From: Candidatus Methylomirabilota bacterium | Lineage (GTDB): Bacteria > Methylomirabilota > Methylomirabilia > Methylomirabilales > Methylomirabilaceae | Length of the DNA stretch: 64,000 nucleotides | Reading direction: 5' to 3' | Assembly (NCBI GenBank): GCA_028870115.1 | Contig: JAGWQH010000097.1 | Coordinates: 62,001-126,000 of the forward strand | In this document: one piece after another, positions 1 to 64,000 of the stretch | How positions within the stretch are numbered: position 1 is the first letter of the stretch | Layout: the number at the start of each line of letters is the position of its first letter | Notes under the pieces: generated by a model | Told to the model about the DNA's origin: nothing | The model's input: only the letters and a program-made list of their open reading frames with translations | Database searches by the model: none | Made by a program: the position numbers and the translations under genes

Positions 1-1863
1 GTGTCCTCATGCGGGCGTCTTGTCCTCACCTATAACGGTGAGATCTACAATCACGCTGAGCTCCGGCGCGAGCTCGAGGCCCGCGGCCGGCGCTTTCGCG
101 GCCACTGCGATAGCGAGGTCCTTGCCGAGGCGTGCGCAGAGTGGGGAGTCGAACCCGCGCTTGGGCGGCTTAACGGCATGTTCGCCTTTGCCGTGTGGGA
201 CCGAGTAGCGCGGACGCTTGTGCTGGCGCGTGATCGAGTCGGCATCAAGCCGCTCTACTGGGCACGATTTGGTAACCTGTTCATGTTCGGCTCTGAGCTC
301 AAGGCGTTGCGCGCGCATGCCGGCTGGGCTCCTGAGATCGATCGAGACAGTCTTGCTGCCTTCGTTCGCTGCAGCTACGTACCGACGCCATACAGTATCT
401 ATTGCGGCGTCTTCAAGCTGCCGCCCGGTCACCTCCTCATGCTACCCTATGCTGACGCACCAGAGATCCATCCCTACTGGGATGCACGAGAGGTCGCTGC
501 TGCGGCCGCCGCCAACCGTCTCGACGTCAGCGAGGCGGAGGCCGTCGACGGCCTCGAATCTCTGCTGCGCGATGCCGTCGGCCGTCACATGGCGGCCGAC
601 GTACCGCTGGGCGCCTTCCTCTCCGGCGGAATCGATTCGTCTGTGGTCGCGGCCCTGATGCAGGCGCAGAGCAGCCGTCCGATCAACACCTACACGATCG
701 GTTTCGCGGAGCCGCGCTACAATGAGGCGCGCCACGCCCGTGAGGTGGCGGCGCATCTCGGCACCGCGCATACCGAACTGTACGTCGCGCCCGAACAGGC
801 CTTAGCGATCATCCCCGAGCTGCCGCGCTGGTACGACGAGCCGTTCGCCGACAGTTCCCAGATCCCGACCCTGCTCCTCTCGGAGCTGACCCGGCGGCAT
901 GTCACCGTGGCGCTCTCAGGCGACGGTGGCGACGAACTGCTCGGAGGCTATACAAGCTACTACAAGGCATGGGCCCTTGCACAGGCTGGCCGGTATCTCC
1001 CCATGCCGCTGCGAGGCGCCACAGCGGGCGCCACAACGGCTGCCGCAGAGTGGATCCTGGCAGGGGGCGCGATGCTGTCCGGCGTTCTCCCGGTCTCCCT
1101 CCGCCATAAGCTTTCGCTCAATCGGAGGAGTGTGCTGACACACACCTTCGTGGGGGCAACTGAGAGCGACCTCTATCGTCAGGTAGTCTGCCCGCTTGAG
1201 GACTCGGCCGCTGTCATGTCCGGCGCCCGTGAACGGCCGGATCTCCTGCAGGATGCGACGGCAGAAGCCACCTTGCCAGACTTTATGGAACGCATCGGCT
1301 TCCTCGATATGATGACACGCCTGCCGGACGGTATGCTGACCAAGGTGGATCGAGCGAGCATGGCATTCGGCCTTGAGGTTCGCGTGCCGCTGCTAGACCA
1401 TCGCGTCGTGGAATACGTCTGGCGCCTGGCGCCGGCACTCAAATATACGGACACCGGCGAGAATAAACGACTCTTGCGCAAGGTGCTTTACCGGTACGTT
1501 CCGCGGGCGCTGGTCGACCGCCCGAAAAGGGGCTTTGACGTGCCGGTCAAGGCGTGGCTTTGGGGTCCGTTACGGGCGTGGGCGGAAGAGCTGCTCGATG
1601 AACGGAGACTCGCCGAGGACGGCTTTTTCGACCCCACACTTGTCCGCGCACGCTGGCACGAACATCTTGCGGGAATGCATAACCGTGGGAAGTTGCTGTG
1701 GCGCGTCCTGATGTTCCAGCAGTGGCTGCGACATCAGGCGGCAGAGTCCGCAATCACGAGTGGCTGCCCAGGAGCATCCGGTATCGATCGTTCGGCGCCG
1801 CCTGAAGCGCCTACGGCTTTTCGGTTGCACGCTGAAGGTGGCTTCAGGAGCATCGTTGGCTAG
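1..1863 (+). CDS. asnB: Asparagine synthase (glutamine-hydrolysing), 5' end cut by window
   Basis: Transfers the amide of glutamine to aspartate with ATP. The N-terminal glutamine amidotransferase domain (visible residues 1-135, with YNGEIYNH near residue 11 and RDRVGIKPLYW) is followed by the synthetase domain with the ATP pyrophosphatase motif SGGIDSS (208-214) and SGDGGDE (306-312). The catalytic Cys2 of the family (Met-Cys-Gly-Ile start) and roughly 70 residues are missing, so the GTG at base 1 is an internal codon and the gene begins upstream of the window. The C-terminus runs about 45 residues past the usual end and is low in conserved motifs. Followed after 19 bases by a Stealth-type gene and an ABC exporter, which suggests a role in making or decorating a surface polysaccharide rather than bulk asparagine supply; that role is inferred from context. 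Confidence 0.93.
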   Translation: MSSCGRLVLTYNGEIYNHAELRRELEARGRRFRGHCDSEVLAEACAEWGVEPALGRLNGMFAFAVWDRVARTLVLARDRVGIKPLYWARFGNLFMFGSELKALRAHAGWAPEIDRDSLAAFVRCSYVPTPYSIYCGVFKLPPGHLLMLPYADAPEIHPYWDAREVAAAAAANRLDVSEAEAVDGLESLLRDAVGRHMAADVPLGAFLSGGIDSSVVAALMQAQSSRPINTYTIGFAEPRYNEARHAREVAAHLGTAHTELYVAPEQALAIIPELPRWYDEPFADSSQIPTLLLSELTRRHVTVALSGDGGDELLGGYTSYYKAWALAQAGRYLPMPLRGATAGATTAAAEWILAGGAMLSGVLPVSLRHKLSLNRRSVLTHTFVGATESDLYRQVVCPLEDSAAVMSGARERPDLLQDATAEATLPDFMERIGFLDMMTRLPDGMLTKVDRASMAFGLEVRVPLLDHRVVEYVWRLAPALKYTDTGENKRLLRKVLYRYVPRALVDRPKRGFDVPVKAWLWGPLRAWAEELLDERRLAEDGFFDPTLVRARWHEHLAGMHNRGKLLWRVLMFQQWLRHQAAESAITSGCPGASGIDRSAPPEAPTAFRLHAEGGFRSIVG

Positions 1864-1882
1864 AGCGAAGGAGGTAGCATGA

Positions 1883-2947
1883 ATGCTAAACGACATCGAT
1901 CTGGTGTATTTATGGGTGGACTCAACAGATCCGGTATGGCAAGCCAAAAAAATTGAAGCGCTTCAAGCAATCGGTGGGCATACTCCGACCCCTTTTGCTG
2001 CGAGATTTAGGAATCATGATGAGCTCAAATACAGCTTGCGAAGCGTAGCCAAGCACGCACCCTTCATCCGAAATATATACCTTATTACAAATCAGCAGCG
2101 ACCGACCTGGCTGAATTCAGAGGCTGGGGGTCTATGTGTTGTTGATCATCAAGATATTTTCCCGGATAGTAGCTGCTTACCATGCTTTTCTTCCAATGCC
2201 ATTGAGACCGTCATGCATAGAATTCGCGGACTGTCCGAGTTTTTTTTGTATGCAAACGACGACATGTTCTTTCTCAATGATGTCTCAACTGAAGATTTCC
2301 TTCTTGGAAATGCGAAGATGCGTGTGGGTTTTAAAACAAACCTTGTCCATATTCCTCGCGATCCAGAACACGATCCATTTTCTGAGCAAATGGTGAATAG
2401 TTGTCACCTTATGGAAGTAGAGTTAGGGAAATTCTATAGGCCTCGCATACATCTAAAGCACTGGATACGGCTGCAGCCTTTTCGGAAGAATTTTTATCGC
2501 TGGAATTATCCCAATCATCAAATTCAGATACACTCGAAATCGATTGCCTATGAGATACACGACAGGTTTCCTCGAGAGGTTTCTATTGCAATGCATGAGA
2601 GGTTTCGATCGCGACAAAGCGTTGACGTCGCCGCCTTGCTGCTTTATTACGCGATCTACAGGAGCGCGGCCATGCCTATTTTCGACAAAAATTGGTTGAT
2701 GATGTCTAAATCAAACCCAGGCCGCTTACTCCGGAAATCAAGAGCTCTCATTAACACACCACCATCCCAGCGTCCCAAGTTTTTGTGTTTAAATGACTGC
2801 GAATACAATGAGCACTTCGACTGGGGATCCTACATCACGCATATGATGGAAAGCCTTTTCCCCAACCCTAGCCGTTTTGAGAAAACGTCCGCTGAGAATC
2901 GAGATCTTCATACTCTAGAAGCGATCGTCCGCGGTAAACCTCTGTGA
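1883..2947 (+). CDS. Stealth-family sugar-phosphate transferase (capsule/exopolysaccharide)
   Basis: 354 residues. The N-terminus DIDLVYLWVDS matches Stealth conserved region 1. RFRNHDELKYSLRSV followed by HAPFIRNIYLITN matches region 2, and the NDD triad in FLYANDDMFFLND fits the catalytic core of the family. Stealth proteins transfer hexose-1-phosphate units onto capsular polysaccharides; the substrate here cannot be told. The start is well supported by AAGGAGGT seven bases upstream. The coding sequence is visibly richer in A+T than the genes on both sides (many AAA, ATT, TTT codons), a sign of separate origin, which is common for polysaccharide loci. Lies 19 bases after asnB and 20 bases or so before the ABC exporter, so the three are probably co-transcribed. 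Confidence 0.85.
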   Translation: MLNDIDLVYLWVDSTDPVWQAKKIEALQAIGGHTPTPFAARFRNHDELKYSLRSVAKHAPFIRNIYLITNQQRPTWLNSEAGGLCVVDHQDIFPDSSCLPCFSSNAIETVMHRIRGLSEFFLYANDDMFFLNDVSTEDFLLGNAKMRVGFKTNLVHIPRDPEHDPFSEQMVNSCHLMEVELGKFYRPRIHLKHWIRLQPFRKNFYRWNYPNHQIQIHSKSIAYEIHDRFPREVSIAMHERFRSRQSVDVAALLLYYAIYRSAAMPIFDKNWLMMSKSNPGRLLRKSRALINTPPSQRPKFLCLNDCEYNEHFDWGSYITHMMESLFPNPSRFEKTSAENRDLHTLEAIVRGKPL

Positions 2948-2966
2948 AGTGTAATCTTCTGAACTG

Positions 2967-4751
2967 TTGCGTGTCGCCATGCGGTTTTTAAGCACCATCG
3001 TCCGGATGTATCCGCGACGGAGCGCACTCACCCTCATTTCCCTGCTGTTCGCCAGCATTGCGGAGGGGGTCGGGTTCCTCATGCTGCTTCCGATGCTCAG
3101 CGCGGCAACCGGCGAGAAGACCCAGGGCACCGGTTCTCAGCTATTCGGAACGCAGCAGGTCCTGACGCAATCGCTCTCAGCCGCGGGGCTGACGCCAAGT
3201 GTCGGCACGCTGCTGATTGTCATCGTCCTCTGTGTGGCGGTCAAAGGGGCATTTACCCTGTTGGCCAAAACCCAGGTTGGCTACACGGTCACGCATGTCG
3301 CCACTGATCTACGACTCTCCCTACTCCATGCCCTCCTGGCCGCTCGGTGGGAGTATTATGTACGCCAACCTGTCGGAAGCTTCGCCAATGCGGTGGGCAC
3401 TGAAGCGATGCGGGCTTCAATGGCATACTATGAGGGTGCCAAGGGCGTGACTCTGTTTATCGAGGCCATAGTGTATGCGGCTGTGGCCTTCGTTGTCGCG
3501 GGGAAGGCGACCTTGGCATTTTTGGTTCCAGGGATCGCTATCCTCTACGGACTCAACCGTCTCATCCGTATGGCGCATCGAGCCGGAACCCGCCAGACCC
3601 AACTATTAAAATCCCTTCTCGCCTGTTTAACCGATAGCCTTCAATCCATCAAACCGCTCAAAGCCATGGCGAGGGAAGAGTTGATCGGTCCCTCCCTTAA
3701 ATCCGACACCAAGCGATTAGACCGGGCATACCAGTGGGAAGTGCTCAGCTCGGAGGCGCTCAGTTCCTCCCAAGATGTCCTGTTGGCCATCATCATCGCT
3801 GTCGGGTTCTATGTGGCCCTTGGCCGGTGGCAGATGCCGTTCAGTATCGTGATGATTATGACCTTTCTTTTCGCTAATTTACTGACCTGTCTTGCCAAGA
3901 TACAGCGGCAATACCAGAGAATGCGGACCCTGGAAAGCGCCTTCTGGTCGTTGCAAGCGGCTATTGACGGCGCGAACCGTGACCGTGAAACAGCGCCGGG
4001 AGGTCTTCCCCCTCACCTCGAAAAGGCCATTTGCCTGGACAAGGTCAGCTTTGGATATGGAAAACATCGTATATTGTGGAATGCGTCGCTGACTGTTCCG
4101 GTGGGATCATTCACTGCCATCATGGGGCCATCGGGGGCGGGGAAAACAACGATAGCAGATCTGTTTACTGGTCTGTTGCGTCCGCAGCAAGGCCATGTCT
4201 GGATCGACAACCTGTCGCTGGACACCGTTGACCTGAGGCAGTGGCGGCGGATGATCGGATATGTGCCACAAGAGACCTTCCTATTTCACGACACAGTGTT
4301 GCGAAACGTCACGCTTGGCGATCCGGAGCTGAGCGAGGCTGATGCCGAAGCTGCACTGCGTGCTGCAGGGGCTTGGGACTTTGTGATGGCACGGCCCTCC
4401 GGGATCTACAGCTCGGTCGGGGAGCGCGGCTCGACACTGTCAGGAGGCCAGCGCCAACGCATCGCTATCGCCAGAGCGCTGGCGCATCGGCCCAAACTGC
4501 TGATCCTGGACGAAGTGACCAGTGCGCTCGATCCGGAGACCGAGGCTGAGATATGCCAAACGCTACGCGGCCTGCTGGATCGGCTGACGATTTTGGCCAT
4601 CTCGCATCAGCCTGCCGTGGTGGAGTCTGCCGACCGGGTCTACCGGATACGACACGGCGAGATTGCTTTGGTCACAAGCGACCATGATTCGGGTCTCATC
4701 CCAATGACGCCAGAGGGGCAATCAGTGAAGGGACCGATCTTGACAGGATAG
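2967..4751 (+). CDS. ABC exporter, fused permease and ATPase (MsbA-like)
   Basis: 594 residues: an N-terminal six-helix transmembrane domain (about 1-320) and a C-terminal nucleotide-binding domain (about 350-575). The ATPase has Walker A GPSGAGKT (about 386-393), signature LSGGQ (about 491), Walker B LLILDE (about 511) and the switch histidine in AISHQ. This half-transporter layout is that of lipid, oligosaccharide or peptide exporters that work as homodimers. Sitting behind asparagine synthase and a Stealth transferase, it most likely exports a lipid-linked sugar or a polysaccharide precursor; the substrate is inferred only from context. The listed start is TTG at 2967; the ATG at 2979, four codons later, is equally possible. 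Confidence 0.9.
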   Translation: MRVAMRFLSTIVRMYPRRSALTLISLLFASIAEGVGFLMLLPMLSAATGEKTQGTGSQLFGTQQVLTQSLSAAGLTPSVGTLLIVIVLCVAVKGAFTLLAKTQVGYTVTHVATDLRLSLLHALLAARWEYYVRQPVGSFANAVGTEAMRASMAYYEGAKGVTLFIEAIVYAAVAFVVAGKATLAFLVPGIAILYGLNRLIRMAHRAGTRQTQLLKSLLACLTDSLQSIKPLKAMAREELIGPSLKSDTKRLDRAYQWEVLSSEALSSSQDVLLAIIIAVGFYVALGRWQMPFSIVMIMTFLFANLLTCLAKIQRQYQRMRTLESAFWSLQAAIDGANRDRETAPGGLPPHLEKAICLDKVSFGYGKHRILWNASLTVPVGSFTAIMGPSGAGKTTIADLFTGLLRPQQGHVWIDNLSLDTVDLRQWRRMIGYVPQETFLFHDTVLRNVTLGDPELSEADAEAALRAAGAWDFVMARPSGIYSSVGERGSTLSGGQRQRIAIARALAHRPKLLILDEVTSALDPETEAEICQTLRGLLDRLTILAISHQPAVVESADRVYRIRHGEIALVTSDHDSGLIPMTPEGQSVKGPILTG

Positions 4752-5028
4752 ATCTTTTTATAGTATAAGAGCCCGCTATGTACTCGGCCCAGCGAATACT
4801 CGGCCAGGTTTCCGAACAACAACGGGGCGGCGTCTCCTGGCTCCCTGGAAGCGTATTCGTTATGAGCGATGGCTGTTTGTGCCCAACATTCATGGAGAGC
4901 CTCCAGTCACGCTGAAGCTCTCGTCCCGCGAGCGCTACCGATAGAGACGGAATGTGCGCTTGATGGAGAAATGTTCGGAAGCGTACCGCCACGCGCATTT
5001 GCGGTGACATGCGGAGGGGAGGTTAACT

Positions 5029-6180
5029 TTGTACGGTTTTGAAAAAGGGGCGTCTTCTATTGCCATGCAGGGATCGGACTCGTCGATCGTCCCAAGGCAG
5101 GGTCTGCGACCCTTTTCGCGCCCAGAGGCGAAGAGACTCGTTCACGATCTACTCGCACCCAAGCCCGCGCTCTACTGGATCGACTTTCTAATTACGGTTT
5201 CCATCGGATACGGTTGTGCCGCTTTGTACATACTGGCCCCGGCTTTTTCACCAACGCAGATCATCGCATTCCTGCTAGCCGGCCCTGCTTTATTCAGGGG
5301 CGGGATCTTCATCCATGAGATTATCCATAGGGAGGAAGACTCCATGGCGGGATTTCGTATCGTTTGGAATCTTATTGTCGGAACGCCTCTGCTCATGCAT
5401 TCACTCCTGTATAGGAACCATCTTGACCATCACCACCCGCGCAAGTTCGGAACCCCGGCTGATGGAGAGTATCTGCCGTTGGGCTCGGCTCCTATTCGAG
5501 AAACTCTGCTGTATCTTGCACAAGTCCCCGTCCTGCCGCCCTTGACCGTCTTCCGCTTTCTCGTCTTAGTACCGCTGTCATTTCTCCATCCTCGATTACG
5601 GCGATGGGTAATGGAACGCTGGTCTTCTTATATCATCAACCCGTACTATCGGCGTGTCATTCCATCAACTGAACCTCAGGGGGCCTGGATGGCGTGGGAC
5701 CTGCTCGGCTTTCTGTGGGTCGTCGGTGTTCTTGCGTTGCTGTTTACCGGATTGATCACGTGGACAACGATCGGACTCGTTTATTGTCTGGTAATCTGGA
5801 CGATAGGCCTGAACTGGGTCCGTAATCTCGTGGCGCATCGGTACGTAAATGCAGGAAGCAGGATGACATACGAGGAGCAGGTCGAGGACTCTCTGACCAT
5901 CGGAGAGTGTTCTCTCTTGACGCTGATCTTGTTTCCGGTTGGATTGCGTTATCACACCTTGCATCACGCTTTCCCGTTGATGCCTTATCATTCTATGGGT
6001 GAGGCCCATCGTCGTTTAATGGAAGGACTGCCGGAGGATTCGGTATACCGGAGCACAATCGTGCCTGGTTATTGCGCTGCGATCCGCGAACTCCTGCGAA
6101 GCGAAAAACTGGCGGGGGAGGCCGGTCACAATCCGATGCAGGTGTGGCGCCATCCGGAAACAGCGACATATGCGCAATAA
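5029..6180 (+). CDS. Membrane fatty-acid desaturase family protein
   Basis: 383 residues with the three histidine boxes that bind the di-iron centre: HEIIH (about 96-100), HLDHHH (about 131-136) and HTLHH (about 310-314). Hydrophobic stretches on either side give at least four membrane spans. The family introduces double bonds into acyl chains or hydroxylates carotenoids, drawing electrons from ferredoxin or similar donors; which reaction applies here cannot be read from sequence. The start is TTG at 5029 with GGAGGGGAGG just upstream; an ATG twelve codons in (5065) is an alternative. The downstream DUF2141 gene begins at or just after its stop, suggesting co-expression. Confidence 0.88.
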   Translation: MYGFEKGASSIAMQGSDSSIVPRQGLRPFSRPEAKRLVHDLLAPKPALYWIDFLITVSIGYGCAALYILAPAFSPTQIIAFLLAGPALFRGGIFIHEIIHREEDSMAGFRIVWNLIVGTPLLMHSLLYRNHLDHHHPRKFGTPADGEYLPLGSAPIRETLLYLAQVPVLPPLTVFRFLVLVPLSFLHPRLRRWVMERWSSYIINPYYRRVIPSTEPQGAWMAWDLLGFLWVVGVLALLFTGLITWTTIGLVYCLVIWTIGLNWVRNLVAHRYVNAGSRMTYEEQVEDSLTIGECSLLTLILFPVGLRYHTLHHAFPLMPYHSMGEAHRRLMEGLPEDSVYRSTIVPGYCAAIRELLRSEKLAGEAGHNPMQVWRHPETATYAQ

Positions 6181-6259
6181 GTTGATCACGCGGACGCAAC
6201 CGGCTTCCTCTATCCAGCGGCGGCATAATGTGCGACCTTTGGCGTCGGGGGTGCGTGCC

Positions 6260-6787
6260 ATGGCTGACGCGCTGCTGGAGCGCTACGGCGGTATGACTTC
6301 TTCCTTCGTCGGCCTCGGGCTCGCGTGCCTGTTATTGCTGTCGTGGAGCGGAGAGGTACATGCCAGGGCTCACGCAATCGAGCGGGTATGTGACAGCAAC
6401 TCCGCCGCCATCGAGGTCCGAGTGCATGGGGTCAGAAACGATCGCGGGAATATCATGTTCATCCTGTATGGCGACAACCCGGACGATTTTCTCGCGAAAG
6501 GCAAGACAATCTTAAAACAACGGACTCCGGCGAAGCGGGGGACCGTCGCGTTCTGTGTGATTGTACCAAAAGCAGGCATGTACGCCGCGGCCGTGTATCA
6601 CGATGAAAACGCTAATGGGAAATTCGACAGGAACTGGATAGGGTTGCCCGGCGAAGGCGGCGGTTTCTCGAATAATCCTACCCAATTTTTAGTCATACCT
6701 AGTCACTCACAAGTGGCTTTTCATGTTTCGAACAGTCAGACCCGCCTGGAAATCCAACTGATCTATCCGACAGCGTCAGAACACTGA
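6260..6787 (+). CDS. DUF2141 exported protein
   Basis: Recognised as a DUF2141 protein by the C-terminal half: the block around YHDENANGKFDRNWIG, followed by GLPGEGGGFSNN, is the family hallmark. A hydrophobic segment (LGLACLLLLSW) ahead of the conserved domain acts as a signal peptide, so the protein is probably periplasmic or exported. The reading frame is open back to an ATG at 6170 that overlaps the desaturase stop, but the ATG at 6260 has a better ribosome site (GGGGGTG) and places the hydrophobic core nearer the N-terminus. Members often sit beside desaturase or carotenoid genes. No catalytic role is known to me. Confidence 0.75.
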   Translation: MADALLERYGGMTSSFVGLGLACLLLLSWSGEVHARAHAIERVCDSNSAAIEVRVHGVRNDRGNIMFILYGDNPDDFLAKGKTILKQRTPAKRGTVAFCVIVPKAGMYAAAVYHDENANGKFDRNWIGLPGEGGGFSNNPTQFLVIPSHSQVAFHVSNSQTRLEIQLIYPTASEH

Positions 6788-6875
6788 AGTCCTGATCCTA
6801 AGCTCCTCCCCGTTCTGAGAGCCTTCTCTGCCAGTCCAATAATTTTTATAGGGTTATATGTTCGCATGGTTGGCG

Positions 6876-6906
6876 TTGAGTTGAGTTTGGTTCCTCAACC
6901 CTGCCT
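6876..6906. repeat. Imperfect direct repeat, copy 1, hairpin-forming
   Basis: 31 bases matching 7146-7176 at about 25 positions. Within it GTTGAG and CTCAAC can pair around a 13-base loop. It flanks a predicted 33-residue gene on the 3' side of that gene. Confidence 0.45.
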
Positions 6907-6936
6907 ACCGGACCATAGAGGTGACAATACGAGCGG

Positions 6937-7038
6937 CTATTTGGTGAGCATCCTGAAGATAACTCCGAGAATAAGGAGAGAGATCAGCGCAATGAACGGA
7001 ATGAACAGCAGCTTGTAGTCGCGAGGTTTGAGACGCAT
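6937..7038 (-). CDS. Small single-span membrane protein (33 residues)
   Basis: ATG at 7038 down to TAG at 6937. The peptide begins MRLKPRDYKLL, has a strongly hydrophobic run of about 20 residues (FIPFIALISLLILGVIF) and ends RMLTK, so it has a positive N-terminus, one membrane span and a short charged tail. GGAGA lies seven bases before the ATG, which argues for real translation. It stands alone between the DUF2141 gene and comM, with an imperfect 31-base direct repeat on either side. Function unknown; no family recognised. Confidence 0.55.
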   Translation of the reverse strand: MRLKPRDYKLLFIPFIALISLLILGVIFRMLTK

Positions 7039-7145
7039 GCAATCTCCAAATCTAAGTACTGTAGGCTGGGATGGGTGAAGCGAATCCCAGCACTCCGGTT
7101 ACTCCCAGTTATACGCCACGACTCCTGGCGACATCGCCATGGTTA

Positions 7146-7176
7146 TTGAGTTGGGTGTCGGTCCTCAGCCCAGCCT
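7146..7176. repeat. Imperfect direct repeat, copy 2
   Basis: Second copy of the 31-base element at 6876-6906 (about 25 of 31 identical), again with TTGAG and CTCAG able to form a short stem. Lies between the small membrane ORF and the 3' end of comM. Confidence 0.45.
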
Positions 7177-7193
7177 CTCACTGAACCACATAC

Positions 7194-8726
7194 CTACCAC
7201 CCGGTGCGGCGGTCGAGGGTGCGGTACTGGATCGCCTCGGCCAGATGATCGGTCCGGATCATCTCGTGGCCCTCAAGATCGGCGATGGTCCGGGCGACCT
7301 TGAGGATCCGATCATGCGCCCGCGCGGACAGGCCGAGTCGCTCGATGGCGGTCTCCAGGAGCGTCTGCCCATCGGGCCCGATCTGACAGTGACGGCGAAG
7401 CTGCTTTACACCCATCTGCGCGTTACAGAAGGTCCGGGTTCGCTTGAACCGCTCCTGCTGAAGCGCCCTGGCCTCTTTCACCCGCTCCCGCACTTGCTCG
7501 GAGGGCTCCCCTTGGGAATCGGTCGTAATCTCCCGATAACGCAGTGGTGGCACATCGAGGTGCAGGTCGATCCGATCCAGCAGCGGGCCCGAGATCCGCG
7601 ACCGGTACCGCTGAATCTGAGGAGGGGAGCAGGTACACGGTCGCTGCGGGTCGGTGAAGTAGCCACAGGGGCAGGGGTTCATGGCGGCGGCCAGCATAAA
7701 GCGAGCGGGATAGGTGACGGAGGTCGCCGCGCGCGCGATGGTCACAGTGCCGTCCTCCAGCGGCTGGCGTAATACTTCCAGCACCGACCGTTTGAACTCT
7801 GGCAGTTCATCCAGAAAGAGGACCCCGTGGTGAGCCAGACTCACCTCGCCAGGCCGTGGGATCGTTCCGCCGCCAATCAGCCCGGCATCTGAGATCGTGT
7901 GATGCGGTGCCCGGAATGGGCGCGTCGCCACCAGCGCCGCGCGGGACGGCACAAGGCCGCAAATGGAATGGATCTTCGTCACCTCGATCGCTTCCTCCAG
8001 AACCAGGTCAGGCAGGATCGTGGCGAGTCGCTTAGCGAGCATCGTCTTGCCGGAGCCGGGCGGTCCGATCAGGAGGATGTTATGACCGCCGGCCGCCGCC
8101 ACCTCAAGCGCCCGCTTCGCGTGGGCCTGTCCCTTCACATCGGCCAGATCGACGCCGTAGCTAGCGTGTTGCGCGAAGACCTCCTGGAGGTCGATGCGCG
8201 TGGGCGGAATCTCCTGGGCGCCGTTCAGAAACTCCACCACCTGCGGAAGCGTCTCAACCCCGAAGACCTGAATCCCCTCCACCACGGCCGCCTCTGGGGC
8301 GTTCTCTGCCGGCAGGACCATCCCGGCAATTCGATTGCGCGCGGCCGAGACCGCCATCGGCAGAGCACCGTTCACCCCTCTGACGCCGCCGTCCAGCGCC
8401 AGCTCGCCGAGGAGCAGATGGCTCTGAAGCCGGTCAGGTTTGATCAGGCCCATGGCCGCCAGGATGGCGCAGGCGATGGGGAGGTCGAAGCAGGCGCCCT
8501 CCTTCTTGATGTCGGCCGGCGCCAGGTTCACCGTGATCCGCCGGGCGGGAAAGTCGAAGCCGCAGTTCTTGATGGCTGCCCTCACCCGGTCGCGACTCTC
8601 CTTGACTGCCGCATCCGGCAGCCCGACGGTGTTGAAGTTGGGCAGACCTTGGGCGATGTCGACCTCGACGTCGACCAGGTAGGCCTCGACCCCCAGCACC
8701 GCGCTGGATAACACCTTGGCCAGCAT
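7194..8726 (-). CDS. comM: YifB/ComM family Mg-chelatase-like AAA+ ATPase
   Basis: 510 residues, the usual length. An N-terminal ChlI-like fold (about 20-150) is followed by the AAA+ core with Walker A GPPGSGKT and an LFLDELPEF Walker B, then a C-terminal Mg-chelatase helical domain with CPCGYF and PCTC segments. ComM in competent bacteria is a hexameric helicase that aids branch migration during natural transformation. It is the last gene of a minus-strand housekeeping group, 10 bases after yraN, an order seen in several phyla. No competence genes are in the window, so the role in DNA uptake is inferred from the family. Confidence 0.93.
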
Positions 8727-8736
8727 CGTACCTCCG

Positions 8737-9126
8737 CTAAAAGAGCGTAGTCCCCTCGCTGCTGAAAGCGTCCCGGATCAGGAGGATCTCGGGCCGCCCT
8801 GCCTGGCTGCCTGCAAACGTGACGGCGACAACATCGAAGCGGCAGGCTGCCCCAGAGAGCCGGTGGCGCTGCAAAAATAGCTCCGCGACCTTGACGATCT
8901 GACGCTGTTTGTGACGCGTGACCGAGGCCTGCGGCGGACCGAACTCGCCTGACGTGCGAGTTTTCACCTCCACAAACACTACCACGCCGCCGTCCTGAGC
9001 GACCAGATCGATCTCGCCCAGCGGGGTCGAGTAGTTCTCGTGGAGAATCCGGAATCCTTTGGCCTGCAGATACGCCTTCGCGGCGCGCTCCCCTTCCGCT
9101 CCCAGAGCCGACCGTCCGGTTGTCAT
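8737..9126 (-). CDS. yraN: UPF0102 / YraN family endonuclease-like protein
   Basis: 129 residues from the ATG at 9126. The frame is open to 9159 but that extension runs into rnhB, so the shorter start is preferred. The motifs [11 protein letters not shown] and VVFVEVKTR carry the Asp and the Glu-x-Lys of a restriction-endonuclease-like fold. YraN is conserved next to rnhB and comM in many genomes; its biochemical role is not firmly known. Tightly packed between rnhB and comM. Confidence 0.9.
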
Positions 9127-9139
9127 CCGTGGGCCTCCG

Positions 9140-9853
9140 TTATACGTACTCCCGGACACCTTTGAAGGTCTTCCGATGAATAGGGCTCACACCCAGCCGC
9201 GCAATAGCCGACAGATGTTCCGAGGTCCCGTATCCTTTGTGTCGACCGAAGCCGTAGTGCGGGAGGGCCAGGTCGTATGCCTGCATGATTCGGTCCCGGG
9301 CCACCTTCGCAAGGATGGACGCCGCAGAGATGGAGAAGCAGAGACGATCCCCGGAAGGGATCAATCGATGTGGGATGGAGCAACGGGGGGATTGGTCGCC
9401 GTCGATCAGGACAAAACCGGGGGGCGGGTTCAGCGCCGCAATAGCACGCCGCATGGCAAGCATTGTCGCCTGGAGGATATTAAGGGCATCGATTACCTCC
9501 TCCTGGACCACGCCGAAGCCGACGGCTACCGCTTCGGACTTGATCGCCAAGTCGAGTCGCTCGCGTTGCTGTGCGCTGAGGGCCTTGGAGTCATCCACCC
9601 CCTTGATTACGCAAGTCGGCGGAAGCATCACGGCGGCAGCCACGACCGGTCCGGCCAGCGACCCCCGTCCGGCCTCATCAACACCCGCAATGAAGTGATA
9701 GCCGGCGGTACGGAGACCGGTTTCTACCTCTGCGGGCGGCAGCGAAGCGATTCTCTTTACGTCAGCTTGCGCTCTGAGATCCGTGCGGCCTTGCCCCTCA
9801 ACTTCCGCAGGTAGTAGAGCTTTGCTCGACGGACACGACCCCGTCTTGTGCAC
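9140..9853 (-). CDS. rnhB: Ribonuclease HII
   Basis: Removes RNA from RNA-DNA hybrids and single ribonucleotides from DNA. The core motif [17 protein letters not shown] is intact, with the further acidic residues in DDSKAL and LIDGD. The start is odd. The first ATG, GTG or TTG in frame is the GTG at 9853, which lies 97 bases inside rplS in another frame; between the rplS stop (9757) and the catalytic motif there is no usual start codon, only a CTG. So either translation begins inside rplS, giving about 55 residues before the fold, or a non-standard codon is used. Gene identity is certain; the start is not. Confidence 0.92.
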
Positions 9854-10104
9854 TCGATCTTCTCGATCATGGGGGAATGGATGGGGAAGATGCGCTCAAC
9901 ACCGACGCCGTACGTAACCTTGCGGACCGTGAAGGTGGCGCCCAGTCCGCTGCCGCGCTTACGAATGACTACCCCTTCAAAAGCCTGAAATCTTTCCTTG
10001 TCCCCTTCCAGGACCTTCACCTGCACCTTGACCGTGTCACCGGGCGAGAAGTCCGGAATCTGCGCCTTCAACGAGGGCGCATCGACGCTTCTGATGACAT
10101 CCAT
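9757..10104 (-). CDS. rplS: 50S ribosomal protein L19
   Basis: 115 residues, the normal length. The N-terminus has [15 protein letters not shown], and [14 protein letters not shown] followed by [14 protein letters not shown] is the standard C-terminal pattern. L19 sits at the 30S-50S interface. Lies between trmD and rnhB in the classic rpsP-rimM-trmD-rplS order. Its 3' end overlaps the open frame of rnhB by 97 bases. A palindromic repeat separates it from trmD. Confidence 0.97.
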
Positions 10105-10152
10105 GATTCAGCCTCCACTATATAAAAAGTACGAGCTATTTCACATTCCGCA

Positions 10153-10241
10153 CCCCCTCACCTTTATCCTCTCCCTACAGGGGAGAGGAGTCTTTTTTGA
10201 TGCCCCTCGCCCCCACTGGGGAGAGGGTGTAGGTGAGGGGG
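10153..10241. repeat. Intergenic palindromic repeat element, copy 1
   Basis: CCCCCTCACC at the left end pairs with GGTGAGGGGG at the right end. Inside are two smaller stems built from CCTCTCCC/GGGGAGAGG and CCCCTCGCCCCC/GGGGAGAGGG. The same architecture and much of the sequence recurs at 48085-48188. Lies between trmD and rplS, so it would be transcribed as a stable hairpin within the operon. Confidence 0.7.
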
Positions 10242-10254
10242 CCTTTCAAAGTAA

Positions 10255-10995
10255 TTAACCAGTCTCCTGCTCTTCTTCGATCTCCCTCAGGAGTTCAAGA
10301 TCCTCTTCACTCAGCGAAGCGTGCTGCAGGAGATCCGGCCGCCGCGCCTTGGTACGTCTGAGGGCCTCTTTTCGACGCCAGCGCCTGATTCGCTCGTGGT
10401 CTCCGGACAGCAGCACGTCCGGAACCGCAAGCTCCTGCACGCTCTGTGGCCGCGTATAGTGAGGAAAGTCCAACAACGCATCTACAAATGAGTCGTACCG
10501 GGCTGAGTCTTCATCGCCCAGCGCACCGGGAAGCAATCGGATCACAGCATCCAGGAGCACGAGCGCCGGCAACTCCCCCCCCGTCAGGACGTAATCCCCG
10601 ATCGAAATCTCATCTGGCGACAGAAGGTCTCTCACCCGCTCGTCGAACCCCTCGTACCGGCCGCATACGAGCAGCAGGTGCCGGTATTCGACAAGCTCCT
10701 GGGCAATCGCCTGCTTAAACGGGCGACCCTGTGGGGTCAAGAGGACCAGATGCGTCTCTGGTCCTTGACGGAGACTCGCAACTGCCTCAAGAATCGGCTC
10801 GGGCTTAAGCACCATTCCAGCGCCGCCCCCATACGGCCGATCGTCCACGATGGCATGCCGATCACGAGCATAGCTCCGAAGATCGTGGACCGTGATCTGC
10901 ACGATGCCGCGCTGCTGGGCTCGCTTGAGGATGCTTTCCGAAAGAGGTCCCTGAAAAAACCCAGGGAAGAGCGTGAGGATATCATACCGCCTCAG
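10255..10995 (-). CDS. trmD: tRNA (guanine-N1)-methyltransferase, probable CTG start
   Basis: Methylates G37 of tRNAs reading CNN codons, with SAM bound in a trefoil knot. DDRPYGGGAGMV and the knot segment ISIGDYVLTGGELPAL are present. The first ATG/GTG/TTG in frame is the GTG near 10902, but the sequence upstream in the same frame reads YDILTLFPGFFQG, the conserved TrmD N-terminus. That frame is closed by TGA a few codons further up, leaving CTG at 10993-10995 (then Arg-Arg-Tyr-Asp-Ile-Leu-Thr) as the likely start. It overlaps the rimM stop by 14 bases, with GAAGGGA nine bases before it. This gives 246 residues, the usual size. Confidence 0.92.
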   Translation of the reverse strand: MRRYDILTLFPGFFQGPLSESILKRAQQRGIVQITVHDLRSYARDRHAIVDDRPYGGGAGMVLKPEPILEAVASLRQGPETHLVLLTPQGRPFKQAIAQELVEYRHLLLVCGRYEGFDERVRDLLSPDEISIGDYVLTGGELPALVLLDAVIRLLPGALGDEDSARYDSFVDALLDFPHYTRPQSVQELAVPDVLLSGDHERIRRWRRKEALRRTKARRPDLLQHASLSEEDLELLREIEEEQETG

Positions 10996-11506
10996 CTTCG
11001 ATCATCCCTTCCAGAAGATGGACCAGCATAATCCCCCCTGCAAGATCGACCCTTCTCACAACCTCCCTGGTCGCGGGCAGCAGCCATTCCGAATCTTCAC
11101 CATGCACCACGTACACATCGTTGGCACCCGTTTCCAGGATTTCGACGATCCGTCCGAGCTCTCGTCCCTCTTCGGTCACAACCCGAAGGCCCATGAGATC
11201 GACATGGTAATAGGTCCCCTCCGGAAGCGTTGGGGCAGCCGATCTGGAAATAAGCAACTCGCAATCAACGAGACGTTCCGCCTGCTCAACGGTCTGTACG
11301 CCTTGCAGTTGCACGATCCAGGCTGGACCCGCCTGCCGAATCCGCTCCACGCCGTACTCCACAAGGTCGCCCCCGGCCCTCCTGAGGTACACAGTTGCCG
11401 ATCCTGCCGCAATCGCGATCGAGTCGGCGTAGGGCTGCACTTTTAATTCCCCATTGAGCCCCCAGGCCTTGACGGTCTTACCCAGCACGAGGTGCGGCAG
11501 TGCCAT
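10982..11506 (-). CDS. rimM: Ribosome maturation factor RimM
   Basis: 174 residues. The N-terminal RimM barrel contains GKTVKAWGLNGELKV. The C-terminal PRC-barrel contains YYHVDLMGLRVV, then LGRIVEILETGANDVYVV. Needed for maturation of the 30S head domain and binds S19. Lies between khpA and trmD; its 3' end overlaps the probable start of trmD, suggesting coupled translation. Confidence 0.95.
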   Translation of the reverse strand: MALPHLVLGKTVKAWGLNGELKVQPYADSIAIAAGSATVYLRRAGGDLVEYGVERIRQAGPAWIVQLQGVQTVEQAERLVDCELLISRSAAPTLPEGTYYHVDLMGLRVVTEEGRELGRIVEILETGANDVYVVHGEDSEWLLPATREVVRRVDLAGGIMLVHLLEGMIEAEAV

Positions 11507-11510
11507 TCAC

Positions 11511-11795
11511 CTATTCCAGAATCTCCAGAACAGCCCGACGCTTCGACCTGGCTGCGATGGCGTGCAGTACAGTGCGCATCGCCTTAGCCGTCCGGCCCTG
11601 CTTGCCGATTACCCTGCCGACATCAGAGGAAGCCACTCGCAGGCGGAGAACCATCGCGTTATCCTCCTCTGCCGCATCGACGGTCACATGGTCCGGACTG
11701 TCCACCAGCGCCATGGCCATCCGTTCCACCAGCTCTTTAAGCGCGTTGGCTTGCTCCATGGGACTCTGATTCGGAACCGACGGACCGCCTTCCAT
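11511..11795 (-). CDS. khpA: KH-domain RNA-binding protein KhpA
   Basis: 94 residues with one KH domain. The RNA-binding loop is GKQG inside VGRVIGKQGRTAKAMR, preceded by VTVDAAEEDNAMVLRLRV. KhpA usually pairs with KhpB/Jag and affects cell elongation and small-RNA biology in Gram-positives; in other phyla its role is less clear. The position between rpsP and rimM is its standard place. Confidence 0.93.
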   Translation of the reverse strand: MEGGPSVPNQSPMEQANALKELVERMAMALVDSPDHVTVDAAEEDNAMVLRLRVASSDVGRVIGKQGRTAKAMRTVLHAIAARSKRRAVLEILE

Positions 11796-11834
11796 GTATC
11801 CTCCTTCCGATGCGTTAGCCTAACGACCTAAGCG

Positions 11835-12116
11835 TTATTGACCCTTGCCTGCGGCTTTCAATTCAGCCAATTGCCGCATGACGCCTGCCCGACGCAAAAG
11901 CTGTCGAGCGCTGTCGGTGGGCTCCGCACCCCGCTGCAACCATTGTAATGCACGCTCGGCCTGCACAGAGAGCGCAGGCGGCTCCCCATGGGGATCGTAG
12001 GTACCCAGGGTCTCCAGCACCTTGCCACCTCCAGCGACCGGCGAATCTCCCACCACCAAACGATAGAAGGGGTGCGCTTTTGCCCCCATCCGCCGCAATT
12101 TGATCTTCACAGACAT
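11835..12116 (-). CDS. rpsP: 30S ribosomal protein S16
   Basis: 93 residues from the ATG at 12116, chosen because the protein then begins MSVKIKLRRMGAKAHPFYR, the standard start; the open frame runs 42 codons further upstream into ffh but with no S16-like sequence. GGGGGAGATAACG stands directly before this ATG. The body has VVGDSPVAGGGKVLETLGTYDP. Follows ffh by 55 bases in the operon. Confidence 0.96.
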   Translation of the reverse strand: MSVKIKLRRMGAKAHPFYRLVVGDSPVAGGGKVLETLGTYDPHGEPPALSVQAERALQWLQRGAEPTDSARQLLRRAGVMRQLAELKAAGKGQ

Positions 12117-12171
12117 CGTTATCTCCCCCCTTACTCTTCTGCGTCCACCGCAGAGGCAGGTCTGTCCGGCG

Positions 12172-13515
12172 TCACACGCCCATGAAGGATCGAAGGCGCT
12201 TTGCCATTTTCGCCCTCGCCCCGCTACCTCCAGGCATGACATGTTTCATCAGTTTCCGGGCCTGGACAAACTGTTTAAGCAGACGATTCACATCTGCCAC
12301 CGATGTGCCGCTTCCGGCAGCGACCCGTCGGCGCCGGCTCCCATTGATGATTTCGGGAACTTCCCGCTCCTTCCGGGTCATCGAATTAATAATCGCCTCA
12401 GCCTGCTTGAACTCTCGTTCTGCTGAGAACGTGTCAGCCAGGCCCTTCTGCCGTGACAACCCCGGGATCATCTCCATCACCTGATCGAGGGGCCCAAGGT
12501 CCTTCAGTTGCTGGAGTTGCACACGAAAATCCTCCAGCGTAAAGCCCTCGGCGCGAACCTTCTTCACAAGTTCCTGGGCTTGTTTCTGATCCACCCTCGC
12601 CTGCGCCTTTTCCACGAGGGTCAGGATATCGCCCATCCCGAGGATCCGAGAAGCCAGTCGTTCAGGGTGGAACGGTTCGAGGGCATCCGGCTTCTCGCCG
12701 ACACCGATGAACTTGATCGGCTTCCCTGTTACCGACCTGATCGAGAGGGCCGCGCCGCCTCGGGAATCCCCATCTAACTTGGTGAGAATGAATCCCGTCA
12801 GATCAAGATCCGCGTTGAACCGGAGGGCGGAATTGACCGCATCCTGTCCGGTCATGGCGTCGGCGACCATCAGCCGCTCGGTCGGGGAGGTGGCCGCTGC
12901 AATCGCCACCAGCTCTTGCATGAGCGGCTCATCGATATGGAGTCGCCCGGAGGTGTCGAGAATCACCGGATTCTGCCCACGCTCCTTTGCCAGTTGTCGC
13001 GCCTCCTGGCATACCTGCAGCGCAGAACCAGGCCCCGCGTACACCGAAACCCCAAGGGCCCGCCCAAGCGTCTGGAGCTGCTCCCTGGCCGCGGGCCTCA
13101 CCGTGTCGGCCGCTACCAGGAGCGGCGACCGCCCTTCCGACACGAACCATCGGGCCAGCTTCGCCGACGTTGTCGTCTTGCCGGATCCATGCAGGCCGAC
13201 CAGCATGATGGTCGTCGGAGGATCGGACGCATAGGTCAGCGGGGCGCGTGTCTTACCAAGCACCTCGACCAGCTCCTCGTAGACGACCTTGACGACCTGC
13301 TGGCCAGGGGTAAGACTCTCTAATACCTCGCGGCCCACTGCCCGATCGCGGACGCGCTCGACGAACCCTTTGACGACCTTGAAATTGACATCCGCTTCGA
13401 GTAGCGCAAGCCGTACCTCTCGAAGCGCTTCAGTGATGTTCTCCTCGCTGAGGCGCCCGTGGCCACGAAGCTTTTTCAGGACCAAGCTTAATCGTTCTGT
13501 AAGTCCTTCAAACAC
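12172..13515 (-). CDS. ffh: Signal recognition particle GTPase (SRP54)
   Basis: 447 residues. The N domain (1-90) is followed by the G domain, with GLHGSGKTTTSAKLA as G1, DTVRPAAREQL as G2, DTSGRLHID as G3 and TKLDGDSRGG as G4/G5. A methionine-rich M domain follows, with GSRRRRVAAGSGTSVADVN for 4.5S RNA binding. Targets nascent membrane proteins to FtsY. First gene of the minus-strand housekeeping operon; a good promoter stands 28 bases upstream. Confidence 0.96.
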   Translation of the reverse strand: MFEGLTERLSLVLKKLRGHGRLSEENITEALREVRLALLEADVNFKVVKGFVERVRDRAVGREVLESLTPGQQVVKVVYEELVEVLGKTRAPLTYASDPPTTIMLVGLHGSGKTTTSAKLARWFVSEGRSPLLVAADTVRPAAREQLQTLGRALGVSVYAGPGSALQVCQEARQLAKERGQNPVILDTSGRLHIDEPLMQELVAIAAATSPTERLMVADAMTGQDAVNSALRFNADLDLTGFILTKLDGDSRGGAALSIRSVTGKPIKFIGVGEKPDALEPFHPERLASRILGMGDILTLVEKAQARVDQKQAQELVKKVRAEGFTLEDFRVQLQQLKDLGPLDQVMEMIPGLSRQKGLADTFSAEREFKQAEAIINSMTRKEREVPEIINGSRRRRVAAGSGTSVADVNRLLKQFVQARKLMKHVMPGGSGARAKMAKRLRSFMGV

Positions 13516-13542
13516 CTGCCACCACTCCCTCCGCAGCGCTTA

Positions 13543-13571
13543 AAAATAGCCCTCTCGTCGCCCCTTGTCAA
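13543..13571 (-). promoter_or_regulatory. Sigma-70-type promoter for the ffh operon
   Basis: On the minus strand TTGACA (13566-13571), a 17-base spacer, then TATTTT (13543-13548), 28 bases before the ffh start. No other minus-strand gene start is near. Confidence 0.65.
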
Positions 13572-13910
13572 GGTTAAAACTGTGCAGGCGTTGCCAGTGT
13601 CATCGCTAACGGTAAAGTCCTCTGTTGTGGCGATTGAAGATTCCCTACTGCCCGCGACTCGCCGCTCCCGGACACTTCGGCCCCCGGGGAATCCCCGACA
13701 GCTACTCCATCCGACGAGAAAACATCCGATCGGTCACTGCCGCACTACAGTTAGGATCACGTTGGGCTGCTTTTGAGTAATGCGGATGTGAAGCGGACGA
13801 TCCGAGAGGGAATCCAGAATGCCCTGGATCACCCGGGAGGCCATCGCCCCCGCTTGGGAACCCGAGAGGGTAAGCCTCCTAAGGGTCTACTGGGCGTTCT
13901 ACACAAGTAA
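13572..13910. other. Non-coding stretch between ffh and the tRNA
   Basis: No supported gene. A 45-codon frame on the plus strand (13773-13910, TTG start) lacks a ribosome site and any recognisable motif. Otherwise featureless mixed-composition sequence. Confidence 0.4.
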
Positions 13911-13936
13911 TGGGCCAGGCGAAATCGCCTAACCCA
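13911..13936 (-). terminator. Hairpin 3' of the initiator tRNA
   Basis: An 11-pair stem with two G-U wobbles and a four-base loop, nine bases past the tRNA 3' end on the minus strand. The uridine run after it is weak (TTACTT), so it may be a processing signal rather than a terminator. On the plus strand it is followed by TTGATTTTT. Confidence 0.4.
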
Positions 13937-13943
13937 TTGATTT

Positions 13944-14021
<78 letters not shown>

Positions 14022-14089
14022 AGGGTATCTTAGATAAGGTACTCTCCAGTGTCAAGCCTTTTCTCGGCGCTTGTTGTTGCCACAAAACA

Positions 14090-14120
14090 AAAGGCACCCC
14101 GCAAGATGCGAGGTGCCTTT
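14090..14120 (-). terminator. Rho-independent terminator of the small exported-protein genes
   Basis: A stem of about 14 pairs (AAAGGCACC.CGCA with TGCG.GGTGCCTTT), a three-base loop, then TTTTGTTTTGTGG on the minus strand. It lies about 35 bases after the stop of the 14154-14408 gene. Confidence 0.8.
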
Positions 14121-14153
14121 CGGCTCTGTTCGAGCCCGAAGAACAAATAAACT

Positions 14154-14408
14154 CTACTTCTTCTCTGGTGTATGAGCTGGGGCTGGGGCAGCCGCTGGGG
14201 CCTCTTCCTTCTTTTCTTCCGCCTTCTTAGCCGCCTTCGCCGCCTTCCTCTTCGCCTTCTTAGGAGCCGGCTTCTTCACTTCCTCTTTCTTCATCTCTTC
14301 CTTGGCAGTAGCAGGCGCCGGTGCTTTCGCCTCGTCGGCAAAGCTGAGGCCAGCCACGGAGACGCTGAAGAATGCAGCCATCAATACGATACCCAATTTC
14401 TTCATCAT
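14154..14408 (-). CDS. Lys/Ala/Pro-rich exported protein, copy 1
   Basis: 84 residues. A signal peptide (MMKKLGIVLMAAFFSVSVAG, cleavage probably after SFA) is followed by a low-complexity tail of Lys, Ala, Glu and Pro (KKPAPKKAKRKAAKAAKK). GGAGGTGATTTG precedes the ATG. No folded domain is seen. The tail resembles histone-like or polycationic linkers, but no function can be assigned. The signal peptide and the upstream region are identical to those of the next gene, so the two arose by recent tandem duplication while the tails diverged. A strong terminator follows. Confidence 0.75.
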   Translation of the reverse strand: MMKKLGIVLMAAFFSVSVAGLSFADEAKAPAPATAKEEMKKEEVKKPAPKKAKRKAAKAAKKAEEKKEEAPAAAPAPAHTPEKK

Positions 14409-14437
14409 CGCTTCAAATCACCTCCTTCCTGGTTTCG
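14331..14437 (-). repeat. 107-base identical repeat, copy 1
   Basis: Identical to 14641-14747. Covers the signal-peptide codons, the start codon, the ribosome site and about 30 bases upstream of the two paralogous small genes. Confidence 0.9.
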
Positions 14438-14463
14438 ACGTCATATCATCAGAAGAAGAGCGG

Positions 14464-14718
14464 TTACTTCTTCGCTGGTGCAGCCGGGGCTGCAGCTGGG
14501 GCCTCTTCCTCCTTCGGGGCCGCCGCCTTCTTCTTAGCCACCTTCTTCTTCGCCTTCTTCGGCGCCTCCTTCATCTCCTTACCAGCACAAGGGTTGGCTG
14601 GAGCGCTGGTCGCCGCAGGCATGCCCTTATGCTCCTTCATCTCGTCGGCAAAGCTGAGGCCAGCCACGGAGACGCTGAAGAATGCAGCCATCAATACGAT
14701 ACCCAATTTCTTCATCAT
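14464..14718 (-). CDS. Lys/Ala-rich exported protein, copy 2
   Basis: 84 residues. The first 26 residues are the same as in the neighbour (signal peptide ending near SFADE). The mature part differs: MKEHKGMPAATSAPANPCAG with a single Cys, then KKAKKKVAKKKAAAPKEEEA and an Ala/Pro end. A Cys near the mature N-terminus could allow cross-linking, but this is speculation. Probably co-transcribed with copy 1, which ends in a rho-independent terminator. No family recognised. Confidence 0.75.
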   Translation of the reverse strand: MMKKLGIVLMAAFFSVSVAGLSFADEMKEHKGMPAATSAPANPCAGKEMKEAPKKAKKKVAKKKAAAPKEEEAPAAAPAAPAKK

Positions 14719-14747
14719 CGCTTCAAATCACCTCCTTCCTGGTTTCG
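14641..14747 (-). repeat. 107-base identical repeat, copy 2
   Basis: See 14331-14437; the copies are 310 bases apart and in the same orientation, with the match ending abruptly at both sides. Confidence 0.9.
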
Positions 14748-14966
14748 GCATCATAGATCCATCGATCGCCATTCATCACTCCTCATTACTTGCAGGAAGG
14801 ATACCAAATCTTACGCTTGACAACATTAATCATTCTCCGCAATAGATCTCATGAGTTGCAAATCATATCGGTCAGAACCGGACGATGCAGGAAGCCTCCA
14901 CACCTCTCCGTTCACCCGATTTAGGAGATGATCTATCCCAATTGGGGTAAATCCGATTCAAGAGAG

Positions 14967-16982
14967 TCAACGGGAAAAGAGGCGACGAAACCACTGAAGG
15001 AGAGCGAACCCACCTTGGGAGCAGGTGGCTCTCGGTTCCGTCCCCTGGATGAACACCTCCTCCACCCCTCCCGAGCATCCCGGGGTCAGGCGGAGACCGG
15101 AGGCAGGATCGATCTTGGCAGTAACGATCCCTGGCGGAGACTTAAAGCTTCGCGACGGATGGCCAACAGACGCTTGCTCAAGGAACTGCGTCCAGATCGG
15201 CAGTGCAGCCTGGGCCCCTGTCAACTGAAGCGGCGCCCCGGAATCGATGCCGACCCACACGCCAGCAATCAAATCGGGCGTGTAGCCGACAAACCAGGCA
15301 TCCCGCATATCGTTGCTGGTCCCGGTCTTGCCGGCGGCTTCTCTGGAAAGCCCAAGACGGTAAGCCGAGGTAGCGGTACCTCGCTCAAAGACGCCACGCA
15401 GAATCGACGTCACCAGGAAGGCGGCCTGAGGGGAAGCCGCTCGTCGTGCTTCACGCCTCTCTTCGAACAGCACTTTCCCTTGCCCATCCTCCACTTTCCT
15501 GATCGCATGGGGTTTGAGCCACTCCCCTCCCCTGGCGAGCGTACCATACGCCGCCGTGATCTCCAGCAAGTTCACCTCTGAAGCACCCAGTAGCGTCGCC
15601 GGGCTTGGTCGAAGCGGGCTTTCGATGCCGGACGCTCTGGCCTGCTCAATCACGCGACCCAACCCAACCTGCTCCCCAATCGTGATGGTGGCAGCGTTGA
15701 GGGACCGTTCAAGCGCCTCGCGCAGGCGCACCGTGCCATAGTAACGACCATTGAAGTTCTTGGGCGTCCATCGCTCGTTCCCAACCACTTGCGTGAGAGG
15801 ACGATCGGGAACAAGCGTCGCAGGGGTGAGCGCTTCATTGCTGTCCCCACGCCCCGCTTCAAAGGCAGCCAGATAGATGAACGGCTTGAAAAGAGAACCT
15901 GGCTGTCGGCGAGCTTGAACGGCCCGGTTAAATTGACTTCGTTGGTAGTTCCTCCCGCCCACCATCGCCTTGATGGCGCCATACTGCACGTCCAGCGCTA
16001 CCAGCGCGCCCTCTGCGGTCTGCTCAGATGTCTCCTTTTTCCGCCCGTCAAGCTTCAATAACCCCTGCACAACGGCCCGATGGGCTACCTGCTGGGTAGC
16101 CATATCAAGGGTGGTAAAGACCTTTAGCGTCCTTTCACCAGCGATGCCGGGAAGCTTGGCATCGAGTTCTTGTCTGACGAAATCTAAGAAATACGAGGTC
16201 TCCACAGTCGAGTCCCGTGCTACCCGGACAGGTTCCTTCATAGCGCGGTAATAGTCCGCGTCGCTCAATCTCCGCTCCTCCCGCAGCCGGCCGAGGACCA
16301 GGTCCCGGCGCTCGCGGGCACGTCGCAACGAGACGAGGGGAGAGACCGTGTTGGGCGACCGGATCAGGCCGACCAATAAGGCCGCTTCGGCCGGGCGAAG
16401 CGCGCCAGGCTCTTTGCCGAGATAATACCGCGAGGCAGCCGCAATCCCGCGCACCTCGAAGGTCCCGTGCTGCCCGAGATAGATCTCATTGAGGTACTGC
16501 TCCAGAATTTCCTGCTTCGACAGAGTAGCTTCCAGGCCGAGGGCGAGAACGGCCTCCTTCATCTTCCGCCAGAACGTACGCTCCTGATTAAGATAACGCA
16601 TTCGGACCAGTTGTTGGGTGAGTGTACTGCCACCCTGCACAATAGTCCCACGCCTCGCGTTGGCCCATACAGCCCTCATAACCCCGCGCACATCTATTCC
16701 ATGATGCTCATAGAAGCGCCGATCTTCCATGAGCAGAACCGCGTCAATCAACAGTGGAGGATAGGCATTCAAAGGACGCTCTTCGCGCAACTGGTAAGCC
16801 GACCCGTTGAAGACCGCCATCGGCTTGGGGGCGCCATCGGCATAAATCAGCAGCGTGGGGCCGAATGCCCGGCCCGCCGCGACATACCAGACCGCCCAGA
16901 TCGCTGCGAATCCCGCGAATAGAAGCAGGGCGATCCTCAGGCAAATGGTTGCCCGACCCAGAGATGATACCTGTCCGCTCAT
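14967..16982 (-). CDS. Class A penicillin-binding protein (PBP1 type)
   Basis: 671 residues. One N-terminal membrane anchor (about 15-37) precedes the glycosyltransferase-51 domain with catalytic Glu in MEDRRFYEHHG (Glu86) and GGSTLTQQLVR. The transpeptidase domain has SLFK (Ser363 nucleophile, Lys366), SLN and KTGTS. It polymerises glycan strands and cross-links peptides outside the inner membrane. The C-terminus, with DPASGLRLTPGC and a spaced Cys, resembles PBP1b-like proteins, though no UB2H domain is seen. Monocistronic by position, with long non-coding DNA before it. Confidence 0.93.
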   Translation of the reverse strand: MSGQVSSLGRATICLRIALLLFAGFAAIWAVWYVAAGRAFGPTLLIYADGAPKPMAVFNGSAYQLREERPLNAYPPLLIDAVLLMEDRRFYEHHGIDVRGVMRAVWANARRGTIVQGGSTLTQQLVRMRYLNQERTFWRKMKEAVLALGLEATLSKQEILEQYLNEIYLGQHGTFEVRGIAAASRYYLGKEPGALRPAEAALLVGLIRSPNTVSPLVSLRRARERRDLVLGRLREERRLSDADYYRAMKEPVRVARDSTVETSYFLDFVRQELDAKLPGIAGERTLKVFTTLDMATQQVAHRAVVQGLLKLDGRKKETSEQTAEGALVALDVQYGAIKAMVGGRNYQRSQFNRAVQARRQPGSLFKPFIYLAAFEAGRGDSNEALTPATLVPDRPLTQVVGNERWTPKNFNGRYYGTVRLREALERSLNAATITIGEQVGLGRVIEQARASGIESPLRPSPATLLGASEVNLLEITAAYGTLARGGEWLKPHAIRKVEDGQGKVLFEERREARRAASPQAAFLVTSILRGVFERGTATSAYRLGLSREAAGKTGTSNDMRDAWFVGYTPDLIAGVWVGIDSGAPLQLTGAQAALPIWTQFLEQASVGHPSRSFKSPPGIVTAKIDPASGLRLTPGCSGGVEEVFIQGTEPRATCSQGGFALLQWFRRLFSR

Positions 16983-17446
16983 TATTGCTTTTGAAATTGA
17001 ATCTCGTTACAGGAGAGGAGATCGATCAGCCGACGTCTTGGCACTGTGGGCTCATTATCGTCTTACACAATCTGAATCGTGCCCGTAACATTAAGCGAAA
17101 TGGCAACTATCGTGCCAAACCGAACACAGGAATATGATACCTCAGAAAACGCCCACATGACGCATGATTAGCTGCAGCACACTCAGGGCGATTCAATCTC
17201 CGGAGAGTTGGAATTGCACGCTAGGAGGGTAAATTTTTCTCGTTATTCAACACTACCTGAAGAAAACCCTTGTGCCGAGCTCATCGCTAACTTATCATAA
17301 AAATCATTGCTTATGAAGATACGCATCAGCCATCAGTATGCATGGGTCAGCTCATCATGAACGATTGAAGGCCGACCACTGATTGTTCATGAGTTCTTGT
17401 GCGGCATCACCAAGCCTGGATGTGATACCCTGTCGAGGAGGCTAAG
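16983..17446. other. Non-coding stretch before the DUF3047 gene
   Basis: No supported reading frame on either strand. A short inverted repeat, CTCATcatGAAC against GTTCATGAG (17351-17393), is the only structure noticed. It must hold the divergent promoters of the PBP and DUF3047 genes, but no convincing pair of boxes was found. Confidence 0.4.
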
Positions 17447-18205
17447 TTGAGCACGACAACCATCCCGACCACCTCAACAACATTCGGCTGCGCAAAACGT
17501 GGGGCACGTCATCGGCGCCGGCCTGCGCTCGTCGGCCTTGCAGTGATACTGCTGGGGCTGGTATCGATCACGTCCGAGGCAAACCCCGTTCCTAACACGG
17601 CTAGCATTCCCCTGCCTATCAGCGGGAAGATAGATCGGAAAGGAATCCCGGTCGGCTGGGATTTGGAACTCTACGAGAATCATCCTGAAATTAAGCTCCA
17701 ACCGTTCAAGAATGGCCGATTCGCTATCCAGCTCGCGAGCAATGAAAGCTCATTCGGACTGCACAAGGAGGTCGAGGTAGACCTGAAGGAGTTTCCGATA
17801 CTGACATGGTGGTGGAAAGTGGATCGCCTCCCTGAGGCAGGCGACGCCCGTGCAAAGGATACCAATGACCAGGCCGCTCAAGTCTACGTCATCTTTCCCC
17901 ATCCGCTGTTCAAAATGCGCAGCCCAACCCTCGGCTATTACTGGGACAGTAATGCCCCTGAAGGAACTGTCACCGACGGCTATTCACCCATCACCCCTAA
18001 CAAGAATATTGTCCTGCGGAGCGGAAAGCAAGAGTTGGGTAAATGGGTCCAGGAGCGTCGAAATGTTGCCGAGGATTACGTGCGGCTTTTTGGCAAGAAC
18101 TCACTCCCCAAGGTGGGGCGCGTCGCCATCTGGATCAACACCCAGCACACCAAGTCATCGGCCCAAGCGTCCTTCGCCGACCTTCAGTTCCAACGAGCCA
18201 ACTAG
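17447..18205 (+). CDS. DUF3047 exported protein
   Basis: 252 residues. An Arg-rich N-terminus and hydrophobic core (about 25-45) suggest export. The mature part has the DUF3047 pattern: LTWWWKVDRLPEAGD, then DQAAQVYVIFPHP, an LGYYWDS segment, WVQERRNVAEDYVRLFG and VAIWINTQHT near the end, a jelly-roll-like beta protein. The TTG start has GAGGAGG seven bases before it. No enzymatic role is known for the family. Stands alone on the plus strand. Confidence 0.8.
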   Translation: MSTTTIPTTSTTFGCAKRGARHRRRPALVGLAVILLGLVSITSEANPVPNTASIPLPISGKIDRKGIPVGWDLELYENHPEIKLQPFKNGRFAIQLASNESSFGLHKEVEVDLKEFPILTWWWKVDRLPEAGDARAKDTNDQAAQVYVIFPHPLFKMRSPTLGYYWDSNAPEGTVTDGYSPITPNKNIVLRSGKQELGKWVQERRNVAEDYVRLFGKNSLPKVGRVAIWINTQHTKSSAQASFADLQFQRAN

Positions 18206-18289
18206 GCAGTAACCCGTACTACTCCACCATACGTTACTATCTCGACCGCAAGCTTGCGCTGCCGGCGGTACTCACGTCCAAACAGTCCG

Positions 18290-18517
18290 TCAGACGCCAT
18301 CGGTAATGAGGAATGCGCTTCTTAGCCATTTCTCGAGCCTCCGATAGTGCGTCCGCTCCTTCGTGTCCACGCCCCGCGCTATGGCGGCAGTGCGGATGGC
18401 GCGAGTTCGCTCGCGCAGTACGTCCAGTAGGGCTAGTTTCTCGACTACCGGGCGCTGCGCCAGTGAGCGCCGCAAGGCGCATTTGCTTTCGAGAATACGT
18501 TGAAGGTCGAAGGTCAT
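18290..18517 (-). CDS. Hypothetical 75-residue protein at the edge of an accessory patch
   Basis: From the ATG at 18517 the peptide starts MTFDLQRILESKCALRRSLA and continues with PVVEKLALLDVLRERTRAI, a helical, charged pattern like small proteins that accompany nucleotidyltransferase or toxin genes. The frame is open further upstream but that part looks unlike protein. I do not recognise a family with certainty. The neighbouring stretch upstream (18604-18720, minus) has another short unexplained open frame ending in HVCVIGWRRIS, possibly a relic. Confidence 0.4.
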   Translation of the reverse strand: MTFDLQRILESKCALRRSLAQRPVVEKLALLDVLRERTRAIRTAAIARGVDTKERTHYRRLEKWLRSAFLITDGV

Positions 18518-18782
18518 GACGAACCCTGAACGCTGAGACCTGGGTAATGCTTCCGGCGAAGCCCTTTCCACCGGCAAGCCGCGGGTTGCCCCGCACATCC
18601 TCTTACGAAATCCGCCGCCAGCCGATGACACACACATGGATCAGTGACTTGCGGTAGGGCAAAAGGGTCTCGACTTGACGATCGATAACCGCCCTATCCT
18701 CGCGCCACTTGGTCAGTACGCACTTCGGGCGACGGCTACTGCAAAGCGCCTGACCAGCCGCTGGGTGACACACGAAAGATTA

Positions 18783-19487
18783 TTAGCGTTGCGCAGACTT
18801 GGCCGCAGCGACGAAGGCAGCAAGCAGCGCATCACGACTCTCAGGAGTGTCAGCCTGGACGGAGAATATCCAGGGACTGTCGGCTCTGCCCCACACCATG
18901 CCGTATCTAGGGAAACGCTCCATCGATTGCGCCTGCGCTATAAAGGTGTTTTGACGTACCCAGAAGAGGCTACCGTCCTGCCCAAATTCTGCAACTTCCT
19001 CGCTATGCCTCGCCATCATGGCAACGACATGCCCGGCTTTCCAGTTTATTGGGAAGAAATCGCCCTTCGTCAGATCAATCGCCTGTATATGTAAGAGGGG
19101 GAGGGCTCTTAGCCGGGCCATACGCCTATCTTCGCCGTAGCCGACGGTTGAACGTTCGGGAGCTATGCGATCAAGCTGGGCTGAACGCCCATGACCCGCA
19201 ACATTAGGAGGAAGTCGCTCGAACAGTGCGGTGACTTCGGTAAAGTTGTTGGGAAGTGTGAGGGCAGCCAATTCGAAGGGAGCTGGGGCTGTAGGAAATC
19301 CTTGGAGATCCGGGAGCGGTGCGGTTCGGGAGTCAGAGCCAGGGGCCGTTTGCTCCCCATGGGTCGACGAAGGAGTGCCAGTGAATTGCGGGACAACAGT
19401 GTCCACTGTCTGTGCGAATGCCATAGGCCGGTCGTGGCCTACGATATTCAGGATCAGAACAACTGCAACCAAGACCGTTAGTTTCAT
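18783..19487 (-). CDS. Exported protein of unknown function
   Basis: 234 residues from the ATG at 19487, with AAGAGG just before it. A signal peptide (KLTVLVAVVLILNIVG, cleavage likely after AFAQ) is followed by a Pro/Thr-rich region (about 30-75) and a compact C-terminal domain (about 95-234) with DLTKGDFFPINWKAGHVV and ERFPRYGMVWGRADSPW. The frame stays open upstream to 19553 but without a ribosome site. No family recognised and no conserved neighbour. Confidence 0.6.
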   Translation of the reverse strand: MKLTVLVAVVLILNIVGHDRPMAFAQTVDTVVPQFTGTPSSTHGEQTAPGSDSRTAPLPDLQGFPTAPAPFELAALTLPNNFTEVTALFERLPPNVAGHGRSAQLDRIAPERSTVGYGEDRRMARLRALPLLHIQAIDLTKGDFFPINWKAGHVVAMMARHSEEVAEFGQDGSLFWVRQNTFIAQAQSMERFPRYGMVWGRADSPWIFSVQADTPESRDALLAAFVAAAKSAQR

Positions 19488-19779
19488 ATGGCCTCTTCTT
19501 AATGTACTGCAAGTTTCGCTACAGTCACTCGTGACGAATTGTACCAGCCACACTAAAGTGTGCGGCTCCTGACAATCTTACGACCTGCACGGGGCGTGTC
19601 CAGGATAAGCCGAGCTATTTAATGAGCCGCCTTAGACGGCCGCAAACGTCGACAGCATATCTCCTGAGACCGTCGAGCTACCCAGGACTGAATTAGCCGA
19701 AATATCCAACACGTAGCTGAACGTGTCAAGAATTCTGCAGTCCCTGTCTACTCAACCGCGTCGCGGCAAGACTTCACGT

Positions 19780-20193
19780 TCATGGTCTCACCTCTTCAGG
19801 CAGTCGTGCGAGGATCGACTCGTATACTTCCCGAGCAACAGCAAGTGCAGCCCCTGCCTCTTCTCTGGAAGGATCATCCAGTTCCCCAGGGTATCGAAAC
19901 TTCCAAGCGTATTTCGTCAGCGGCACAGCCCTCTCGACCATGGGCCGCAATCCTGGATCGACGCTTAGGCATTGCTCACCGATTTCTTCCAAGAGGTGCG
20001 TCCTGCGAAAAGGGGTACTATGCCATGTCAAGAAACCCTTAAAACTCTTCTCCGCGACCTGCTGGGCATGGAAGACAATGTCAGCAAGAAAGGGGGGTTC
20101 CGCCGTGAACTCGTGAGCCGCAGCACCCATGTCCTGCGCAGCCTTCACAAACCGCGAACGAGTTTCTGCAACAAGCTCAGGGTCGCAAGGCAT
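19780..20193 (-). CDS. HEPN-domain protein, partner of MNT
   Basis: 137 residues from the ATG at 20193. The family core is FHAQQVAEKSFKGFL, followed by RRTHLLEEIGEQ and a C-terminal helix with KYAWKFRYPGE. HEPN proteins paired with minimal nucleotidyltransferases form toxin-antitoxin modules in which HEPN is an RNase or the substrate of AMP transfer. A basic-x-His element (FRRTHL) is present but the classical R-x4-6-H motif is not clearly met, so activity is uncertain. Its start overlaps the end of the MNT gene by 17 bases, so the two are coupled. Confidence 0.82.
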   Translation of the reverse strand: MPCDPELVAETRSRFVKAAQDMGAAAHEFTAEPPFLADIVFHAQQVAEKSFKGFLTWHSTPFRRTHLLEEIGEQCLSVDPGLRPMVERAVPLTKYAWKFRYPGELDDPSREEAGAALAVAREVYESILARLPEEVRP

Positions 20194-20527
20194 GGAGCAA
20201 CCTTCCCTCGCGAAGAACCGTGGCTGGAAGCGAACACACAACGTGCTTGCGCCGCTCAAAACGCGAATGGGTCCAGACGACGACATCGGCGCCGATCCCG
20301 GTTCCGCGCAGCGTCCGATAGGCCAAATCGCTGTCTCGCTGCTCCATTGGAGCATCATCGGAGACGACAACCAGCAGGTCGTAGTCGCTGTCTGGTCCTG
20401 CATCACCGCGGGCCATAGATCCGAAAAGGTAGATCCGCTCCGGCCGATAGGCCTGCACCAGCCGTCTCACGATCTCTGCCAGAGAAGGATCTTTGTTCAG
20501 GATGTCCGCTTGGCTGACTTGCTCCAT
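20177..20527 (-). CDS. Minimal nucleotidyltransferase (MNT) antitoxin-type protein
   Basis: 116 residues. The nucleotidyltransferase signature IYLFGSMARGDAGPDSDYD carries the Gly-Ser and two Asp residues that bind Mg-NTP, followed by a second acidic strand near ADVVVWTH. In characterised HEPN/MNT modules the MNT protein adds AMP units to HEPN and neutralises it. First gene of the pair, overlapping the HEPN gene by 17 bases. Lies in a patch of degraded toxin-antitoxin genes near the selenocysteine tRNA gene. Confidence 0.85.
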   Translation of the reverse strand: MEQVSQADILNKDPSLAEIVRRLVQAYRPERIYLFGSMARGDAGPDSDYDLLVVVSDDAPMEQRDSDLAYRTLRGTGIGADVVVWTHSRFERRKHVVCSLPATVLREGRLLHALRP

Positions 20528-20540
20528 CGCATTCCCTTTT

Positions 20541-20688
20541 TCAATAGAAGTTGGCCCCTGCTATCGCCTCTAGCTTGGCGCTCAGGATCGAGCCGGATGC
20601 TGATCGCCTGCTTGGGCCGCCTGACGAAGCGGATCGTGCCCTCACGGATGTCTCCGATATGTTCTGCCGGGGGCTGTGAGCGTCCCAA
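20541..20688 (-). pseudogene. CopG/BrnA-like antitoxin relic
   Basis: In one frame the sequence reads IREGTIRFVRRPKQAISIRL then Asp-Pro, typical of short CopG-like antitoxins. Right after this the frame that continues sensibly is the next one (ILSAKLEAIAGANF, then stop), so a small insertion or deletion seems to have broken it. Lies between hicA and the MNT gene. Assignment rests on motif memory only. Confidence 0.3.
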
Positions 20689-20701
20689 TACGCCGCCGCC
20701 C

Positions 20702-20917
20702 TCAGAGGGTCTCCCACGCCTCAGGACTCAAGTGAGCCTGGCGCAGGATGGATCGTAGGGTGGGAACGGCAATGTCGCGGGAGTGGATCGGTACGGTGAC
20801 CTTTCAGTTATCCGGGTGGACATAACGGGCATGGCTCCCGGTCTGCCTGCGCAGTCGAAAGCCTGCTGCTTCCAGTTTGCGGATAACCTCCCTCGGCCGA
20901 AACGGCCTAAGCGGCAT
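20702..20917 (-). pseudogene. hicA: HicA mRNA interferase broken by an in-frame TGA
   Basis: From the ATG at 20917 the frame reads REVIRKLEAAGFRLRRQTGS, then HARYVHPDN, a TGA (20804-20806), then KVTVPIHSRDIAVPTLRSIL and RQAHLSPEAWETL before the real stop. This is a full HicA fold with the catalytic His in TGSH, interrupted at codon 38. Family members have Arg or Gly at that place (HPDGRRVTVP), so one base change from CGA or GGA explains the stop. The ATG overlaps the 3' end of hicB by 11 bases, as in working hicBA pairs. The toxin is presumably inactive. Confidence 0.75.
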
Positions 20918-21161
20918 GGGCGGGAAGCTTCACATGCACGTAAAACCCCTCCTCCCCCTCCTCGCCAGGCGGGATAGGCTCTCCCTCTTCCTGAAGGCAC
21001 TTCACGTGGAAGGCCACCATAGCCTTGATATTGGCCAGAGCTTCCGGCACGTCCGCTCCCTGGTCCGCAATGCCAAGGGCTGGGACTTCGGCCACCACAC
21101 TGCCAGTCTCCGAATCCCTCGTGATCACGACACGGTATTGCAGCATAGAGGATAGGCTCAT
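20907..21161 (-). CDS. hicB: HicB antitoxin
   Basis: 84 residues. The partial RNase-H-like fold of HicB is seen in LQYRVVITRDSETGSVVAEV, then PALGIADQGADVPEALANIK and a C-terminal strand GFYVHVKLPAH. It has no DNA-binding C-terminal domain, as in the short HicB group. Upstream of the inactivated hicA with an 11-base overlap. An orphan antitoxin that outlives its toxin would be stable; whether it has taken another role is unknown. Confidence 0.82.
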   Translation of the reverse strand: MSLSSMLQYRVVITRDSETGSVVAEVPALGIADQGADVPEALANIKAMVAFHVKCLQEEGEPIPPGEEGEEGFYVHVKLPAHAA

Positions 21162-21201
21162 ACTCGGTCCTCCGAATTACTCACCGATTCCAGAAGGGAG
21201 C

Positions 21202-21432
21202 TTACCAGCGCGGTGGGGGAGTGGCAGCCGCATTCTGCGATCCGTTCCACCACGCCCGCAGGTGGGCCTCCTCCTTGACGGCCAGCTTGCGCTTCCGGTA
21301 GAACGCCTTCGCCGGGAACTTGGCGGGATCGATCTTCTCCTGGTCGTCATGCCTGGAGAGGCGGGTCCAGCAAATCCACCAGGCACCCCCACGTTGAAAG
21401 AGCCCGCGATCTACGCCACACTTCCGACCCAT
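21202..21432 (-). pseudogene. N-terminal fragment of a phage-type integrase
   Basis: About 76 residues starting MGRKCGVDRGLFQRGGAWWI, with EKIDPAKFPAKAFYRKRKLA further on. This matches the arm-binding N-terminus seen at the start of many tyrosine recombinases. It has an intact ribosome site (GAGGAGAGC) and start, but ends with no core or catalytic domain. It lies about 1 kb from the selenocysteine tRNA gene, a known integration target. Family call from pattern memory only. Confidence 0.4.
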
Positions 21433-21604
21433 GCTCTCCTCATGGACCTACCGTCCCAATCGTCCATACTCCATCCGGCTGGAATCACACTGACTCCCTC
21501 TAGCTGCAGCAGTTCCTGGCAGCTCTGATCCAATTTATGATAGCCCAATACCGCGCGACTGATCCGGCACCCCATTTGGAGCCAGGTGGTGAGACGGAGG
21601 GAGA

Positions 21605-22348
21605 TTATCGCAATACCTGCCAGCCGCGCCCAATCATGCAGTTTTTGTAAATCTGCTGAAAGGTTGCTTCTTGATTTACAGCCCCGGCCCCCAAGCCACC
21701 GATGCCGCCGCCGAGCGCCCCGGCTGGTGCTAGTTGTCCCGGCTTTAGGCCCACCGCCAGACCCATAAGCGCACCGAAAGCTGCCCCCGCTGCGGCACCT
21801 TCCACACCAGTCGTGAGGGCCTGATTGCTGGCGGTGTTCGTCACGGCTAGGTCTCGGCATTGCGCAAGATCCCGTTCAAATCGCTCTTGGTCGGTGATGA
21901 GAGCCGGATCGACCAGTGGGGTGTAATGGCTCGGCGCGGGCATTGATGCTGGTCGTGGGAGGGTGTCTACTGCGGTCTGTGAGATGGGAATCCATTCTGG
22001 TTGTTTGCCGTCGCACAGCGAGCTTGGGAGCGGACCTCCCCACCATCCCGGATTGCGGCGCCCGCCATCTCGATCGCACTCTACGATATACCGGTAATGC
22101 GCTTCTGCAGCGTCGAGCGTGGGGAATCGCGTGGTCAACTCTAACTGCCGATCTTTAGTGATCACGAATTCTCCGGTATTTCCTTGTGCAATCCCATAGC
22201 GGCCACAGTCGCTTGTATTTCCCCCTCCAGTTCTTGCTGCTCCCGATTGACAATTCTGTGCGACTCCATGATTGAGCGTGGCGCAGCCTGTGAGCGCCAC
22301 AGCAACAAGCACTCCGAACTCCAGTGCTTTGGTGCACTGCATCTGCAT
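21605..22348 (-). CDS. Glycine-zipper lipoprotein
   Basis: 247 residues from the ATG at 22348. A lipoprotein signal ends in ALTGC, so the mature protein is lipid-anchored. The middle (about 60-150) has paired Cys and Trp residues (NPGWWGG, CDGKQPEWIP). The C-terminal third is a glycine zipper (GVEGAAAGAAFGALMG and ALGGGIGGLGAGAV) ending NCMIGRGWQVL, the usual close of this family of outer-membrane lipoproteins. Such proteins can insert into membranes or form oligomers; the role here is unknown. Lies between the integrase relic and the tRNA-Sec gene. Confidence 0.72.
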   Translation of the reverse strand: MQMQCTKALEFGVLVAVALTGCATLNHGVAQNCQSGAARTGGGNTSDCGRYGIAQGNTGEFVITKDRQLELTTRFPTLDAAEAHYRYIVECDRDGGRRNPGWWGGPLPSSLCDGKQPEWIPISQTAVDTLPRPASMPAPSHYTPLVDPALITDQERFERDLAQCRDLAVTNTASNQALTTGVEGAAAGAAFGALMGLAVGLKPGQLAPAGALGGGIGGLGAGAVNQEATFQQIYKNCMIGRGWQVLR

Positions 22349-22454
22349 GACTGTCCCTTTCTCGCCCAATTACCAATCAGGGCCGCTGCCGCTGTTGAAC
22401 CCAGACGATGCGGTGAATAAAGGCCACCTCTTTTACAATAACTTGCCGAAATAG

Positions 22455-22549
22455 TGGCGGAGGCGTGTGAGGGTCGAACTCACCAACCCGGTATTAGCGG
22501 GTACGCTGGTTTTGAAGACCAGGAGGGCCACCGGGCCCATTCCGCCTCC
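22455..22549 (-). tRNA. selC: Selenocysteine tRNA (TCA anticodon)
   Basis: 95 bases with encoded CCA. The acceptor strand GGAGGCG pairs with CGCCTCC, and the D-arm is the extended GGGCC-loop-GGCCC with a four-base loop. The anticodon loop is CTTCAAA with anticodon TCA, a long variable arm (ACCCG/CGGGT) follows, and the T-arm is GTGAG-TTCGACC-CTCAC. Length, D-arm and anticodon together are diagnostic. Implies that the genome has SelA, SelB and at least one selenoprotein; none was found in the window. Confidence 0.93.
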
Positions 22550-22809
22550 ATACGTGGCAGAATAGCGAATCGACTAAGATACTGTCCAGCTATTTCCGAT
22601 GACGCCTCACGGGGTCCATGACGCTCGAATGCGGGAAACCGGAGTTGCGTTGCGGCAATACCTGATCCGAAAGACGAAGAAGCCTGCGGCCTCCCATGAA
22701 GGAGCATGGTTGTCACTCCGGCTCGCGTTTGATAGGATCGTGCCATACGTCCTGCCCGATTCGACGGGAGGGCTAATTAGAAAGCCATCGATGCCCTAAG
22801 GAGGAGTGA

Positions 22810-23244
22810 ATGCCGATCAAACGGATTCTCGTTCCGACCGATTTCTCTGCGAGTTCCGAGTATGCGTGTCAGTACGCCCTGACCTTCGCGCATGAAGCTA
22901 GGGCCGAGGTCTATCTCCTGCATGCGATCTACAATCCGCTCCGGTTGCCGGGGTACGATTTTGGCGGGGTCATCGAGACTCTGGTCAAGCAGGCGCAGGA
23001 CGACTTGCAAAAGCAGGTCGAGCAGATCCGGGAGAAGCAGGTGATCGTCCATCCCATGGTACTGGTCGGTGTGGAATACGAGGAAATCGTCAAGTTCGCT
23101 CAAGAGCACCAGATTGATCTGATCATCATGGGGACCCATGGGCGGACCGGGCTCGCTCACGCTTTTCTAGGCAGCGTGGCCGAACGGGTGATCCGCATCG
23201 CCTCCTGTCCGGTCCTGATCGTAAGAATGCCTGCGCACAAGTAG
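22810..23244 (+). CDS. Universal stress protein (UspA family)
   Basis: 144 residues, one Usp domain. The N-terminus ILVPTDFSASSEYA and the ATP-binding loop MGTHGRTGLAHAFLGSVAE (G-x2-G-x9-G-S pattern) place it in the nucleotide-binding group. Works in the cytoplasm during starvation or stress; the exact role varies. AAGGAGGAG sits just before the ATG. Stands alone on the plus strand, convergent with the HIT/his block. Confidence 0.93.
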   Translation: MPIKRILVPTDFSASSEYACQYALTFAHEARAEVYLLHAIYNPLRLPGYDFGGVIETLVKQAQDDLQKQVEQIREKQVIVHPMVLVGVEYEEIVKFAQEHQIDLIIMGTHGRTGLAHAFLGSVAERVIRIASCPVLIVRMPAHK

Positions 23245-23382
23245 ACCGCAGCTTGAGCTATCCGAGATTGAAACCGGTCGACTCGGCGCCCCGTGATGGA
23301 CCAGAGAGGTACACGGAAGCCGGTAAACCGCGCGGTCCCTCTTAGAAATGGTCCGCCGGAGCTTGAGGGGACGGTTGTTCTC

Positions 23383-23727
23383 TTACGCCGGATGCCAACT
23401 GAGCGGCCGCCCACCCAGCAGGTGGAGGTGCAGGTGATATACTGCCTGCCCGCCCTCGTTGTTGCAATTGATCACCAAGCGGAAGCCCCGATCCGCGATC
23501 CCGATCTGCCTTGCGATCCGGTTCGCCACCAACAGGAGGTGCCCGAGCAACCGATCATCAGTCTGGGTCGCATCGAGGATGGTCGCGAGGTGTTGACGGG
23601 GAACAATCAGGATATGAATGGGGGCCTTCGGGTGAATGTCTTCGAAGGCGACAGACTGCTCGTCCTCATAGACAATCTTCCCCGGACATTCTCGGTTGGC
23701 GATCTTGCAAAAGAGACAGGTATCCAC
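23383..23727 (-). CDS. HIT-family nucleotide hydrolase (HinT-like)
   Basis: 114 residues. CLFCKI at the start gives half of the zinc site, and the histidine triad HLHLHLLGG is near the end with the preceding conserved VVI-type strand (VINCNNEGGQAVYH). HinT enzymes split AMP from lysine or other groups in phosphoramidates. It ends the his operon, nine bases after hisIE, a common placing with no known functional link to histidine synthesis. Confidence 0.93.
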   Translation of the reverse strand: MDTCLFCKIANRECPGKIVYEDEQSVAFEDIHPKAPIHILIVPRQHLATILDATQTDDRLLGHLLLVANRIARQIGIADRGFRLVINCNNEGGQAVYHLHLHLLGGRPLSWHPA

Positions 23728-23736
23728 GTCTCCGCC

Positions 23737-24432
23737 CTATCGATACTCCGCCTTGCTCTTTTTCCCGTAGCGCTTGCGCAGTTCCCGAGCCACCTCTGAC
23801 GGCGCGATCCCGTGGTAGCCAAGAAGGACAAGCGTGTGAAACCAGAGATCCGCCGCTTCATAGATAATCTCGTCCGGTCTCCCATCCTTGGAAGCCATGA
23901 CCAACTCGACCGCCTCTTCTCCCACCTTCTTAAGGATTTGATCCTGTCCCTTGCTGAACAGCCCAGAGACATACGAATCCGGCTTCGGTCTCGCCTGTCG
24001 ATCCTTGATAACTTCGAAGATCTGCTGGAGAATCGCAAGGCTTCCGCCATAGACCACCTCAGGATCGAACTGCTGCCGAGCCAGCTCCTCCGGCGACTCT
24101 GACGAGGGGTGCAAGCGACGGAAAAAACAGGACCGTCGACCGGTGTGGCAGGCCGCCACCACCTGCTCGGCCTTGATCAGCAGGGTATCCTCGTCGCAGT
24201 CGAAATAGATCTCGCGCACACGCTGGATGTGGCCCGACTCCTCCCCCTTTTGCCAGATGCGCTGCCTCGATCGGCTGTAAAAATGGGTAAGACCGGTCTC
24301 GATTGTCAGCCGCAGCGACTCTTTATTCATGTAGGCAAGGGTCAGGACCTGGCCGCTCTCCGCGTCCTGGACAATGGCCGGGATCAACCCCGATTCACCA
24401 AATCGAATTTGCGTAAGGTCGAATCCTTCCAT
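23737..24432 (-). CDS. hisIE: Phosphoribosyl-AMP cyclohydrolase / phosphoribosyl-ATP pyrophosphatase
   Basis: 231 residues, a two-domain enzyme for steps two and three of histidine synthesis. HisI part (about 1-115): [30 protein letters not shown] and Zn site [11 protein letters not shown] with DCDEDTLL. HisE part (about 130-225): [20 protein letters not shown] and [18 protein letters not shown]. Six bases downstream of hisF. Confidence 0.95.
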
Positions 24433-24438
24433 AGCCTC

Positions 24439-25269
24439 TTACTCCCGCACCGAGACGCCGCGGCCGCGCAAGTACACCTTCACATCCTGAATGGCGTATT
24501 CACGGAAATGAAAGATGGAGGCAGCCAGCACGGCGTCGGCCCCCCCGACCACCAATGCCTCATACAGGTGATCCAGTGTGCCCGCTCCACCCGACGCGAT
24601 GACCGGAATCGTCACAGCATCTGCCACTGCGCGAGTGAGAGACAAATCGTAGCCATCCTTCGTCCCATCCCTGTCCATGCTGGTCAGCAGGATCTCCCCT
24701 GCCCCCAGCGCCTCTCCTTGCTTCGCCCACCCGACAGCATCCAGTCCGGTCGGTGTCCGTCCGCCATGGATATACACCTGCCAGCGAAGTTCCTGGTTCC
24801 GGCTTCCAGATTCTACACTTGGAACTTGGGACGTGGAACTGGGCGCCTGGAGCCTTGAACCGCCGTTGACCCGTTTCGCGTCGATGGCGAGCACAATGCA
24901 CTGACTCCCGAACCGCATGGCAGCCTCAGTAAGCAACTCCGGGCGCTCGACCGCCGCCGTGTTGAGCGAGACCTTGTCGGCGCCCGCGAGAAGCAGCGCC
25001 CGGATATCGTCCACCGTTCGGACCCCGCCACCGACCGTGAGGGGGGTAAAGGTCATGTCGGCCGTCCGACGGACTACATCAACTAAAATATCCCGTCGCT
25101 CATAGGAGGCGGTGATATCCAGGAAGACCAGTTCGTCGGCCCCTTGCTGGTCATACAGCGCCGCCACCTCGGCCGGGTCGCCCGCGTCCCGGAGGTCCAC
25201 AAACCGCGTCCCTTTCACGACACGCCCGTCTTTCACATCCAGACATGGGATGATCCGCTTTGCCAGCAT
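24439..25269 (-). CDS. hisF: Imidazole glycerol phosphate synthase, cyclase subunit, with repeat-derived insert
   Basis: 276 residues, about 20 more than usual. The TIM barrel begins [20 protein letters not shown] with the catalytic Asp in CLDV and, later, [20 protein letters not shown]. Between [11 protein letters not shown] and [14 protein letters not shown] there is an insert of about 22 residues ([20 protein letters not shown]) not found in the family. Its DNA (24787-24860) consists of heptamer units in inverted arrangement. The insert falls in a loop of the barrel, so the enzyme can still fold. Works with HisH. Confidence 0.95.
24787..24860. repeat. Heptamer inverted-repeat element inside hisF
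   Basis: One arm on the plus strand reads AAGTTCC TGGTTCC GGCTTCC, the other TTGGAAC TTGGGAC GTGGAAC and CTGGAGC CTTGAAC. The arms are complementary in type, giving a hairpin made of degenerate 7-base units. Translated in frame as the extra loop of HisF. Confidence 0.65.
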
Positions 25270-25272
25270 GAT

Positions 25273-25995
25273 TTATCTCGCCGCCGCAATCGCGTCCTTC
25301 AATGAGAATCTGCCCTCGTAGAGCGCCTTTCCAACCAGCGCCCCGATGACGATCGTGGGCTCAAGCTTGGCGAGTCTCCTGACATCGTCAAGTGTTGCAA
25401 TCCCTCCGGACGCGATGATCGGGTGGCGGGCCGCCTGAGCCATTTGTTGCAGAGCGCCTAGATTGGGCCCTGTGAGCATCCCGTCTCGCTCGATATCGGT
25501 ATAGATAATCGCCGCCAGCGGAAGATCGGCGGCTCGTATCGCCAGGTCGGCTGCGAGCAGCTCAGTGGCTTCCGCCCAACCCCGCACCGCGACCTTGCCA
25601 TTTTTCGCATCGATTCCAAGAAGAATCCGACCCGAATAGCGACAGGCCGCCTCCCTTAAGAACCCCTCATCCTGGATGGCAGCCGTCCCAAGAACAGCCC
25701 GTTCGACGCCGGAGGCGAATGCCTGCTCCAAGGCAGCCAAACTCCGTAATCCGCCCCCAAGCTGCAGAGGAATCTTGATCGACCGGGCTACTTGAGCAAC
25801 AACGGAAAGTTGCTGCGGTTTCCCGGAAAAGGCGCCGTCAAGATCGACTAGGTGCAGGATCGACGCCCCCTCATCCTCCCACCTCTCGGCCATGGCGATC
25901 GGATCGGCGGAATAGGCGGTTTGGCGCAAAGGATCGCCTTGCGACAACCGAACGACTTGGCCCCCTTTCAGGTCGATCGCGGGAATGATCAGCAT
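25273..25995 (-). CDS. hisA: ProFAR isomerase (HisA)
   Basis: 240 residues, normal size. TIM barrel with the catalytic Asp in [16 protein letters not shown] and the second Asp in [18 protein letters not shown]. Carries out the Amadori rearrangement in step four of histidine synthesis. Shares its border with hisH (no gap) and precedes hisF by three bases. Confidence 0.96.
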
Positions 25996-26630
<635 letters not shown>

Positions 26631-26634
<4 letters not shown>

Positions 26635-27221
26635 AGACTTCCCTTGGTCGAAGGGACCTCGGCAATCCGCGGATCGAGCACCGTCGCCTGATCGAGACTC
26701 CTGGCCAATGCCTTGAAGATCGCTTCAACGCAGTGGTGCAGGTTGTCACCGTACAGGACCGTAACATGGAGGTTCACCTTCATGTTCATGGCAAGGGCGC
26801 GCATAAACTCCTTGACGAAGGTGACATCGAAACTTCCGATCCGACCCTGAAGTTGCGGCGCCTCATAGACCAGAAACGGGCGGCCGCTGATGTCGATCGC
26901 CACGCGGGCCAGCGCCTCGTCCAGTGGGATCAGCGCCGAGGCAAATCGCCGGATGCCCCGCTTGTTCCCCATGGCCTCGGCGAACGCGTCGCCAAGCGCG
27001 ATCCCGACATCCTCCACAGTGTGGTGCAGATCGACTTGGAGGTCGCCCCGCGCCTCAATGCTGAGGTCGAAGAGGCCGTGCGTCGCCAGTTGGGCCAGCA
27101 TGTGATCAAGGAAAGGGATCTGGGTCTGAAGCATGTGTCGGCCCGTTCCATCCAGGTTGAGTTCCACCACGACATCAGTTTCTGAGGTCTTCCGGTGTAC
27201 CTTGGCTGTCCTGCCCATCAT
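26631..27221 (-). CDS. hisB: Imidazoleglycerol-phosphate dehydratase
   Basis: 196 residues, the monofunctional form with no phosphatase domain. Manganese-binding histidines in LDHMLAQLATHGLFDL and DLHHTVEDVGIALG; the second half has the mirrored motif LHHCVEAIFKALAR. Since no histidinol phosphatase gene lies in the operon, that step must be coded elsewhere. A strong hairpin separates hisB from hisC. Confidence 0.96.
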
Positions 27222-27267
27222 CCGACCTCCGTCTGCTGCATTGCACCATGCCCCATCGCTTTACACC

Positions 27268-27315
27268 AAATCCCCTCGCACCCCCCTTTTGATAAAGGGG
27301 GGTGCGAGGGGATTT
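27268..27315. repeat. Perfect 22-bp inverted repeat between hisC and hisB
   Basis: The left arm 27268-27289 (AAATCCCCTCGCACCCCCCT then TT) and the right arm 27294-27315 are exact complements around TGAT. No uridine tract follows on the minus strand, so it resembles a mobile-type palindrome or attenuating/processing hairpin more than a terminator. Sits inside the his operon. Confidence 0.7.
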
Positions 27316-27328
27316 CGCACCCTGCACG

Positions 27329-28402
27329 TTATTTCAGCGCCTTCGTCAATGCTTCCACAAACTGATCGTTCTCTGCTTTCGTCCCCACGGTGACCCGCAG
27401 ACAGTCGTGCAGGCCCGGCACTGACCCTAGATTTCGCACCAGCACGCCTTGCTGAAGCAGCGTTTCAAACAGATCGCCTCCTGGACGCGTCGTCCGAAAG
27501 AGGATAAAGTTGGCTGCTGACGGGAAGGCCTCAACGTCGGGCAGCGCAACCAGGCAACTCATCACCCGCGCGCGCTCTCGGACGACCTTACGGACGTTCG
27601 CATCGATCCACGCTTGATGGTTGAGCAGTACGACGGCGGCCGCCTGGGAGAAACTGTTGAGGTTAAATGGAAGGCGGACCTTCTCCATCTCGGCTGCGAA
27701 GGCAGGATGGGCAACGAGGTAGCCGATGCGCAGACCGGCCAGTCCGATCTTGGAGAGGGAGCGAAGAATGACCAGCCGCTCCTGATCGATCAGGGCCGGT
27801 AGCATGGTCCGCCCGCCGTACGCCCCATAGGCTTCGTCCACAACGACCAATCCAGGCGCAACGGCCAAAATCTTAAAGATCTCCGCCTCAGAAAAGACCC
27901 CGCCGGTCGGGTTGTTCGGTGTAGCCAGAAAGACGACCTTGGGGCGCACTCGCTCGATAGTCTCGATCAGTGCGGGCAGGTCCGGCCCAAAACGAGGACC
28001 GAGCGGCACCCCTTCAAAGCGCAGCCCCTGAGCCCTCGCGATCAGCTCATACATTGAAAAGGTCGGAACCGGGGCGAGAGCCGTAGCCCCAGGTCCTGAC
28101 GTCGCCAGCAATAACAGTTGAATCAACTCATCAGATCCATTACCCAGGACTAGCGCTCCAGGCGCCACCTGGAGCTGTGCGGCCAGGACTGATCGGAGCC
28201 GATCCGCTTTCGCATCCGGGTAACGGTGGACGTCCACCTGATCCAACGCGGCGCGAAGCTCCCGGCGCAGCTCCTCCGGAAGCGGGAACGGGCTTTCGTT
28301 GGCATCGAGCTTGATCAGATCGGGTCGTGGCTCCTCGGCCCGATACGCTGTAAGGCCCAGAACTCCGGGTTTGATCAGATCGAGCAGACGTGCTCTCTTC
28401 AT
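27329..28402 (-). CDS. hisC: Histidinol-phosphate aminotransferase
   Basis: 357 residues from the ATG at 28402, which overlaps the hisD stop in an ATGA; the frame is open for 94 more codons but those lie within hisD in another frame. PLP-binding Lys is in LRSLSKIGLAGLRIGY; LVVDEAYGAYGG and NPTGGVFSEAE are further fold type I signatures, with YPDAKADRLRSVLA near the N-terminus. Converts imidazole acetol phosphate to histidinol phosphate with glutamate. Confidence 0.95.
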   Translation of the reverse strand: MKRARLLDLIKPGVLGLTAYRAEEPRPDLIKLDANESPFPLPEELRRELRAALDQVDVHRYPDAKADRLRSVLAAQLQVAPGALVLGNGSDELIQLLLLATSGPGATALAPVPTFSMYELIARAQGLRFEGVPLGPRFGPDLPALIETIERVRPKVVFLATPNNPTGGVFSEAEIFKILAVAPGLVVVDEAYGAYGGRTMLPALIDQERLVILRSLSKIGLAGLRIGYLVAHPAFAAEMEKVRLPFNLNSFSQAAAVVLLNHQAWIDANVRKVVRERARVMSCLVALPDVEAFPSAANFILFRTTRPGGDLFETLLQQGVLVRNLGSVPGLHDCLRVTVGTKAENDQFVEALTKALK

Positions 28403-29688
28403 GCAAGCCTCCTGATCGAGGCCGCCCTCGCGTGGGCCTCGAGCCCCTCCAGGCGGGCCAGCTCGACCAGTGTCGGCTCCAGCGCCTCCAGCTTCTGCCG
28501 GCTGAAGGCGATCAGCGAGCTCCGGCGTTGGAAGTCGGCCACGGAGAGGGGCGAAGCAAAGCGCGCCGTCCCTCCTGTCGGAAGGATATGATTCGGCCCG
28601 GCCAGGTAATCGCCCACTACCTCCGGACTCGCGCCTCCCATGAAGATGGCGCCCGCGCGCCTGATCTGTGGCAATAGTCCCCAAGGATCCTTGACCAGCA
28701 GTTCCAGATGTTCCGGCGCAACCTCGTTGGCAAGGTCAACAGCCTCGTCCAGTCCCTTCACGACGACTGCCGCACCGAACCGCTCCAAGGAGGCCTCCGC
28801 AATCTGTCGCCGAGGCAACAGCGCCACCTGGCGTTTCACCTCGTCCACCACCTCTTCGGCAAGCCGCTGGGAAGGTGTGAGCAGTATGGCGCTGGAGAGC
28901 GGATCGTGCTCGGCCTGCGAGAGTAGGTCGGCGGCGACCCAAGCAGCGCTGGCCTCCGCATCAGCGATGATCGATAACTCCGTCGGGCCGGCGATCATAT
29001 CGATCCCCACCTGCCCGAAGACCAGCCGCTTGGCTGCCGCGACATAAATGTTCCCGGGACCGACGATCTTATCCACCTTCGGGATCGATGGGGTCCCATA
29101 GGCCATGGCTGCTACCGCCTGGGCGCCGCCCGCCTTATAGACCGCATGAACCCCGCATAGATCAGCGGCGACCAGCACCGCTCCAGCCACCTTGCCGTCG
29201 CGGCGCGGCGGCGTGCACATCACGACCTCCGCCACGCCGGCAATCGCAGCCGGGATCGCATTCATGAGCACCGTCGACGGGTAGGCCGCCGTGCCACCCG
29301 GCACATAGATCCCTACCCGGTCGAGCGGCCGTGTAAGCATCCCGACGATCGCTCCGTCTTCCTCCGAGAACCAGGAGGGGCGGAGCTGTCGGAGGTGGAA
29401 GGCTCTGATCCGCGATACCGCCGTCTTGATGGCTTCAAGGGAAGCGGGTGCCAGGGCCGCGTATGCCTCTTCAACCTCTCCTGGCCCTACCTGTACCGAA
29501 ACGGCATCGAGACGGACGCCGTCCAACCGCTCCGTCTGCTCGAAGAGGGCGACATCACCGTTCATGCGTACCCCTTCCAGGATACCGCGAACGGTCTGCT
29601 CGATATCGGCGGGTATGGCACCCTGTCGGGACCTGAGCTGCGCAAAAAACAGCCGCCACTCTTGCGATCCGGCCTGGAGTACTTTCAT
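28399..29688 (-). CDS. hisD: Histidinol dehydrogenase
   Basis: 429 residues. Motifs RVGIYVPGGTAAYPSTVLMN, KVDKIVGPGNIYVAAAKRL and GPTELSIIADAEA, then QAEHDPLSSAILLT with the catalytic Glu-His region further on (APEHLELLVKDP). Oxidises histidinol to histidine with two NAD. Overlaps hisC and hisG by four bases each, so translation is probably coupled. Confidence 0.96.
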   Translation of the reverse strand: MKVLQAGSQEWRLFFAQLRSRQGAIPADIEQTVRGILEGVRMNGDVALFEQTERLDGVRLDAVSVQVGPGEVEEAYAALAPASLEAIKTAVSRIRAFHLRQLRPSWFSEEDGAIVGMLTRPLDRVGIYVPGGTAAYPSTVLMNAIPAAIAGVAEVVMCTPPRRDGKVAGAVLVAADLCGVHAVYKAGGAQAVAAMAYGTPSIPKVDKIVGPGNIYVAAAKRLVFGQVGIDMIAGPTELSIIADAEASAAWVAADLLSQAEHDPLSSAILLTPSQRLAEEVVDEVKRQVALLPRRQIAEASLERFGAAVVVKGLDEAVDLANEVAPEHLELLVKDPWGLLPQIRRAGAIFMGGASPEVVGDYLAGPNHILPTGGTARFASPLSVADFQRRSSLIAFSRQKLEALEPTLVELARLEGLEAHARAASIRRLA

Positions 29689-30422
29689 TCAGGCGCCCTT
29701 TCCACGTGTCCCTCGATCTGCTTTCGTATCTCCTCGATCAGGTCCTGGACTCTGCGGTACTTGGTCTTGAGGCTCGCTCGATTGACAATGAGCCGCGCTG
29801 TCGCCTTGGCGATCTCCTCAACCTCCACCAGCCCATTTGCCTTCAAGGTTTGCCCGGTCTCTACGAGGTCAACGATCCGCTCGGCCAGCCCGACAAGGGG
29901 CGCCAGCTCAAGAGAACCGTTCAACTTAATGATCTCTGCCTGAATCCCTTTACGGCTGAAGTACGCTTCTGCAAGGTTTGGATATTTGGTGGCCAGCCTG
30001 ACGTGCGACCAGGAATGGGGGTCATCCTGCTTATGGAGTTCCGCCGGTTCGGCCACAACAAGCCGACAGGCGCCGAACCTGAGATCCACCGGCTCGTAGA
30101 CATCGCGACACTGCTCGAGGAGCTGATCCTTCCCCACGATCCCCATGTCAGCAGCGCCATGCTCCACATAGGTCGGGATGTCGGCGGGTTTCAATGTGAG
30201 GAACTGCAGTTGTCGATCCGGATCCTCGCAGATCAGACGGCGTGAATCGATAAAGCCCCGGAGGCATGTGATGCCCATCCTCTCAAAGAGGGCCATGACA
30301 GGGGACAACAGCCGGCCCTTGGGCAGTGCGATAGCAATACACTCATTGTTCCGAGTTCCAGGTTCCATGTTTCGCGTTTCGCGTTTCAGGTCCACACTCG
30401 AAACTGGGGACTCAAAACCCAA
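29685..30422 (-). CDS. hisG: ATP phosphoribosyltransferase, short form
   Basis: First enzyme of histidine synthesis. After the start-proximal region the family sequence begins at CIAIALPKGRLLSPV, with GAADMGIVGKDQLLE and the PRPP loop ESGQT-like ETGQTLKANGLVEVEEIA. The conserved part is about 216 residues with no C-terminal regulatory domain, so this is the short type, which elsewhere needs the HisZ subunit; no hisZ lies in the window. The first 27 residues (ending MEPGTRNNE) come from a heptamer repeat (30348-30427) and are not homologous to HisG. The listed start may be wrong; the inner ATG of MEPG is an option. Confidence 0.92.
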   Translation of the reverse strand: MGFESPVSSVDLKRETRNMEPGTRNNECIAIALPKGRLLSPVMALFERMGITCLRGFIDSRRLICEDPDRQLQFLTLKPADIPTYVEHGAADMGIVGKDQLLEQCRDVYEPVDLRFGACRLVVAEPAELHKQDDPHSWSHVRLATKYPNLAEAYFSRKGIQAEIIKLNGSLELAPLVGLAERIVDLVETGQTLKANGLVEVEEIAKATARLIVNRASLKTKYRRVQDLIEEIRKQIEGHVERAPE

Positions 30423-30427
30423 AACTC
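30348..30427. repeat. Heptamer inverted-repeat element at the hisG 5' end
   Basis: On the plus strand it reads GTTCCGA GTTCCAG, then GTTCCAT GTTTCGC, then GTTTCGC GTTTCAG in 7-base steps, followed by CTCGAAA, CTGGGGA, CTCAAAA and CCCAAAA units of complementary type. It supplies the first codons of hisG and nearly reaches the murA stop. Confidence 0.65.
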
Positions 30428-30431
30428 TCCT

Positions 30432-31688
30432 TTATTCTGCGACTCGCTCAATGTCGGCGCCGAGACTCTGAAGCTTCCGCTCAATCGACTCATATCCCCG
30501 GTCGAGATGGTAGACCCGCGACACGGTCGTGGTCCCCTGGGCGGCCAGTCCAGCCAGAACCAGCGATGCACTCGCTCGCAGATCAGTCGCCATCACCGGT
30601 GCACCCGACAGCATAGGGACGCCGTGGACAAACGCGGCAGTGCCGATCACCTTGATGTCCGCACCCATCCTCAGCAGCTCGTTTACGTGCATGAACCGGT
30701 TTTCAAAGACCGTTTCGGTGATGACACTGCTCCCCCGGGCAATCGACAGAAGCGCCATGAACTGCGCCTGCATATCGGTGGCAAATCCGGGATAGGGGTG
30801 AGTTCTGACATTGACCCCTCGCAATTGTCCGTCTCCCAGGACCCGAATACTGCGGTCCGTCTCCTCTACACGCACACCTGTCTCCCGCAGTTTCTCTGTG
30901 ATCGACTCCAGGTGGCACGGCAGGCAACGATTGATGGTGACATCCCCGCCGGTGATCGCAGCCGCAATCATGAACGTCCCCGTCTCGACTCTGTCCGGGA
31001 TCACCTCGTGCTCTGCTCCGTGCAGATGCGAGACTCCCTCGATAGTGATTGTTGGAGTGCCCTCACCCTCGATTCTCGCGCCCATGCGATTCAACAGGGC
31101 AGCCAGATCGGCAACCTCCGGCTCGCACGCGGCGTTCTCCAGGACGGTGACTCCATCGGCCAGTGTGGCAGCCATCATCACGTTCTCAGTGCCGGTGACG
31201 GTCTGGCCATCGAACGTGATCCTGGCTCCCTTCAACCGCGACGCCTTCGCTTCTACATACCCTGCGTCCAGGCTGACCATTGCTCCCATCTTCTCAAGGG
31301 CCGCCAGATGCAGATTGATCGGCCGTGACCCGATCGCGCACCCTCCCGGCAACGAGACCCGTGCCCGCCCGAACCGGGCCACCAGCGGGCCCAGGACCAG
31401 CACCGATGCCCGCATCGTTTTGACCAGATGGTAGGGGGCCTCATACTGACCAATGCCGTCGGCGCAAAGGGACAGGATCTCTCGATCCCCTCTCTCGACG
31501 CTCACACCTAAATGGTTGAGCAGGCCGATGATCGTCTTCACATCGCCCAATTGCGGAACACGATGCAGCCGGATCGACTCCCCTGTGAGCAAAGAGGCCA
31601 CCATTGCGGGCAAGGCCGCATTCTTCGCACCGCCAGCCTCTACCTGTCCCCTGAGAGGAACCCCGCCTCTGATAATCAGTCTATCCAT
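30432..31688 (-). CDS. murA: UDP-N-acetylglucosamine 1-carboxyvinyltransferase
   Basis: 418 residues from the ATG at 31688 ([14 protein letters not shown]), which overlaps the prmC stop by eight bases; the frame is open a little further up without homology. The active-site Cys lies in [17 protein letters not shown] (about residue 117), so the enzyme should be sensitive to phosphomycin-like inhibitors as most bacteria are. The C-terminus has [15 protein letters not shown] and the closing [17 protein letters not shown]. First committed step of peptidoglycan synthesis, cytoplasmic. Confidence 0.96.
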
Positions 31689-32667
31689 GCGCCCTCCCTC
31701 GCCGTGGCGCCAAAACGACTCGGTCACGACCGGCTACGTCCTGCCTCACCGCGGGCGGTCCGAAAGCTTCTCTCTTCCGAACCAATTCCGTCACAGCGGA
31801 CGCCTGACCGTCGCCGACCTCCAGCGCCAGCCAACCGCTCTCGCGAAGATAGGCGGGAGCCTCTTCGATAATTCTCCGATAGTAGCGCAGGCCGTCCGGG
31901 CCGCCATCGATGGCCTCGACGGGCTCGTAGGCAGCGATCTCCGGAGACAGGGCACCACAGACTCCGGACGGGATATACGGGGGATTTGACACGATCAGGT
32001 CACACCCTCCCCCTGCATCAATCGTCCGGAGCGGCTCAAGCAGGTCGCCCTGGATGCAGTGAACCCTGCTCGTCAGTCCCAGCGCCTCTACGTTCTGTCT
32101 GGCGATTCGACAGGCGCCAGGCGAACGATCGATGGCGTAAATGAGTGCATGAGACAGTTCGACTGCCAGCGCCAGAGCAATCGCGCCGCAGCCGGTGCCG
32201 AGGTCCACTATGACAGGCGTTGAGCGTTGAGCGTTGAGCGTTGAGGATTTGGTTGCTGAGCGTGGTCGCTCCACGTTCCACGCTTCACGCTCCACGCTGA
32301 TTTTATCCAGGACGGCCTCGATAAGCGTTTCGGTGTCCGGCCTCGGAATCAGGACATCCGGGCTCACCGCAAAGGGAAGGGACCAGAACTCTTTCACCCC
32401 GAGGATATAGGCAATCGGCTCTCTGGCCTCGCGCCGGGACACTATCGATTCAAGGAGGCTTGATCTATCCGAGGCAATCGGTTGCTCAGGGTTCAGGATA
32501 AACTGCCACCGCGGGATGCCCGATGCAGCCTCCATGAGACACGCCGCATCAAGCTGTGCACTCTGCACGCCGCTCTCCATCAGCCGCTCCACTACATGAC
32601 GATAGGTATAGTCAGCCCTTGCCGTCCCAGCGGGTAGAGTGGCAAGTCCCATAGCGCCCATTGTCAC
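31681..32667 (-). CDS. prmC: Peptide chain release factor methyltransferase, with repeat-derived insert
   Basis: 328 residues, about 40 more than usual. The N-terminal helical domain (about 20-95) is followed by a Rossmann fold with [15 protein letters not shown] and catalytic NPPY in [12 protein letters not shown]. Between [18 protein letters not shown] and [11 protein letters not shown] an extra stretch of about 30 residues ([19 protein letters not shown]) is coded by a heptamer inverted repeat (32218-32300). It methylates the GGQ Gln of release factors; its substrate gene prfA is directly upstream with a GTGA overlap. Confidence 0.94.
32218..32300. repeat. Heptamer inverted-repeat element inside prmC
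   Basis: The left arm has repeated GCGTTGA units; the right arm has CCACGTT, CCACGCT, TCACGCT and CCACGCT units that pair with it loosely around GAGCGTGGTCGCTC. Translated in frame within PrmC. Confidence 0.7.
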
Positions 32668-33752
32668 ACCAGGGCCTTTAATCGCTCAGCTTGATCGCTG
32701 GCCGCGAGCGCGCCGATCAACTCCTCCAACTCTCCCTCCAGGATCCGCGGAAGGCTGTGGAGCGTGAGCCCAATTCGGTGATCAGTGACGCGACCCTGTG
32801 GGAAATTGTAGGTGCGTATCCGTTCACTCCGGTCCCCTGTTCCTACCTGCTGGCGGCGCGCCTGCGAAATCTCTGCCGCCTGCTGCGCTGTGGCGGCTTC
32901 AAGCAGACGAGCCCGTAACACCTTCATCGCCTTGGCTCGATTCTTATGCTGCGACTTCTCATCCTGACAGGACACCACCATCCCAGTCGGCAGGTGGGTG
33001 ATTCGCACAGCCGAATCGGTGGTGTTGACGGACTGTCCCCCGGGTCCTGTTGAGCGAAAGACATCGATTCGAAGATCTTTCGGATCAATCTGTATCTCCA
33101 CATCCTCCGCCTCGGGCAGAACGGCAACAGTGACGGTAGAGGTGTGAATTCGACCACTTGACTCAGTAACGGGGACCCGCTGCACCCGGTGGACTCCGCT
33201 CTCGAATTTCAGACGGCTGTAGGCCCCGCGCCCCTCGATGCTCAGGATCGCCTCCTTCACCCCACCAACCCCCGTCTGATTTAAAGACAGCATCTCCACC
33301 TTCCAGCCATGCAGCTCGGCGTAACGGCTGTACATTCTGACCAGTTCCGCACCGAACAGCGCAGCCTCATCGCCTCCGGCCCCGGCCCGTACCTCCAAGA
33401 TGATGTTTTTCTCATCCGCCGGGTCACGCGGAAGTAACAGAAGCGTAAGCTCCTCCTCAAGCTTCTCCCGCTTGATGGCCAGTTCCTCAAGCTCCGCCTC
33501 CGCCAGTTCGCGCACGTCGTCCTCGGTTCCGTCGTGCAGGAGCGCCCTTACCTCCTCTACGCTCTGCAAGACCTTACGATACCGCTGGTACGCCTCCACC
33601 ACCGGTTCCAGTTCCGCATACGCCTTGGCCAGCCGCTGGAAACGGGCCTGATCGCTGATGACAGCCGGATCGCTCATCTGCAGCAGGATCTCGGCAGATC
33701 GCTGCTCGACGGCGTTCAGGCGCTCACGCAACTGCTGCATCGACGTCACCAT
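32664..33752 (-). CDS. prfA: Peptide chain release factor 1
   Basis: 362 residues. [18 protein letters not shown] contains the GGQ (238-240) that triggers peptide release, and [14 protein letters not shown] contains the PxT tripeptide (PVT, about 194-196) that reads UAA/UAG. The N-terminal coiled-coil domain (1-100) is normal. Overlaps prmC by four bases and follows rpmE. Confidence 0.96.
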
Positions 33753-33773
33753 CTCAAATAAACAGCCTCCCGA

Positions 33774-34043
33774 TTAGGGAGCTACCTCCTTCCCTGCTGC
33801 TGCAGCAGGGAGTTCCGCGGCGGCGGTCTCTTTGGCCGCCTTCGGCTTCCTGGAATACTTCCGCCGGAACCGATCGACCCGTCCCTCGGTGTCAATCAGC
33901 TTCTGGCGACCGGTAAAGAGCGGGTGGCACTTAGAGCAGATCTCTACCCGGAGCGCAGGTACGGTAGACCGGGTATGGATCACCTCGCCGCACGCGCACG
34001 TGATCGTCGTCGGCTGATAGTTAGGATGGATGCCTGGCTTCAT
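33774..34043 (-). CDS. rpmE: 50S ribosomal protein L31, zinc type
   Basis: 89 residues. The four Cys of the zinc-binding (C+) form are present in [15 protein letters not shown] and [16 protein letters not shown]. An Ala/Lys-rich tail of about 25 residues follows [10 protein letters not shown], longer than in most L31. The presence of the C+ form suggests a possible zinc-free paralog elsewhere under Zur control; that is inference. Precedes prfA by 21 bases. Confidence 0.95.
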
Positions 34044-34110
34044 GATTGTCCCCCCCCTGAAAATAGCTAATTTTTCAGTAAGTTAAATGTACTTTATTAT
34101 ACGTCTAAAC

Positions 34111-34210
34111 ACTGAACGCTCTCAATAGAAAAGCAGCGTTCAGCCGTCAGCAAAAGCATTGCACTAAAGCTCCTGGCTGATAGCTGATGACTGTACGCTG
34201 AATGCTGCAC
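34111..34210. repeat. Heptamer inverted-repeat element between rpmE and rho
   Basis: The left arm has CAGCGTT CAGCCGT CAGCAAA units, and the right arm GCTGATA GCTGATG ACTGTAC and GCTGAAT GCTGCAC. Same construction as the elements in hisF, hisG and prmC, but here in non-coding DNA. Confidence 0.6.
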
Positions 34211-34214
34211 TACC

Positions 34215-34246
34215 GAAAAAATACAGCCCGTCAGAAAGACGGGCTG
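34215..34246 (-). terminator. Rho-independent terminator downstream of rho
   Basis: A nine-pair stem CAGCCCGTC/GACGGGCTG with a five-base loop, then TATTTTTT on the minus strand, 30 bases after the rho stop. Confidence 0.85.
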
Positions 34247-34275
34247 ATACATCGTATCGGCGAGAAGAACAATAC

Positions 34276-35523
34276 CTATGAATTCATGGCCCTCATGAAA
34301 TCCTCGTTCGATCTGGCTTCCTTCAACTTCTCGAGCAGGAGTTCCATTGCCTCTACGACACCCATCGTCTGGAGGACCTTACGGAGGATCCACATCCGGT
34401 TGAGTTCCTCCTGCGTGAGCAGGAGCTCCTCCTTCCGCGTGCCTGACCTGAAGATATCGATGGCGGGGAAGACTCGCTTATCCACCAGCCGTCGATCCAG
34501 CACCAGCTCGCAATTGCCGGTCCCTTTGAACTCCTCGAAGATGACATCGTCCATCCGGCTGCCGGTATCGATCAGGGCTGTAGCCATGATCGTCAGGCTG
34601 CCGCCCTCTTCAATATTCCGCGCCGCCCCGAAGAACCGTTTGGGACGCTGCAACGCATTGCTATCTACGCCGCCGGAGAGCACCTTGCCGCTCGGCGGGA
34701 CGATGGTGTTGTAGGCTCGTCCCAATCGCGTGATAGAATCCAGCAAGATTACCACATCCCGCTTATGTTCCACTAACCGTTTGGCCTTCTCGATCACCAT
34801 CTCGGCCACCTGGACGTGACGTGTAGCCGGCTCATCGAAGGTCGAACTGACCACCTCCGCCTTGACAGAGCGCTGGAAGTCCGTCACCTCCTCAGGCCGC
34901 TCGTCGATCAGGAGAACGATCAGGATCACCTCAGGGTGATTCTTGGTGATGCTGTTGGCGATCTTTTGCAGGAGGATGGTCTTGCCCGTCCTCGGCGGGG
35001 CGACGATCAGCCCACGCTGCCCCTTACCGATCGGCGTGAGGAGATCCATCACACGCATGTTCAGTTCGTCCTGTGTAGTCTCCAGCCGAATCCGCTGATT
35101 TGGGAAGAGGGGAGTCAGGTTATCGAAGAGGATCTTTTCCTTGATCAACTCCGGGTTTTCGAAGTTCACCGCCTCGACCTTGAGAAGGGCGAAGTAGCGC
35201 TCGCCTTCCTTGGGGGGTCTCACCTGACCCGACACGGTGTCGCCGGTCCTGAGGTCAAAGCGCCGAATCTGCGACGGCGATACGTAAATGTCGTCCGGCC
35301 CCGGCAGGTAATTGTAGTCCGGCGCTCGAAGGAAGCCAAACCCATCGGGCAGAACCTCAAGTACACCCTCCGCGAAAATCAGCCCGCTCTTCTCGGTTTG
35401 TGCCTCAAGGATCTTAAAGATGAGCTCTTGCTTGCGAAGGCCACTGGCACCCACCACGTTCAGGGTCCTCGCAATGGAGCTTAACTCAGAGATGGTCTTC
35501 TCTTTCAACTCTACAATATTCAT
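34276..35523 (-). CDS. rho: Transcription termination factor Rho
   Basis: 415 residues from the ATG at 35523, where homology begins ([20 protein letters not shown]). The frame is open 29 codons further up; that extension could be real. The N-terminal helix bundle and cold-shock RNA-binding domain contain [20 protein letters not shown]. The ATPase core has Walker A in [14 protein letters not shown], Walker B in [15 protein letters not shown], the Q-loop and R-loop around GKVLSGGVD, and [14 protein letters not shown] hexameric RNA helicase. Confidence 0.96.
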
Positions 35524-36117
35524 CGAACCACCCCTGGGAAGCGCCGCAGCAACCTCCTTTACTTCTGACACACTGGACCGTCTGGTCGTTTCAGACGCTG
35601 ATGGGGCCATCTACGCAAACTCCTCTTCCTTAAGTACAACTGTTGACGATGAATCGACTTCGCGACCTTAACCCGGTACTCGCCTGTCCCTGTGACCAGT
35701 CTGCAGTGTGACGCGCGCAAATATTCGGAAGCCGATCACCAGGAATAAGGCCCCTGCCGAACGCATGGGAAATAACGGTCTGAATCGGAAAGCCAGATGA
35801 GTTAGATCTTGGGCAGCGTCGGTCTTCCTCACTCCCCGTTATCGCAATTCAGGGCCGACCGACAAACGACACTCTGGAGAAATCATACCCTCAGCGAGAT
35901 TGTCAACCTAAACCTAGTGGAGCCCATGCGCTTTGTCAAGCCTTTTTTGACCCTGTCTATGGATTGGCTTCCTCCAGATCCGGTTACGCGGCAACGCCCT
36001 TGCGCTTCGCTATGCCATCACCTCCATCAGGTTGTCAAGGGAACTTTCACTCTCAGGCTGTCAAACATGCTCGGTATACCAAGAGCAAAAGATTGAAACG
36101 CCAAATTCGATAAGCTT
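35524..36117. other. Long non-coding stretch upstream of rho
   Basis: About 600 bases with no supported gene. It holds a good minus-strand promoter (35911-35939) and several further TTGACA-like boxes on the minus strand (35901-35906 and near 36030). A leader of almost 400 bases before rho would allow the autoregulation by attenuation known for rho in E. coli; that is inference. Confidence 0.45.
35911..35939 (-). promoter_or_regulatory. Promoter candidate for rho and downstream genes
   Basis: Minus-strand TTGACA (35934-35939), 17 bases, TAGGTT (35911-35916). Confidence 0.5.
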
Positions 36118-36146
36118 TCTTGACTTTTTCTGCCTCCAACTATAAT
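36118..36146 (+). promoter_or_regulatory. Promoter candidate for the GNAT gene
   Basis: A perfect TATAAT box (36141-36146) with TCTTGA 17 bases upstream, or TTGACT at a 15-base spacing. It lies about 40 bases before the GTG start, so the longer frame from 36120 cannot be the true start. Confidence 0.6.
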
Positions 36147-36185
36147 CTACTTTCACAGTACATTCCTAAGCTAGAGGGTGCTTTT

Positions 36186-36965
36186 GTGGACGCATTACTT
36201 CGCAATGCCCTGGATTCTTACGAAACCTACCTCGTCGAGCGCAACCACTCCATGGGTTGCCTGGTGACGATTAGACGCCCGTTCGTGCTTTTCATAAACG
36301 ACGAGATCGCCGCATCCAGTTACAACTATGCCGATGTTGTGCCGTGGTGTACGATGCCGAGGCGCGAACGCATCGAGGAGGTCATGGCGCACTACCGCGC
36401 GCGCGGCCACAGTCCGTACTTCAATTTCACGCTAGAGACGGCGCCGCATGGGCTTGCCCAGGCATTGCAGTCGTCGGGATGCGTGCTTACATCTCACAAG
36501 TATGTCATGTTTCAGCGCGAGCCGGTCGACCCGCCCATCCCGGCAGACGTGCGACTGGGCGAGACGGGACCAGAGGACATGCGGGCTGCCGGGCGTATCC
36601 TGAGCGTCAGCTTCGGGTCGGGCGAGTCGACGTGGCAAGAGCCGATGTTACGTGCCCGGCTGGTTGCGCATATGCGCGCGGCGCATATGCGTCAGCTCGG
36701 CGCATGGGTAGATGGCGTGCTTGCCGCAGCGATACATCTGCATACGCTTGTTGGCGTGGGGCATATCACCGGGATGGCCACCGCTCCGGAGTTTCGCGGG
36801 CGCGGTCTGGCCGGCCTGCTCACGGCGTACGCGGCGCGGTGTACCCGCGAAGAAGGCGCCGCGCTCGTCGCGCTCGAGGTGGCCACGCCGGATGCGGAGC
36901 GTGTCTACACGCGCATCGGGTTCGGTCGAGCGGCAGAACGAGTCGAATACAGCTCACCAAGCTAA
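36186..36965 (+). CDS. GNAT-family N-acetyltransferase
   Basis: 259 residues from the GTG at 36186, which follows AGAGGG and a good promoter. The C-terminal half has the acetyl-CoA loop in MATAPEFRGRGLAGLLTAYA (Q/R-x-x-G-x-G/A type) and a closing VALEVATPDAERVYTRIGFG typical of the fold. The N-terminal half (1-110) is a degenerate second GNAT-like domain. Substrate unknown. Stands alone between rho and the efflux operon, on the opposite strand. Confidence 0.8.
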   Translation: MDALLRNALDSYETYLVERNHSMGCLVTIRRPFVLFINDEIAASSYNYADVVPWCTMPRRERIEEVMAHYRARGHSPYFNFTLETAPHGLAQALQSSGCVLTSHKYVMFQREPVDPPIPADVRLGETGPEDMRAAGRILSVSFGSGESTWQEPMLRARLVAHMRAAHMRQLGAWVDGVLAAAIHLHTLVGVGHITGMATAPEFRGRGLAGLLTAYAARCTREEGAALVALEVATPDAERVYTRIGFGRAAERVEYSSPS

Positions 36966-37155
36966 AGGATTGCCTCCGGCCACCCTTTGTGTGAATTTCT
37001 TCGGCTATCCGGATTAATCTGATTGCTGAGAGCGTCTCAAAAGACCTTCAGGACCCGCCTCCCTCCCAGGCCACGGGTGTGGGGTTGCCCCAACTCCCCG
37101 TACAACACCTGGACCAAGCTCGTCGAGCGCGGACCCTAATGACTTACTCCCTACG

Positions 37156-40100
37156 CTAAAGTTCGCCGCGTTCCAGGGCCACCTGTGCCTGGAAGTCCTC
37201 CTCGCGCTCCCAGCCGTACCTCATGAACAGCGTCGGGACCACGATCATGTTGAGGAGGGTTGAGGTGAACAGCCCGCCGAGGATCACCTGGGCCATCGGC
37301 CGCTCCAGCTCCTTCCCGGTCGGATCGCCAAAGAGGAGGGGCAGCAGGCCCAGGGCAGCCGCGGCCGCTGTCATCAGGACCGGGGCCAGCCGATCTTTCG
37401 ACCCCTCGACGATAACCTGTTCCTTCGGTTCCCCTGCAGCTCGAAGCTGCCGGTAGTGGCTGACGAGGATGATCCCATTCCGTGCGGCGATGCCGAAGAC
37501 GCTGATCAGCCCGATCAGCGAGGGTACGCTTATCACCTTCCCGCTCAAAAAGATCGCCACGACCCCGCCGATCAGGGCCAGGGGGAGATTGGCCATGACG
37601 AGAATGGCAGCTCGCGACGAACGGAAGGCTTTGTAGAGCATAGCGAAGATCCCGACGACCGCCAGCCCGCCATACACCACCAGGACCCTGGTGGCCGCCT
37701 GCTGGCTTTCGAACTGTCCGCCGTATTCGATGAAATAGCCCGCCGGAAGCTCCACTTCTTTGGCGATCTTGCGCTGGGCCTCTTCAATCACGCTGCCAAG
37801 ATCCCGGCCGGCGACATTGGCCTGAACAAGCGTTCGCCGTTGGACCTTCTCCCGGTTGATCATAAAGGGACTGTTCGCGACCTGTACGTCGGCCACCAGC
37901 CCGAGCGGGATCTTCCGGCCCTCCGGGGTGTCGATGAGCAGATTCCGCATCGAGGCGGGGTCCTGTCGGGAGGTCTCGTCGAACCAGACAAAGAGGTCGA
38001 AGGCGCGCTGTCCCTCCACGACGCGGGAAAGGGCCGTTCCGGCAAAGGCAACCTCAGCCGTCTTCAAGACGTTGCCTGCGTCGAGGCCAAGCCGGGCCGC
38101 CTCCTCCCGATTGACCATGATCTGAATGCCCGGGACATGAATGAGAGGCTCACGGAAGAGATCCGTCACACCTCGGATCCCTCGCATGATCTGCTCCACC
38201 TGTTCCCCCTTTGCCGCGAGCACCGCCAGATCGGGCCCGTAGACCTTGATGGCGATCTGGGTCCGTGTTCCCGAGAGGACCTCGTCCATACGCTCGGAGA
38301 TGAACTGCCTAAGGCTGGTGGCCACACCTGGGAATTCCTCCACGTCTTCTCGGATGGCGGCCAGCAGCGTCTCCCGATCGCGCTTCCCGTACCGGAGGGC
38401 GATGTCGAACTCACTCGCATTCGGAGGAAGCGTGTCGATATCGAGCTCTGCCCTTCCGGCCCGCTGGGCGACAGAGACAACCTCGGGCTGCTGCTTCAGC
38501 AGGCCGGTGATCCGATTGCCGAGACGGATCGATTCCGGCAGCGAGGTCCCCGGGAGCAACGTCAGGTGGAGGATGAAGTTGCCCTCCCGGAACTCCGGGA
38601 GGAAGGAGCGGCCGAAGAAGGGGATGAGGGCCAGGCTCCCGGCTGTGAGCAACGCGCTGATCGCCATGACCCAGCGTTGATGGCGGAGGGCCCTGCGCAG
38701 GAGGGCCTCATAGACCCGCTTCATGCCACGGATGGTCAGGCTTTCCTGCTCTGGAGCGGCCGCTCGCCCACGAATCAGCAGCAGCGCAGCGAAGGCAGGG
38801 ACCAACGTCGCAGCGACCAGCAGAGACGCGAAGAGTGAAAGGGTGAATGCGAGCCCCAGCGGAGTGAAGATCCGCCCCTCGACGCCGCCCAGGAAGAAAA
38901 TCGGCATGAAGACGATCAGGATGATCCAGGTGGCATAGACTACCGCGTGCCGGATCTCCACGGACGCCTCGTAGATCACCTTCAGGGGAGAATCGGGGTG
39001 GGCCTTCTCGCGGTTGAGGCGGAGCCGACGGACGATATTCTCCACATCCACGATCGCGTCGTCTACCACGGCGCCGACGGCGATGGCGAGGCCCCCCAGA
39101 GTCATCGCGTTGATGCCGACCCCAAAGGCCTTGAGTAAGAGCACGCCGAAGATCAGCGACGTCGGCAACGCCGTCAAGGTGACCAAGGAGGCGCGGAGAT
39201 TAAAGAGAAAAAAGATGACGACGATACTCACAGCCAGCCCGCCCTCCAGGAGGGCGCCACGGAGGTTGGCGATGGATGACTCGATGAAGCTCGCCTGCCG
39301 GAAGACCCGGGTGGTCATCTCGATTCCCGGCGGGAGGGCCTTCCGGATCTCCTCCAGGGCACGCTCAACCTGGTAGGTGACCGTCAATGTATCGGCCCCG
39401 AAGAGTTTCGAAACGGTCCCGAGGACGGCCGGCTTGCCGTTGAAGCTCGCATCGCCCCGCTTCACCTCCGGGCCGAGCTGCACTGTCGCCACCTGATCGA
39501 GCCGGATCGGGGCGCCGCCGCGCTCCGCGACCTGGGTCTGCGCCAGTTGCTCGAGGGACGCGATCCGACCGGCGCCGGTGACGACGTACTCCTGGCCGGG
39601 CGTCACAAGGAAGCCTCCCGACACGCTCACATTCGTTTCCCTCACCGCATCGAGAACCTCCTTGATCGTCACCCCGTACTGCAGCAGCTTCTCCGACGAC
39701 AGGAGGGCCTGATACTGTTTCGCCTCGCCGCCCATTGACACCACCGATGCCACTCCAGGGATCGCCAGCAACCGGTTGCGAATATCCCAGTCGGAGATCG
39801 TGCGAAGTTCCATCGGGGAGACGCGCTCGCTCGTGAGCGCATACTTGACCAGCCAACTCACGGCCGAGGTGATCGGGAGCATGGTAGGATTTTGTGCCCC
39901 TGGCGGAAGGCGATCCTTGACCGCCTGAAGCCGTTCAGTGATGAGCTGGCGGGCCGTGTAGATGCTCGTTCCCCATGTGAAGACCACGACCATGCTCGAG
40001 AGCCCGGCCGTCGAGGTGGACCGGATCGCCTCGACGCCTGGGGTCCCGTTGAGGGCGCTCTCGATCGGGAAGGTGATCAGCAGCTCGACGTCCTGCGGTG

Positions 40101-40269
40101 GCAGGCCGGGTGCCTCTGTCTGGATGGCCACTTGGGGCGGCGCGAACTCCGGGAATACATCAAGGGTGGTTCGCTGAACCGCCACCAAACCGCCAATCAG
40201 CAGCACTACCGAGGCCACTACCACCAGGATGCGGTTGCTGAGCGACCACTGGATGATCCAGGCAAACAT
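37156..40269 (-). CDS. Heavy-metal RND efflux pump, inner-membrane subunit
   Basis: 1037 residues from the ATG at 40269 (MFAWIIQWSLSNRILVV), preceded by AAGGGAGGGA. Two repeated halves, each with a membrane block and a large periplasmic loop (about 35-340 and 560-870), twelve helices in total. The acidic proton-relay segment is GGLAIAVGAVVDDAIVDVEN, as in the CzcA/CusA group, and LPGTSLPESIRLGN lies in the second loop. Runs as a trimer with the adaptor and channel coded upstream. The metal cannot be told; it lacks the clear methionine-rich loop expected for a Cu/Ag pump, so Co/Zn/Cd or nickel is as likely. Confidence 0.92.
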   Translation of the reverse strand: MFAWIIQWSLSNRILVVVASVVLLIGGLVAVQRTTLDVFPEFAPPQVAIQTEAPGLPPQDVELLITFPIESALNGTPGVEAIRSTSTAGLSSMVVVFTWGTSIYTARQLITERLQAVKDRLPPGAQNPTMLPITSAVSWLVKYALTSERVSPMELRTISDWDIRNRLLAIPGVASVVSMGGEAKQYQALLSSEKLLQYGVTIKEVLDAVRETNVSVSGGFLVTPGQEYVVTGAGRIASLEQLAQTQVAERGGAPIRLDQVATVQLGPEVKRGDASFNGKPAVLGTVSKLFGADTLTVTYQVERALEEIRKALPPGIEMTTRVFRQASFIESSIANLRGALLEGGLAVSIVVIFFLFNLRASLVTLTALPTSLIFGVLLLKAFGVGINAMTLGGLAIAVGAVVDDAIVDVENIVRRLRLNREKAHPDSPLKVIYEASVEIRHAVVYATWIILIVFMPIFFLGGVEGRIFTPLGLAFTLSLFASLLVAATLVPAFAALLLIRGRAAAPEQESLTIRGMKRVYEALLRRALRHQRWVMAISALLTAGSLALIPFFGRSFLPEFREGNFILHLTLLPGTSLPESIRLGNRITGLLKQQPEVVSVAQRAGRAELDIDTLPPNASEFDIALRYGKRDRETLLAAIREDVEEFPGVATSLRQFISERMDEVLSGTRTQIAIKVYGPDLAVLAAKGEQVEQIMRGIRGVTDLFREPLIHVPGIQIMVNREEAARLGLDAGNVLKTAEVAFAGTALSRVVEGQRAFDLFVWFDETSRQDPASMRNLLIDTPEGRKIPLGLVADVQVANSPFMINREKVQRRTLVQANVAGRDLGSVIEEAQRKIAKEVELPAGYFIEYGGQFESQQAATRVLVVYGGLAVVGIFAMLYKAFRSSRAAILVMANLPLALIGGVVAIFLSGKVISVPSLIGLISVFGIAARNGIILVSHYRQLRAAGEPKEQVIVEGSKDRLAPVLMTAAAAALGLLPLLFGDPTGKELERPMAQVILGGLFTSTLLNMIVVPTLFMRYGWEREEDFQAQVALERGEL

Positions 40270-40282
40270 TGTCGTCCCTCCC

Positions 40283-41608
40283 TTAATCGGTCTCACGAGG
40301 GAGCACTGAGCCGCCACCTCTCGCCGCAAGCCACTTGGCGTACAGCTCGCGGTTGCCATCCGTCACGACCCGATCGCCCGGAGAGAGGCCGCGTAAGACC
40401 TCCACGAAGCGATCGTTACGCGCCCCTATGGTCAGGTCGGCTCGGATGTAGGCGCCGCCCCGTTCGACGAAGACGAACTCCGCTCCCTCGGCGTTGATCA
40501 GCGCCCGAGGCGGGACGGTCAGACTCCTCCGCCGCTCACCCAGGATGACAAAGACCTGGGCAAAGAGATCCTGTCTCAGCAGACCACGGCGGTTCGTGAC
40601 CTCCGCCCAGACGGGGATAGTCCTCTTTGGCTGGCTTACCGCCGGGCCGATCAGGCTGATCTTGCCATCGAATACCTCATTGGGATGCGCCAAGAGGACA
40701 ACCCGGACCCTCTGCCTGAGCTTCAACAAGGAAAGGGTGTCTTCAAAGACCTCCCCCTCAACGATCATGACGGATGTGTCGGCGATCTTCATGAGCGCGG
40801 CGTTCGGCTCGATCTGCCGGCCAAGCACCACGTTCCGCTCCACGACCGTGCCCCCGATGGGGGCTGGGAGGCGAAGCGTCGTCACCGCACGTTCCTGTCG
40901 AACCCGCTGGATCTCCTCCGGAGGCAGCCCCAGGAGCGTCAGTTGCCGGGTCAGGCTCTCGATCTCATTCAGGATTTCGCGTTGTTGGTTCTCCAGGGTC
41001 AGCAGCTCTTTCTGGGCTACGATGCCGCGTTCGACGAGCTTCTTTGCGCGCTCGAGGTTGACATTCGTCAGCACCAGCCTGTTTTCCGCCTGAATCAGGT
41101 TCAACTCTGCCCGCTCCAGCTCCACGCTCTGAATGTCCAGGAGGTGGTCCCCTCTTTTGACCAGGGCACCAAGCGGCACGTGGATATTCACCACCCTGCC
41201 AGAGACGCGGCTGGTCACCTCGGCCACGCGATCAGGATGAGGCTTGACCACCCCGTTGAGCTTGCGGACATCCTCGATCGGTCGAATTTGCGCGACCTCG
41301 GTCCTCAGGCCGAGGTTCTCCTGCTCCCGGCGGCTCAACCGGATGCCCACCGTCGCCTCGTCCCGGGCGACTGATCCCTCGTGTTCCTCATCATGACGAG
41401 CGCCGTCTTGGGGTTCGCCATCGGTCGCTTGGGCACGCCTCCGCTCGGCTGTCTCGGCCGGCCTAGCTCCTTCCTCACGCTGTGTTCCCTGGGTGGAAGC
41501 CGCGCTTCCCTTAGCGGGCGTGGAGGATGGCCCCTCGCGGCCGCATCCGACTATCGCCACGACGGCTGCCAACACCGCCACCCGGAAGCGCTTCCATCGT
41601 CTCAGCAT
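40283..41608 (-). CDS. RND efflux membrane-fusion (adaptor) lipoprotein
   Basis: 441 residues from the ATG at 41608, with GGGGAG before it. A lipoprotein signal ends AAVVAIVGC. After a His/Glu-rich linker (HDEEHEGSVARDE, possible metal contacts) come the barrel-sandwich strands (GRVVNIHVPLGALVKRGD), a helical hairpin (about 165-235) and beta-barrel with KIADTSVMIVEGEVFEDTL. A CzcB/CusB-type periplasmic adaptor. A second start at 41638 would overlap the channel gene in an ATGA. Thirteen bases before the pump gene. Confidence 0.9.
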   Translation of the reverse strand: MLRRWKRFRVAVLAAVVAIVGCGREGPSSTPAKGSAASTQGTQREEGARPAETAERRRAQATDGEPQDGARHDEEHEGSVARDEATVGIRLSRREQENLGLRTEVAQIRPIEDVRKLNGVVKPHPDRVAEVTSRVSGRVVNIHVPLGALVKRGDHLLDIQSVELERAELNLIQAENRLVLTNVNLERAKKLVERGIVAQKELLTLENQQREILNEIESLTRQLTLLGLPPEEIQRVRQERAVTTLRLPAPIGGTVVERNVVLGRQIEPNAALMKIADTSVMIVEGEVFEDTLSLLKLRQRVRVVLLAHPNEVFDGKISLIGPAVSQPKRTIPVWAEVTNRRGLLRQDLFAQVFVILGERRRSLTVPPRALINAEGAEFVFVERGGAYIRADLTIGARNDRFVEVLRGLSPGDRVVTDGNRELYAKWLAARGGGSVLPRETD

Positions 41609-41634
41609 CGTTTCTCCCCGGAGCGTCTCGACAG

Positions 41635-42933
41635 TCATGGCGTGGGCCCTGCCTTCAGGAGGGGCGTGCCAACCGCTCGCTCGAGCTCTACCGCAGAGAG
41701 GTTATACTGCGAGACCGCCTCCAGGTAGCGGAGCCGTCCCTCGACGAACTCCCGCTGGCCGAGGAGCACCTCGGTCAGCGGAAATTGTCCAGCCTCGTAG
41801 CCTTCGCGGAGTAAACGGAAGTTCTCTTCCTGCTGGGGGACGATCCGCTTGCCGAACTCTTCGACGATCCTCCGGGAGGCGACAAGCCGCTCATACGCCT
41901 GCGCGACCTCTTTGTCGATCCTGGCGGCCACAAGGGTCACCGCGGCTGCTTGCCGTGATCGTTCAGCAAGGGCGGTCTCGACCTCCCCCTGCCTCCGATT
42001 CCATAACGGAAGGGGCACCGTTACGCCAAAGAGAACCCGCTGGTCCCGCCCATCAAGTCCCAAGTCATTGCTGTAGCCAACAGACGCGGAAAGCTCAGGG
42101 AACAATCGCTCTGCCCTCGCGATGGCCAACTCTTGCTCGATCACTTGCAGCCTCGCATGAGCTGCGCTCAGATCGGGCCGGTTCGCAACCGCAATACGCT
42201 TGAGGGCCGGGAGGTCTGTCTCGTCGAAGGCGTACCGCAGTGGACCCAAGGCCTGAGGGACGAAATCAGATGGCCGCCCGATCAGGAGGTTCAATTCCTT
42301 GCGCGCCGCCGCCAAGACCCGCTCCTCGGCCATCCTGTCGTTTTGAGCCCGCCGCCACTCCACGTCAGCGCGGAGCATGTCCAACCGGGGCACCGATCCG
42401 GCCTCGAACAGTTGTCGCGAGATATCGAAGAGCTCCCGGTTCAGGACCACGATCTCGTCGAAGAACTGCACCCTTTCCTGGCCGATCAACACGTCGCTAA
42501 ATAGACTGGTGACATCGGCCCTGATGCGGCGTTGGGCATCCTTGACCGTCCATCCGGTGCGATCAAGGTCGGCTTCTGCCCTTTGTATGCGCAGGCCCCA
42601 CTGGCCTTTGATCTGCAGCGTCTGGGAGACGGCTACTTCGAACCCGTTGGTGCCCACCCTCGTATCGACCTCCCTGGGCCTGGCGGAGCCGTAGGACGGC
42701 GCGAGCCGAAGGTCCGGATTCAGGGGGTAGACCCGGGCTTTGGCCAGATCTCCTTTGGCCACGTCGATCTGGTGCCGCTCAACGGCAAGCTCCGGGCTCT
42801 TGTCCAGGGCCTGGGACACTGCCTCTTCCAGGGAAAGCGCGCCTTCGCTGGCGTGTATCGGCCTGGCAAGAAGATGCAAAGAGATGACACAGCTAAGAGC
42901 AAAGATTAGAAATTTCTTGGCTCGATCATACAT
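41635..42933 (-). CDS. TolC-family outer-membrane channel of the RND system
   Basis: 432 residues with a signal peptide (FLIFALSCVISLHLLA, ending HASEGA) and two outer-membrane-efflux repeats: LSLEEAVSQALDKSPELAV starts the first and LKRIAVANRPDLSAAHARLQ the second. CzcC/CusC type, forming the exit duct of the tripartite pump. First gene of the three-gene operon. Confidence 0.92.
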   Translation of the reverse strand: MYDRAKKFLIFALSCVISLHLLARPIHASEGALSLEEAVSQALDKSPELAVERHQIDVAKGDLAKARVYPLNPDLRLAPSYGSARPREVDTRVGTNGFEVAVSQTLQIKGQWGLRIQRAEADLDRTGWTVKDAQRRIRADVTSLFSDVLIGQERVQFFDEIVVLNRELFDISRQLFEAGSVPRLDMLRADVEWRRAQNDRMAEERVLAAARKELNLLIGRPSDFVPQALGPLRYAFDETDLPALKRIAVANRPDLSAAHARLQVIEQELAIARAERLFPELSASVGYSNDLGLDGRDQRVLFGVTVPLPLWNRRQGEVETALAERSRQAAAVTLVAARIDKEVAQAYERLVASRRIVEEFGKRIVPQQEENFRLLREGYEAGQFPLTEVLLGQREFVEGRLRYLEAVSQYNLSAVELERAVGTPLLKAGPTP

Positions 42934-43192
42934 CGCTGCCTCCCGTCATGAGATCACACCGAATCGTGGTGGTGTGTCTCACGCCCTGTGAGCCGGTTTT
43001 TCCCTGATCTCCAGGCCCCACCGACTGGTCACCACCCGAGAATACCATATGAGCGAGTTCTCCTGAGTTTGAAGATGAGGCCGGAGCAGAGACGCCGGGC
43101 TCAAATTCCTCTCGGGCAAACTCTCATTCGCGCCAGAACGGATTGCTGGCACTAAGAGGTAAGTCAAAGAGTAAGGGAGAGGCGAAGGAGAC

Positions 43193-43549
43193 CTAGATCC
43201 GATAGGTGGAGTGTAATGCGTAGAGTGTGCGATCGGCCTTCAGGCGGGATGGGCTCAATGGTGCAAACCGAAAAGTGTTGGCACTCGGCAGAAGGGTAGT
43301 CGGCATAAGCTGCCCGAATGGTAATATTTGCGCGGCGAGGTGGACGGTGAGCGATGTAAAGGATTCGTCGACCGCCGGCTTGAGAGAGGAAGACAATATC
43401 TGCTCAATACATTGATCCGCATGCTCAGGGGTATCCTGAAAGTATCCAAGGTCTTCAGCGTAGGCGAGGCCAGAACACAGTATCAAGGTCGTAATTACCC
43501 AGATAGCCGCGAGCTTTGCACTCTTCCCCGAGCAAGTACGGTGCCTCAC
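43193..43549 (-). CDS. Small exported protein upstream of the efflux operon
   Basis: 118 residues. The signal peptide KLAAIWVITTLILCSGLAYA precedes a mature part of about 87 residues with one His-rich/Cys stretch (DTPEHADQCIEQIL) and a C-terminal half rich in Leu, Pro and Ser. No family recognised. Its position, on the same strand and 260 bases before the TolC-type gene, parallels the small CzcI/CusF-like periplasmic proteins that accompany metal pumps; that parallel is only positional. Confidence 0.5.
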   Translation of the reverse strand: MRHRTCSGKSAKLAAIWVITTLILCSGLAYAEDLGYFQDTPEHADQCIEQILSSSLKPAVDESFTSLTVHLAAQILPFGQLMPTTLLPSANTFRFAPLSPSRLKADRTLYALHSTYRI

Positions 43550-43731
43550 GTGTGCGTCCTCTCACCAGGCAAGCGCGTGCACTTCAATCCAATACTGTGT
43601 ATGTCTCCTGGTTCTCTCCGCCTTCCAACCGGATTCACACACGAAACCAGTATACTTAATATCCACTTAAGATCAGGTTAAGTCAAGAACCTTTGAGTTA
43701 TCATTATGGGCATCCCGCCGTGGAGCGAGCA

Positions 43732-43863
43732 ATGGGGGCCAGAAGGGTGATCCTGCGCTTGATTGATGTACGCGTGAAGTGCTACCAACATCCAGAGAGC
43801 CTGGGGATTTGTGGCACCTGCGCAGCGTGCATCCGGGTAATTCCACAGATCAATCCGGAATGA
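43732..43863 (+). CDS. Possible small Cys-rich protein (43 residues)
   Basis: ATG at 43732 with GGAG seven bases upstream, TGA at 43861. The peptide ends with KCYQHPESLGICGTCAACIR and VIPQINPE, giving four Cys of which three form C-x-x-C-x-x-C, a pattern that could hold a metal or Fe-S cluster. Too short for confidence; it lies just upstream of the fur promoter on the same strand. Confidence 0.35.
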   Translation: MGARRVILRLIDVRVKCYQHPESLGICGTCAACIRVIPQINPE

Positions 43864-43919
43864 GCGTGGAGTGTACACTACATGTTTTCAACAAATCATT
43901 TCGGATAGCCATTTTTTTC

Positions 43920-43980
43920 TTGACACTACTCACGCCAACCGTTATTCTGATTTCGTTTGTCGATATTGATAATCGTTTTC
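43920..43980 (+). promoter_or_regulatory. Promoter and Fur box of the fur-like gene
   Basis: TTGACA (43920-43925), 17-base spacer, TATTCT (43943-43948). The 19-base GATATTGATAATCGTTTTC (43962-43980) matches the Fur consensus GATAATGATAATCATTATC at 16 positions. It lies between the expected transcription start and the ATG at 43993, where bound Fur would block transcription. Confidence 0.75.
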
Positions 43981-43992
43981 ACTTTCTTTACG

Positions 43993-44466
43993 ATGCAAGA
44001 AAAACTTCTCCAGTTCCAGCGGTACCTTAATCGAACCGGGCTGAAGGCAACCCGCCAGCGCGAGTTGATCGCACGAGCCTTCTTCGCTACTACGACGCAC
44101 GTTAGCGCCGAAGGTCTCTACCGTCGAGTGGGTGGTCGGCACCGGCGGATCGGTCTCGTCACCGTCTATCGGACGTTGAAGCTCCTGAAGGAGGCCGGGC
44201 TCGCGCATGAGCGACAGTTCGGCGAAGGGCGCGCCCTGTTCGAACACGCCTCCAGCGAGCACCACCACGATCACATTATCTGCACCGAGTGCGGCAAAAT
44301 CACCGAGTTCGAGAATTACGAGATCGAAGCGTTGCAGGAACAGATCGTCCGCAGACTCGGTTTCCTCATTCGGTATCATAAATTAGAGCTGTACGGCCTC
44401 TGCCGTGACTGCAGCGCAGGCGCCGACAGAAAACCGGGCACAGTCTCAGCGATGGGGTCCCGCTGA
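43993..44466 (+). CDS. fur: Fur-family metal-responsive repressor
   Basis: 157 residues from the ATG at 43993. The winged helix (about 1-80) has GLKATRQRELIARAFF and the recognition region RRIGLVTVYRTLKLLKEAG. The metal site has HHHDHIICTECGKI, with a second Cys pair in LYGLCRDCSAG. A Fur box directly upstream points to autoregulation. The His/Cys pattern and the adjoining FTR1 gene favour iron over zinc, though Zur cannot be excluded. The frame is open upstream to 43957 but the Fur box lies there. Confidence 0.9.
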   Translation: MQEKLLQFQRYLNRTGLKATRQRELIARAFFATTTHVSAEGLYRRVGGRHRRIGLVTVYRTLKLLKEAGLAHERQFGEGRALFEHASSEHHHDHIICTECGKITEFENYEIEALQEQIVRRLGFLIRYHKLELYGLCRDCSAGADRKPGTVSAMGSR

Positions 44467-44506
44467 GATGTCTCGTTGTTGACGGGATGTCTGATCGGTT
44501 GTGAAT

Positions 44507-44525
44507 GCTATTGAAAATGACTGTC
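44507..44525 (+). promoter_or_regulatory. Weak Fur-box-like site before the FTR1 gene
   Basis: GCTATTGAAAATGACTGTC matches 13 of 19 consensus positions; a TTGACG lies 30 bases upstream. Suggestive only. Confidence 0.3.
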
Positions 44526-44590
44526 TCTTCCAAGATCGTGAAGCCACCATCTCAGGCTGACCCGGGGCAACTCGCAAGGGAGGACGAACG

Positions 44591-45469
44591 ATGATCGCCG
44601 GAATGCTTATTACCTTCCGAGAGGGGCTTGAGGCTTTCCTGATTGTCGGAATCCTCCTGGGTTACCTGCGGAAGGCCGGCCACTCCGTCTGCAGCCGATA
44701 CGTCTGGGCCGGGACGATCGTGGGTGTGCTGGCGAGCATCGGACTGGCCTGGGGCTTTCAGGTACTCGCGATGGAGTTCGAGGGCCAACGGGCTGCTTGG
44801 TTTGAGGCAATAGCGTCCGGCTTCGCCGTACCGATCCTCAGTTACATGGTGCTCTATATGCAGCGCCACGCCCGCGGCCTGAAGACGCAAGCAGAAGCGA
44901 AGGCCGCGCTGGCGGTCACCACGGGTCAGGTGGTGGCGCTCGCCAGCCTTGCCTTCATCACTGTCCTGCGTGAGGGGCTGGAAACCGCTATATTTCTGAC
45001 CGCCCTTATGACTCGAGTGTCAAGCGGGGGGCTGATGCCGGGCGCGTTCCTGGGCTTGGCGGCGTCGGCGGTGATCGCCTACGCGATCTTTGCTTCAACG
45101 CTCCAACTCGACCTTCGACGCTTCTTCATTGTGACCAGCGTTCTGCTTATTTTCATCGCGGCGGGCCTGTGCGCCCATATTTTCATGGCCTTACACGAGG
45201 TCGGTTTTCATCTCCTGGGGATGACCGCCTGGAGCACTAAATCGATCCTGGACAGCGAGAGCCTCGTGGGGCGCCTCCTTCACGCCTTCATCGGGTATCA
45301 CGATGAGCCGACCATGATGGAGGTGCTGGCCTACTTCGGATATCTCGGAATTATGGGCTGGGCCTTCATGCGAGCGGTGAAAGCGTCGGCGCCCCCCAAG
45401 CCGGCCGCATGCGATGATCCCAGGTCGTGTATAGCCATCCGCCAAGAGGATAACCACGAGCTTATCTGA
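44591..45469 (+). CDS. FTR1-family iron permease
   Basis: 292 residues, seven predicted membrane spans. The two iron-relay motifs are REGLEAF (about 10-16) and REGLETA (about 127-133), in symmetric helices 1 and 4. FTR1 proteins import ferric iron that is oxidised and passed on by a ferroxidase (Fet3 in yeast, EfeO/EfeB in bacteria). Here the only trace of a multicopper oxidase is a relic after the porin gene. Downstream of the Fur repressor, AAGGGAGGACGAACG before the start. Regulation by Fur is likely. Confidence 0.92.
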   Translation: MIAGMLITFREGLEAFLIVGILLGYLRKAGHSVCSRYVWAGTIVGVLASIGLAWGFQVLAMEFEGQRAAWFEAIASGFAVPILSYMVLYMQRHARGLKTQAEAKAALAVTTGQVVALASLAFITVLREGLETAIFLTALMTRVSSGGLMPGAFLGLAASAVIAYAIFASTLQLDLRRFFIVTSVLLIFIAAGLCAHIFMALHEVGFHLLGMTAWSTKSILDSESLVGRLLHAFIGYHDEPTMMEVLAYFGYLGIMGWAFMRAVKASAPPKPAACDDPRSCIAIRQEDNHELI

Positions 45470-45498
45470 CGTAGAATAAAGTAGAATAAAAAAGAGAA

Positions 45499-45545
45499 GG
45501 CGATCCCACCGCTCCTTGCTTGCCGGCCGGCGCGGTGGGATCGCC
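45499..45545. terminator. Hairpin after the FTR1 gene
   Basis: A perfect 14-pair stem GGCGATCCCACCGC/GCGGTGGGATCGCC with a 19-base loop that contains GCCGGCCGGC, 30 bases past the FTR1 stop. The U-rich side lies on the minus strand only, so termination in the plus direction would be weak. Preceded by two copies of GTAGAATAAA. Confidence 0.5.
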
Positions 45546-45681
45546 CACTGCCTCGGATGGCCATGTTGTCAATGGACCCCTCAGGGCCTTTTGCGCTTCT
45601 GGCCTCCGCAGCTTTTTAATTTTAGCAACCTGCCCTGGAGAAGTCTAGTTCCGTTTCGCTTTGAAGACAAAGGAGCGGCAC

Positions 45682-47259
45682 ATGAAACGATGGCAAACCG
45701 TATTTATTGCGTTAAGCATGGGAATAGCCCCCGTCGGGATTGCCGCCGGGGCGACGTTGGAAGACCTGGAAAAACAGCTTCAGGGACTTCAGAAGCAGAT
45801 CGATGAGATGAAGCAAGAGAAACAGCGACAGGATCAAAAGCTGCGTGAGGTGGAGGCGGCGCAGGCAGCGCACAAGGAGGAGATCACACGCGAGACGGCC
45901 TCCCTCAGGGAGCAGACGAGACGGGTCTCTTCGGAACTCCTGGACCGAGTTCGGATTGGCGGGTACGGCTCCGTCCGGTTCGAGGCGAATAACCTCAAGG
46001 AACAGCACAACAGCTTCACCTTTCGGCGGTTCGTCCTGACCGCGGACGCCAAGCCGGCTGACCCGATGCGGGTCTATATGGAACTCGAATTTGAACGATT
46101 CACTAATCTCGAACTCACTAGGGACACCACGCGGACGGAAGGCGGCCTGAAAGTGGAAGAAACAAATGGGGGGGGTGGTGAAATCTCGTTGGAGCAGCTC
46201 TGGTTCCAGTATGATCTCTACAATTGGCTGAAGTTTCGGACCGGTCAGGTCCTGGTCCCGGTGGGCCGGTTCAACATCAACCACGATGACAACCGCTGGA
46301 ACATCGCCCGCCGCTCCCTCGTCGATAGGGGCGTCCCAGTCCTGCCCGTGGATGCGGCCTGGCCGGAACTGGGAGCCGGGTTCCTAGGCGACATTTCCCT
46401 CGGAGAGTTGGGGAAACTCACGTATCAGGCCTACGTCGTGAATGGGGTCGCTCTAGGGGCCGAGGTGCAAAAGATCGCCCAAACCGGCGATTCGGATCGA
46501 CATAAGCTGGAACTGGGGGTCGCGTTCAGCCCAACCAGGGGAACAGCCAAGCTGGATTCGAAAGACAGCAAGGCCGTCGCAACCCGGGTCGCCTGGAGCC
46601 CGTTCCCCGGCCAGGAGATCGCGGGCTCCTTCTATTATGGGCGGTATACGCCGCAGTTTCTGGAAAGCCAATCGCTCTACGCCTTTGGCCTCGATGGCCT
46701 GACGACCATCGGACCGTTTGAGATCGAGGCGGAGTATGTGAACACCACCTTTAGAAACATCGATCGGGTAGCCAAGGACTTCGCCAAGGTTGTTGTCGAT
46801 CAATCCCTCAACATCCCCAGCAGCGTAAGTCCCAACTTCGACGCGGGGATCAATTTCGAGTTGGCGGACTTAGCCCGGAACAAGCACGGCTTCTGGATCG
46901 AGGGGCGGTACCGCTTCTGGCCGGAGCTCCTGACCAACACGGTCTTCGGCAAGTATTTCGAGAACCCGCAGCTTATTGCGGTCATCCGTGGGGAACAGGT
47001 CTGGCTCAACGGGCTGGTCCAGGAGGCGACATTTACGGGTGGAGCGCTCACCGCCTTCAAGCAGGAGAATCGCCAGATCCACCGGATCACGGCCGGATTG
47101 GCCTACAGGCCGACCCCGCTCGTGGTCTTTCAACTGGCCTATGAGTATACAAAGACCAACGACGGGCGAAGCCTGGCAGACGTCACCAATTTCCTACCCG
47201 CCCAGGCCGGGGAGGACCACGCCCACGCGGCCCTCCTTGGCGTATCCTTCGGCTTCTGA
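45682..47259 (+). CDS. Outer-membrane porin with N-terminal coiled coil
   Basis: 525 residues from the ATG at 45682, with AAGGAGCGG before it. After a signal peptide (KRWQTVFIALSMGIA) comes a heptad-rich coiled coil (about 28-85, LEKQLQGLQKQIDEMKQEK), then a beta-barrel of alternating strands beginning VRIGGYGSVRFEAN and ending with Phe (LLGVSFGF), the usual C-terminal residue for outer-membrane insertion. The type resembles OprO/OprP-like and other anion or general porins with a peptidoglycan-linked coiled coil. Next to FTR1, it may admit iron chelates; the substrate is inferred from position. Confidence 0.82.
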   Translation: MKRWQTVFIALSMGIAPVGIAAGATLEDLEKQLQGLQKQIDEMKQEKQRQDQKLREVEAAQAAHKEEITRETASLREQTRRVSSELLDRVRIGGYGSVRFEANNLKEQHNSFTFRRFVLTADAKPADPMRVYMELEFERFTNLELTRDTTRTEGGLKVEETNGGGGEISLEQLWFQYDLYNWLKFRTGQVLVPVGRFNINHDDNRWNIARRSLVDRGVPVLPVDAAWPELGAGFLGDISLGELGKLTYQAYVVNGVALGAEVQKIAQTGDSDRHKLELGVAFSPTRGTAKLDSKDSKAVATRVAWSPFPGQEIAGSFYYGRYTPQFLESQSLYAFGLDGLTTIGPFEIEAEYVNTTFRNIDRVAKDFAKVVVDQSLNIPSSVSPNFDAGINFELADLARNKHGFWIEGRYRFWPELLTNTVFGKYFENPQLIAVIRGEQVWLNGLVQEATFTGGALTAFKQENRQIHRITAGLAYRPTPLVVFQLAYEYTKTNDGRSLADVTNFLPAQAGEDHAHAALLGVSFGF

Positions 47260-47266
47260 GTCTCGT

Positions 47267-47421
47267 GACGGAAGGTCGTGTACAGACATGATAGAACTGC
47301 TGCCTGAAGCATGAAGACGGTGGACATGGCGCCGGGCAATCCGGGTACCTGGCTGTATCACTGCCACGTTAACGGCCACATCATCGCAGGCATGATGGCG
47401 CTTTTTACCGTCACTGAATAA
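47267..47421 (+). pseudogene. C-terminal relic of a multicopper oxidase
   Basis: An open frame of 36 codons from 47311 reads MKTVDMAPGNPGTWLYHCHV, then NGHIIAGMMALFTVTE. This is the last copper-binding block of multicopper oxidases (H-C-H-x3-H-x4-M). Just upstream, one frame off, the sequence DMIELLPEA continues the same homology, so a one-base deletion near 47310 also broke it. All the remaining domains are absent. Lies directly after the porin stop. Confidence 0.65.
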
Positions 47422-47487
47422 CAAGGAGTTATGCTTGGGAGAAGCGCCTCCTTTGCCCTCCGCCGCTGCTTGTGCTATAAGGAAGCG

Positions 47488-48069
47488 ATGCTTTCCAGAC
47501 GGTGCTTTCTGACCACGCTGCTTACGCCGGCCCTTCTGGCGCTGAGACCGGACCTACTGAATGCACAGGAGGGGGTCTTTCTTTCCGAAGAGGAAGCCCC
47601 CAGGGCGGTCTTCCCGGAGGCCACACACTTCGAAAAGAAGGTCATCCCGTCAACGGAAGCCCTGCGGGAAAAGATGAAGGCCCTCCTGGGTCGCACGCGA
47701 CCATCCATCTGGGAGGATGCCTATGTCACCTACCTCGCGCGTCGAAACGACGAGCGCCTCGGCTTTGCCGTCATCACGGAGGAGATCGGCAAGCACCGCC
47801 CTATCACTTTTATTGTAGGCATCAAACCGGATGGAAAGGTCAAGGATGTCGCCCTGATGACCTATCGCGAGGCCTACGGCGGGGAGGTGCGGGACCGGCG
47901 TTTCATGCGCCAGTATCATGAGAAAGATCTCACTGCGCCTCTCTTGCCCTATCGAGATATCGTCAATATCGCTGGAGCTACCCTATCGGTCCAGTCGATC
48001 GGCCGAGGAGTTAGAAAGGTCCTGGCTCTGGCCCAACTGGTCCTCCTCAATGGGTCTCATCGGCCATGA
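47488..48069 (+). CDS. FMN-binding-domain exported protein
   Basis: 193 residues from the ATG at 47488 (RBS AAGGAAG). A signal peptide of Tat-like or Sec type (MLSRRCFLTTLLTPALLA) precedes the NqrC/RnfG-like FMN-binding domain at the C-terminal half: GKVKDVALMTYREAYGGEV and IAGATLSVQSIGRGVRK. The AGATLS element corresponds to the S/TGATxS/T site to which ApbE attaches FMN through Thr or Ser. The apbE gene follows with an ATGA overlap, so this is very probably its substrate. Role: extracytoplasmic electron carrier; the donor and acceptor are unknown. Confidence 0.85.
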   Translation: MLSRRCFLTTLLTPALLALRPDLLNAQEGVFLSEEEAPRAVFPEATHFEKKVIPSTEALREKMKALLGRTRPSIWEDAYVTYLARRNDERLGFAVITEEIGKHRPITFIVGIKPDGKVKDVALMTYREAYGGEVRDRRFMRQYHEKDLTAPLLPYRDIVNIAGATLSVQSIGRGVRKVLALAQLVLLNGSHRP

Positions 48070-49163
48070 GCATGAAAGCCTACGCCCCCTCACCTTCATC
48101 CTCTCCCCCAACTGGGGGAGAGGAGTCTTCTTTACTTCCCCTCGCCCCCGGGTACCCCTTGGGTGCGGAGAGGGCGAGGGGAAGGGGGATTGTAGAACCG
48201 GCGCCGGCTCCTATTCAAGAGATCCATTATGTCATGGGAACGCTGCTGGAGATCACGCTGTATCATGAGCCACGGGAGGCGGGCAAGCGGGTGCTGGCGA
48301 GATGTTTTCAGGAGGCCCGGCGACTGGAGGAGATCTTCTCAGCCCATGATGACGACAGCGACCTTAACCGGCTTAACCGACATGCAGGTCTCGGACCCGT
48401 CGAGATTAACCTGGAGCTCTGGTCAGCCCTGACGATCGCGCTCTCCCTGGGCCGAGAAACCGACGGGGCAATAGATATCACCATCGGACCTCTCATCGAC
48501 CTCTGGAGCGCGGCTGAAGAACAGGGTATTATGCCATCCCCCGCGTTGGTGGCGAAGGCCCTCAACCGGACAGGGATCTCCAGTGTCCAACTTCTTCCGG
48601 ATGGAAGAGTAGAACTGAGACGCGCCGGGATGCGGCTGGATCTGGGTGGAGTCGGCAAGGGATACGCTGTAGACCGGCTGAGCGCGATTCTGGCGCAGGA
48701 GGGTGTTACGAGCGCATTTATCAACTTCGGACGGAGCAGCCTTACGGCGATAGGATCACCTCCTGAGCAGAAGCATTGGCCTGTCCTGCTCAGAAGTGAC
48801 GATGGCGCGCCTATCGGTCTCGCGTATCTGAAGGATCAATACCTCGGCGTCTCCGGAAGCTTCGGTCACTCCTTTGAGATCGGAAGGGTCCGGTTGAGCC
48901 ATCTGATCAATCCGCAGGACGGCTCCCCGCTCCGCCATCCCAGCCTGGGCGTGGCCGCGGCCCGGACTGCGACTGAGGCAGAAGTCCTTGCCAAGGCCAT
49001 CATCATCCTCGATGAGGCACAAGGTTTTGCCGTCGTCAGCCGGTTCCCAGACACCGAAGGCTTATTGGCTCGCTCGAACGGAAGGCAGGTCAGCACCCCA
49101 GGATTCGTTGAAACGATCCGCTTCGAGGCCTCAGTAACGACTTCGAGGGAGGGCATCGGTTGA
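48066..49163 (+). CDS. apbE: FAD:protein FMN transferase (ApbE), N-terminus running through a repeat
   Basis: Transfers FMN from FAD to Thr/Ser of exported proteins. MGTLLEITLYH, FSAHDDDSDLNRLNRH, the catalytic segment RLDLGGVGKGYAVDRLSAIL and AARTATEAEVLAKAIIIL are the family signatures. The first 45 or so residues (SPSSSPPTGGEESSLLPL and on) are coded by the palindromic repeat 48085-48188 and are not ApbE-like; no signal peptide or lipobox is seen, though ApbE is normally exported. Either the repeat has displaced the export signal, or the start lies at an inner codon such as the ATG at 48231. The stop overlaps the next gene by four bases. Confidence 0.88.
   Translation: MSMKAYAPSPSSSPPTGGEESSLLPLAPGYPLGAERARGRGIVEPAPAPIQEIHYVMGTLLEITLYHEPREAGKRVLARCFQEARRLEEIFSAHDDDSDLNRLNRHAGLGPVEINLELWSALTIALSLGRETDGAIDITIGPLIDLWSAAEEQGIMPSPALVAKALNRTGISSVQLLPDGRVELRRAGMRLDLGGVGKGYAVDRLSAILAQEGVTSAFINFGRSSLTAIGSPPEQKHWPVLLRSDDGAPIGLAYLKDQYLGVSGSFGHSFEIGRVRLSHLINPQDGSPLRHPSLGVAAARTATEAEVLAKAIIILDEAQGFAVVSRFPDTEGLLARSNGRQVSTPGFVETIRFEASVTTSREGIG
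48085..48188. repeat. Palindromic repeat element, copy 2, inside apbE 5' end
   Basis: Same family as 10153-10241: begins CCCCCTCACCTTCATCCTCT, has CCCCCAACTGGGGG and GAGAGGAGTCTT, and closes with GAGGGCGAGGGGAAGGGGG. Differences include a KpnI-like GGTACC inner loop. Confidence 0.7.
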
Positions 49164-49657
49164 AAAACTTCACCTACCCCGCCTACAGGCTCTCGGCCGC
49201 CAGCCGGGAGGTCAAGATCATCTACACCGGCTTCTTGATCTTTATCGCAGTGGGGATGCTCACCATCGGCCTCTATCAGTTCAAGCGGATCGGCGCCACC
49301 TATGATCTGGTCGTAGCCTACTATCGCGGGGGGGAATTGGGGCAGGAGATGACCTATCCCAAGACCTTCACTCAACTCCTCGAGACCACGCACTTCCACG
49401 CCATCATCATGGGGATCTCGTTCCTTACTCTGGCCCACCTCTTTATCGCTACCGGGCTCGGTCCCCGAATCAAATGGTCCGTTATCGGCCTGGCGTTTTT
49501 CTCCTCCCAAGCTGATATCGCCGGGCCATGGCTCATTCGGTATCTCTCTCCAGCCTTCGCCCTCTTACAGCTTTTCGCCTGGTTCGGGATGTGGTTGGGG
49601 TATGGCGCATTGATACTCCTTCCACTGTATGAGATGTGGGGCAAAAGCCGGAAGTAA
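49160..49657 (+). CDS. Four-helix membrane protein linked to ApbE
   Basis: 165 residues. Predicted spans at about 20-42, 78-98, 104-121 and 128-152. Conserved-looking His residues lie at TTHFHAIIMG and TLAHLF in the second span, which could carry heme or metal, but no family was recognised. The start is TTG overlapping the apbE stop (TTGA), so translation is coupled. Being the last gene of the FMN-binding/ApbE unit, it may be the membrane electron donor of the flavoprotein; that is inference. Confidence 0.75.
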   Translation: MKNFTYPAYRLSAASREVKIIYTGFLIFIAVGMLTIGLYQFKRIGATYDLVVAYYRGGELGQEMTYPKTFTQLLETTHFHAIIMGISFLTLAHLFIATGLGPRIKWSVIGLAFFSSQADIAGPWLIRYLSPAFALLQLFAWFGMWLGYGALILLPLYEMWGKSRK

Positions 49658-49676
49658 CCGACCAACCACGAATCAA

Positions 49677-49955
49677 TCAGCAACCACCGGCGATGGCCGG
49701 AACGATAGACACAAGATCACCCGACTTGAGCGGCGTCGAGATCCCCTGTAGAAACCGGATATCTTCCTCATTCACATAGATATTGATGAAGCGGCGGACG
49801 CTGCCGGAGTCATCGTAGATTCGGTCCCTCAAGCCGGCATACGACTGCTCCAGATTTTCAATCAACTCATGAATAGAGTTCCCCTGCCCCTCAACCTCTC
49901 CTTGCCCGCTGGTCAGACCCCGTAACGGGGTCGGGATGCGCACCTTCACACTCAT
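49677..49955 (-). CDS. MoaD/ThiS-type sulfur carrier ending Gly-Gly-Cys
   Basis: 92 residues from the ATG at 49955 (GAAAGGAG before it). The beta-grasp fold starts KVRIPTPLRGLTSGQGEV and ends VSIVPAIAGG followed by one Cys. Free carriers end in Gly-Gly, which is adenylated and thiocarboxylated; the extra residue must first be removed, as the extra Ala is from HcyS of Wolinella by a JAMM protease. It is a paralog of the N-terminal domain of the fusion protein at 61612-62760. Last gene after threonine synthase on the minus strand. It probably carries sulfur for an amino-acid synthase. Confidence 0.87.
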   Translation of the reverse strand: MSVKVRIPTPLRGLTSGQGEVEGQGNSIHELIENLEQSYAGLRDRIYDDSGSVRRFINIYVNEEDIRFLQGISTPLKSGDLVSIVPAIAGGC

Positions 49956-50002
49956 CGATCTCGCTCCTTTCGATAATCCCTTACCGCCTTCGTGCTCGCT
50001 TC

Positions 50003-51265
50003 TCAATTCCCACTTTTCGGCGTCACGTCAATGTCATGAGAAGCCATCGCCTCGTCGAATGATCGAAGGGTCGGCTTAATGTGAAACCGAACCTTCAATG
50101 ATGAGGCGACTGCCTCCTGGGTCTTCAGTCCGTTACCGGTAATGCAGAGCACCAGGCTTTCGTCCGGGGGAATCCGCCCCTGCTCGATCAGTCGCTTGGC
50201 TGCCGCTACCGTCACCCCGCCAGCCGTCTCGGCAAAGATCCCTTCAGTGCTCGCCAACAGCTTCATCGCGTCCACAATCTCTTCGTCCGTAGCATGCTCC
50301 CCATGACCACCGCTTTCCTTTACGGCCTTGTAGGCATAGTAGCCGTCCGCCGGGTTGCCGATGGCGAGCGACTTGGCAATGGTCTTCGGTTTGACCGGCC
50401 TGATGATCTCGCTGTTCGCTTTGATGGCGGTAACAATGGGGCCGCACCCTTCAGCCTGCGCCACATGCATCCGCGTGTGGCAGCCGCCATCCAGGAGGCC
50501 GAGTCGATCGAACTCCTTGAGCCCCTTCAGGATCTTCGTAACCAGCGAACCTCCCGCGGCCGGCACAACGATGTGATGGGGGGCGCGCCAGCCAAGTTGT
50601 TCCGCAACCTCGTACCCGAAGGTCTTCGAGCCCTCAGCGTAGTACGGCCGGATATTGATATTCACAAATGCCCACCCATATTTGTCGGCGATCTCGCTGC
50701 AGAGCCGGTTGACTTCATCGTAGTTGCCATCCACGGCTACCAGCTTCGGATTGTAGATCAGGGTACCCAACACCTTGCCCTGCTCCAGGTCGGCCGGCAC
50801 AAAGACAAAGCTTGGAAGCCCCCCTTCGGCGGCATGGGCCGCCACTGAGTTCGCCAGGTTGCCGGTGGAGGCGCAGGCCACCACCTTAAAGTTAAACTCT
50901 ACAGCCTTCGTGACCGCCACCGCCACGACCCGATCCTTAAATGAAAAGGTGGGATGGTTCACGGTATCGTTCTTGATATAGACTTCCCGCATCCCCAACG
51001 CGCGCGCCAGGTTGTTGGCCTTCACGAGCGGCGTCATCCCGCAGTGCCTCCCGACAACCGGCTCTCCTTCGATCGGCAGCAGCGCCTGATATCGCCAAAT
51101 GCTGGGCGGTCCGGCCTCGATCGCTTTTCTGGTCAGGCGGCCTCGAAGCGCGTCGTAATCGTAATCGACCTCAAGAGGCCCGAAACAGTACTCACAGACA
51201 TGCAGGGGATCAGCAGGGTATGGTCTGCCACACTCCCTGCACTTCAATCCCTTCACCAGCGCCAT
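50003..51265 (-). CDS. thrC: Threonine synthase with N-terminal zinc ribbon
   Basis: 420 residues, PLP fold type II. A four-Cys ribbon (CRECGRPYPADPLHVCEYC) precedes the catalytic domain with the PLP Lys in HPTFSFKDRVVAVA and the phosphate loop in ASTGNLANS. It converts O-phosphohomoserine to threonine in the cytoplasm. Its neighbours are two NIL proteins and a sulfur carrier, an odd setting; close relatives (cysteate synthase) use the same fold with sulfur substrates, so a role in sulfur amino acids is possible. Four genes run in one direction with short gaps. Confidence 0.9.
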   Translation of the reverse strand: MALVKGLKCRECGRPYPADPLHVCEYCFGPLEVDYDYDALRGRLTRKAIEAGPPSIWRYQALLPIEGEPVVGRHCGMTPLVKANNLARALGMREVYIKNDTVNHPTFSFKDRVVAVAVTKAVEFNFKVVACASTGNLANSVAAHAAEGGLPSFVFVPADLEQGKVLGTLIYNPKLVAVDGNYDEVNRLCSEIADKYGWAFVNINIRPYYAEGSKTFGYEVAEQLGWRAPHHIVVPAAGGSLVTKILKGLKEFDRLGLLDGGCHTRMHVAQAEGCGPIVTAIKANSEIIRPVKPKTIAKSLAIGNPADGYYAYKAVKESGGHGEHATDEEIVDAMKLLASTEGIFAETAGGVTVAAAKRLIEQGRIPPDESLVLCITGNGLKTQEAVASSLKVRFHIKPTLRSFDEAMASHDIDVTPKSGN

Positions 51266-51266
51266 C

Positions 51267-51503
51267 TCAGCGTCCCTTCTCCGGAGTCGGCTCCACCCTG
51301 ATCCCTAAATCGGCCAGGTAGGCAATCCCCTTATTCAACGCGTCCTCCTCGCCGTCCAGTTCCAGCATCACCTCGCCCGTCTGCTCCGTCACCCGCGCCC
51401 GACGGACGTTGGGAATAAGCTTGAATTCCCGCGAAAGACGGTAGATCACCGGCTCTTTGATGAGTACCTGCGGGTAGATGAGGGTGATCATCCGTTTCGG
51501 CAT
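51267..51503 (-). CDS. NIL-domain protein 1
   Basis: 78 residues from the ATG at 51503. The ferredoxin-like NIL fold shows as ITLIYPQVLIKEPVIYRLSR, then VRRARVTEQTGEVMLELDGE. NIL domains occur at the end of MetN methionine transporters, where they bind methionine, and in homocysteine-forming proteins of methanogens. One base before thrC, so co-transcribed. A role in sensing or handling sulfur amino acids is inferred. Confidence 0.85.
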   Translation of the reverse strand: MPKRMITLIYPQVLIKEPVIYRLSREFKLIPNVRRARVTEQTGEVMLELDGEEDALNKGIAYLADLGIRVEPTPEKGR

Positions 51504-51545
51504 TACCGGACTCCTTTTTCCTCTGTTGAGCACAAATCGAGCGCT

Positions 51546-51785
51546 TCAAGAGACAACATCCTGCTCAATCGGCGCCACGTGGACACCACGATCCTCCAGC
51601 CACTTAATTCCATTTTCAAGCGGCTGCGGTTCTCCTTCGAGCTCAGCCATGATCCACCCGATTCCTTCGGTAAAATCGGCCTGCCGAATATTGAAGACCA
51701 GGTCAAACGTCTGACTCAACTGCCACAGGATCGGCTCCTCGGCCAGTTTACCGGTAAACGTCAGATGCACACGTTTTTTTGTCAT
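51546..51785 (-). CDS. NIL-domain protein 2
   Basis: 79 residues: VHLTFTGKLAEEPILWQLSQ, then FNIRQADFTEGIGWIMAELE and a C-terminal helix-strand. A paralog of the next gene, sharing fold and length but with limited identity. First gene of the minus-strand group NIL-NIL-thrC-carrier; divergent from the rhodanese gene, 50 bases apart. Confidence 0.83.
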   Translation of the reverse strand: MTKKRVHLTFTGKLAEEPILWQLSQTFDLVFNIRQADFTEGIGWIMAELEGEPQPLENGIKWLEDRGVHVAPIEQDVVS

Positions 51786-51819
51786 CGCCTCTCTCGAAGA
51801 TCGACCGCGTAGATTCCGC

Positions 51820-51847
51820 TTGAGTCCTTTGCGCGGTGGAGTATAAA
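51820..51847 (+). promoter_or_regulatory. Promoter candidate of the rhodanese gene
   Basis: TTGAGT (51820-51825), 16 bases, TATAAA (51842-51847). It covers the GTG at 51836, so translation should begin further downstream. Confidence 0.5.
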
Positions 51848-51895
51848 CTGTATCAAGTGGACAGTAAAGTCCAAACCCTGCCCAGGACAGCTTTT

Positions 51896-52576
51896 ATGGA
51901 GAGTCATGGCGCGATGCCTACCGAGATACCGATATTGACGCCGCATCAGATAAAGAGCGCGTTGGAAACCGGCGTACTTCTAATCGATCTTCGCCTGTAT
52001 GAGAAGTTTGCCTCAAGCCATATTCCGGGCAGTATCAACATCGTCTATAGTCGCAAGAGCCTCCCCGAACGCGTCGCAACCGCAATCCCGCCCGGCCCTC
52101 CAATCGTACTCCTCTCCGACGAGACGAGTGTTGCCGAGGCCGCTGGCGATGCCCTTCATGAGGTGCGCCGAAATCCTCTCCGGGGCATTATCACGACGGG
52201 GACCGAAACGTGGCACAACAGGGAGCTTCCGCTTTCAACGCTGCCACGGATGTCTACCGCCGCGCTCCGGCAACGATTGAACGCTCCCCACAATGAGCTG
52301 ATGCTGATCGACGTGCGTGAGTCCTTTGAGTGGGAGCTGGGCTATATCGAAGGCTCACTGCACATTCCGCTTGGGGAGATCTGGCAACACGCTCGCTCGC
52401 TCGATCCGCGCAAAGAAATCATCCTAATCTGCCAAGAAGGCCTACGCAGCAGCACGGCGGCCAGCATCCTGCTGCATCACCACTTTCCAAGGATCGGTAA
52501 CGTACCCGGGGGCCTGGGCAACTGGTTCAAGGCCGACTACCCTACCGTCCGACTGCCAAAGCCGCCAAAGAGCTGA
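51896..52576 (+). CDS. Tandem rhodanese protein, one active site
   Basis: About 226 residues from the ATG at 51896 (the ATG at 51914 is also possible). Two rhodanese domains: the first (about 10-105: LLIDLRLYEKFASSHIPGSI) lacks a catalytic Cys and has SDETS in its place; the second (about 125-220: LMLIDVRESFEWELGYIEGS) has the persulfide Cys in LICQEGLRSSTAA. It transfers sulfane sulfur. It lies between two sulfur loci on the opposite strand and could supply the persulfide for the MoeB-type E1, which itself lacks a rhodanese domain; that link is inference. Confidence 0.85.
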   Translation: MESHGAMPTEIPILTPHQIKSALETGVLLIDLRLYEKFASSHIPGSINIVYSRKSLPERVATAIPPGPPIVLLSDETSVAEAAGDALHEVRRNPLRGIITTGTETWHNRELPLSTLPRMSTAALRQRLNAPHNELMLIDVRESFEWELGYIEGSLHIPLGEIWQHARSLDPRKEIILICQEGLRSSTAASILLHHHFPRIGNVPGGLGNWFKADYPTVRLPKPPKS

Positions 52577-52595
52577 CCTGTCTGGGAGCAGATAG

Positions 52596-53810
52596 TCATA
52601 CCCCCTGCATCCATTCCGCCAGGATCTCAGAGACCTCAGGCCGCGTGAACTCCTCGGGCAGCGGCTCGCCGTTCCGGAGCAGTTCGCGAACGCGCGTGCC
52701 ACTCAGCGTCACCCGTTCGGATGCCTCATGCGGGCAAGTCTTGGCCGAAGCCATCCCATCGCAGCGACGACAGAAGAACGCCTCGTCGAAGAAAAGCGGG
52801 GTAATGTCCAGCTCGTCGCGCTTGAGTCGCAGGAAGAGGTCGCGGGCCGCATACGGATGATAGTAGCCCCCCACGCCGGCGGGATCCCGTCCAACAATGA
52901 AGTGAGTGCAGCCGTAGTTCTTCCGGACCAGGGCGTGGAAGACCGCTTCCCGCGGGCCCGCATATCGCATGGCACCCGGGAAAACGCTCAGCATCACGCG
53001 CTCCTTCGGGAAGTAGCGCTCCTCGAGCGCGCGATAGCATCGAAGGCGAATCTCTGATGGAACATCGTCGAGCTTTGTCCGACCGACCAGCGGGTGGATC
53101 AGCAAGCCGTCCATCAACTCCAGCGCGCACTTCTGAATATATTCGTGCGACCGATGAATCGGATTGCGGGTCTGAAACCCGACGATGGTCTGCCATCCGC
53201 GCTCTTTGAAGCGCCGTCGCGTCTCAGTCGGTACGCAGTAATAGTCTTCGAATCCCGGCAGCGTCGGAGGGCGAATCAGACTGACCGCCCCGCCTATCAG
53301 AAGATCGCCTCGCTGATAGAGGTATTGGACGCCAGGATGGCGCGTCTCTTCGGTGCTGTAGACCAGACACGCCTCCGCTCGCTTATCATAGGGGAAAATC
53401 TCCTCCACCGAAAGCAGGCCAAGCAGTTCGCCGTCAGAGCCCAATAAGGCCGCCTCGCCTCCCTGCTTGAGCCCAGCCACATCGTCCTTTGGCGCCGCCA
53501 AGGTAATCGGGAGCGTCCACAGGATGCCGCTCTTCAGGCGCATCTCATGGATGACGCCCTCATAGTCGGCCCGATTCATAAACCCTTCGAGTGGGCTGAA
53601 CACACCCGTGGCCAGGCATTCCACGTCAGAGATAGCCCTGGCGTTCAGCGAGATCATTGGGAGATCCCGCGCCCTGCCGATCGCGTCGGCCCTGGCCTCT
53701 CCTGTCAATATCCGTGAGACGAGCCGCCCGCCATGTGGAAGGATCGGCGTCGGCGCCTCATTTTCCGACAATCCAGTCGATTCCCGCATGATCTGTTCTC
53801 CCGTCGGCAT
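52596..53810 (-). CDS. sat: ATP sulfurylase
   Basis: 404 residues from the ATG at 53810 (GAGAGGGGTGTG before it); the open frame continues upstream only inside cysH. The homomeric Sat type: GFQTRNPIHRSHEYIQ carries the ATP-binding Q-x-R-N-P-x-H-x-x-H, followed by GAMRYAGPREAVFHALV and HFIVGRDPAGVG. CRRCDGMASAKTCPHE is the usual zinc-like Cys cluster of bacterial forms. Makes APS from sulfate and ATP. Thirteen bases after cysH; last gene of the sulfur block. Confidence 0.95.
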   Translation of the reverse strand: MPTGEQIMRESTGLSENEAPTPILPHGGRLVSRILTGEARADAIGRARDLPMISLNARAISDVECLATGVFSPLEGFMNRADYEGVIHEMRLKSGILWTLPITLAAPKDDVAGLKQGGEAALLGSDGELLGLLSVEEIFPYDKRAEACLVYSTEETRHPGVQYLYQRGDLLIGGAVSLIRPPTLPGFEDYYCVPTETRRRFKERGWQTIVGFQTRNPIHRSHEYIQKCALELMDGLLIHPLVGRTKLDDVPSEIRLRCYRALEERYFPKERVMLSVFPGAMRYAGPREAVFHALVRKNYGCTHFIVGRDPAGVGGYYHPYAARDLFLRLKRDELDITPLFFDEAFFCRRCDGMASAKTCPHEASERVTLSGTRVRELLRNGEPLPEEFTRPEVSEILAEWMQGV

Positions 53811-53823
53811 CACACCCCTCTCC

Positions 53824-54612
53824 TTAACTACGCGGGCCGTGATCGCCATGTCGGCTATCAAGATGGAGCCCACACTCCTTGGTCTCCGGGTTCTCCCACC
53901 ACCATCGTCCCGCTCGCACATCTTCGCCCGGCTTGATCGCCCGCGTGCATGGCGAACAACCGATGCTGGGGAATCCCTGGTCATGGAGGGCGTTGTAGGG
54001 CACATCATGCTCGCGGACATACGCCCAGACCTGCGGCTCGGTCCAATCGGCAAGCGGATTGATCTTGAGGATTGAGCCATGGCTCGCGTCGATTTCCACG
54101 ATATCGATACCGGTGCGGGTTGCTGCCTGTTCCCGCCGAAGCCCAGTGATCCAGGCATCAACGTTCTTCAGCGCCCGGCCGAGCGGCTCCACCTTTCGAA
54201 CGCGACAGCAGAACTTTCGCTCTTCGACACTCTGTCGGAACGAATAAAACCCGCGCTCCCGCTCTAACGCCTCCACGGCGTCTCGTCCCGGGAAGTAGCT
54301 CTCAATCGTAACCTTGTAGCGCTCCCGGGTCCGCTCCATCACGTCGTACGTCTCTTCATGCAGCCGCCCGGTGTCCAGGGTAAAGATCGTAATCGACGGC
54401 TTCAGCTTCGACAGCATATCGATCAATACCATATCTTCAGCCCCAAAACTGCTGGCGAGCGCCAGTTTGGGAGCAAATGCGTCGATCGCCCATCGAAGCA
54501 CTGACTCCGGTGCGGCGCCGCACAACCGCTGGTTCAGCCCCGCCACTTCCTCCGGAGACACTGTTCGGCTTTCTTGATTCGTGCTCTGAATTCCCGATTG
54601 TCCTCCCATCAT
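53824..54612 (-). CDS. cysH: APS/PAPS reductase, Fe-S type
   Basis: 262 residues. PP-loop-like ASSFGAEDMVLIDML, FTLDTGRLHEETY, and the Cys pairs KFCCRVRKVEPL and GCSPCTRAI that hold a [4Fe-4S] cluster, marking the APS-preferring group; the catalytic Cys is in TKECGLH near the C-terminus. Reduces APS to sulfite with thioredoxin. No cysN/cysC kinase gene is seen here, which agrees with direct use of APS. Confidence 0.94.
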   Translation of the reverse strand: MMGGQSGIQSTNQESRTVSPEEVAGLNQRLCGAAPESVLRWAIDAFAPKLALASSFGAEDMVLIDMLSKLKPSITIFTLDTGRLHEETYDVMERTRERYKVTIESYFPGRDAVEALERERGFYSFRQSVEERKFCCRVRKVEPLGRALKNVDAWITGLRREQAATRTGIDIVEIDASHGSILKINPLADWTEPQVWAYVREHDVPYNALHDQGFPSIGCSPCTRAIKPGEDVRAGRWWWENPETKECGLHLDSRHGDHGPRS

Positions 54613-54640
54613 TCCTCCTTATCAACGGATCCATAGCGGT

Positions 54641-55621
54641 TTAGTGATGACTCACAGGGAGTATAGCGATCCCATGCGGGTCTTTTCCTGTTGAGATCTC
54701 GGCGACAATCTTCTCCGTCAACGTATCGATGGCAATCACGCTGTTCGTGTCACGACTGGTCACGTAGAGGCGGCGGCCGTCCGGCGTGATGGTAATGATG
54801 TCGATCCGCCTGCCCGCCGGGATATCTTTCACGATCTTCAATGCCTTGCAGTCGATAACCGAAACGATATTCGCCTTACGACTGGCCACATACGCCTGCT
54901 TCCCATCGGGTGAGATGACCAGACCATGAGGCTCGCCATCGCGGGCAATCCTTGCCGCAACCTGATGATTCATGAGATGGATGACGTCGACCTGATCCAC
55001 ATCTCCCGCTGTAACCAACAGGAGCTTACCGTCCCAGGTCACGTCCGTTCCCATGGCGCCCCGCCCAGCCTCGATCGTCGTGACGATCTTTCGACTCTTC
55101 ACATCGATGACCGACAGGTCTCCGGAACCCCCGTTGCTGACATAGGCTCGCGCGCCCTTCGGATCAAAGACTACGAGCGCAGGAGCTTTCCCGACAGGAA
55201 TTGTCTCGATCGTTTGCCGACGCCCAAGATCAATGACCGTCACATCATTTGACCCAGGGTTCGCTACCCAGAGCTGCCGCCCATCCGGAGTGACGGCAGG
55301 ACCATGGGCTTTGGTTCCGGCGGGTAATGTGGCAATCAGCTTCCTCGTCTTCGTGTCGACCATGCTCACATCGTTTGAGGCGGCATTCGCGATAAAGGCG
55401 TAGGCGCCATCAGGCGAAAAGGCAATATTGTGGGGCTTCTTACCGCCTGGAGTAATGGTATCTATTACCTTGTTGGTCTCGGTATCGATCACAATGACGG
55501 TATGATCTTCCTGATTCGTCACCCATAACTCGAATGCGTGCGCCTGGCCGATCCACATGACTCCCACACCTAAGGCCAGTCCGGTTATCCATGGGATCAG
55601 CCTGACAATCTGTTTCTTCAT
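54641..55621 (-). CDS. Exported YVTN-type seven-bladed beta-propeller
   Basis: 326 residues from the ATG at 55621 (GAGAGGAGACGGA before it). A signal peptide (WITGLALGVGVMWIGQAHA) is followed by about seven repeats of the type NDVSMVDTKTRKLIATLPAG, each with a SPDG or TPDG turn and a VANxGSNDVTVID strand. These propellers (YncE/surface-layer type) bind partners or DNA but have no fixed enzymatic role. Embedded between sulfite reductase and cysH, on the same strand with gaps of 66 and 28 bases. It has no known part in sulfate assimilation. Confidence 0.88.
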   Translation of the reverse strand: MKKQIVRLIPWITGLALGVGVMWIGQAHAFELWVTNQEDHTVIVIDTETNKVIDTITPGGKKPHNIAFSPDGAYAFIANAASNDVSMVDTKTRKLIATLPAGTKAHGPAVTPDGRQLWVANPGSNDVTVIDLGRRQTIETIPVGKAPALVVFDPKGARAYVSNGGSGDLSVIDVKSRKIVTTIEAGRGAMGTDVTWDGKLLLVTAGDVDQVDVIHLMNHQVAARIARDGEPHGLVISPDGKQAYVASRKANIVSVIDCKALKIVKDIPAGRRIDIITITPDGRRLYVTSRDTNSVIAIDTLTEKIVAEISTGKDPHGIAILPVSHH

Positions 55622-55687
55622 TCCGTCTCCTCTCGTCATTTTATGCCGACCTTTCCAACCCACTTCAGCAATCTCTCGATCCGACCA

Positions 55688-57517
55688 CTACGAGGCGCAC
55701 TCGCCTGGACCGATGTGGACAGAGAACGCCTCTTCAGCGTTATAGTCAAGATAGTGATCCGGCGCCTCAGAGACCGGTGGCAGGTCTGTAAACGGCGCAA
55801 GAACCGTCTTTACTGACTCCAGCCCATAGCGATCCAAAAAGTTGTTGAACGATTCCCCATCCTGTCGCTCTTTCTGATATAGATGGAGGACCGCCTCCAC
55901 CGCACCCGGAACATTCTTTGCCGGAATCCGCGCCACCGGTTTAGCGTAACTCGCCTGGCCTGGCGTCAATTTCGCGCCAAGTAACATCTCATAGGTCGGC
56001 ACCTGCTGGCCATTGAACTTTTTGGCGCCGCCATACAATCCGATATCTGCAAGATGATGCTGGCCACAAGAGTTTGGACAGGCGGAGATCTTGATCCGAA
56101 TCCCCGTCTCATCCGCCAGGCCCTTCAATTCATCATCACAGAGGGCTCCCAGGGCAGCCGCCAAGCCGCGAGAGGAGGTAATTCCGAGCTGGCAGGTATC
56201 AGCGCCTGGGCAGGCGGTCACATCCGCCAGCCGTTCAGCCGATGGCACCGCCAGACCGACCGCGCTCAGCACCCGGTAGAGCGCGGGCAGGCGCTCGGAG
56301 GGAATCCACCTGAGGGCGAAGTTCTGCTGGTTCGTGCTGCGGACTGCGCCATCGCCGAACTCGCGCGCCGCGAAGGCAAGGGTTCTGAGCTGTGCTGAGG
56401 TAATGTCCCCGAGTTCAAGGCGAATGTAGACCATGGTATACCCGACTTGCTTCTGCTTCAGAACATTGGTGGCCCGCCATCGCCGGTAGGCAGGATCGTC
56501 CGGCTCCCTGGGGGAGGTCGCCGAAACCACCGATGTACGATGAAGCGGGACCTTGTCCCACACGACAAGAGCGGGGAACTGCCCGGCCATTGTGGAATCG
56601 AGGCCGGTCCGCTCCTGGAACACCAGCGTTCGAAACGCCTCAATCCCCAGCCTGTTCAACACAAACTTCATCCTGGCCTTATGTCGATCGTCACGGTTAC
56701 CGAGGCGGTCGAATACACGTACGATAGCGGCGACAGTCGGCAGGAGCCGATCCGCCGGCGTAAACTCCTCGAGTAACTCCGCAAGGCGTGGAATGGGACC
56801 CAGACCGCCCCCGACATAGAGCTGAAAGCCCCGCTCCTCCTTTCCCGCCGCAGATCGGAGCGCAGCGCGTGCCCCGATATCCTGCATGGGGCTGAGACCA
56901 AGGTCGTCGGGGCAGCCGGAAAACGCGATCTTGAACTTCCGGGGCAGGTTCTGGTTCATCGGATTGCGCAGCAGAAATCGCGCAATCGTCTCGGCATACG
57001 GGGTGACGTCGAACAGTTCTTGAGGACAGACCCCGGCACAGTGTCCAACCGTGACGTTGCGGACGGTGTTACCGCAGGCCTCTCTGGTCGTCAGCCCGAC
57101 CGAGGCCAGACTCCTCATCAGCCCCGTGACCTGCTCAAGCTTGATAAAGTGTAACTGGATGTTCTGACGGGTCGTCACGTGGGCCACCCCGTTTGGAGCC
57201 TTGGCCGCCAACTCGGCAAGCAGCTCCAGTTGGGCCGCGCTGAGCCCGCCCCACGGGATCTTGATCCGGAACATCTGTTCCCCTTCCTGCCGCTGCCCAT
57301 AGATCCCGTTCTGCAGGCGGAACCGCTTAAACTCGTCCTGAGAGATCTCCCCATTCCAAAACCGTTGGACGAACTGATCGAAGGTGTCGATATCCCCCTC
57401 GTTGGCCCAGGAGGACCCGTCAGCGGACTGCACCCTCTCGTGACTGATTCGTCCGTTTATCGGAGTTGAGACGTGTACCGGCTGCTCGCCGCCCACCGGT
57501 TCGTTCGCATCATTCAT
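55688..57517 (-). CDS. Ferredoxin-type sulfite (or nitrite) reductase
   Basis: 609 residues from the ATG at 57517. Two half-domain repeats with the siroheme/[4Fe-4S] Cys motif at the second: TACPGADTCQLGITSS and SACPNSCGQHHLADIG. The first repeat has TVGHCAGVCPQELFDVTPYA. Six-electron reduction of sulfite to sulfide, or nitrite to ammonia; the setting among Sat, CysH and cysteine synthases favours sulfite. No flavoprotein subunit is adjacent, fitting ferredoxin as donor. Confidence 0.92.
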   Translation of the reverse strand: MNDANEPVGGEQPVHVSTPINGRISHERVQSADGSSWANEGDIDTFDQFVQRFWNGEISQDEFKRFRLQNGIYGQRQEGEQMFRIKIPWGGLSAAQLELLAELAAKAPNGVAHVTTRQNIQLHFIKLEQVTGLMRSLASVGLTTREACGNTVRNVTVGHCAGVCPQELFDVTPYAETIARFLLRNPMNQNLPRKFKIAFSGCPDDLGLSPMQDIGARAALRSAAGKEERGFQLYVGGGLGPIPRLAELLEEFTPADRLLPTVAAIVRVFDRLGNRDDRHKARMKFVLNRLGIEAFRTLVFQERTGLDSTMAGQFPALVVWDKVPLHRTSVVSATSPREPDDPAYRRWRATNVLKQKQVGYTMVYIRLELGDITSAQLRTLAFAAREFGDGAVRSTNQQNFALRWIPSERLPALYRVLSAVGLAVPSAERLADVTACPGADTCQLGITSSRGLAAALGALCDDELKGLADETGIRIKISACPNSCGQHHLADIGLYGGAKKFNGQQVPTYEMLLGAKLTPGQASYAKPVARIPAKNVPGAVEAVLHLYQKERQDGESFNNFLDRYGLESVKTVLAPFTDLPPVSEAPDHYLDYNAEEAFSVHIGPGECAS

Positions 57518-57565
57518 GATTACCCTCTCCATCATTCATTGCCCGCCGACTGCCCGGACATAGAC

Positions 57566-58507
57566 TCACGTAGACAGATCATCCGGGGTCACAGCCGGTG
57601 CTTTTTGAGGTATGAGGCTGGAACTGCCGTCAGGAACATCGACAGCCAACGCAGCCGTTGAGATCTCCGGCCCCCTCATAAAGAAGCCGTAGAGCATCGT
57701 CAGATCGATCAGGATAACGCCCAGCCAGACAACGTATGCACTCGAGCTTGCCGCCAACCTCAGATCGATCAACACCTTGGATAGGCCGAAGCCCACCACC
57801 CAGGCATCAAAGCTCATACAGATTCTTCTGAACGTTTCAGCATTCATCCGTCTGATGATGTAGGCCCCTATCGGAATCCCTATCGCGACACTTGGAACGA
57901 TCGACGGCAAGAGCCCCGTACCTGCCGTAGCGTACACACCGAGAAGGTAGTATGCGGTCGCTGTCACGGTTGATTCGACCACTCGGATCAGCCCCAAGGC
58001 GGCTCGAAACTCGCCTTTGACAAAGCCCTGATTATTGAATAGGAGCGCCAGCGGAGGACCGGAGATCGTCGTTACCGAATAGCAGATACCGACGCCGGCG
58101 CCGAACGGGACACCAATGAGCTGTTCGGACCGAATCGGCCGTCTTGCCCCGGCCGCCTGCAGCAGGATTAAGGGCAGCACAATGAGATACGTCACCAGCT
58201 TGAGCCATTCCGGGCTGACCCTCGACAGGGTATAGCTCCCCACGATAATGCCCGGAATAAGGCCACACACTATCGGCAGCACCCTCTTCCAGACCTTCGG
58301 GATGCTCCTACGATTGACGAGGAGCACGTAGCTATTGAGCACCACCTCCACCAACACCAGGGCGGGGTTCAAGATCCGGTTGGAATAAAAGATAAGGGCG
58401 ACCGGAACGGTCAGCGACGAAAATCCGTATCCCAGCGCCCCATTGACGGTGGCCGCAAAGAGCGTGATGCCGATAAGTGTGATGTATCCGGCGTCAAGGT
58501 TCATCAT
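57566..58507 (-). CDS. TauE/SafE-family membrane permease
   Basis: 313 residues with eight or so membrane spans; ATVNGALGYGFSSLTVPVAL in the first repeat and GVGICYSVTTISGPPLALLF at the start of the second are the family signatures (G-x-G and the T-x-x-G-P-P pattern). TauE/SafE proteins move sulfite, sulfoacetate, sulfate or thiosulfate. In this operon, directly before sulfite reductase, import of sulfate or export of sulfite is likely; direction cannot be told. Confidence 0.88.
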   Translation of the reverse strand: MMNLDAGYITLIGITLFAATVNGALGYGFSSLTVPVALIFYSNRILNPALVLVEVVLNSYVLLVNRRSIPKVWKRVLPIVCGLIPGIIVGSYTLSRVSPEWLKLVTYLIVLPLILLQAAGARRPIRSEQLIGVPFGAGVGICYSVTTISGPPLALLFNNQGFVKGEFRAALGLIRVVESTVTATAYYLLGVYATAGTGLLPSIVPSVAIGIPIGAYIIRRMNAETFRRICMSFDAWVVGFGLSKVLIDLRLAASSSAYVVWLGVILIDLTMLYGFFMRGPEISTAALAVDVPDGSSSLIPQKAPAVTPDDLST

Positions 58508-58510
58508 GTG

Positions 58511-59008
58511 CTAGTCGATGAGTCCACAGACCGCTGATGGTTCTGCTGTAAACTGTTTTTCGGCAGAGTTCCAACTAAATACCTTGAAGTACGAGACCTT
58601 TCCCTTTTTCACTGATACGACGAGATAGCGTAGCTGAGGCCACACCGGTTCGCCGTCGAACAACGCCAGATCTCGATCGGTCTCGGAGAAGTAGGCTTCA
58701 TGATCCGGATGTGAATGATAGAGCACGACGAACTCGAACCCTTTCGCATCCGCTTCGCTCTGAATCCGCAGCAGATCCTTCGAGTCCATGATGTAGGCGG
58801 TCTTTGCATCTCTCGGATTCCGAATCGGATCGTCCTGGTGATACTGATTTGCAAGATTTCCGCATCTGCGGACGAGGTTCGTGCCGGGATCGTCCTGCTT
58901 GCCGATGACGATCCCGCAGGCCTCTTCGGGAAACGCCTCTTCGGCGTGCGCGAAGATCTCGTTCAGCTCCCGTTCGGTAAGAATTATCGGTTCGACAGGG
59001 CTCACCAC
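58511..59008 (-). CDS. JAMM/MPN+ metalloprotease (Mec+/HcyD-like)
   Basis: 165 residues from the GTG at 59008, just after the cysM stop (the frame runs on into cysM without homology). The JAMM zinc site is complete: Glu in FPEEACGIVIG (about 28-29), then HSHPDHEAYFSETD with His98, His100, Ser108 and Asp111, fitting E-xn-H-S-H-x7-S-x2-D. Family members cut after Gly-Gly of beta-grasp proteins. In mycobacteria the homolog Mec+ releases cysteine from the carrier CysO, with cysM next to it as here. Two candidate substrates lie in the window: the MoaD-MoeB fusion and the Gly-Gly-Cys carrier. Confidence 0.9.
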   Translation of the reverse strand: MVSPVEPIILTERELNEIFAHAEEAFPEEACGIVIGKQDDPGTNLVRRCGNLANQYHQDDPIRNPRDAKTAYIMDSKDLLRIQSEADAKGFEFVVLYHSHPDHEAYFSETDRDLALFDGEPVWPQLRYLVVSVKKGKVSYFKVFSWNSAEKQFTAEPSAVCGLID

Positions 59009-59012
59009 AGGC

Positions 59013-59948
59013 CTACCACCAGAGGTGACTGTACATGTTCTCGCCCAACTCCGGAAACTCCTTGTGCCAGACACCCAGACTGATATACTTCCATCCGGTA
59101 TCGCACAGGATCACGACGATATTACCCTTCTCCATACGGTGTGCCGCCCTGATCGCCACATGCACAACAGCTCCGGAGGAGACGCCCGCAAAGATCCCTT
59201 CCTTGTTGGTCAGATCTCTGGTGGCGGCAAACGCGCAGCGGGAATCGACCATGATCTTGCCGTCCAGGAGGCTCGTGTCGAGAATCGGGGGGATGAAACC
59301 CTCATCCAGACTCCGAAGTCCCTGGACCAGATCGCCAGGATTGGGCTCTACCGCAATAACCTTGGTCTTGGGGTTATGTTCCTTCAGCCGCCGACCGACG
59401 CCCATCAGGGTTCCGCCGGTCCCAAGACCGGCCACAAAGACATCGACATCCGGGAGATCATTCAGAATCTCCACACCGGTGGTTTCATAGTGAGCCATCG
59501 GATTGGCCGGATTGCCGTACTGAAAGGGCATGTAGAGGGTCGGATCCTGCGCCACCAGTTTTTGCGCCAACTCAATGGCGCCGTTGCTCCCTTTCGTCCC
59601 GTCAGAATAGATCAACTCGGCGCCGAAGATCTCCAGAAGCTGACGCCGCTCCGGGGTAGCGTTTTCCGGAATCACGACCTTGACCTTATACCCCTTCCTC
59701 CTCCCGATCATGGCCAAGGCGATACCGGTGTTGCCGCTCGTCGGCTCCAGAATCGTCTTGTCCTTTGTCAACTCGCCGCTCCGCTCGGCCTGCGCGATCA
59801 TGTACTTGACGATTCGATCCTTCAAGCTGCCGGTCGGGTTGGCTCCCTCCAGTTTGGCGAAGATCCGGATCCCTTTCTTGGGACTCATCCGCGGCAGTTC
59901 CACCAGCGGTGTGTGCCCGATCGCATCAAGAATATCGACTGATTTCAT
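59013..59948 (-). CDS. cysM: Cysteine synthase of the CysM type
   Basis: 311 residues, PLP fold type II. The PLP Lys is in NPTGSLKDRIVKYMI, then EPTSGNTGIALAM. GGTLMGVGRRLKEHNP, EGIFAGVSSGAVVHVA and CDTGWKYISLGVWH resemble the mycobacterial CysM that takes O-phosphoserine and a carrier-bound thiocarboxylate rather than O-acetylserine and free sulfide. The gene pairs with the JAMM protease, as in mycobacteria. Substrate choice is inferred from this resemblance, not proven. Confidence 0.9.
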   Translation of the reverse strand: MKSVDILDAIGHTPLVELPRMSPKKGIRIFAKLEGANPTGSLKDRIVKYMIAQAERSGELTKDKTILEPTSGNTGIALAMIGRRKGYKVKVVIPENATPERRQLLEIFGAELIYSDGTKGSNGAIELAQKLVAQDPTLYMPFQYGNPANPMAHYETTGVEILNDLPDVDVFVAGLGTGGTLMGVGRRLKEHNPKTKVIAVEPNPGDLVQGLRSLDEGFIPPILDTSLLDGKIMVDSRCAFAATRDLTNKEGIFAGVSSGAVVHVAIRAAHRMEKGNIVVILCDTGWKYISLGVWHKEFPELGENMYSHLWW

Positions 59949-60032
59949 TCATGTCCTCTTTGCCTGTCTGCGTGCATCGCACAGGCAGGTCGGCTGTCTC
60001 GTCCCCGGCCCACCCTACCCCTGCTACGGGGG

Positions 60033-60278
60033 TCAGGCCTTTTTCACCGTAATCGTCCAGTCAGTGTCATTCAGTTTCGTCACACCTACCACTACGTGCC
60101 CTTCACTCTGGAGGCTTCTGGGAACGTTCTCAGCGGAGCCGAGGTTGTCCACAATGACTCTCAGCACCTGGCCACGTTGTAGCTCGTCCAATGCCAATTT
60201 CGTCTTCACAAACGTGTAGGGGCATACCTCACCCTTCAGATCGAGGGACTCAGCTACCTGCTCAGGCGCCTTACTCAT
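60033..60278 (-). CDS. TusA-family sulfur carrier, copy 1
   Basis: 81 residues from the ATG at 60278 (GGAGGAAAAATG). The TusA core LKGEVCPYTFVKTKLALDEL has the persulfide Cys followed by Pro, and VIVDNLGSAENVPRSLQSEG is the second half. Carries sulfane sulfur between enzymes. The neighbouring 60305-60532 gene is a paralog. Confidence 0.9.
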   Translation of the reverse strand: MSKAPEQVAESLDLKGEVCPYTFVKTKLALDELQRGQVLRVIVDNLGSAENVPRSLQSEGHVVVGVTKLNDTDWTITVKKA

Positions 60279-60304
60279 TTTTCCTCCTCCACTCATCATA
60301 CAGC

Positions 60305-60532
60305 TCAGGCTTTTTCCAGAACGATTTCCCATTGCGTTCTGCCGACTTCCGAAATGGCGAGGACTGAGTAACCTTCTTCTTTCGCCCACCTGGGGATGTC
60401 TTCGACCGATTTCGGGTAATCGACAATCACCACCAGTTGATCGCCGGTCGTGAGCTCCCCCATCTTCTGCTTGGTCAACATCAAAGGATACGGGCAGATC
60501 TCTCCAGTCACATCAAGGGAGTACGTTGTCAT
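60305..60532 (-). CDS. TusA-family sulfur carrier, copy 2
   Basis: 75 residues from the ATG at 60532. DVTGEICPYPLMLTKQKM contains the Cys-Pro motif; VIVDYPKSVEDIPRWAKEEG follows. Tandem TusA-like genes beside a YeeE/YedE transporter form a recurrent set, thought to take up and hand on thiosulfate-derived sulfur. Lies 43 bases after yeeE. Confidence 0.9.
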   Translation of the reverse strand: MTTYSLDVTGEICPYPLMLTKQKMGELTTGDQLVVIVDYPKSVEDIPRWAKEEGYSVLAISEVGRTQWEIVLEKA

Positions 60533-60575
60533 CGCTTCTTCACCGTTTCTCGTTCGGCCCCACGTTCGGGAGACA

Positions 60576-61592
60576 CTACGCCCGCTGGACGCTTCGCACC
60601 CCACGCTCAAATGCCACACTGCCGAATAACAGATAGGCTCCAGTCCAGACTCCCAGGATAATGCTGAGAGTCGCCGTCATACTGCTCAGCGCAAAAAGTG
60701 GCACTCCGGTCAATCCGTGGCCGATGTTGCAGCCGCCCGCCATGGCCGCCCCCACACCCATCAGCAGACCACCCCCGAGAGCCTGGAGCAGGCGCTGAGC
60801 GCCGGGGGCGCGCCAGGCAAATTCTCCATGCGACCGCGCCGCCACGTAAGCGCCCGCAATGATCCCTACCCACATAAAACTCCCCCAGGTAAGCAGGGAG
60901 GTCTCACCTGTGAACAGAAACCCCGAGATGGTTCGAATCGGCTCGGTGATCGAGAGACCGTACTCCCTTCCGGTGAGGGCGGAGATCGGCCAGGCAGCCG
61001 TCGCGATCAGGCCGATGATGATCCCGCTCCTTGCCCAACTCCACCCTCTCTGGTAGCCGCCGGATGGGCTTTTCACAAGCCACCATCCGCCAATCGCCAC
61101 GAACGTCACAACCAGTACCCAAGGGCTCACGCCCAAGAGGCGATCCAGCGTCGCAGGCTGACCGTCGATCTCAACGACCCAACTTCGAAAGGCCGCCTGT
61201 ATCGGCTCCAACACGCCGTCATTCGTCATAGTCATCCCGAACACAAAGCCGAGCAGCGCGATAATTGACCCTACCATCCCCTCGCCGGACCGGTACGTGC
61301 TCCCGCTCGCACACCCGCCGGAAAATGCCATACCGAGGCCAAAGACAAATCCACCGAAGAGAGTCGCCATCCAGAAAAATGGTGCAATGCCTAACCCGAA
61401 CAGGCCCAACGCCGCCATCGCTCTCACTCCGACCATCTGAATCAGAAGAGCCAGCAGGTAGGCTCGCAGCAGCGTGAAATCCCTCGCCAACAGGATATCG
61501 CGAAACGTCGAGTTCATGCAGAAGCGACCGCGCTGCAGGGCGTATCCGAAGGCCACCCCGACGATGAGGCCCAAGCCCACCATCCGGATCAT
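60576..61592 (-). CDS. YeeE/YedE-family sulfur transporter
   Basis: About 338 residues from the ATG at 61592; a start at 61646 would overlap the MoeB fusion by 35 bases. About nine membrane spans. The Cys motifs RGRFCMNSTFRD, FSGGCASGSTYRSGEG and AGGCNIGHGLTG are typical; in YeeE of other bacteria such cysteines relay thiosulfate through the membrane. Two TusA-like genes follow. Probable sulfur source for the block. Confidence 0.88.
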   Translation of the reverse strand: MIRMVGLGLIVGVAFGYALQRGRFCMNSTFRDILLARDFTLLRAYLLALLIQMVGVRAMAALGLFGLGIAPFFWMATLFGGFVFGLGMAFSGGCASGSTYRSGEGMVGSIIALLGFVFGMTMTNDGVLEPIQAAFRSWVVEIDGQPATLDRLLGVSPWVLVVTFVAIGGWWLVKSPSGGYQRGWSWARSGIIIGLIATAAWPISALTGREYGLSITEPIRTISGFLFTGETSLLTWGSFMWVGIIAGAYVAARSHGEFAWRAPGAQRLLQALGGGLLMGVGAAMAGGCNIGHGLTGVPLFALSSMTATLSIILGVWTGAYLLFGSVAFERGVRSVQRA

Positions 61593-61611
61593 GGCTGTAC
61601 TGGTCGTCGTC

Positions 61612-62760
61612 TCAGTGATCACCACCCGGCACTCCACAGAACTCATGATAATCGATCAGATCGGTAATCGTCGGATGGTCGCCGCACACCGGGCAGTCCG
61701 AGTCGCGCCGTACCTTAACCTGCCTGAACTCCATCCCCAACGAATCAAAGAAGAGGAGCCGTCCGGCCAAGGAATCGCCGATCCCGAGCAGCAGCTTGAT
61801 CGCCTCGATCGCTTGCAGACTGCCGACAATGCCGCACAGAACGCCCAGTACGCCGGCTTCCTGGCAACTCGGGACAAGCCCTGGGGGAGGGGGGGCGGGA
61901 TACAGGCAGCGATAGCAGCCTTGACCGGGGATAAAGACCGTCACCTGTCCTTCGAACTTGAAGATCGACCCGTCCACGAGGGGTTTCTTCAAGAGCACGC
62001 AGGCGTCGTTGACCAGGTATCGGGTCGGAAAATTATCGCAGCCATTCACCACCAGATCATACTGGCTGATGACATCCTTGGCATTGGCTGAGGAGAGGAC
62101 CGCTTGAATCGGCTCTACCTTCACGTCGGGATTGATCTGGCCGATCGTCTCAACCGCCGAGATAACCTTCGGTCGTCCCACATCATCCATGTGGTGGAGA
62201 ATCTGGCGTTGCAGGTTGCTCAGGTCCACAACATCAGCGTCGATGATGCCGAGGCGACCGACGCCGGCAGCGGCCAGGTACAGAGCCGCAGGGGAGCCCA
62301 GACCACCCGCCCCGACGAGCAACGCGGAACTGTTCAAGAGCTTGCGCTGTCCCTTCCCGCCCACCTCAGGGAGGATGATGTGACGACTGTAGCGCCGGAC
62401 CTGCTCTTCGTTGAACGGAACAGCCCCCCCCGCCATGGCCGGAATCAAAGCCACCTCGTCTCCCTCCTTGAGCGCGGTCCGCTTCCCCCCCAATTCCTCT
62501 ACCGCCACATTGTTCACATAGACGTTGAGGTGACGGTGGAGTTCGCCCATCTTGTCGAATACATGTCTGTGGATCCCTGGAAAGCGCGTTTCCAGATCCT
62601 CCAGAAGCTCCACCAGATTATCCCCTCGTCCCTTCACCAGGGGCTGATTCTGAGTCAGTCCTCGGTACGGGGTCGGGATGTAGACACGGATCGCCTCCCT
62701 GCGGTCACCCTCCGCTGATCTGCTCGCCTGAGAGACCTCCACGCCACGATAGCCATTCAT
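61612..62760 (-). CDS. Fused MoaD/ThiS sulfur carrier and MoeB-type E1 enzyme
   Basis: 382 residues. Residues 1-112 are a beta-grasp carrier (IRVYIPTPYRGLTQNQPLV) ending ALIPAMAGG at 111-112. Without a break AVPFNEEQVRRYSRHIILPE starts the MoeB/ThiF adenylating domain, with GAGGLGSPAAL (150-160), the Asp of GIIDADVVDL, and zinc Cys pairs around CYRC (282-285) and CPVC near the end. No rhodanese domain is present. The Gly-Gly that must be activated is internal, so a cut after residue 112 is needed before it can work; the JAMM protease nearby is the candidate. Possibly it acts on the free carrier instead. Confidence 0.9.
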   Translation of the reverse strand: MNGYRGVEVSQASRSAEGDRREAIRVYIPTPYRGLTQNQPLVKGRGDNLVELLEDLETRFPGIHRHVFDKMGELHRHLNVYVNNVAVEELGGKRTALKEGDEVALIPAMAGGAVPFNEEQVRRYSRHIILPEVGGKGQRKLLNSSALLVGAGGLGSPAALYLAAAGVGRLGIIDADVVDLSNLQRQILHHMDDVGRPKVISAVETIGQINPDVKVEPIQAVLSSANAKDVISQYDLVVNGCDNFPTRYLVNDACVLLKKPLVDGSIFKFEGQVTVFIPGQGCYRCLYPAPPPPGLVPSCQEAGVLGVLCGIVGSLQAIEAIKLLLGIGDSLAGRLLFFDSLGMEFRQVKVRRDSDCPVCGDHPTITDLIDYHEFCGVPGGDH

Positions 62761-62779
62761 GCGTTTACTCCCTTATAGG

Positions 62780-63694
62780 TCAGAGTGAGACCGACAGGTA
62801 CCGTTCCCCTGTATCGGGGAGGATTGTCACCACAACCCTTCCGGTTCCAAGCCGTTCGGCAACCACCGTCGAGGCAAAGACGTTGGCTCCGGCTGAGATC
62901 CCCACCAGAAGGCCCTCCTCCCTGGCCAGGCGAGACGCCATCCGATAGGCATCCTCATCCTCTACTGAGATAATTTCATCAACCACTTGCATATTCAGCA
63001 CGCCGGGCACGAAGCTCGCGCCGATCCCCTGGATGCCATGCGGCCTGGCTCTACCCCCCTGCAAGACGGGGGATCTGGCCGGTTCCACCGCGACCACCCG
63101 AACGTCAGGGATTTCCCTTTTCAGCACTTCGCCCACTCCGGTAATCGTCCCACCAGTCCCGACGCCTGACACAAAGGCATCGATCTGTCCATCAGTCGCT
63201 TTCAGAATCTCTTGCGCCGTGGTAAGGCGGTGGATAGCCGGGTTGGCCGGATTCACAAACTGTTGCGGCATGAAGTAACCTGGATTTTGCGCCACGAGAG
63301 ATTCCGCGGCATAGACTGCGCCGCTCATCCCCTCGATGGCCGGGGTCAGGATCACCTCGGCTCCGAACCGACTGACCAGCCTCCGCCGTTCCACGCTCAT
63401 ATCCTCCGGCATCGTCAGGATCAGGCGGTACCCTTTGACGGCAGCCACCATCGCAAGCCCGATCCCTGTATTACCGGAGGTCGGCTCGACGATCGTGTCA
63501 CCCGGCTTCAGACGCCCCCTCCGCTCTGCCTCCTCGATCATTGCCAAGGCGATCCGATCTTTTACGCTTCCACCTGGATTACATGACTCCAGCTTTCCAA
63601 GAATCCGAGCGGATCCGCAACGCGCGATTCGTTGTAATTGCACCAGCGGCGTGTCGCCTATCAGTTCCAGGGCATTTCGAACCAAACGTGGCAT
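62780..63694 (-). CDS. cysK: Cysteine synthase A-type
   Basis: 304 residues, fold type II PLP. PLP Lys in NPGGSVKDRIALAMI, EPTSGNTGIGLAMVAAVKGY, FVSGVGTGGTITGVGEVLK and LVGISAGANVFAS. Makes cysteine from O-acetylserine and sulfide. A second, different synthase next to CysM in the same block means two parallel routes to cysteine, one from sulfide and one perhaps carrier-bound. Directly after the Rrf2 regulator. Confidence 0.93.
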   Translation of the reverse strand: MPRLVRNALELIGDTPLVQLQRIARCGSARILGKLESCNPGGSVKDRIALAMIEEAERRGRLKPGDTIVEPTSGNTGIGLAMVAAVKGYRLILTMPEDMSVERRRLVSRFGAEVILTPAIEGMSGAVYAAESLVAQNPGYFMPQQFVNPANPAIHRLTTAQEILKATDGQIDAFVSGVGTGGTITGVGEVLKREIPDVRVVAVEPARSPVLQGGRARPHGIQGIGASFVPGVLNMQVVDEIISVEDEDAYRMASRLAREEGLLVGISAGANVFASTVVAERLGTGRVVVTILPDTGERYLSVSL

Positions 63695-63727
63695 CGACGA
63701 GTTTAACCTCCAGGCAGCCCAGACCGG

Positions 63728-64000
63728 TTAGATCTGGTAGCTTACCCCCCCTCGCTCCTGTTTCGTATGGATTTGACGGCAGAGGTCTTCAAGCGTGGTG
63801 TGGTCCACAATCTTCACTACGGCATCGCGGACGTCAGCCCAGATATCCCGAAGGCAGCAGTGAGGCTCTTCGATGCAGATCTCTCGCGGCCCGCTCCCCA
63901 CGCAGAAAATAGGAATAATCGGACCCTCCATGGTTCTGATGATGGCCCCGACGGTGATCTCCCGGGGATGTTTGGCCAGATAGTAGCCCCCACTCATACC
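63728..64000 (-). CDS. Rrf2-family regulator (CymR/IscR-like), N-terminus beyond window
   Basis: Only the C-terminal 91 residues are inside the window; the first Met visible is internal, in the family wing GGYYLAKHPREITVGAI. The dimer helix follows, with a Cys cluster (CVGSGPREICIEEPHCC) that in IscR would hold Fe-S and in CymR-like proteins is partly kept. The DNA-binding helix lies to the right of base 64000. As the first gene of the sulfur block it is the likely regulator, perhaps with CysK as partner as in CymR; inference. Confidence 0.88.
   Translation of the reverse strand, partial: GMSGGYYLAKHPREITVGAIIRTMEGPIIPIFCVGSGPREICIEEPHCCLRDIWADVRDAVVKIVDHTTLEDLCRQIHTKQERGGVSYQI

Follow-up and report, generated by a model that had tools for sequence, protein, structure and literature searches.

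A palindromic repeat lengthens an already leaderless ApbE encoded beside a Tat-type FMN_bind protein in a Methylomirabilota bacterium

The ApbE gene of the window (the whole 64,000-nucleotide stretch of DNA analysed here) carries behind its start codon a palindromic insertion that its orthologs lack, and no signal is recognisable at the N-terminus of its product or of the products of seven orthologs. The FMN_bind protein encoded immediately upstream bears a Tat-type motif, a single ApbE was found in every genome of the genus (15 in all), and the gene is under purifying selection. The explanation we favour, and consider likely, combines a neutral-looking MITE-like insertion behind a coupled start with an already leaderless, cytoplasmic ApbE that loads FMN_bind before its folded export by Tat. 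In a single lineage a dispersed palindromic element has landed immediately after the start codon of ApbE, which is coupled to translation of the gene before it, adding 129 nt (43 codons) in frame and thereby a Ser/Pro/Gly-rich tail predicted to be disordered. Independently of the insertion, we infer, ApbE would come from a family that was already leaderless, would act catalytically in the cytoplasm and would attach FMN from FAD to the neighbouring FMN_bind as the latter folds. The loaded protein would then be exported folded via Tat and would probably serve the Fur/FTR1 iron-uptake locus, and in a sister clade ApbE itself would be exported. The repeat is ordinary; what deserves attention is the mirror-image arrangement of the modules and the change in the metal site of ApbE.

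The window belongs to the genome of a Methylomirabilota (NC10) bacterium (G000, 122 contigs, 2.81 Mb), and the locus runs in the order Fur, FTR1 permease, porin-like protein, multicopper-oxidase remnant, FMN_bind, ApbE and small hydrophobic protein (Table 1). The porin-like protein matched no Pfam or NCBIfam family and the small hydrophobic protein no Pfam family. Multicopper oxidase frames of 394-415 aa in three relatives (G007, G011 and G012) end where the window has its 36-codon remnant, and this comparison of sequences suggests that a probable ferroxidase partner of FTR1 has been lost in the lineage of the window. The position of FMN_bind near FTR1 resembles the P19/FTR1 iron-assimilation clusters and extracytosolic flavinylation loci in the available portion of PMC8238504; unlike the P19/FTR1 clusters of that portion, no P19 was present among the scanned window genes and ApbE is leaderless.

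Table 1. Features of the locus and of the repeat family in the window (window coordinates).
Feature	Position	Strand	Basis
Second copy of the repeat family	10153..10241	+	No recognised gene there, only a mechanical 86-aa ORF
Fur-family regulator, heads the locus	43957..44466	+	Pfam PF01475, E 3.3e-35
FTR1/EfeU-type iron permease	44591..45469	+	Pfam PF03239, E 2.9e-47; NCBIfam EfeU below cut-off
Porin-like outer-membrane protein (name inferred)	45661..47259	+	Homologous ORF in the same module of related genomes
Multicopper oxidase C-terminus remnant, 36 codons	47311..47421	+	Pfam Cu-oxidase_2, E 1.6e-8
FMN_bind (RnfG-like), probable flavinylation target	47488..48069	+	Pfam PF04205, E 1.7e-6, scanned from the 47431 start
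Tat-type signal MLSRRCFLTTLLTPALLALRPDLLNA of FMN_bind	47488..47565	+	SRRxFL motif
Thr165 codon in the AGATLS motif of FMN_bind, candidate FMN attachment site	47980..47982	+	Motif alignment; motif definition from PMC12052999 (available part)
Leaderless ApbE of the FAD:protein FMN transferase family; its start codon overlaps the stop of FMN_bind	48066..49163	+	Pfam PF02424, E 5.5e-58
Palindromic MITE-like repeat, in frame as ApbE residues ~7-41	48085..48188	+	Inverted arms, blastn, fold, covariance model
Conserved EIHYVMGTLLEITLY, where the ordered ApbE domain begins	48219..48263	+	13/15 codons for the same amino acid in 7 genomes
Altered Mg-site motif of ApbE, E306 and K310 (family: Asp, Thr)	48981..48995	+	Alignments
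Small, very hydrophobic protein, four membrane helices by eye, conserved HFH...HL[FV]	49160..49657	+	Module partner

An earlier note on this DNA had described a repeat at 48085-48188, related to 10153-10241 and translated as a Ser/Pro/Gly-rich stretch in front of ApbE, and all of this is borne out. The repeat has inverted arms (48085-48106/48167-48188 and 48135-48147/48172-48184) enclosing a perfect internal hairpin (48099-48124), and its predicted RNA fold of -68.5 kcal/mol (z -4.38) was equalled by 0 of 200 dinucleotide shuffles. It lies in the ApbE frame, which is open to 49163 and whose ATG overlaps the FMN_bind stop (ATGA). Comparison with the nearest ortholog, that of G010 (79% identical in the aligned part), revealed 51 versus 8 codons before the motif EIHYV, the additional codons being free of stops. 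The Pfam domain starts at residue 57; in an AlphaFold2 model residues 1-42 have pLDDT<50, the first strand spans residues 50-56, and order in the domain sets in at about residue 50. The 43 added codons are thus predicted by the model to form a disordered tail.

The element is one of many. A blastn search of the repeat against its own genome gave 17 matches at E<=1e-3, including window positions 10153-10214 (83% identity). With a covariance model, of which 150 of 1444 first-look candidates were scored, at least 33 matches were obtained in the window genome, both strands counted, corresponding to 13 distinct places among the matches listed, and matches were present in all 15 genomes of the genus. 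Resemblance to the family reaches 5′ of 48085, running through CATGRNCATGAANGTNCG. When CATGRNCATGAANGTNCGNN plus the first ten bases of the palindrome was searched with up to 3 mismatches, 9 sites were found in 4 of the 15 genomes (0 with a reversed-pattern control), of which 4 are in the window genome, including the ApbE site itself with 3 mismatches. The CATGA common to the family coincides with the native stop-start overlap at ApbE, and the element probably spans about 48065-48190. Being short, dispersed and multicopy with terminal inverted repeats, it has the features of a MITE or palindromic element. No target-site duplication was recognised by eye, and Rfam gave no match for the repeat, the window matches at gathering scores being two tRNA families only. 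The window genome contains one Y1_Tnp gene (IS200/RAYT superfamily), and no transposase mobilising the repeat was identified.

Other genes are extended in frame by the same family. A 456-aa ORF (L043 1498-2868, equal to L055 1502-2872, on contig G000:C104) begins at an ATGA overlap and takes the repeat as its N-terminus, in front of a pilin-like hydrophobic segment, downstream of a gene with a pilin-type N-methylation motif. The repeat forms the C-terminus of an RsmA-type methyltransferase ORF of the window genome (L041 620-1588) and, in G006, of an FtsJ-type methyltransferase (L057 692-1747) and an MgsA-type ATPase (L053 1577-2980). MITE-like elements and the palindromic elements of Rickettsia are known to extend genes in this way, as described in the accessible sections of PMC2229807. 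Like those elements and other in-frame bacterial MITEs, the present family is short, dispersed and palindromic, has at least one stop-free frame, and occurs both in intergenic copies and in fusions to conserved genes; unlike the Rickettsia elements of those sections, it has another sequence and a Methylomirabilota host. In itself the repeat is of lesser importance, being another palindromic mobile element that lengthens a protein terminus with no visible harm.

The assembly has 122 contigs and repeats are weak points of assemblies, so that the in-frame repeat might be an artefact; equally, translation of ApbE might begin further downstream, at a TTG inside the repeat or at the ATG at 48234. 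Both sides of the junction argue against this, the FMN_bind and ApbE flanks being syntenic with the orthologs on a contig of 146 kb. The only ATG, GTG or TTG starts 5′ of EIHYV are 48066, 48072 and the single TTG in the repeat, and EIHYV, which lies upstream of ATG 48234, shows only synonymous changes in 7/7 genomes. Since this segment is conserved as protein, the start is hard to move past the repeat, which makes the earlier note's option of a start elsewhere unlikely, and we give artefact and downstream start together a very low probability.

We then asked whether an export signal is visible at any ApbE start option, judging signals by motif and crude hydropathy (best 13-residue mean on the Kyte-Doolittle scale). 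As the earlier note had stated, none is recognisable. The best mean was 0.85 with the start at 48066 or 48072. It rose to 1.28 with a start anywhere from TTG 48159 to 48222, the peak then being formed by the first strands of the domain itself, and did not exceed 1.57 when the start was placed within the domain; none of the options in the window has a twin-Arg motif. Eight exported ApbEs of sister species gave 1.63-2.11, all with RRRF[LI].

The absence of a signal is shared by the orthologs. Six of these are from the same genus (G004, G007, G008, G010, G011 and G012; with the window genome they make up the 7 copies of clade A), and the outgroup G033, of the same order (apparently JACQHM010000164.1), is a single locus from an ApbE search of genome contigs. 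All seven start at the overlap with the FMN_bind stop, 8-25 codons before the conserved EIHYVMGTLL (8 codons before EIHYV in G004, G007 and G010; 25 in G008, G011 and G012); the G033 ORF does so with a GTG and has the N-terminus MILPRLQPIFPRFLRKVFAPRPIQEIHYVMGTLL. Their N-terminal hydropathy maxima lie between -0.45 and 0.70. Judged by motif and hydropathy, neither the signal peptide nor the lipobox of an extracytosolic ApbE was found in the window start options, the 7/7 clade-A copies or G033. This bears directly on the suggestion that the repeat replaced an N-terminal export signal and stranded ApbE in the cytoplasm, which would suit the site of the insertion and the usual presence of a signal peptide in ApbE (PMC12052999, in its available part). 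With 6/6 congeneric orthologs and G033 free of the repeat yet already leaderless at the same coupled start, there was no signal to replace; moreover, the exported sister ApbEs are merely 25-27% identical (6 of 8 compared) and their module is ordered differently. We regard replacement of a signal as extremely improbable.

The FMN_bind protein is the only one found in the window genome with PF04205, and its N-terminus has the features of a Tat substrate: SRRxFL, a moderately hydrophobic core and an AxA-like end (LNA, by eye). SRRxFL is visible in 6/7 clade-A copies, the seventh (G010) being cut by the contig end at RRRFL, and the FMN_bind of G033 begins MLTRRRFL. These Tat-type signals have hydropathy of 1.82-2.06 versus 2.29-3.53 for the Sec-type signals of sister species. 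TatC was found in 13/15 genomes of the genus including that of the window, the two misses being genomes 83% complete. The conserved MLSRRCFLTTLLTPALLALRPDLLNA signal and the presence of TatC support, short of proving it, the earlier note's other option, that flavin transfer precedes Tat export of the partner. The only solved structure found to resemble the protein was RnfG (7zc6_G, E 0.0031). Its putative attachment site deviates from the ApbE-target motif D-x-x-[ST]-G-A-[ST]: in DIVNIAGATLS, GAT is kept, Asp stands two residues further upstream, and Ala occupies the position for which the consensus in the available text of PMC12052999 has Ser/Thr. The four Proteobacterial relatives whose motif was read, out of five, have D[IV]xN[IV]SGATLS, as do G041, G049, G053 and G063.

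Membership of ApbE in its family is evident from sequence and fold, its PF02424 match (E 5.5e-58) being accompanied by alignment to solved ApbE/Ftp structures at Z 31.5-37.9 (VIA-align; rows 21 and below, with Z under 7, were left out), with 4ig1 the best at Z 37.9 over 310 aligned residues and 2.2 A for the AlphaFold2 model. The Thr of the family motif ADxxxT is a metal ligand. Its Asp is described in the literature as a metal ligand or a member of a triad, and according to the accessible text of PMC12052999 a Ser and a His have catalytic roles. The latter two (S263 and H279) are invariant in a 14-sequence alignment. The metal site reads AExxxK in 7/7 clade-A copies; G033 has the Glu and keeps the Thr, and Asp and Thr are both kept in 8/8 sister ApbEs. 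(The metal-site residue numbers D284/T288 were not found in PMC4767422.) The GG[DN] motif is likewise GRSS in 7/7 clade-A copies, and in place of SGSF two copies (G007, G010) have SES[FY] and two others (G004, G011) SSSF. With three motifs altered, transferase activity is not certain.

The enzyme of clade A may accordingly be catalytically altered or inactive, serving for instance as a flavin carrier or FAD-binding chaperone, in which case FMN_bind would hold FMN non-covalently or be flavinylated otherwise. Apart from the two motifs changed throughout the clade, the SG motif degenerate in 4/7 copies and the Ala in the target motif of FMN_bind point this way. The invariant Ser and His and the conserved GAT of FMN_bind speak for activity, as does the PF02424 search, which detected a single ApbE in every one of the 15 genus genomes and no second one in that of the window. 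In addition, dN/dS of clade-A ApbE is 0.19-0.29 in 21/21 pairs, indicating purifying selection and hence a gene that is maintained and a protein that is functional in some way. Taken together, loss or alteration of activity appears unlikely to us, and a transferase acting before Tat export remains the explanation we prefer.

Comparison within the genus revealed two kinds of module. Seven genomes combine a Tat-type FMN_bind with a leaderless ApbE, and seven sister genomes a Sec-type FMN_bind with an RRRF[LI] Tat-type ApbE; in an eighth sister genome (G003) the ApbE is Tat-type and no FMN_bind was found. PF04205 detected at most one FMN_bind per genus genome and missed G001, G003 and G006, those of G001 and G006 being recovered by a protein query, which in G010 also picked up an additional 56-residue piece where a contig ends. 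The two types of module correspond in their porin, their FMN_bind, their small hydrophobic protein and their ApbE, which identifies them as homologous. The small protein has homologs in both, the histidines of its HFH...HL[FV] being kept in most relatives, and we note it as a candidate for a haem-binding protein that exchanges electrons with the flavinylated one. Outside the genus, G066 and G067 have the arrangement of Sec-type FMN_bind and Tat-type ApbE by eye.

Two mirror-image modules in one genus may mean that flavinylation has switched membrane side, with Tat always carrying the partner that was flavin-loaded in the cytoplasm. In one form, FMN would be loaded onto a Tat substrate inside the cell by a leaderless ApbE whose metal site is rebuilt (Lys for Thr); in the other, ApbE would travel by Tat, possibly with FAD, and load a Sec-exported target outside. 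We put this forward tentatively, as a plausible reading that may well prove wrong. If true, modules of the window type would need no export of FAD, whose delivery to extracytosolic ApbE is raised as a question in the accessible part of a review (PMC12052999).

A strict rule by which a Tat-type target implies a leaderless ApbE and a Sec-type target an exported one was also considered and rejected. It holds within the genus and is broken by G063 of the same phylum, in which a leaderless ApbE adjoins a Sec-type FMN_bind, and by the Proteobacterial modules described below. What survives, as a pattern read from a small and related sample, is the one-way statement that a Tat-type target is accompanied by a leaderless ApbE, as in 9/9 readable Tat-type FMN_bind modules of the phylum (7 in the genus, G033 and G053, the ApbE frame of G053 being broken further on). 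Two metagenome-assembled genomes, G041 and G049, have a broken start of FMN_bind and were left unclassed.

On plasmids of Novosphingobium, Methylocystis, Bradyrhizobium, Ideonella and Sphingomonas (L097-L101), a leaderless ApbE adjoins a Sec-type FMN_bind, and the metal site of these five ApbEs is ADA[LM]TK[VI]. The five modules represent 5 of 8 matching records, the other 3 being Bradyrhizobium with the same match; a plasmid search with the sister-type FMN_bind yielded nothing beyond the 4 Bradyrhizobium records. Searching plasmids with ApbE gave 530 records, of which 8 were taken as a selection among the matches listed rather than a sample; one of these, L106 from Cupriavidus, is unannotated and is left aside here. 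Four of the 8 encode a NosX-type ApbE with a Tat-type N-terminus. Leaderless ApbEs were seen beside DUF2271/PepSY genes on a Rhizobium plasmid and likewise in Actibacterium, where the DUF2271 protein encoded in the same operon as ApbE is Sec-type, and, in a Pantoea plasmid module, beside a flavocytochrome c without a signal.

The leaderless ApbEs beside Sec-type targets indicate that leaderlessness does not require a Tat target. In these systems Sec might accept a chain that is loaded yet still unfolded, or ApbE might exit in some other way. Tat piggy-backing is known for other protein pairs. The ApbE of the window could thus reach the periplasm without a classical signal, or through Tat together with FMN_bind, and work outside, a route that would most easily account for the Proteobacterial cases if the enzyme exits, as would the passage of loaded chains through Sec. 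Sister species with a Sec-type target, however, place a Tat-type signal on ApbE, so export there uses a signal, and we judge periplasmic action of the window enzyme to be improbable. Loading in the cytoplasm has a known counterpart.

ApbE flavinylation is usually regarded as an extracytosolic step. In Klebsiella pneumoniae a cytosolic ApbE serves a cytosolic fumarate reductase, and truncated ApbEs work in the cytosol (PMC12052999, as far as its available text goes). Like the Klebsiella enzyme, the ApbE of the window has no signal peptide; unlike the Klebsiella target described in that text, which stays cytosolic, the window FMN_bind carries a Tat-type export signal. The Pantoea module is of the Klebsiella type, with a leaderless ApbE encoded beside such a target. 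In Paracoccus, according to the accessible part of PMC7660919, NosX and NirX are Tat-exported ApbEs and a third homologue is predicted to be cytoplasmic. The sister-species modules share with NosX/NirX both the ApbE family and the involvement of Tat, and the window differs from what is described there in having the Tat signal on FMN_bind instead of ApbE. The literature search found no published report of a leaderless ApbE paired with a Tat-type FMN_bind. A large flavinylation survey excluded genes for which neither a signal nor a lipidation site was predicted, as stated in the available portion of PMC8238504, and leaderless ApbEs beside exported targets therefore fall outside it. With matched modules, opposite signals and one ApbE found per genome, flavinylation before Tat export becomes directly testable.

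Elsewhere in the window, a tRNA-Sec gene was observed at 22459-22549 on the minus strand, suggesting that the organism probably uses selenocysteine.
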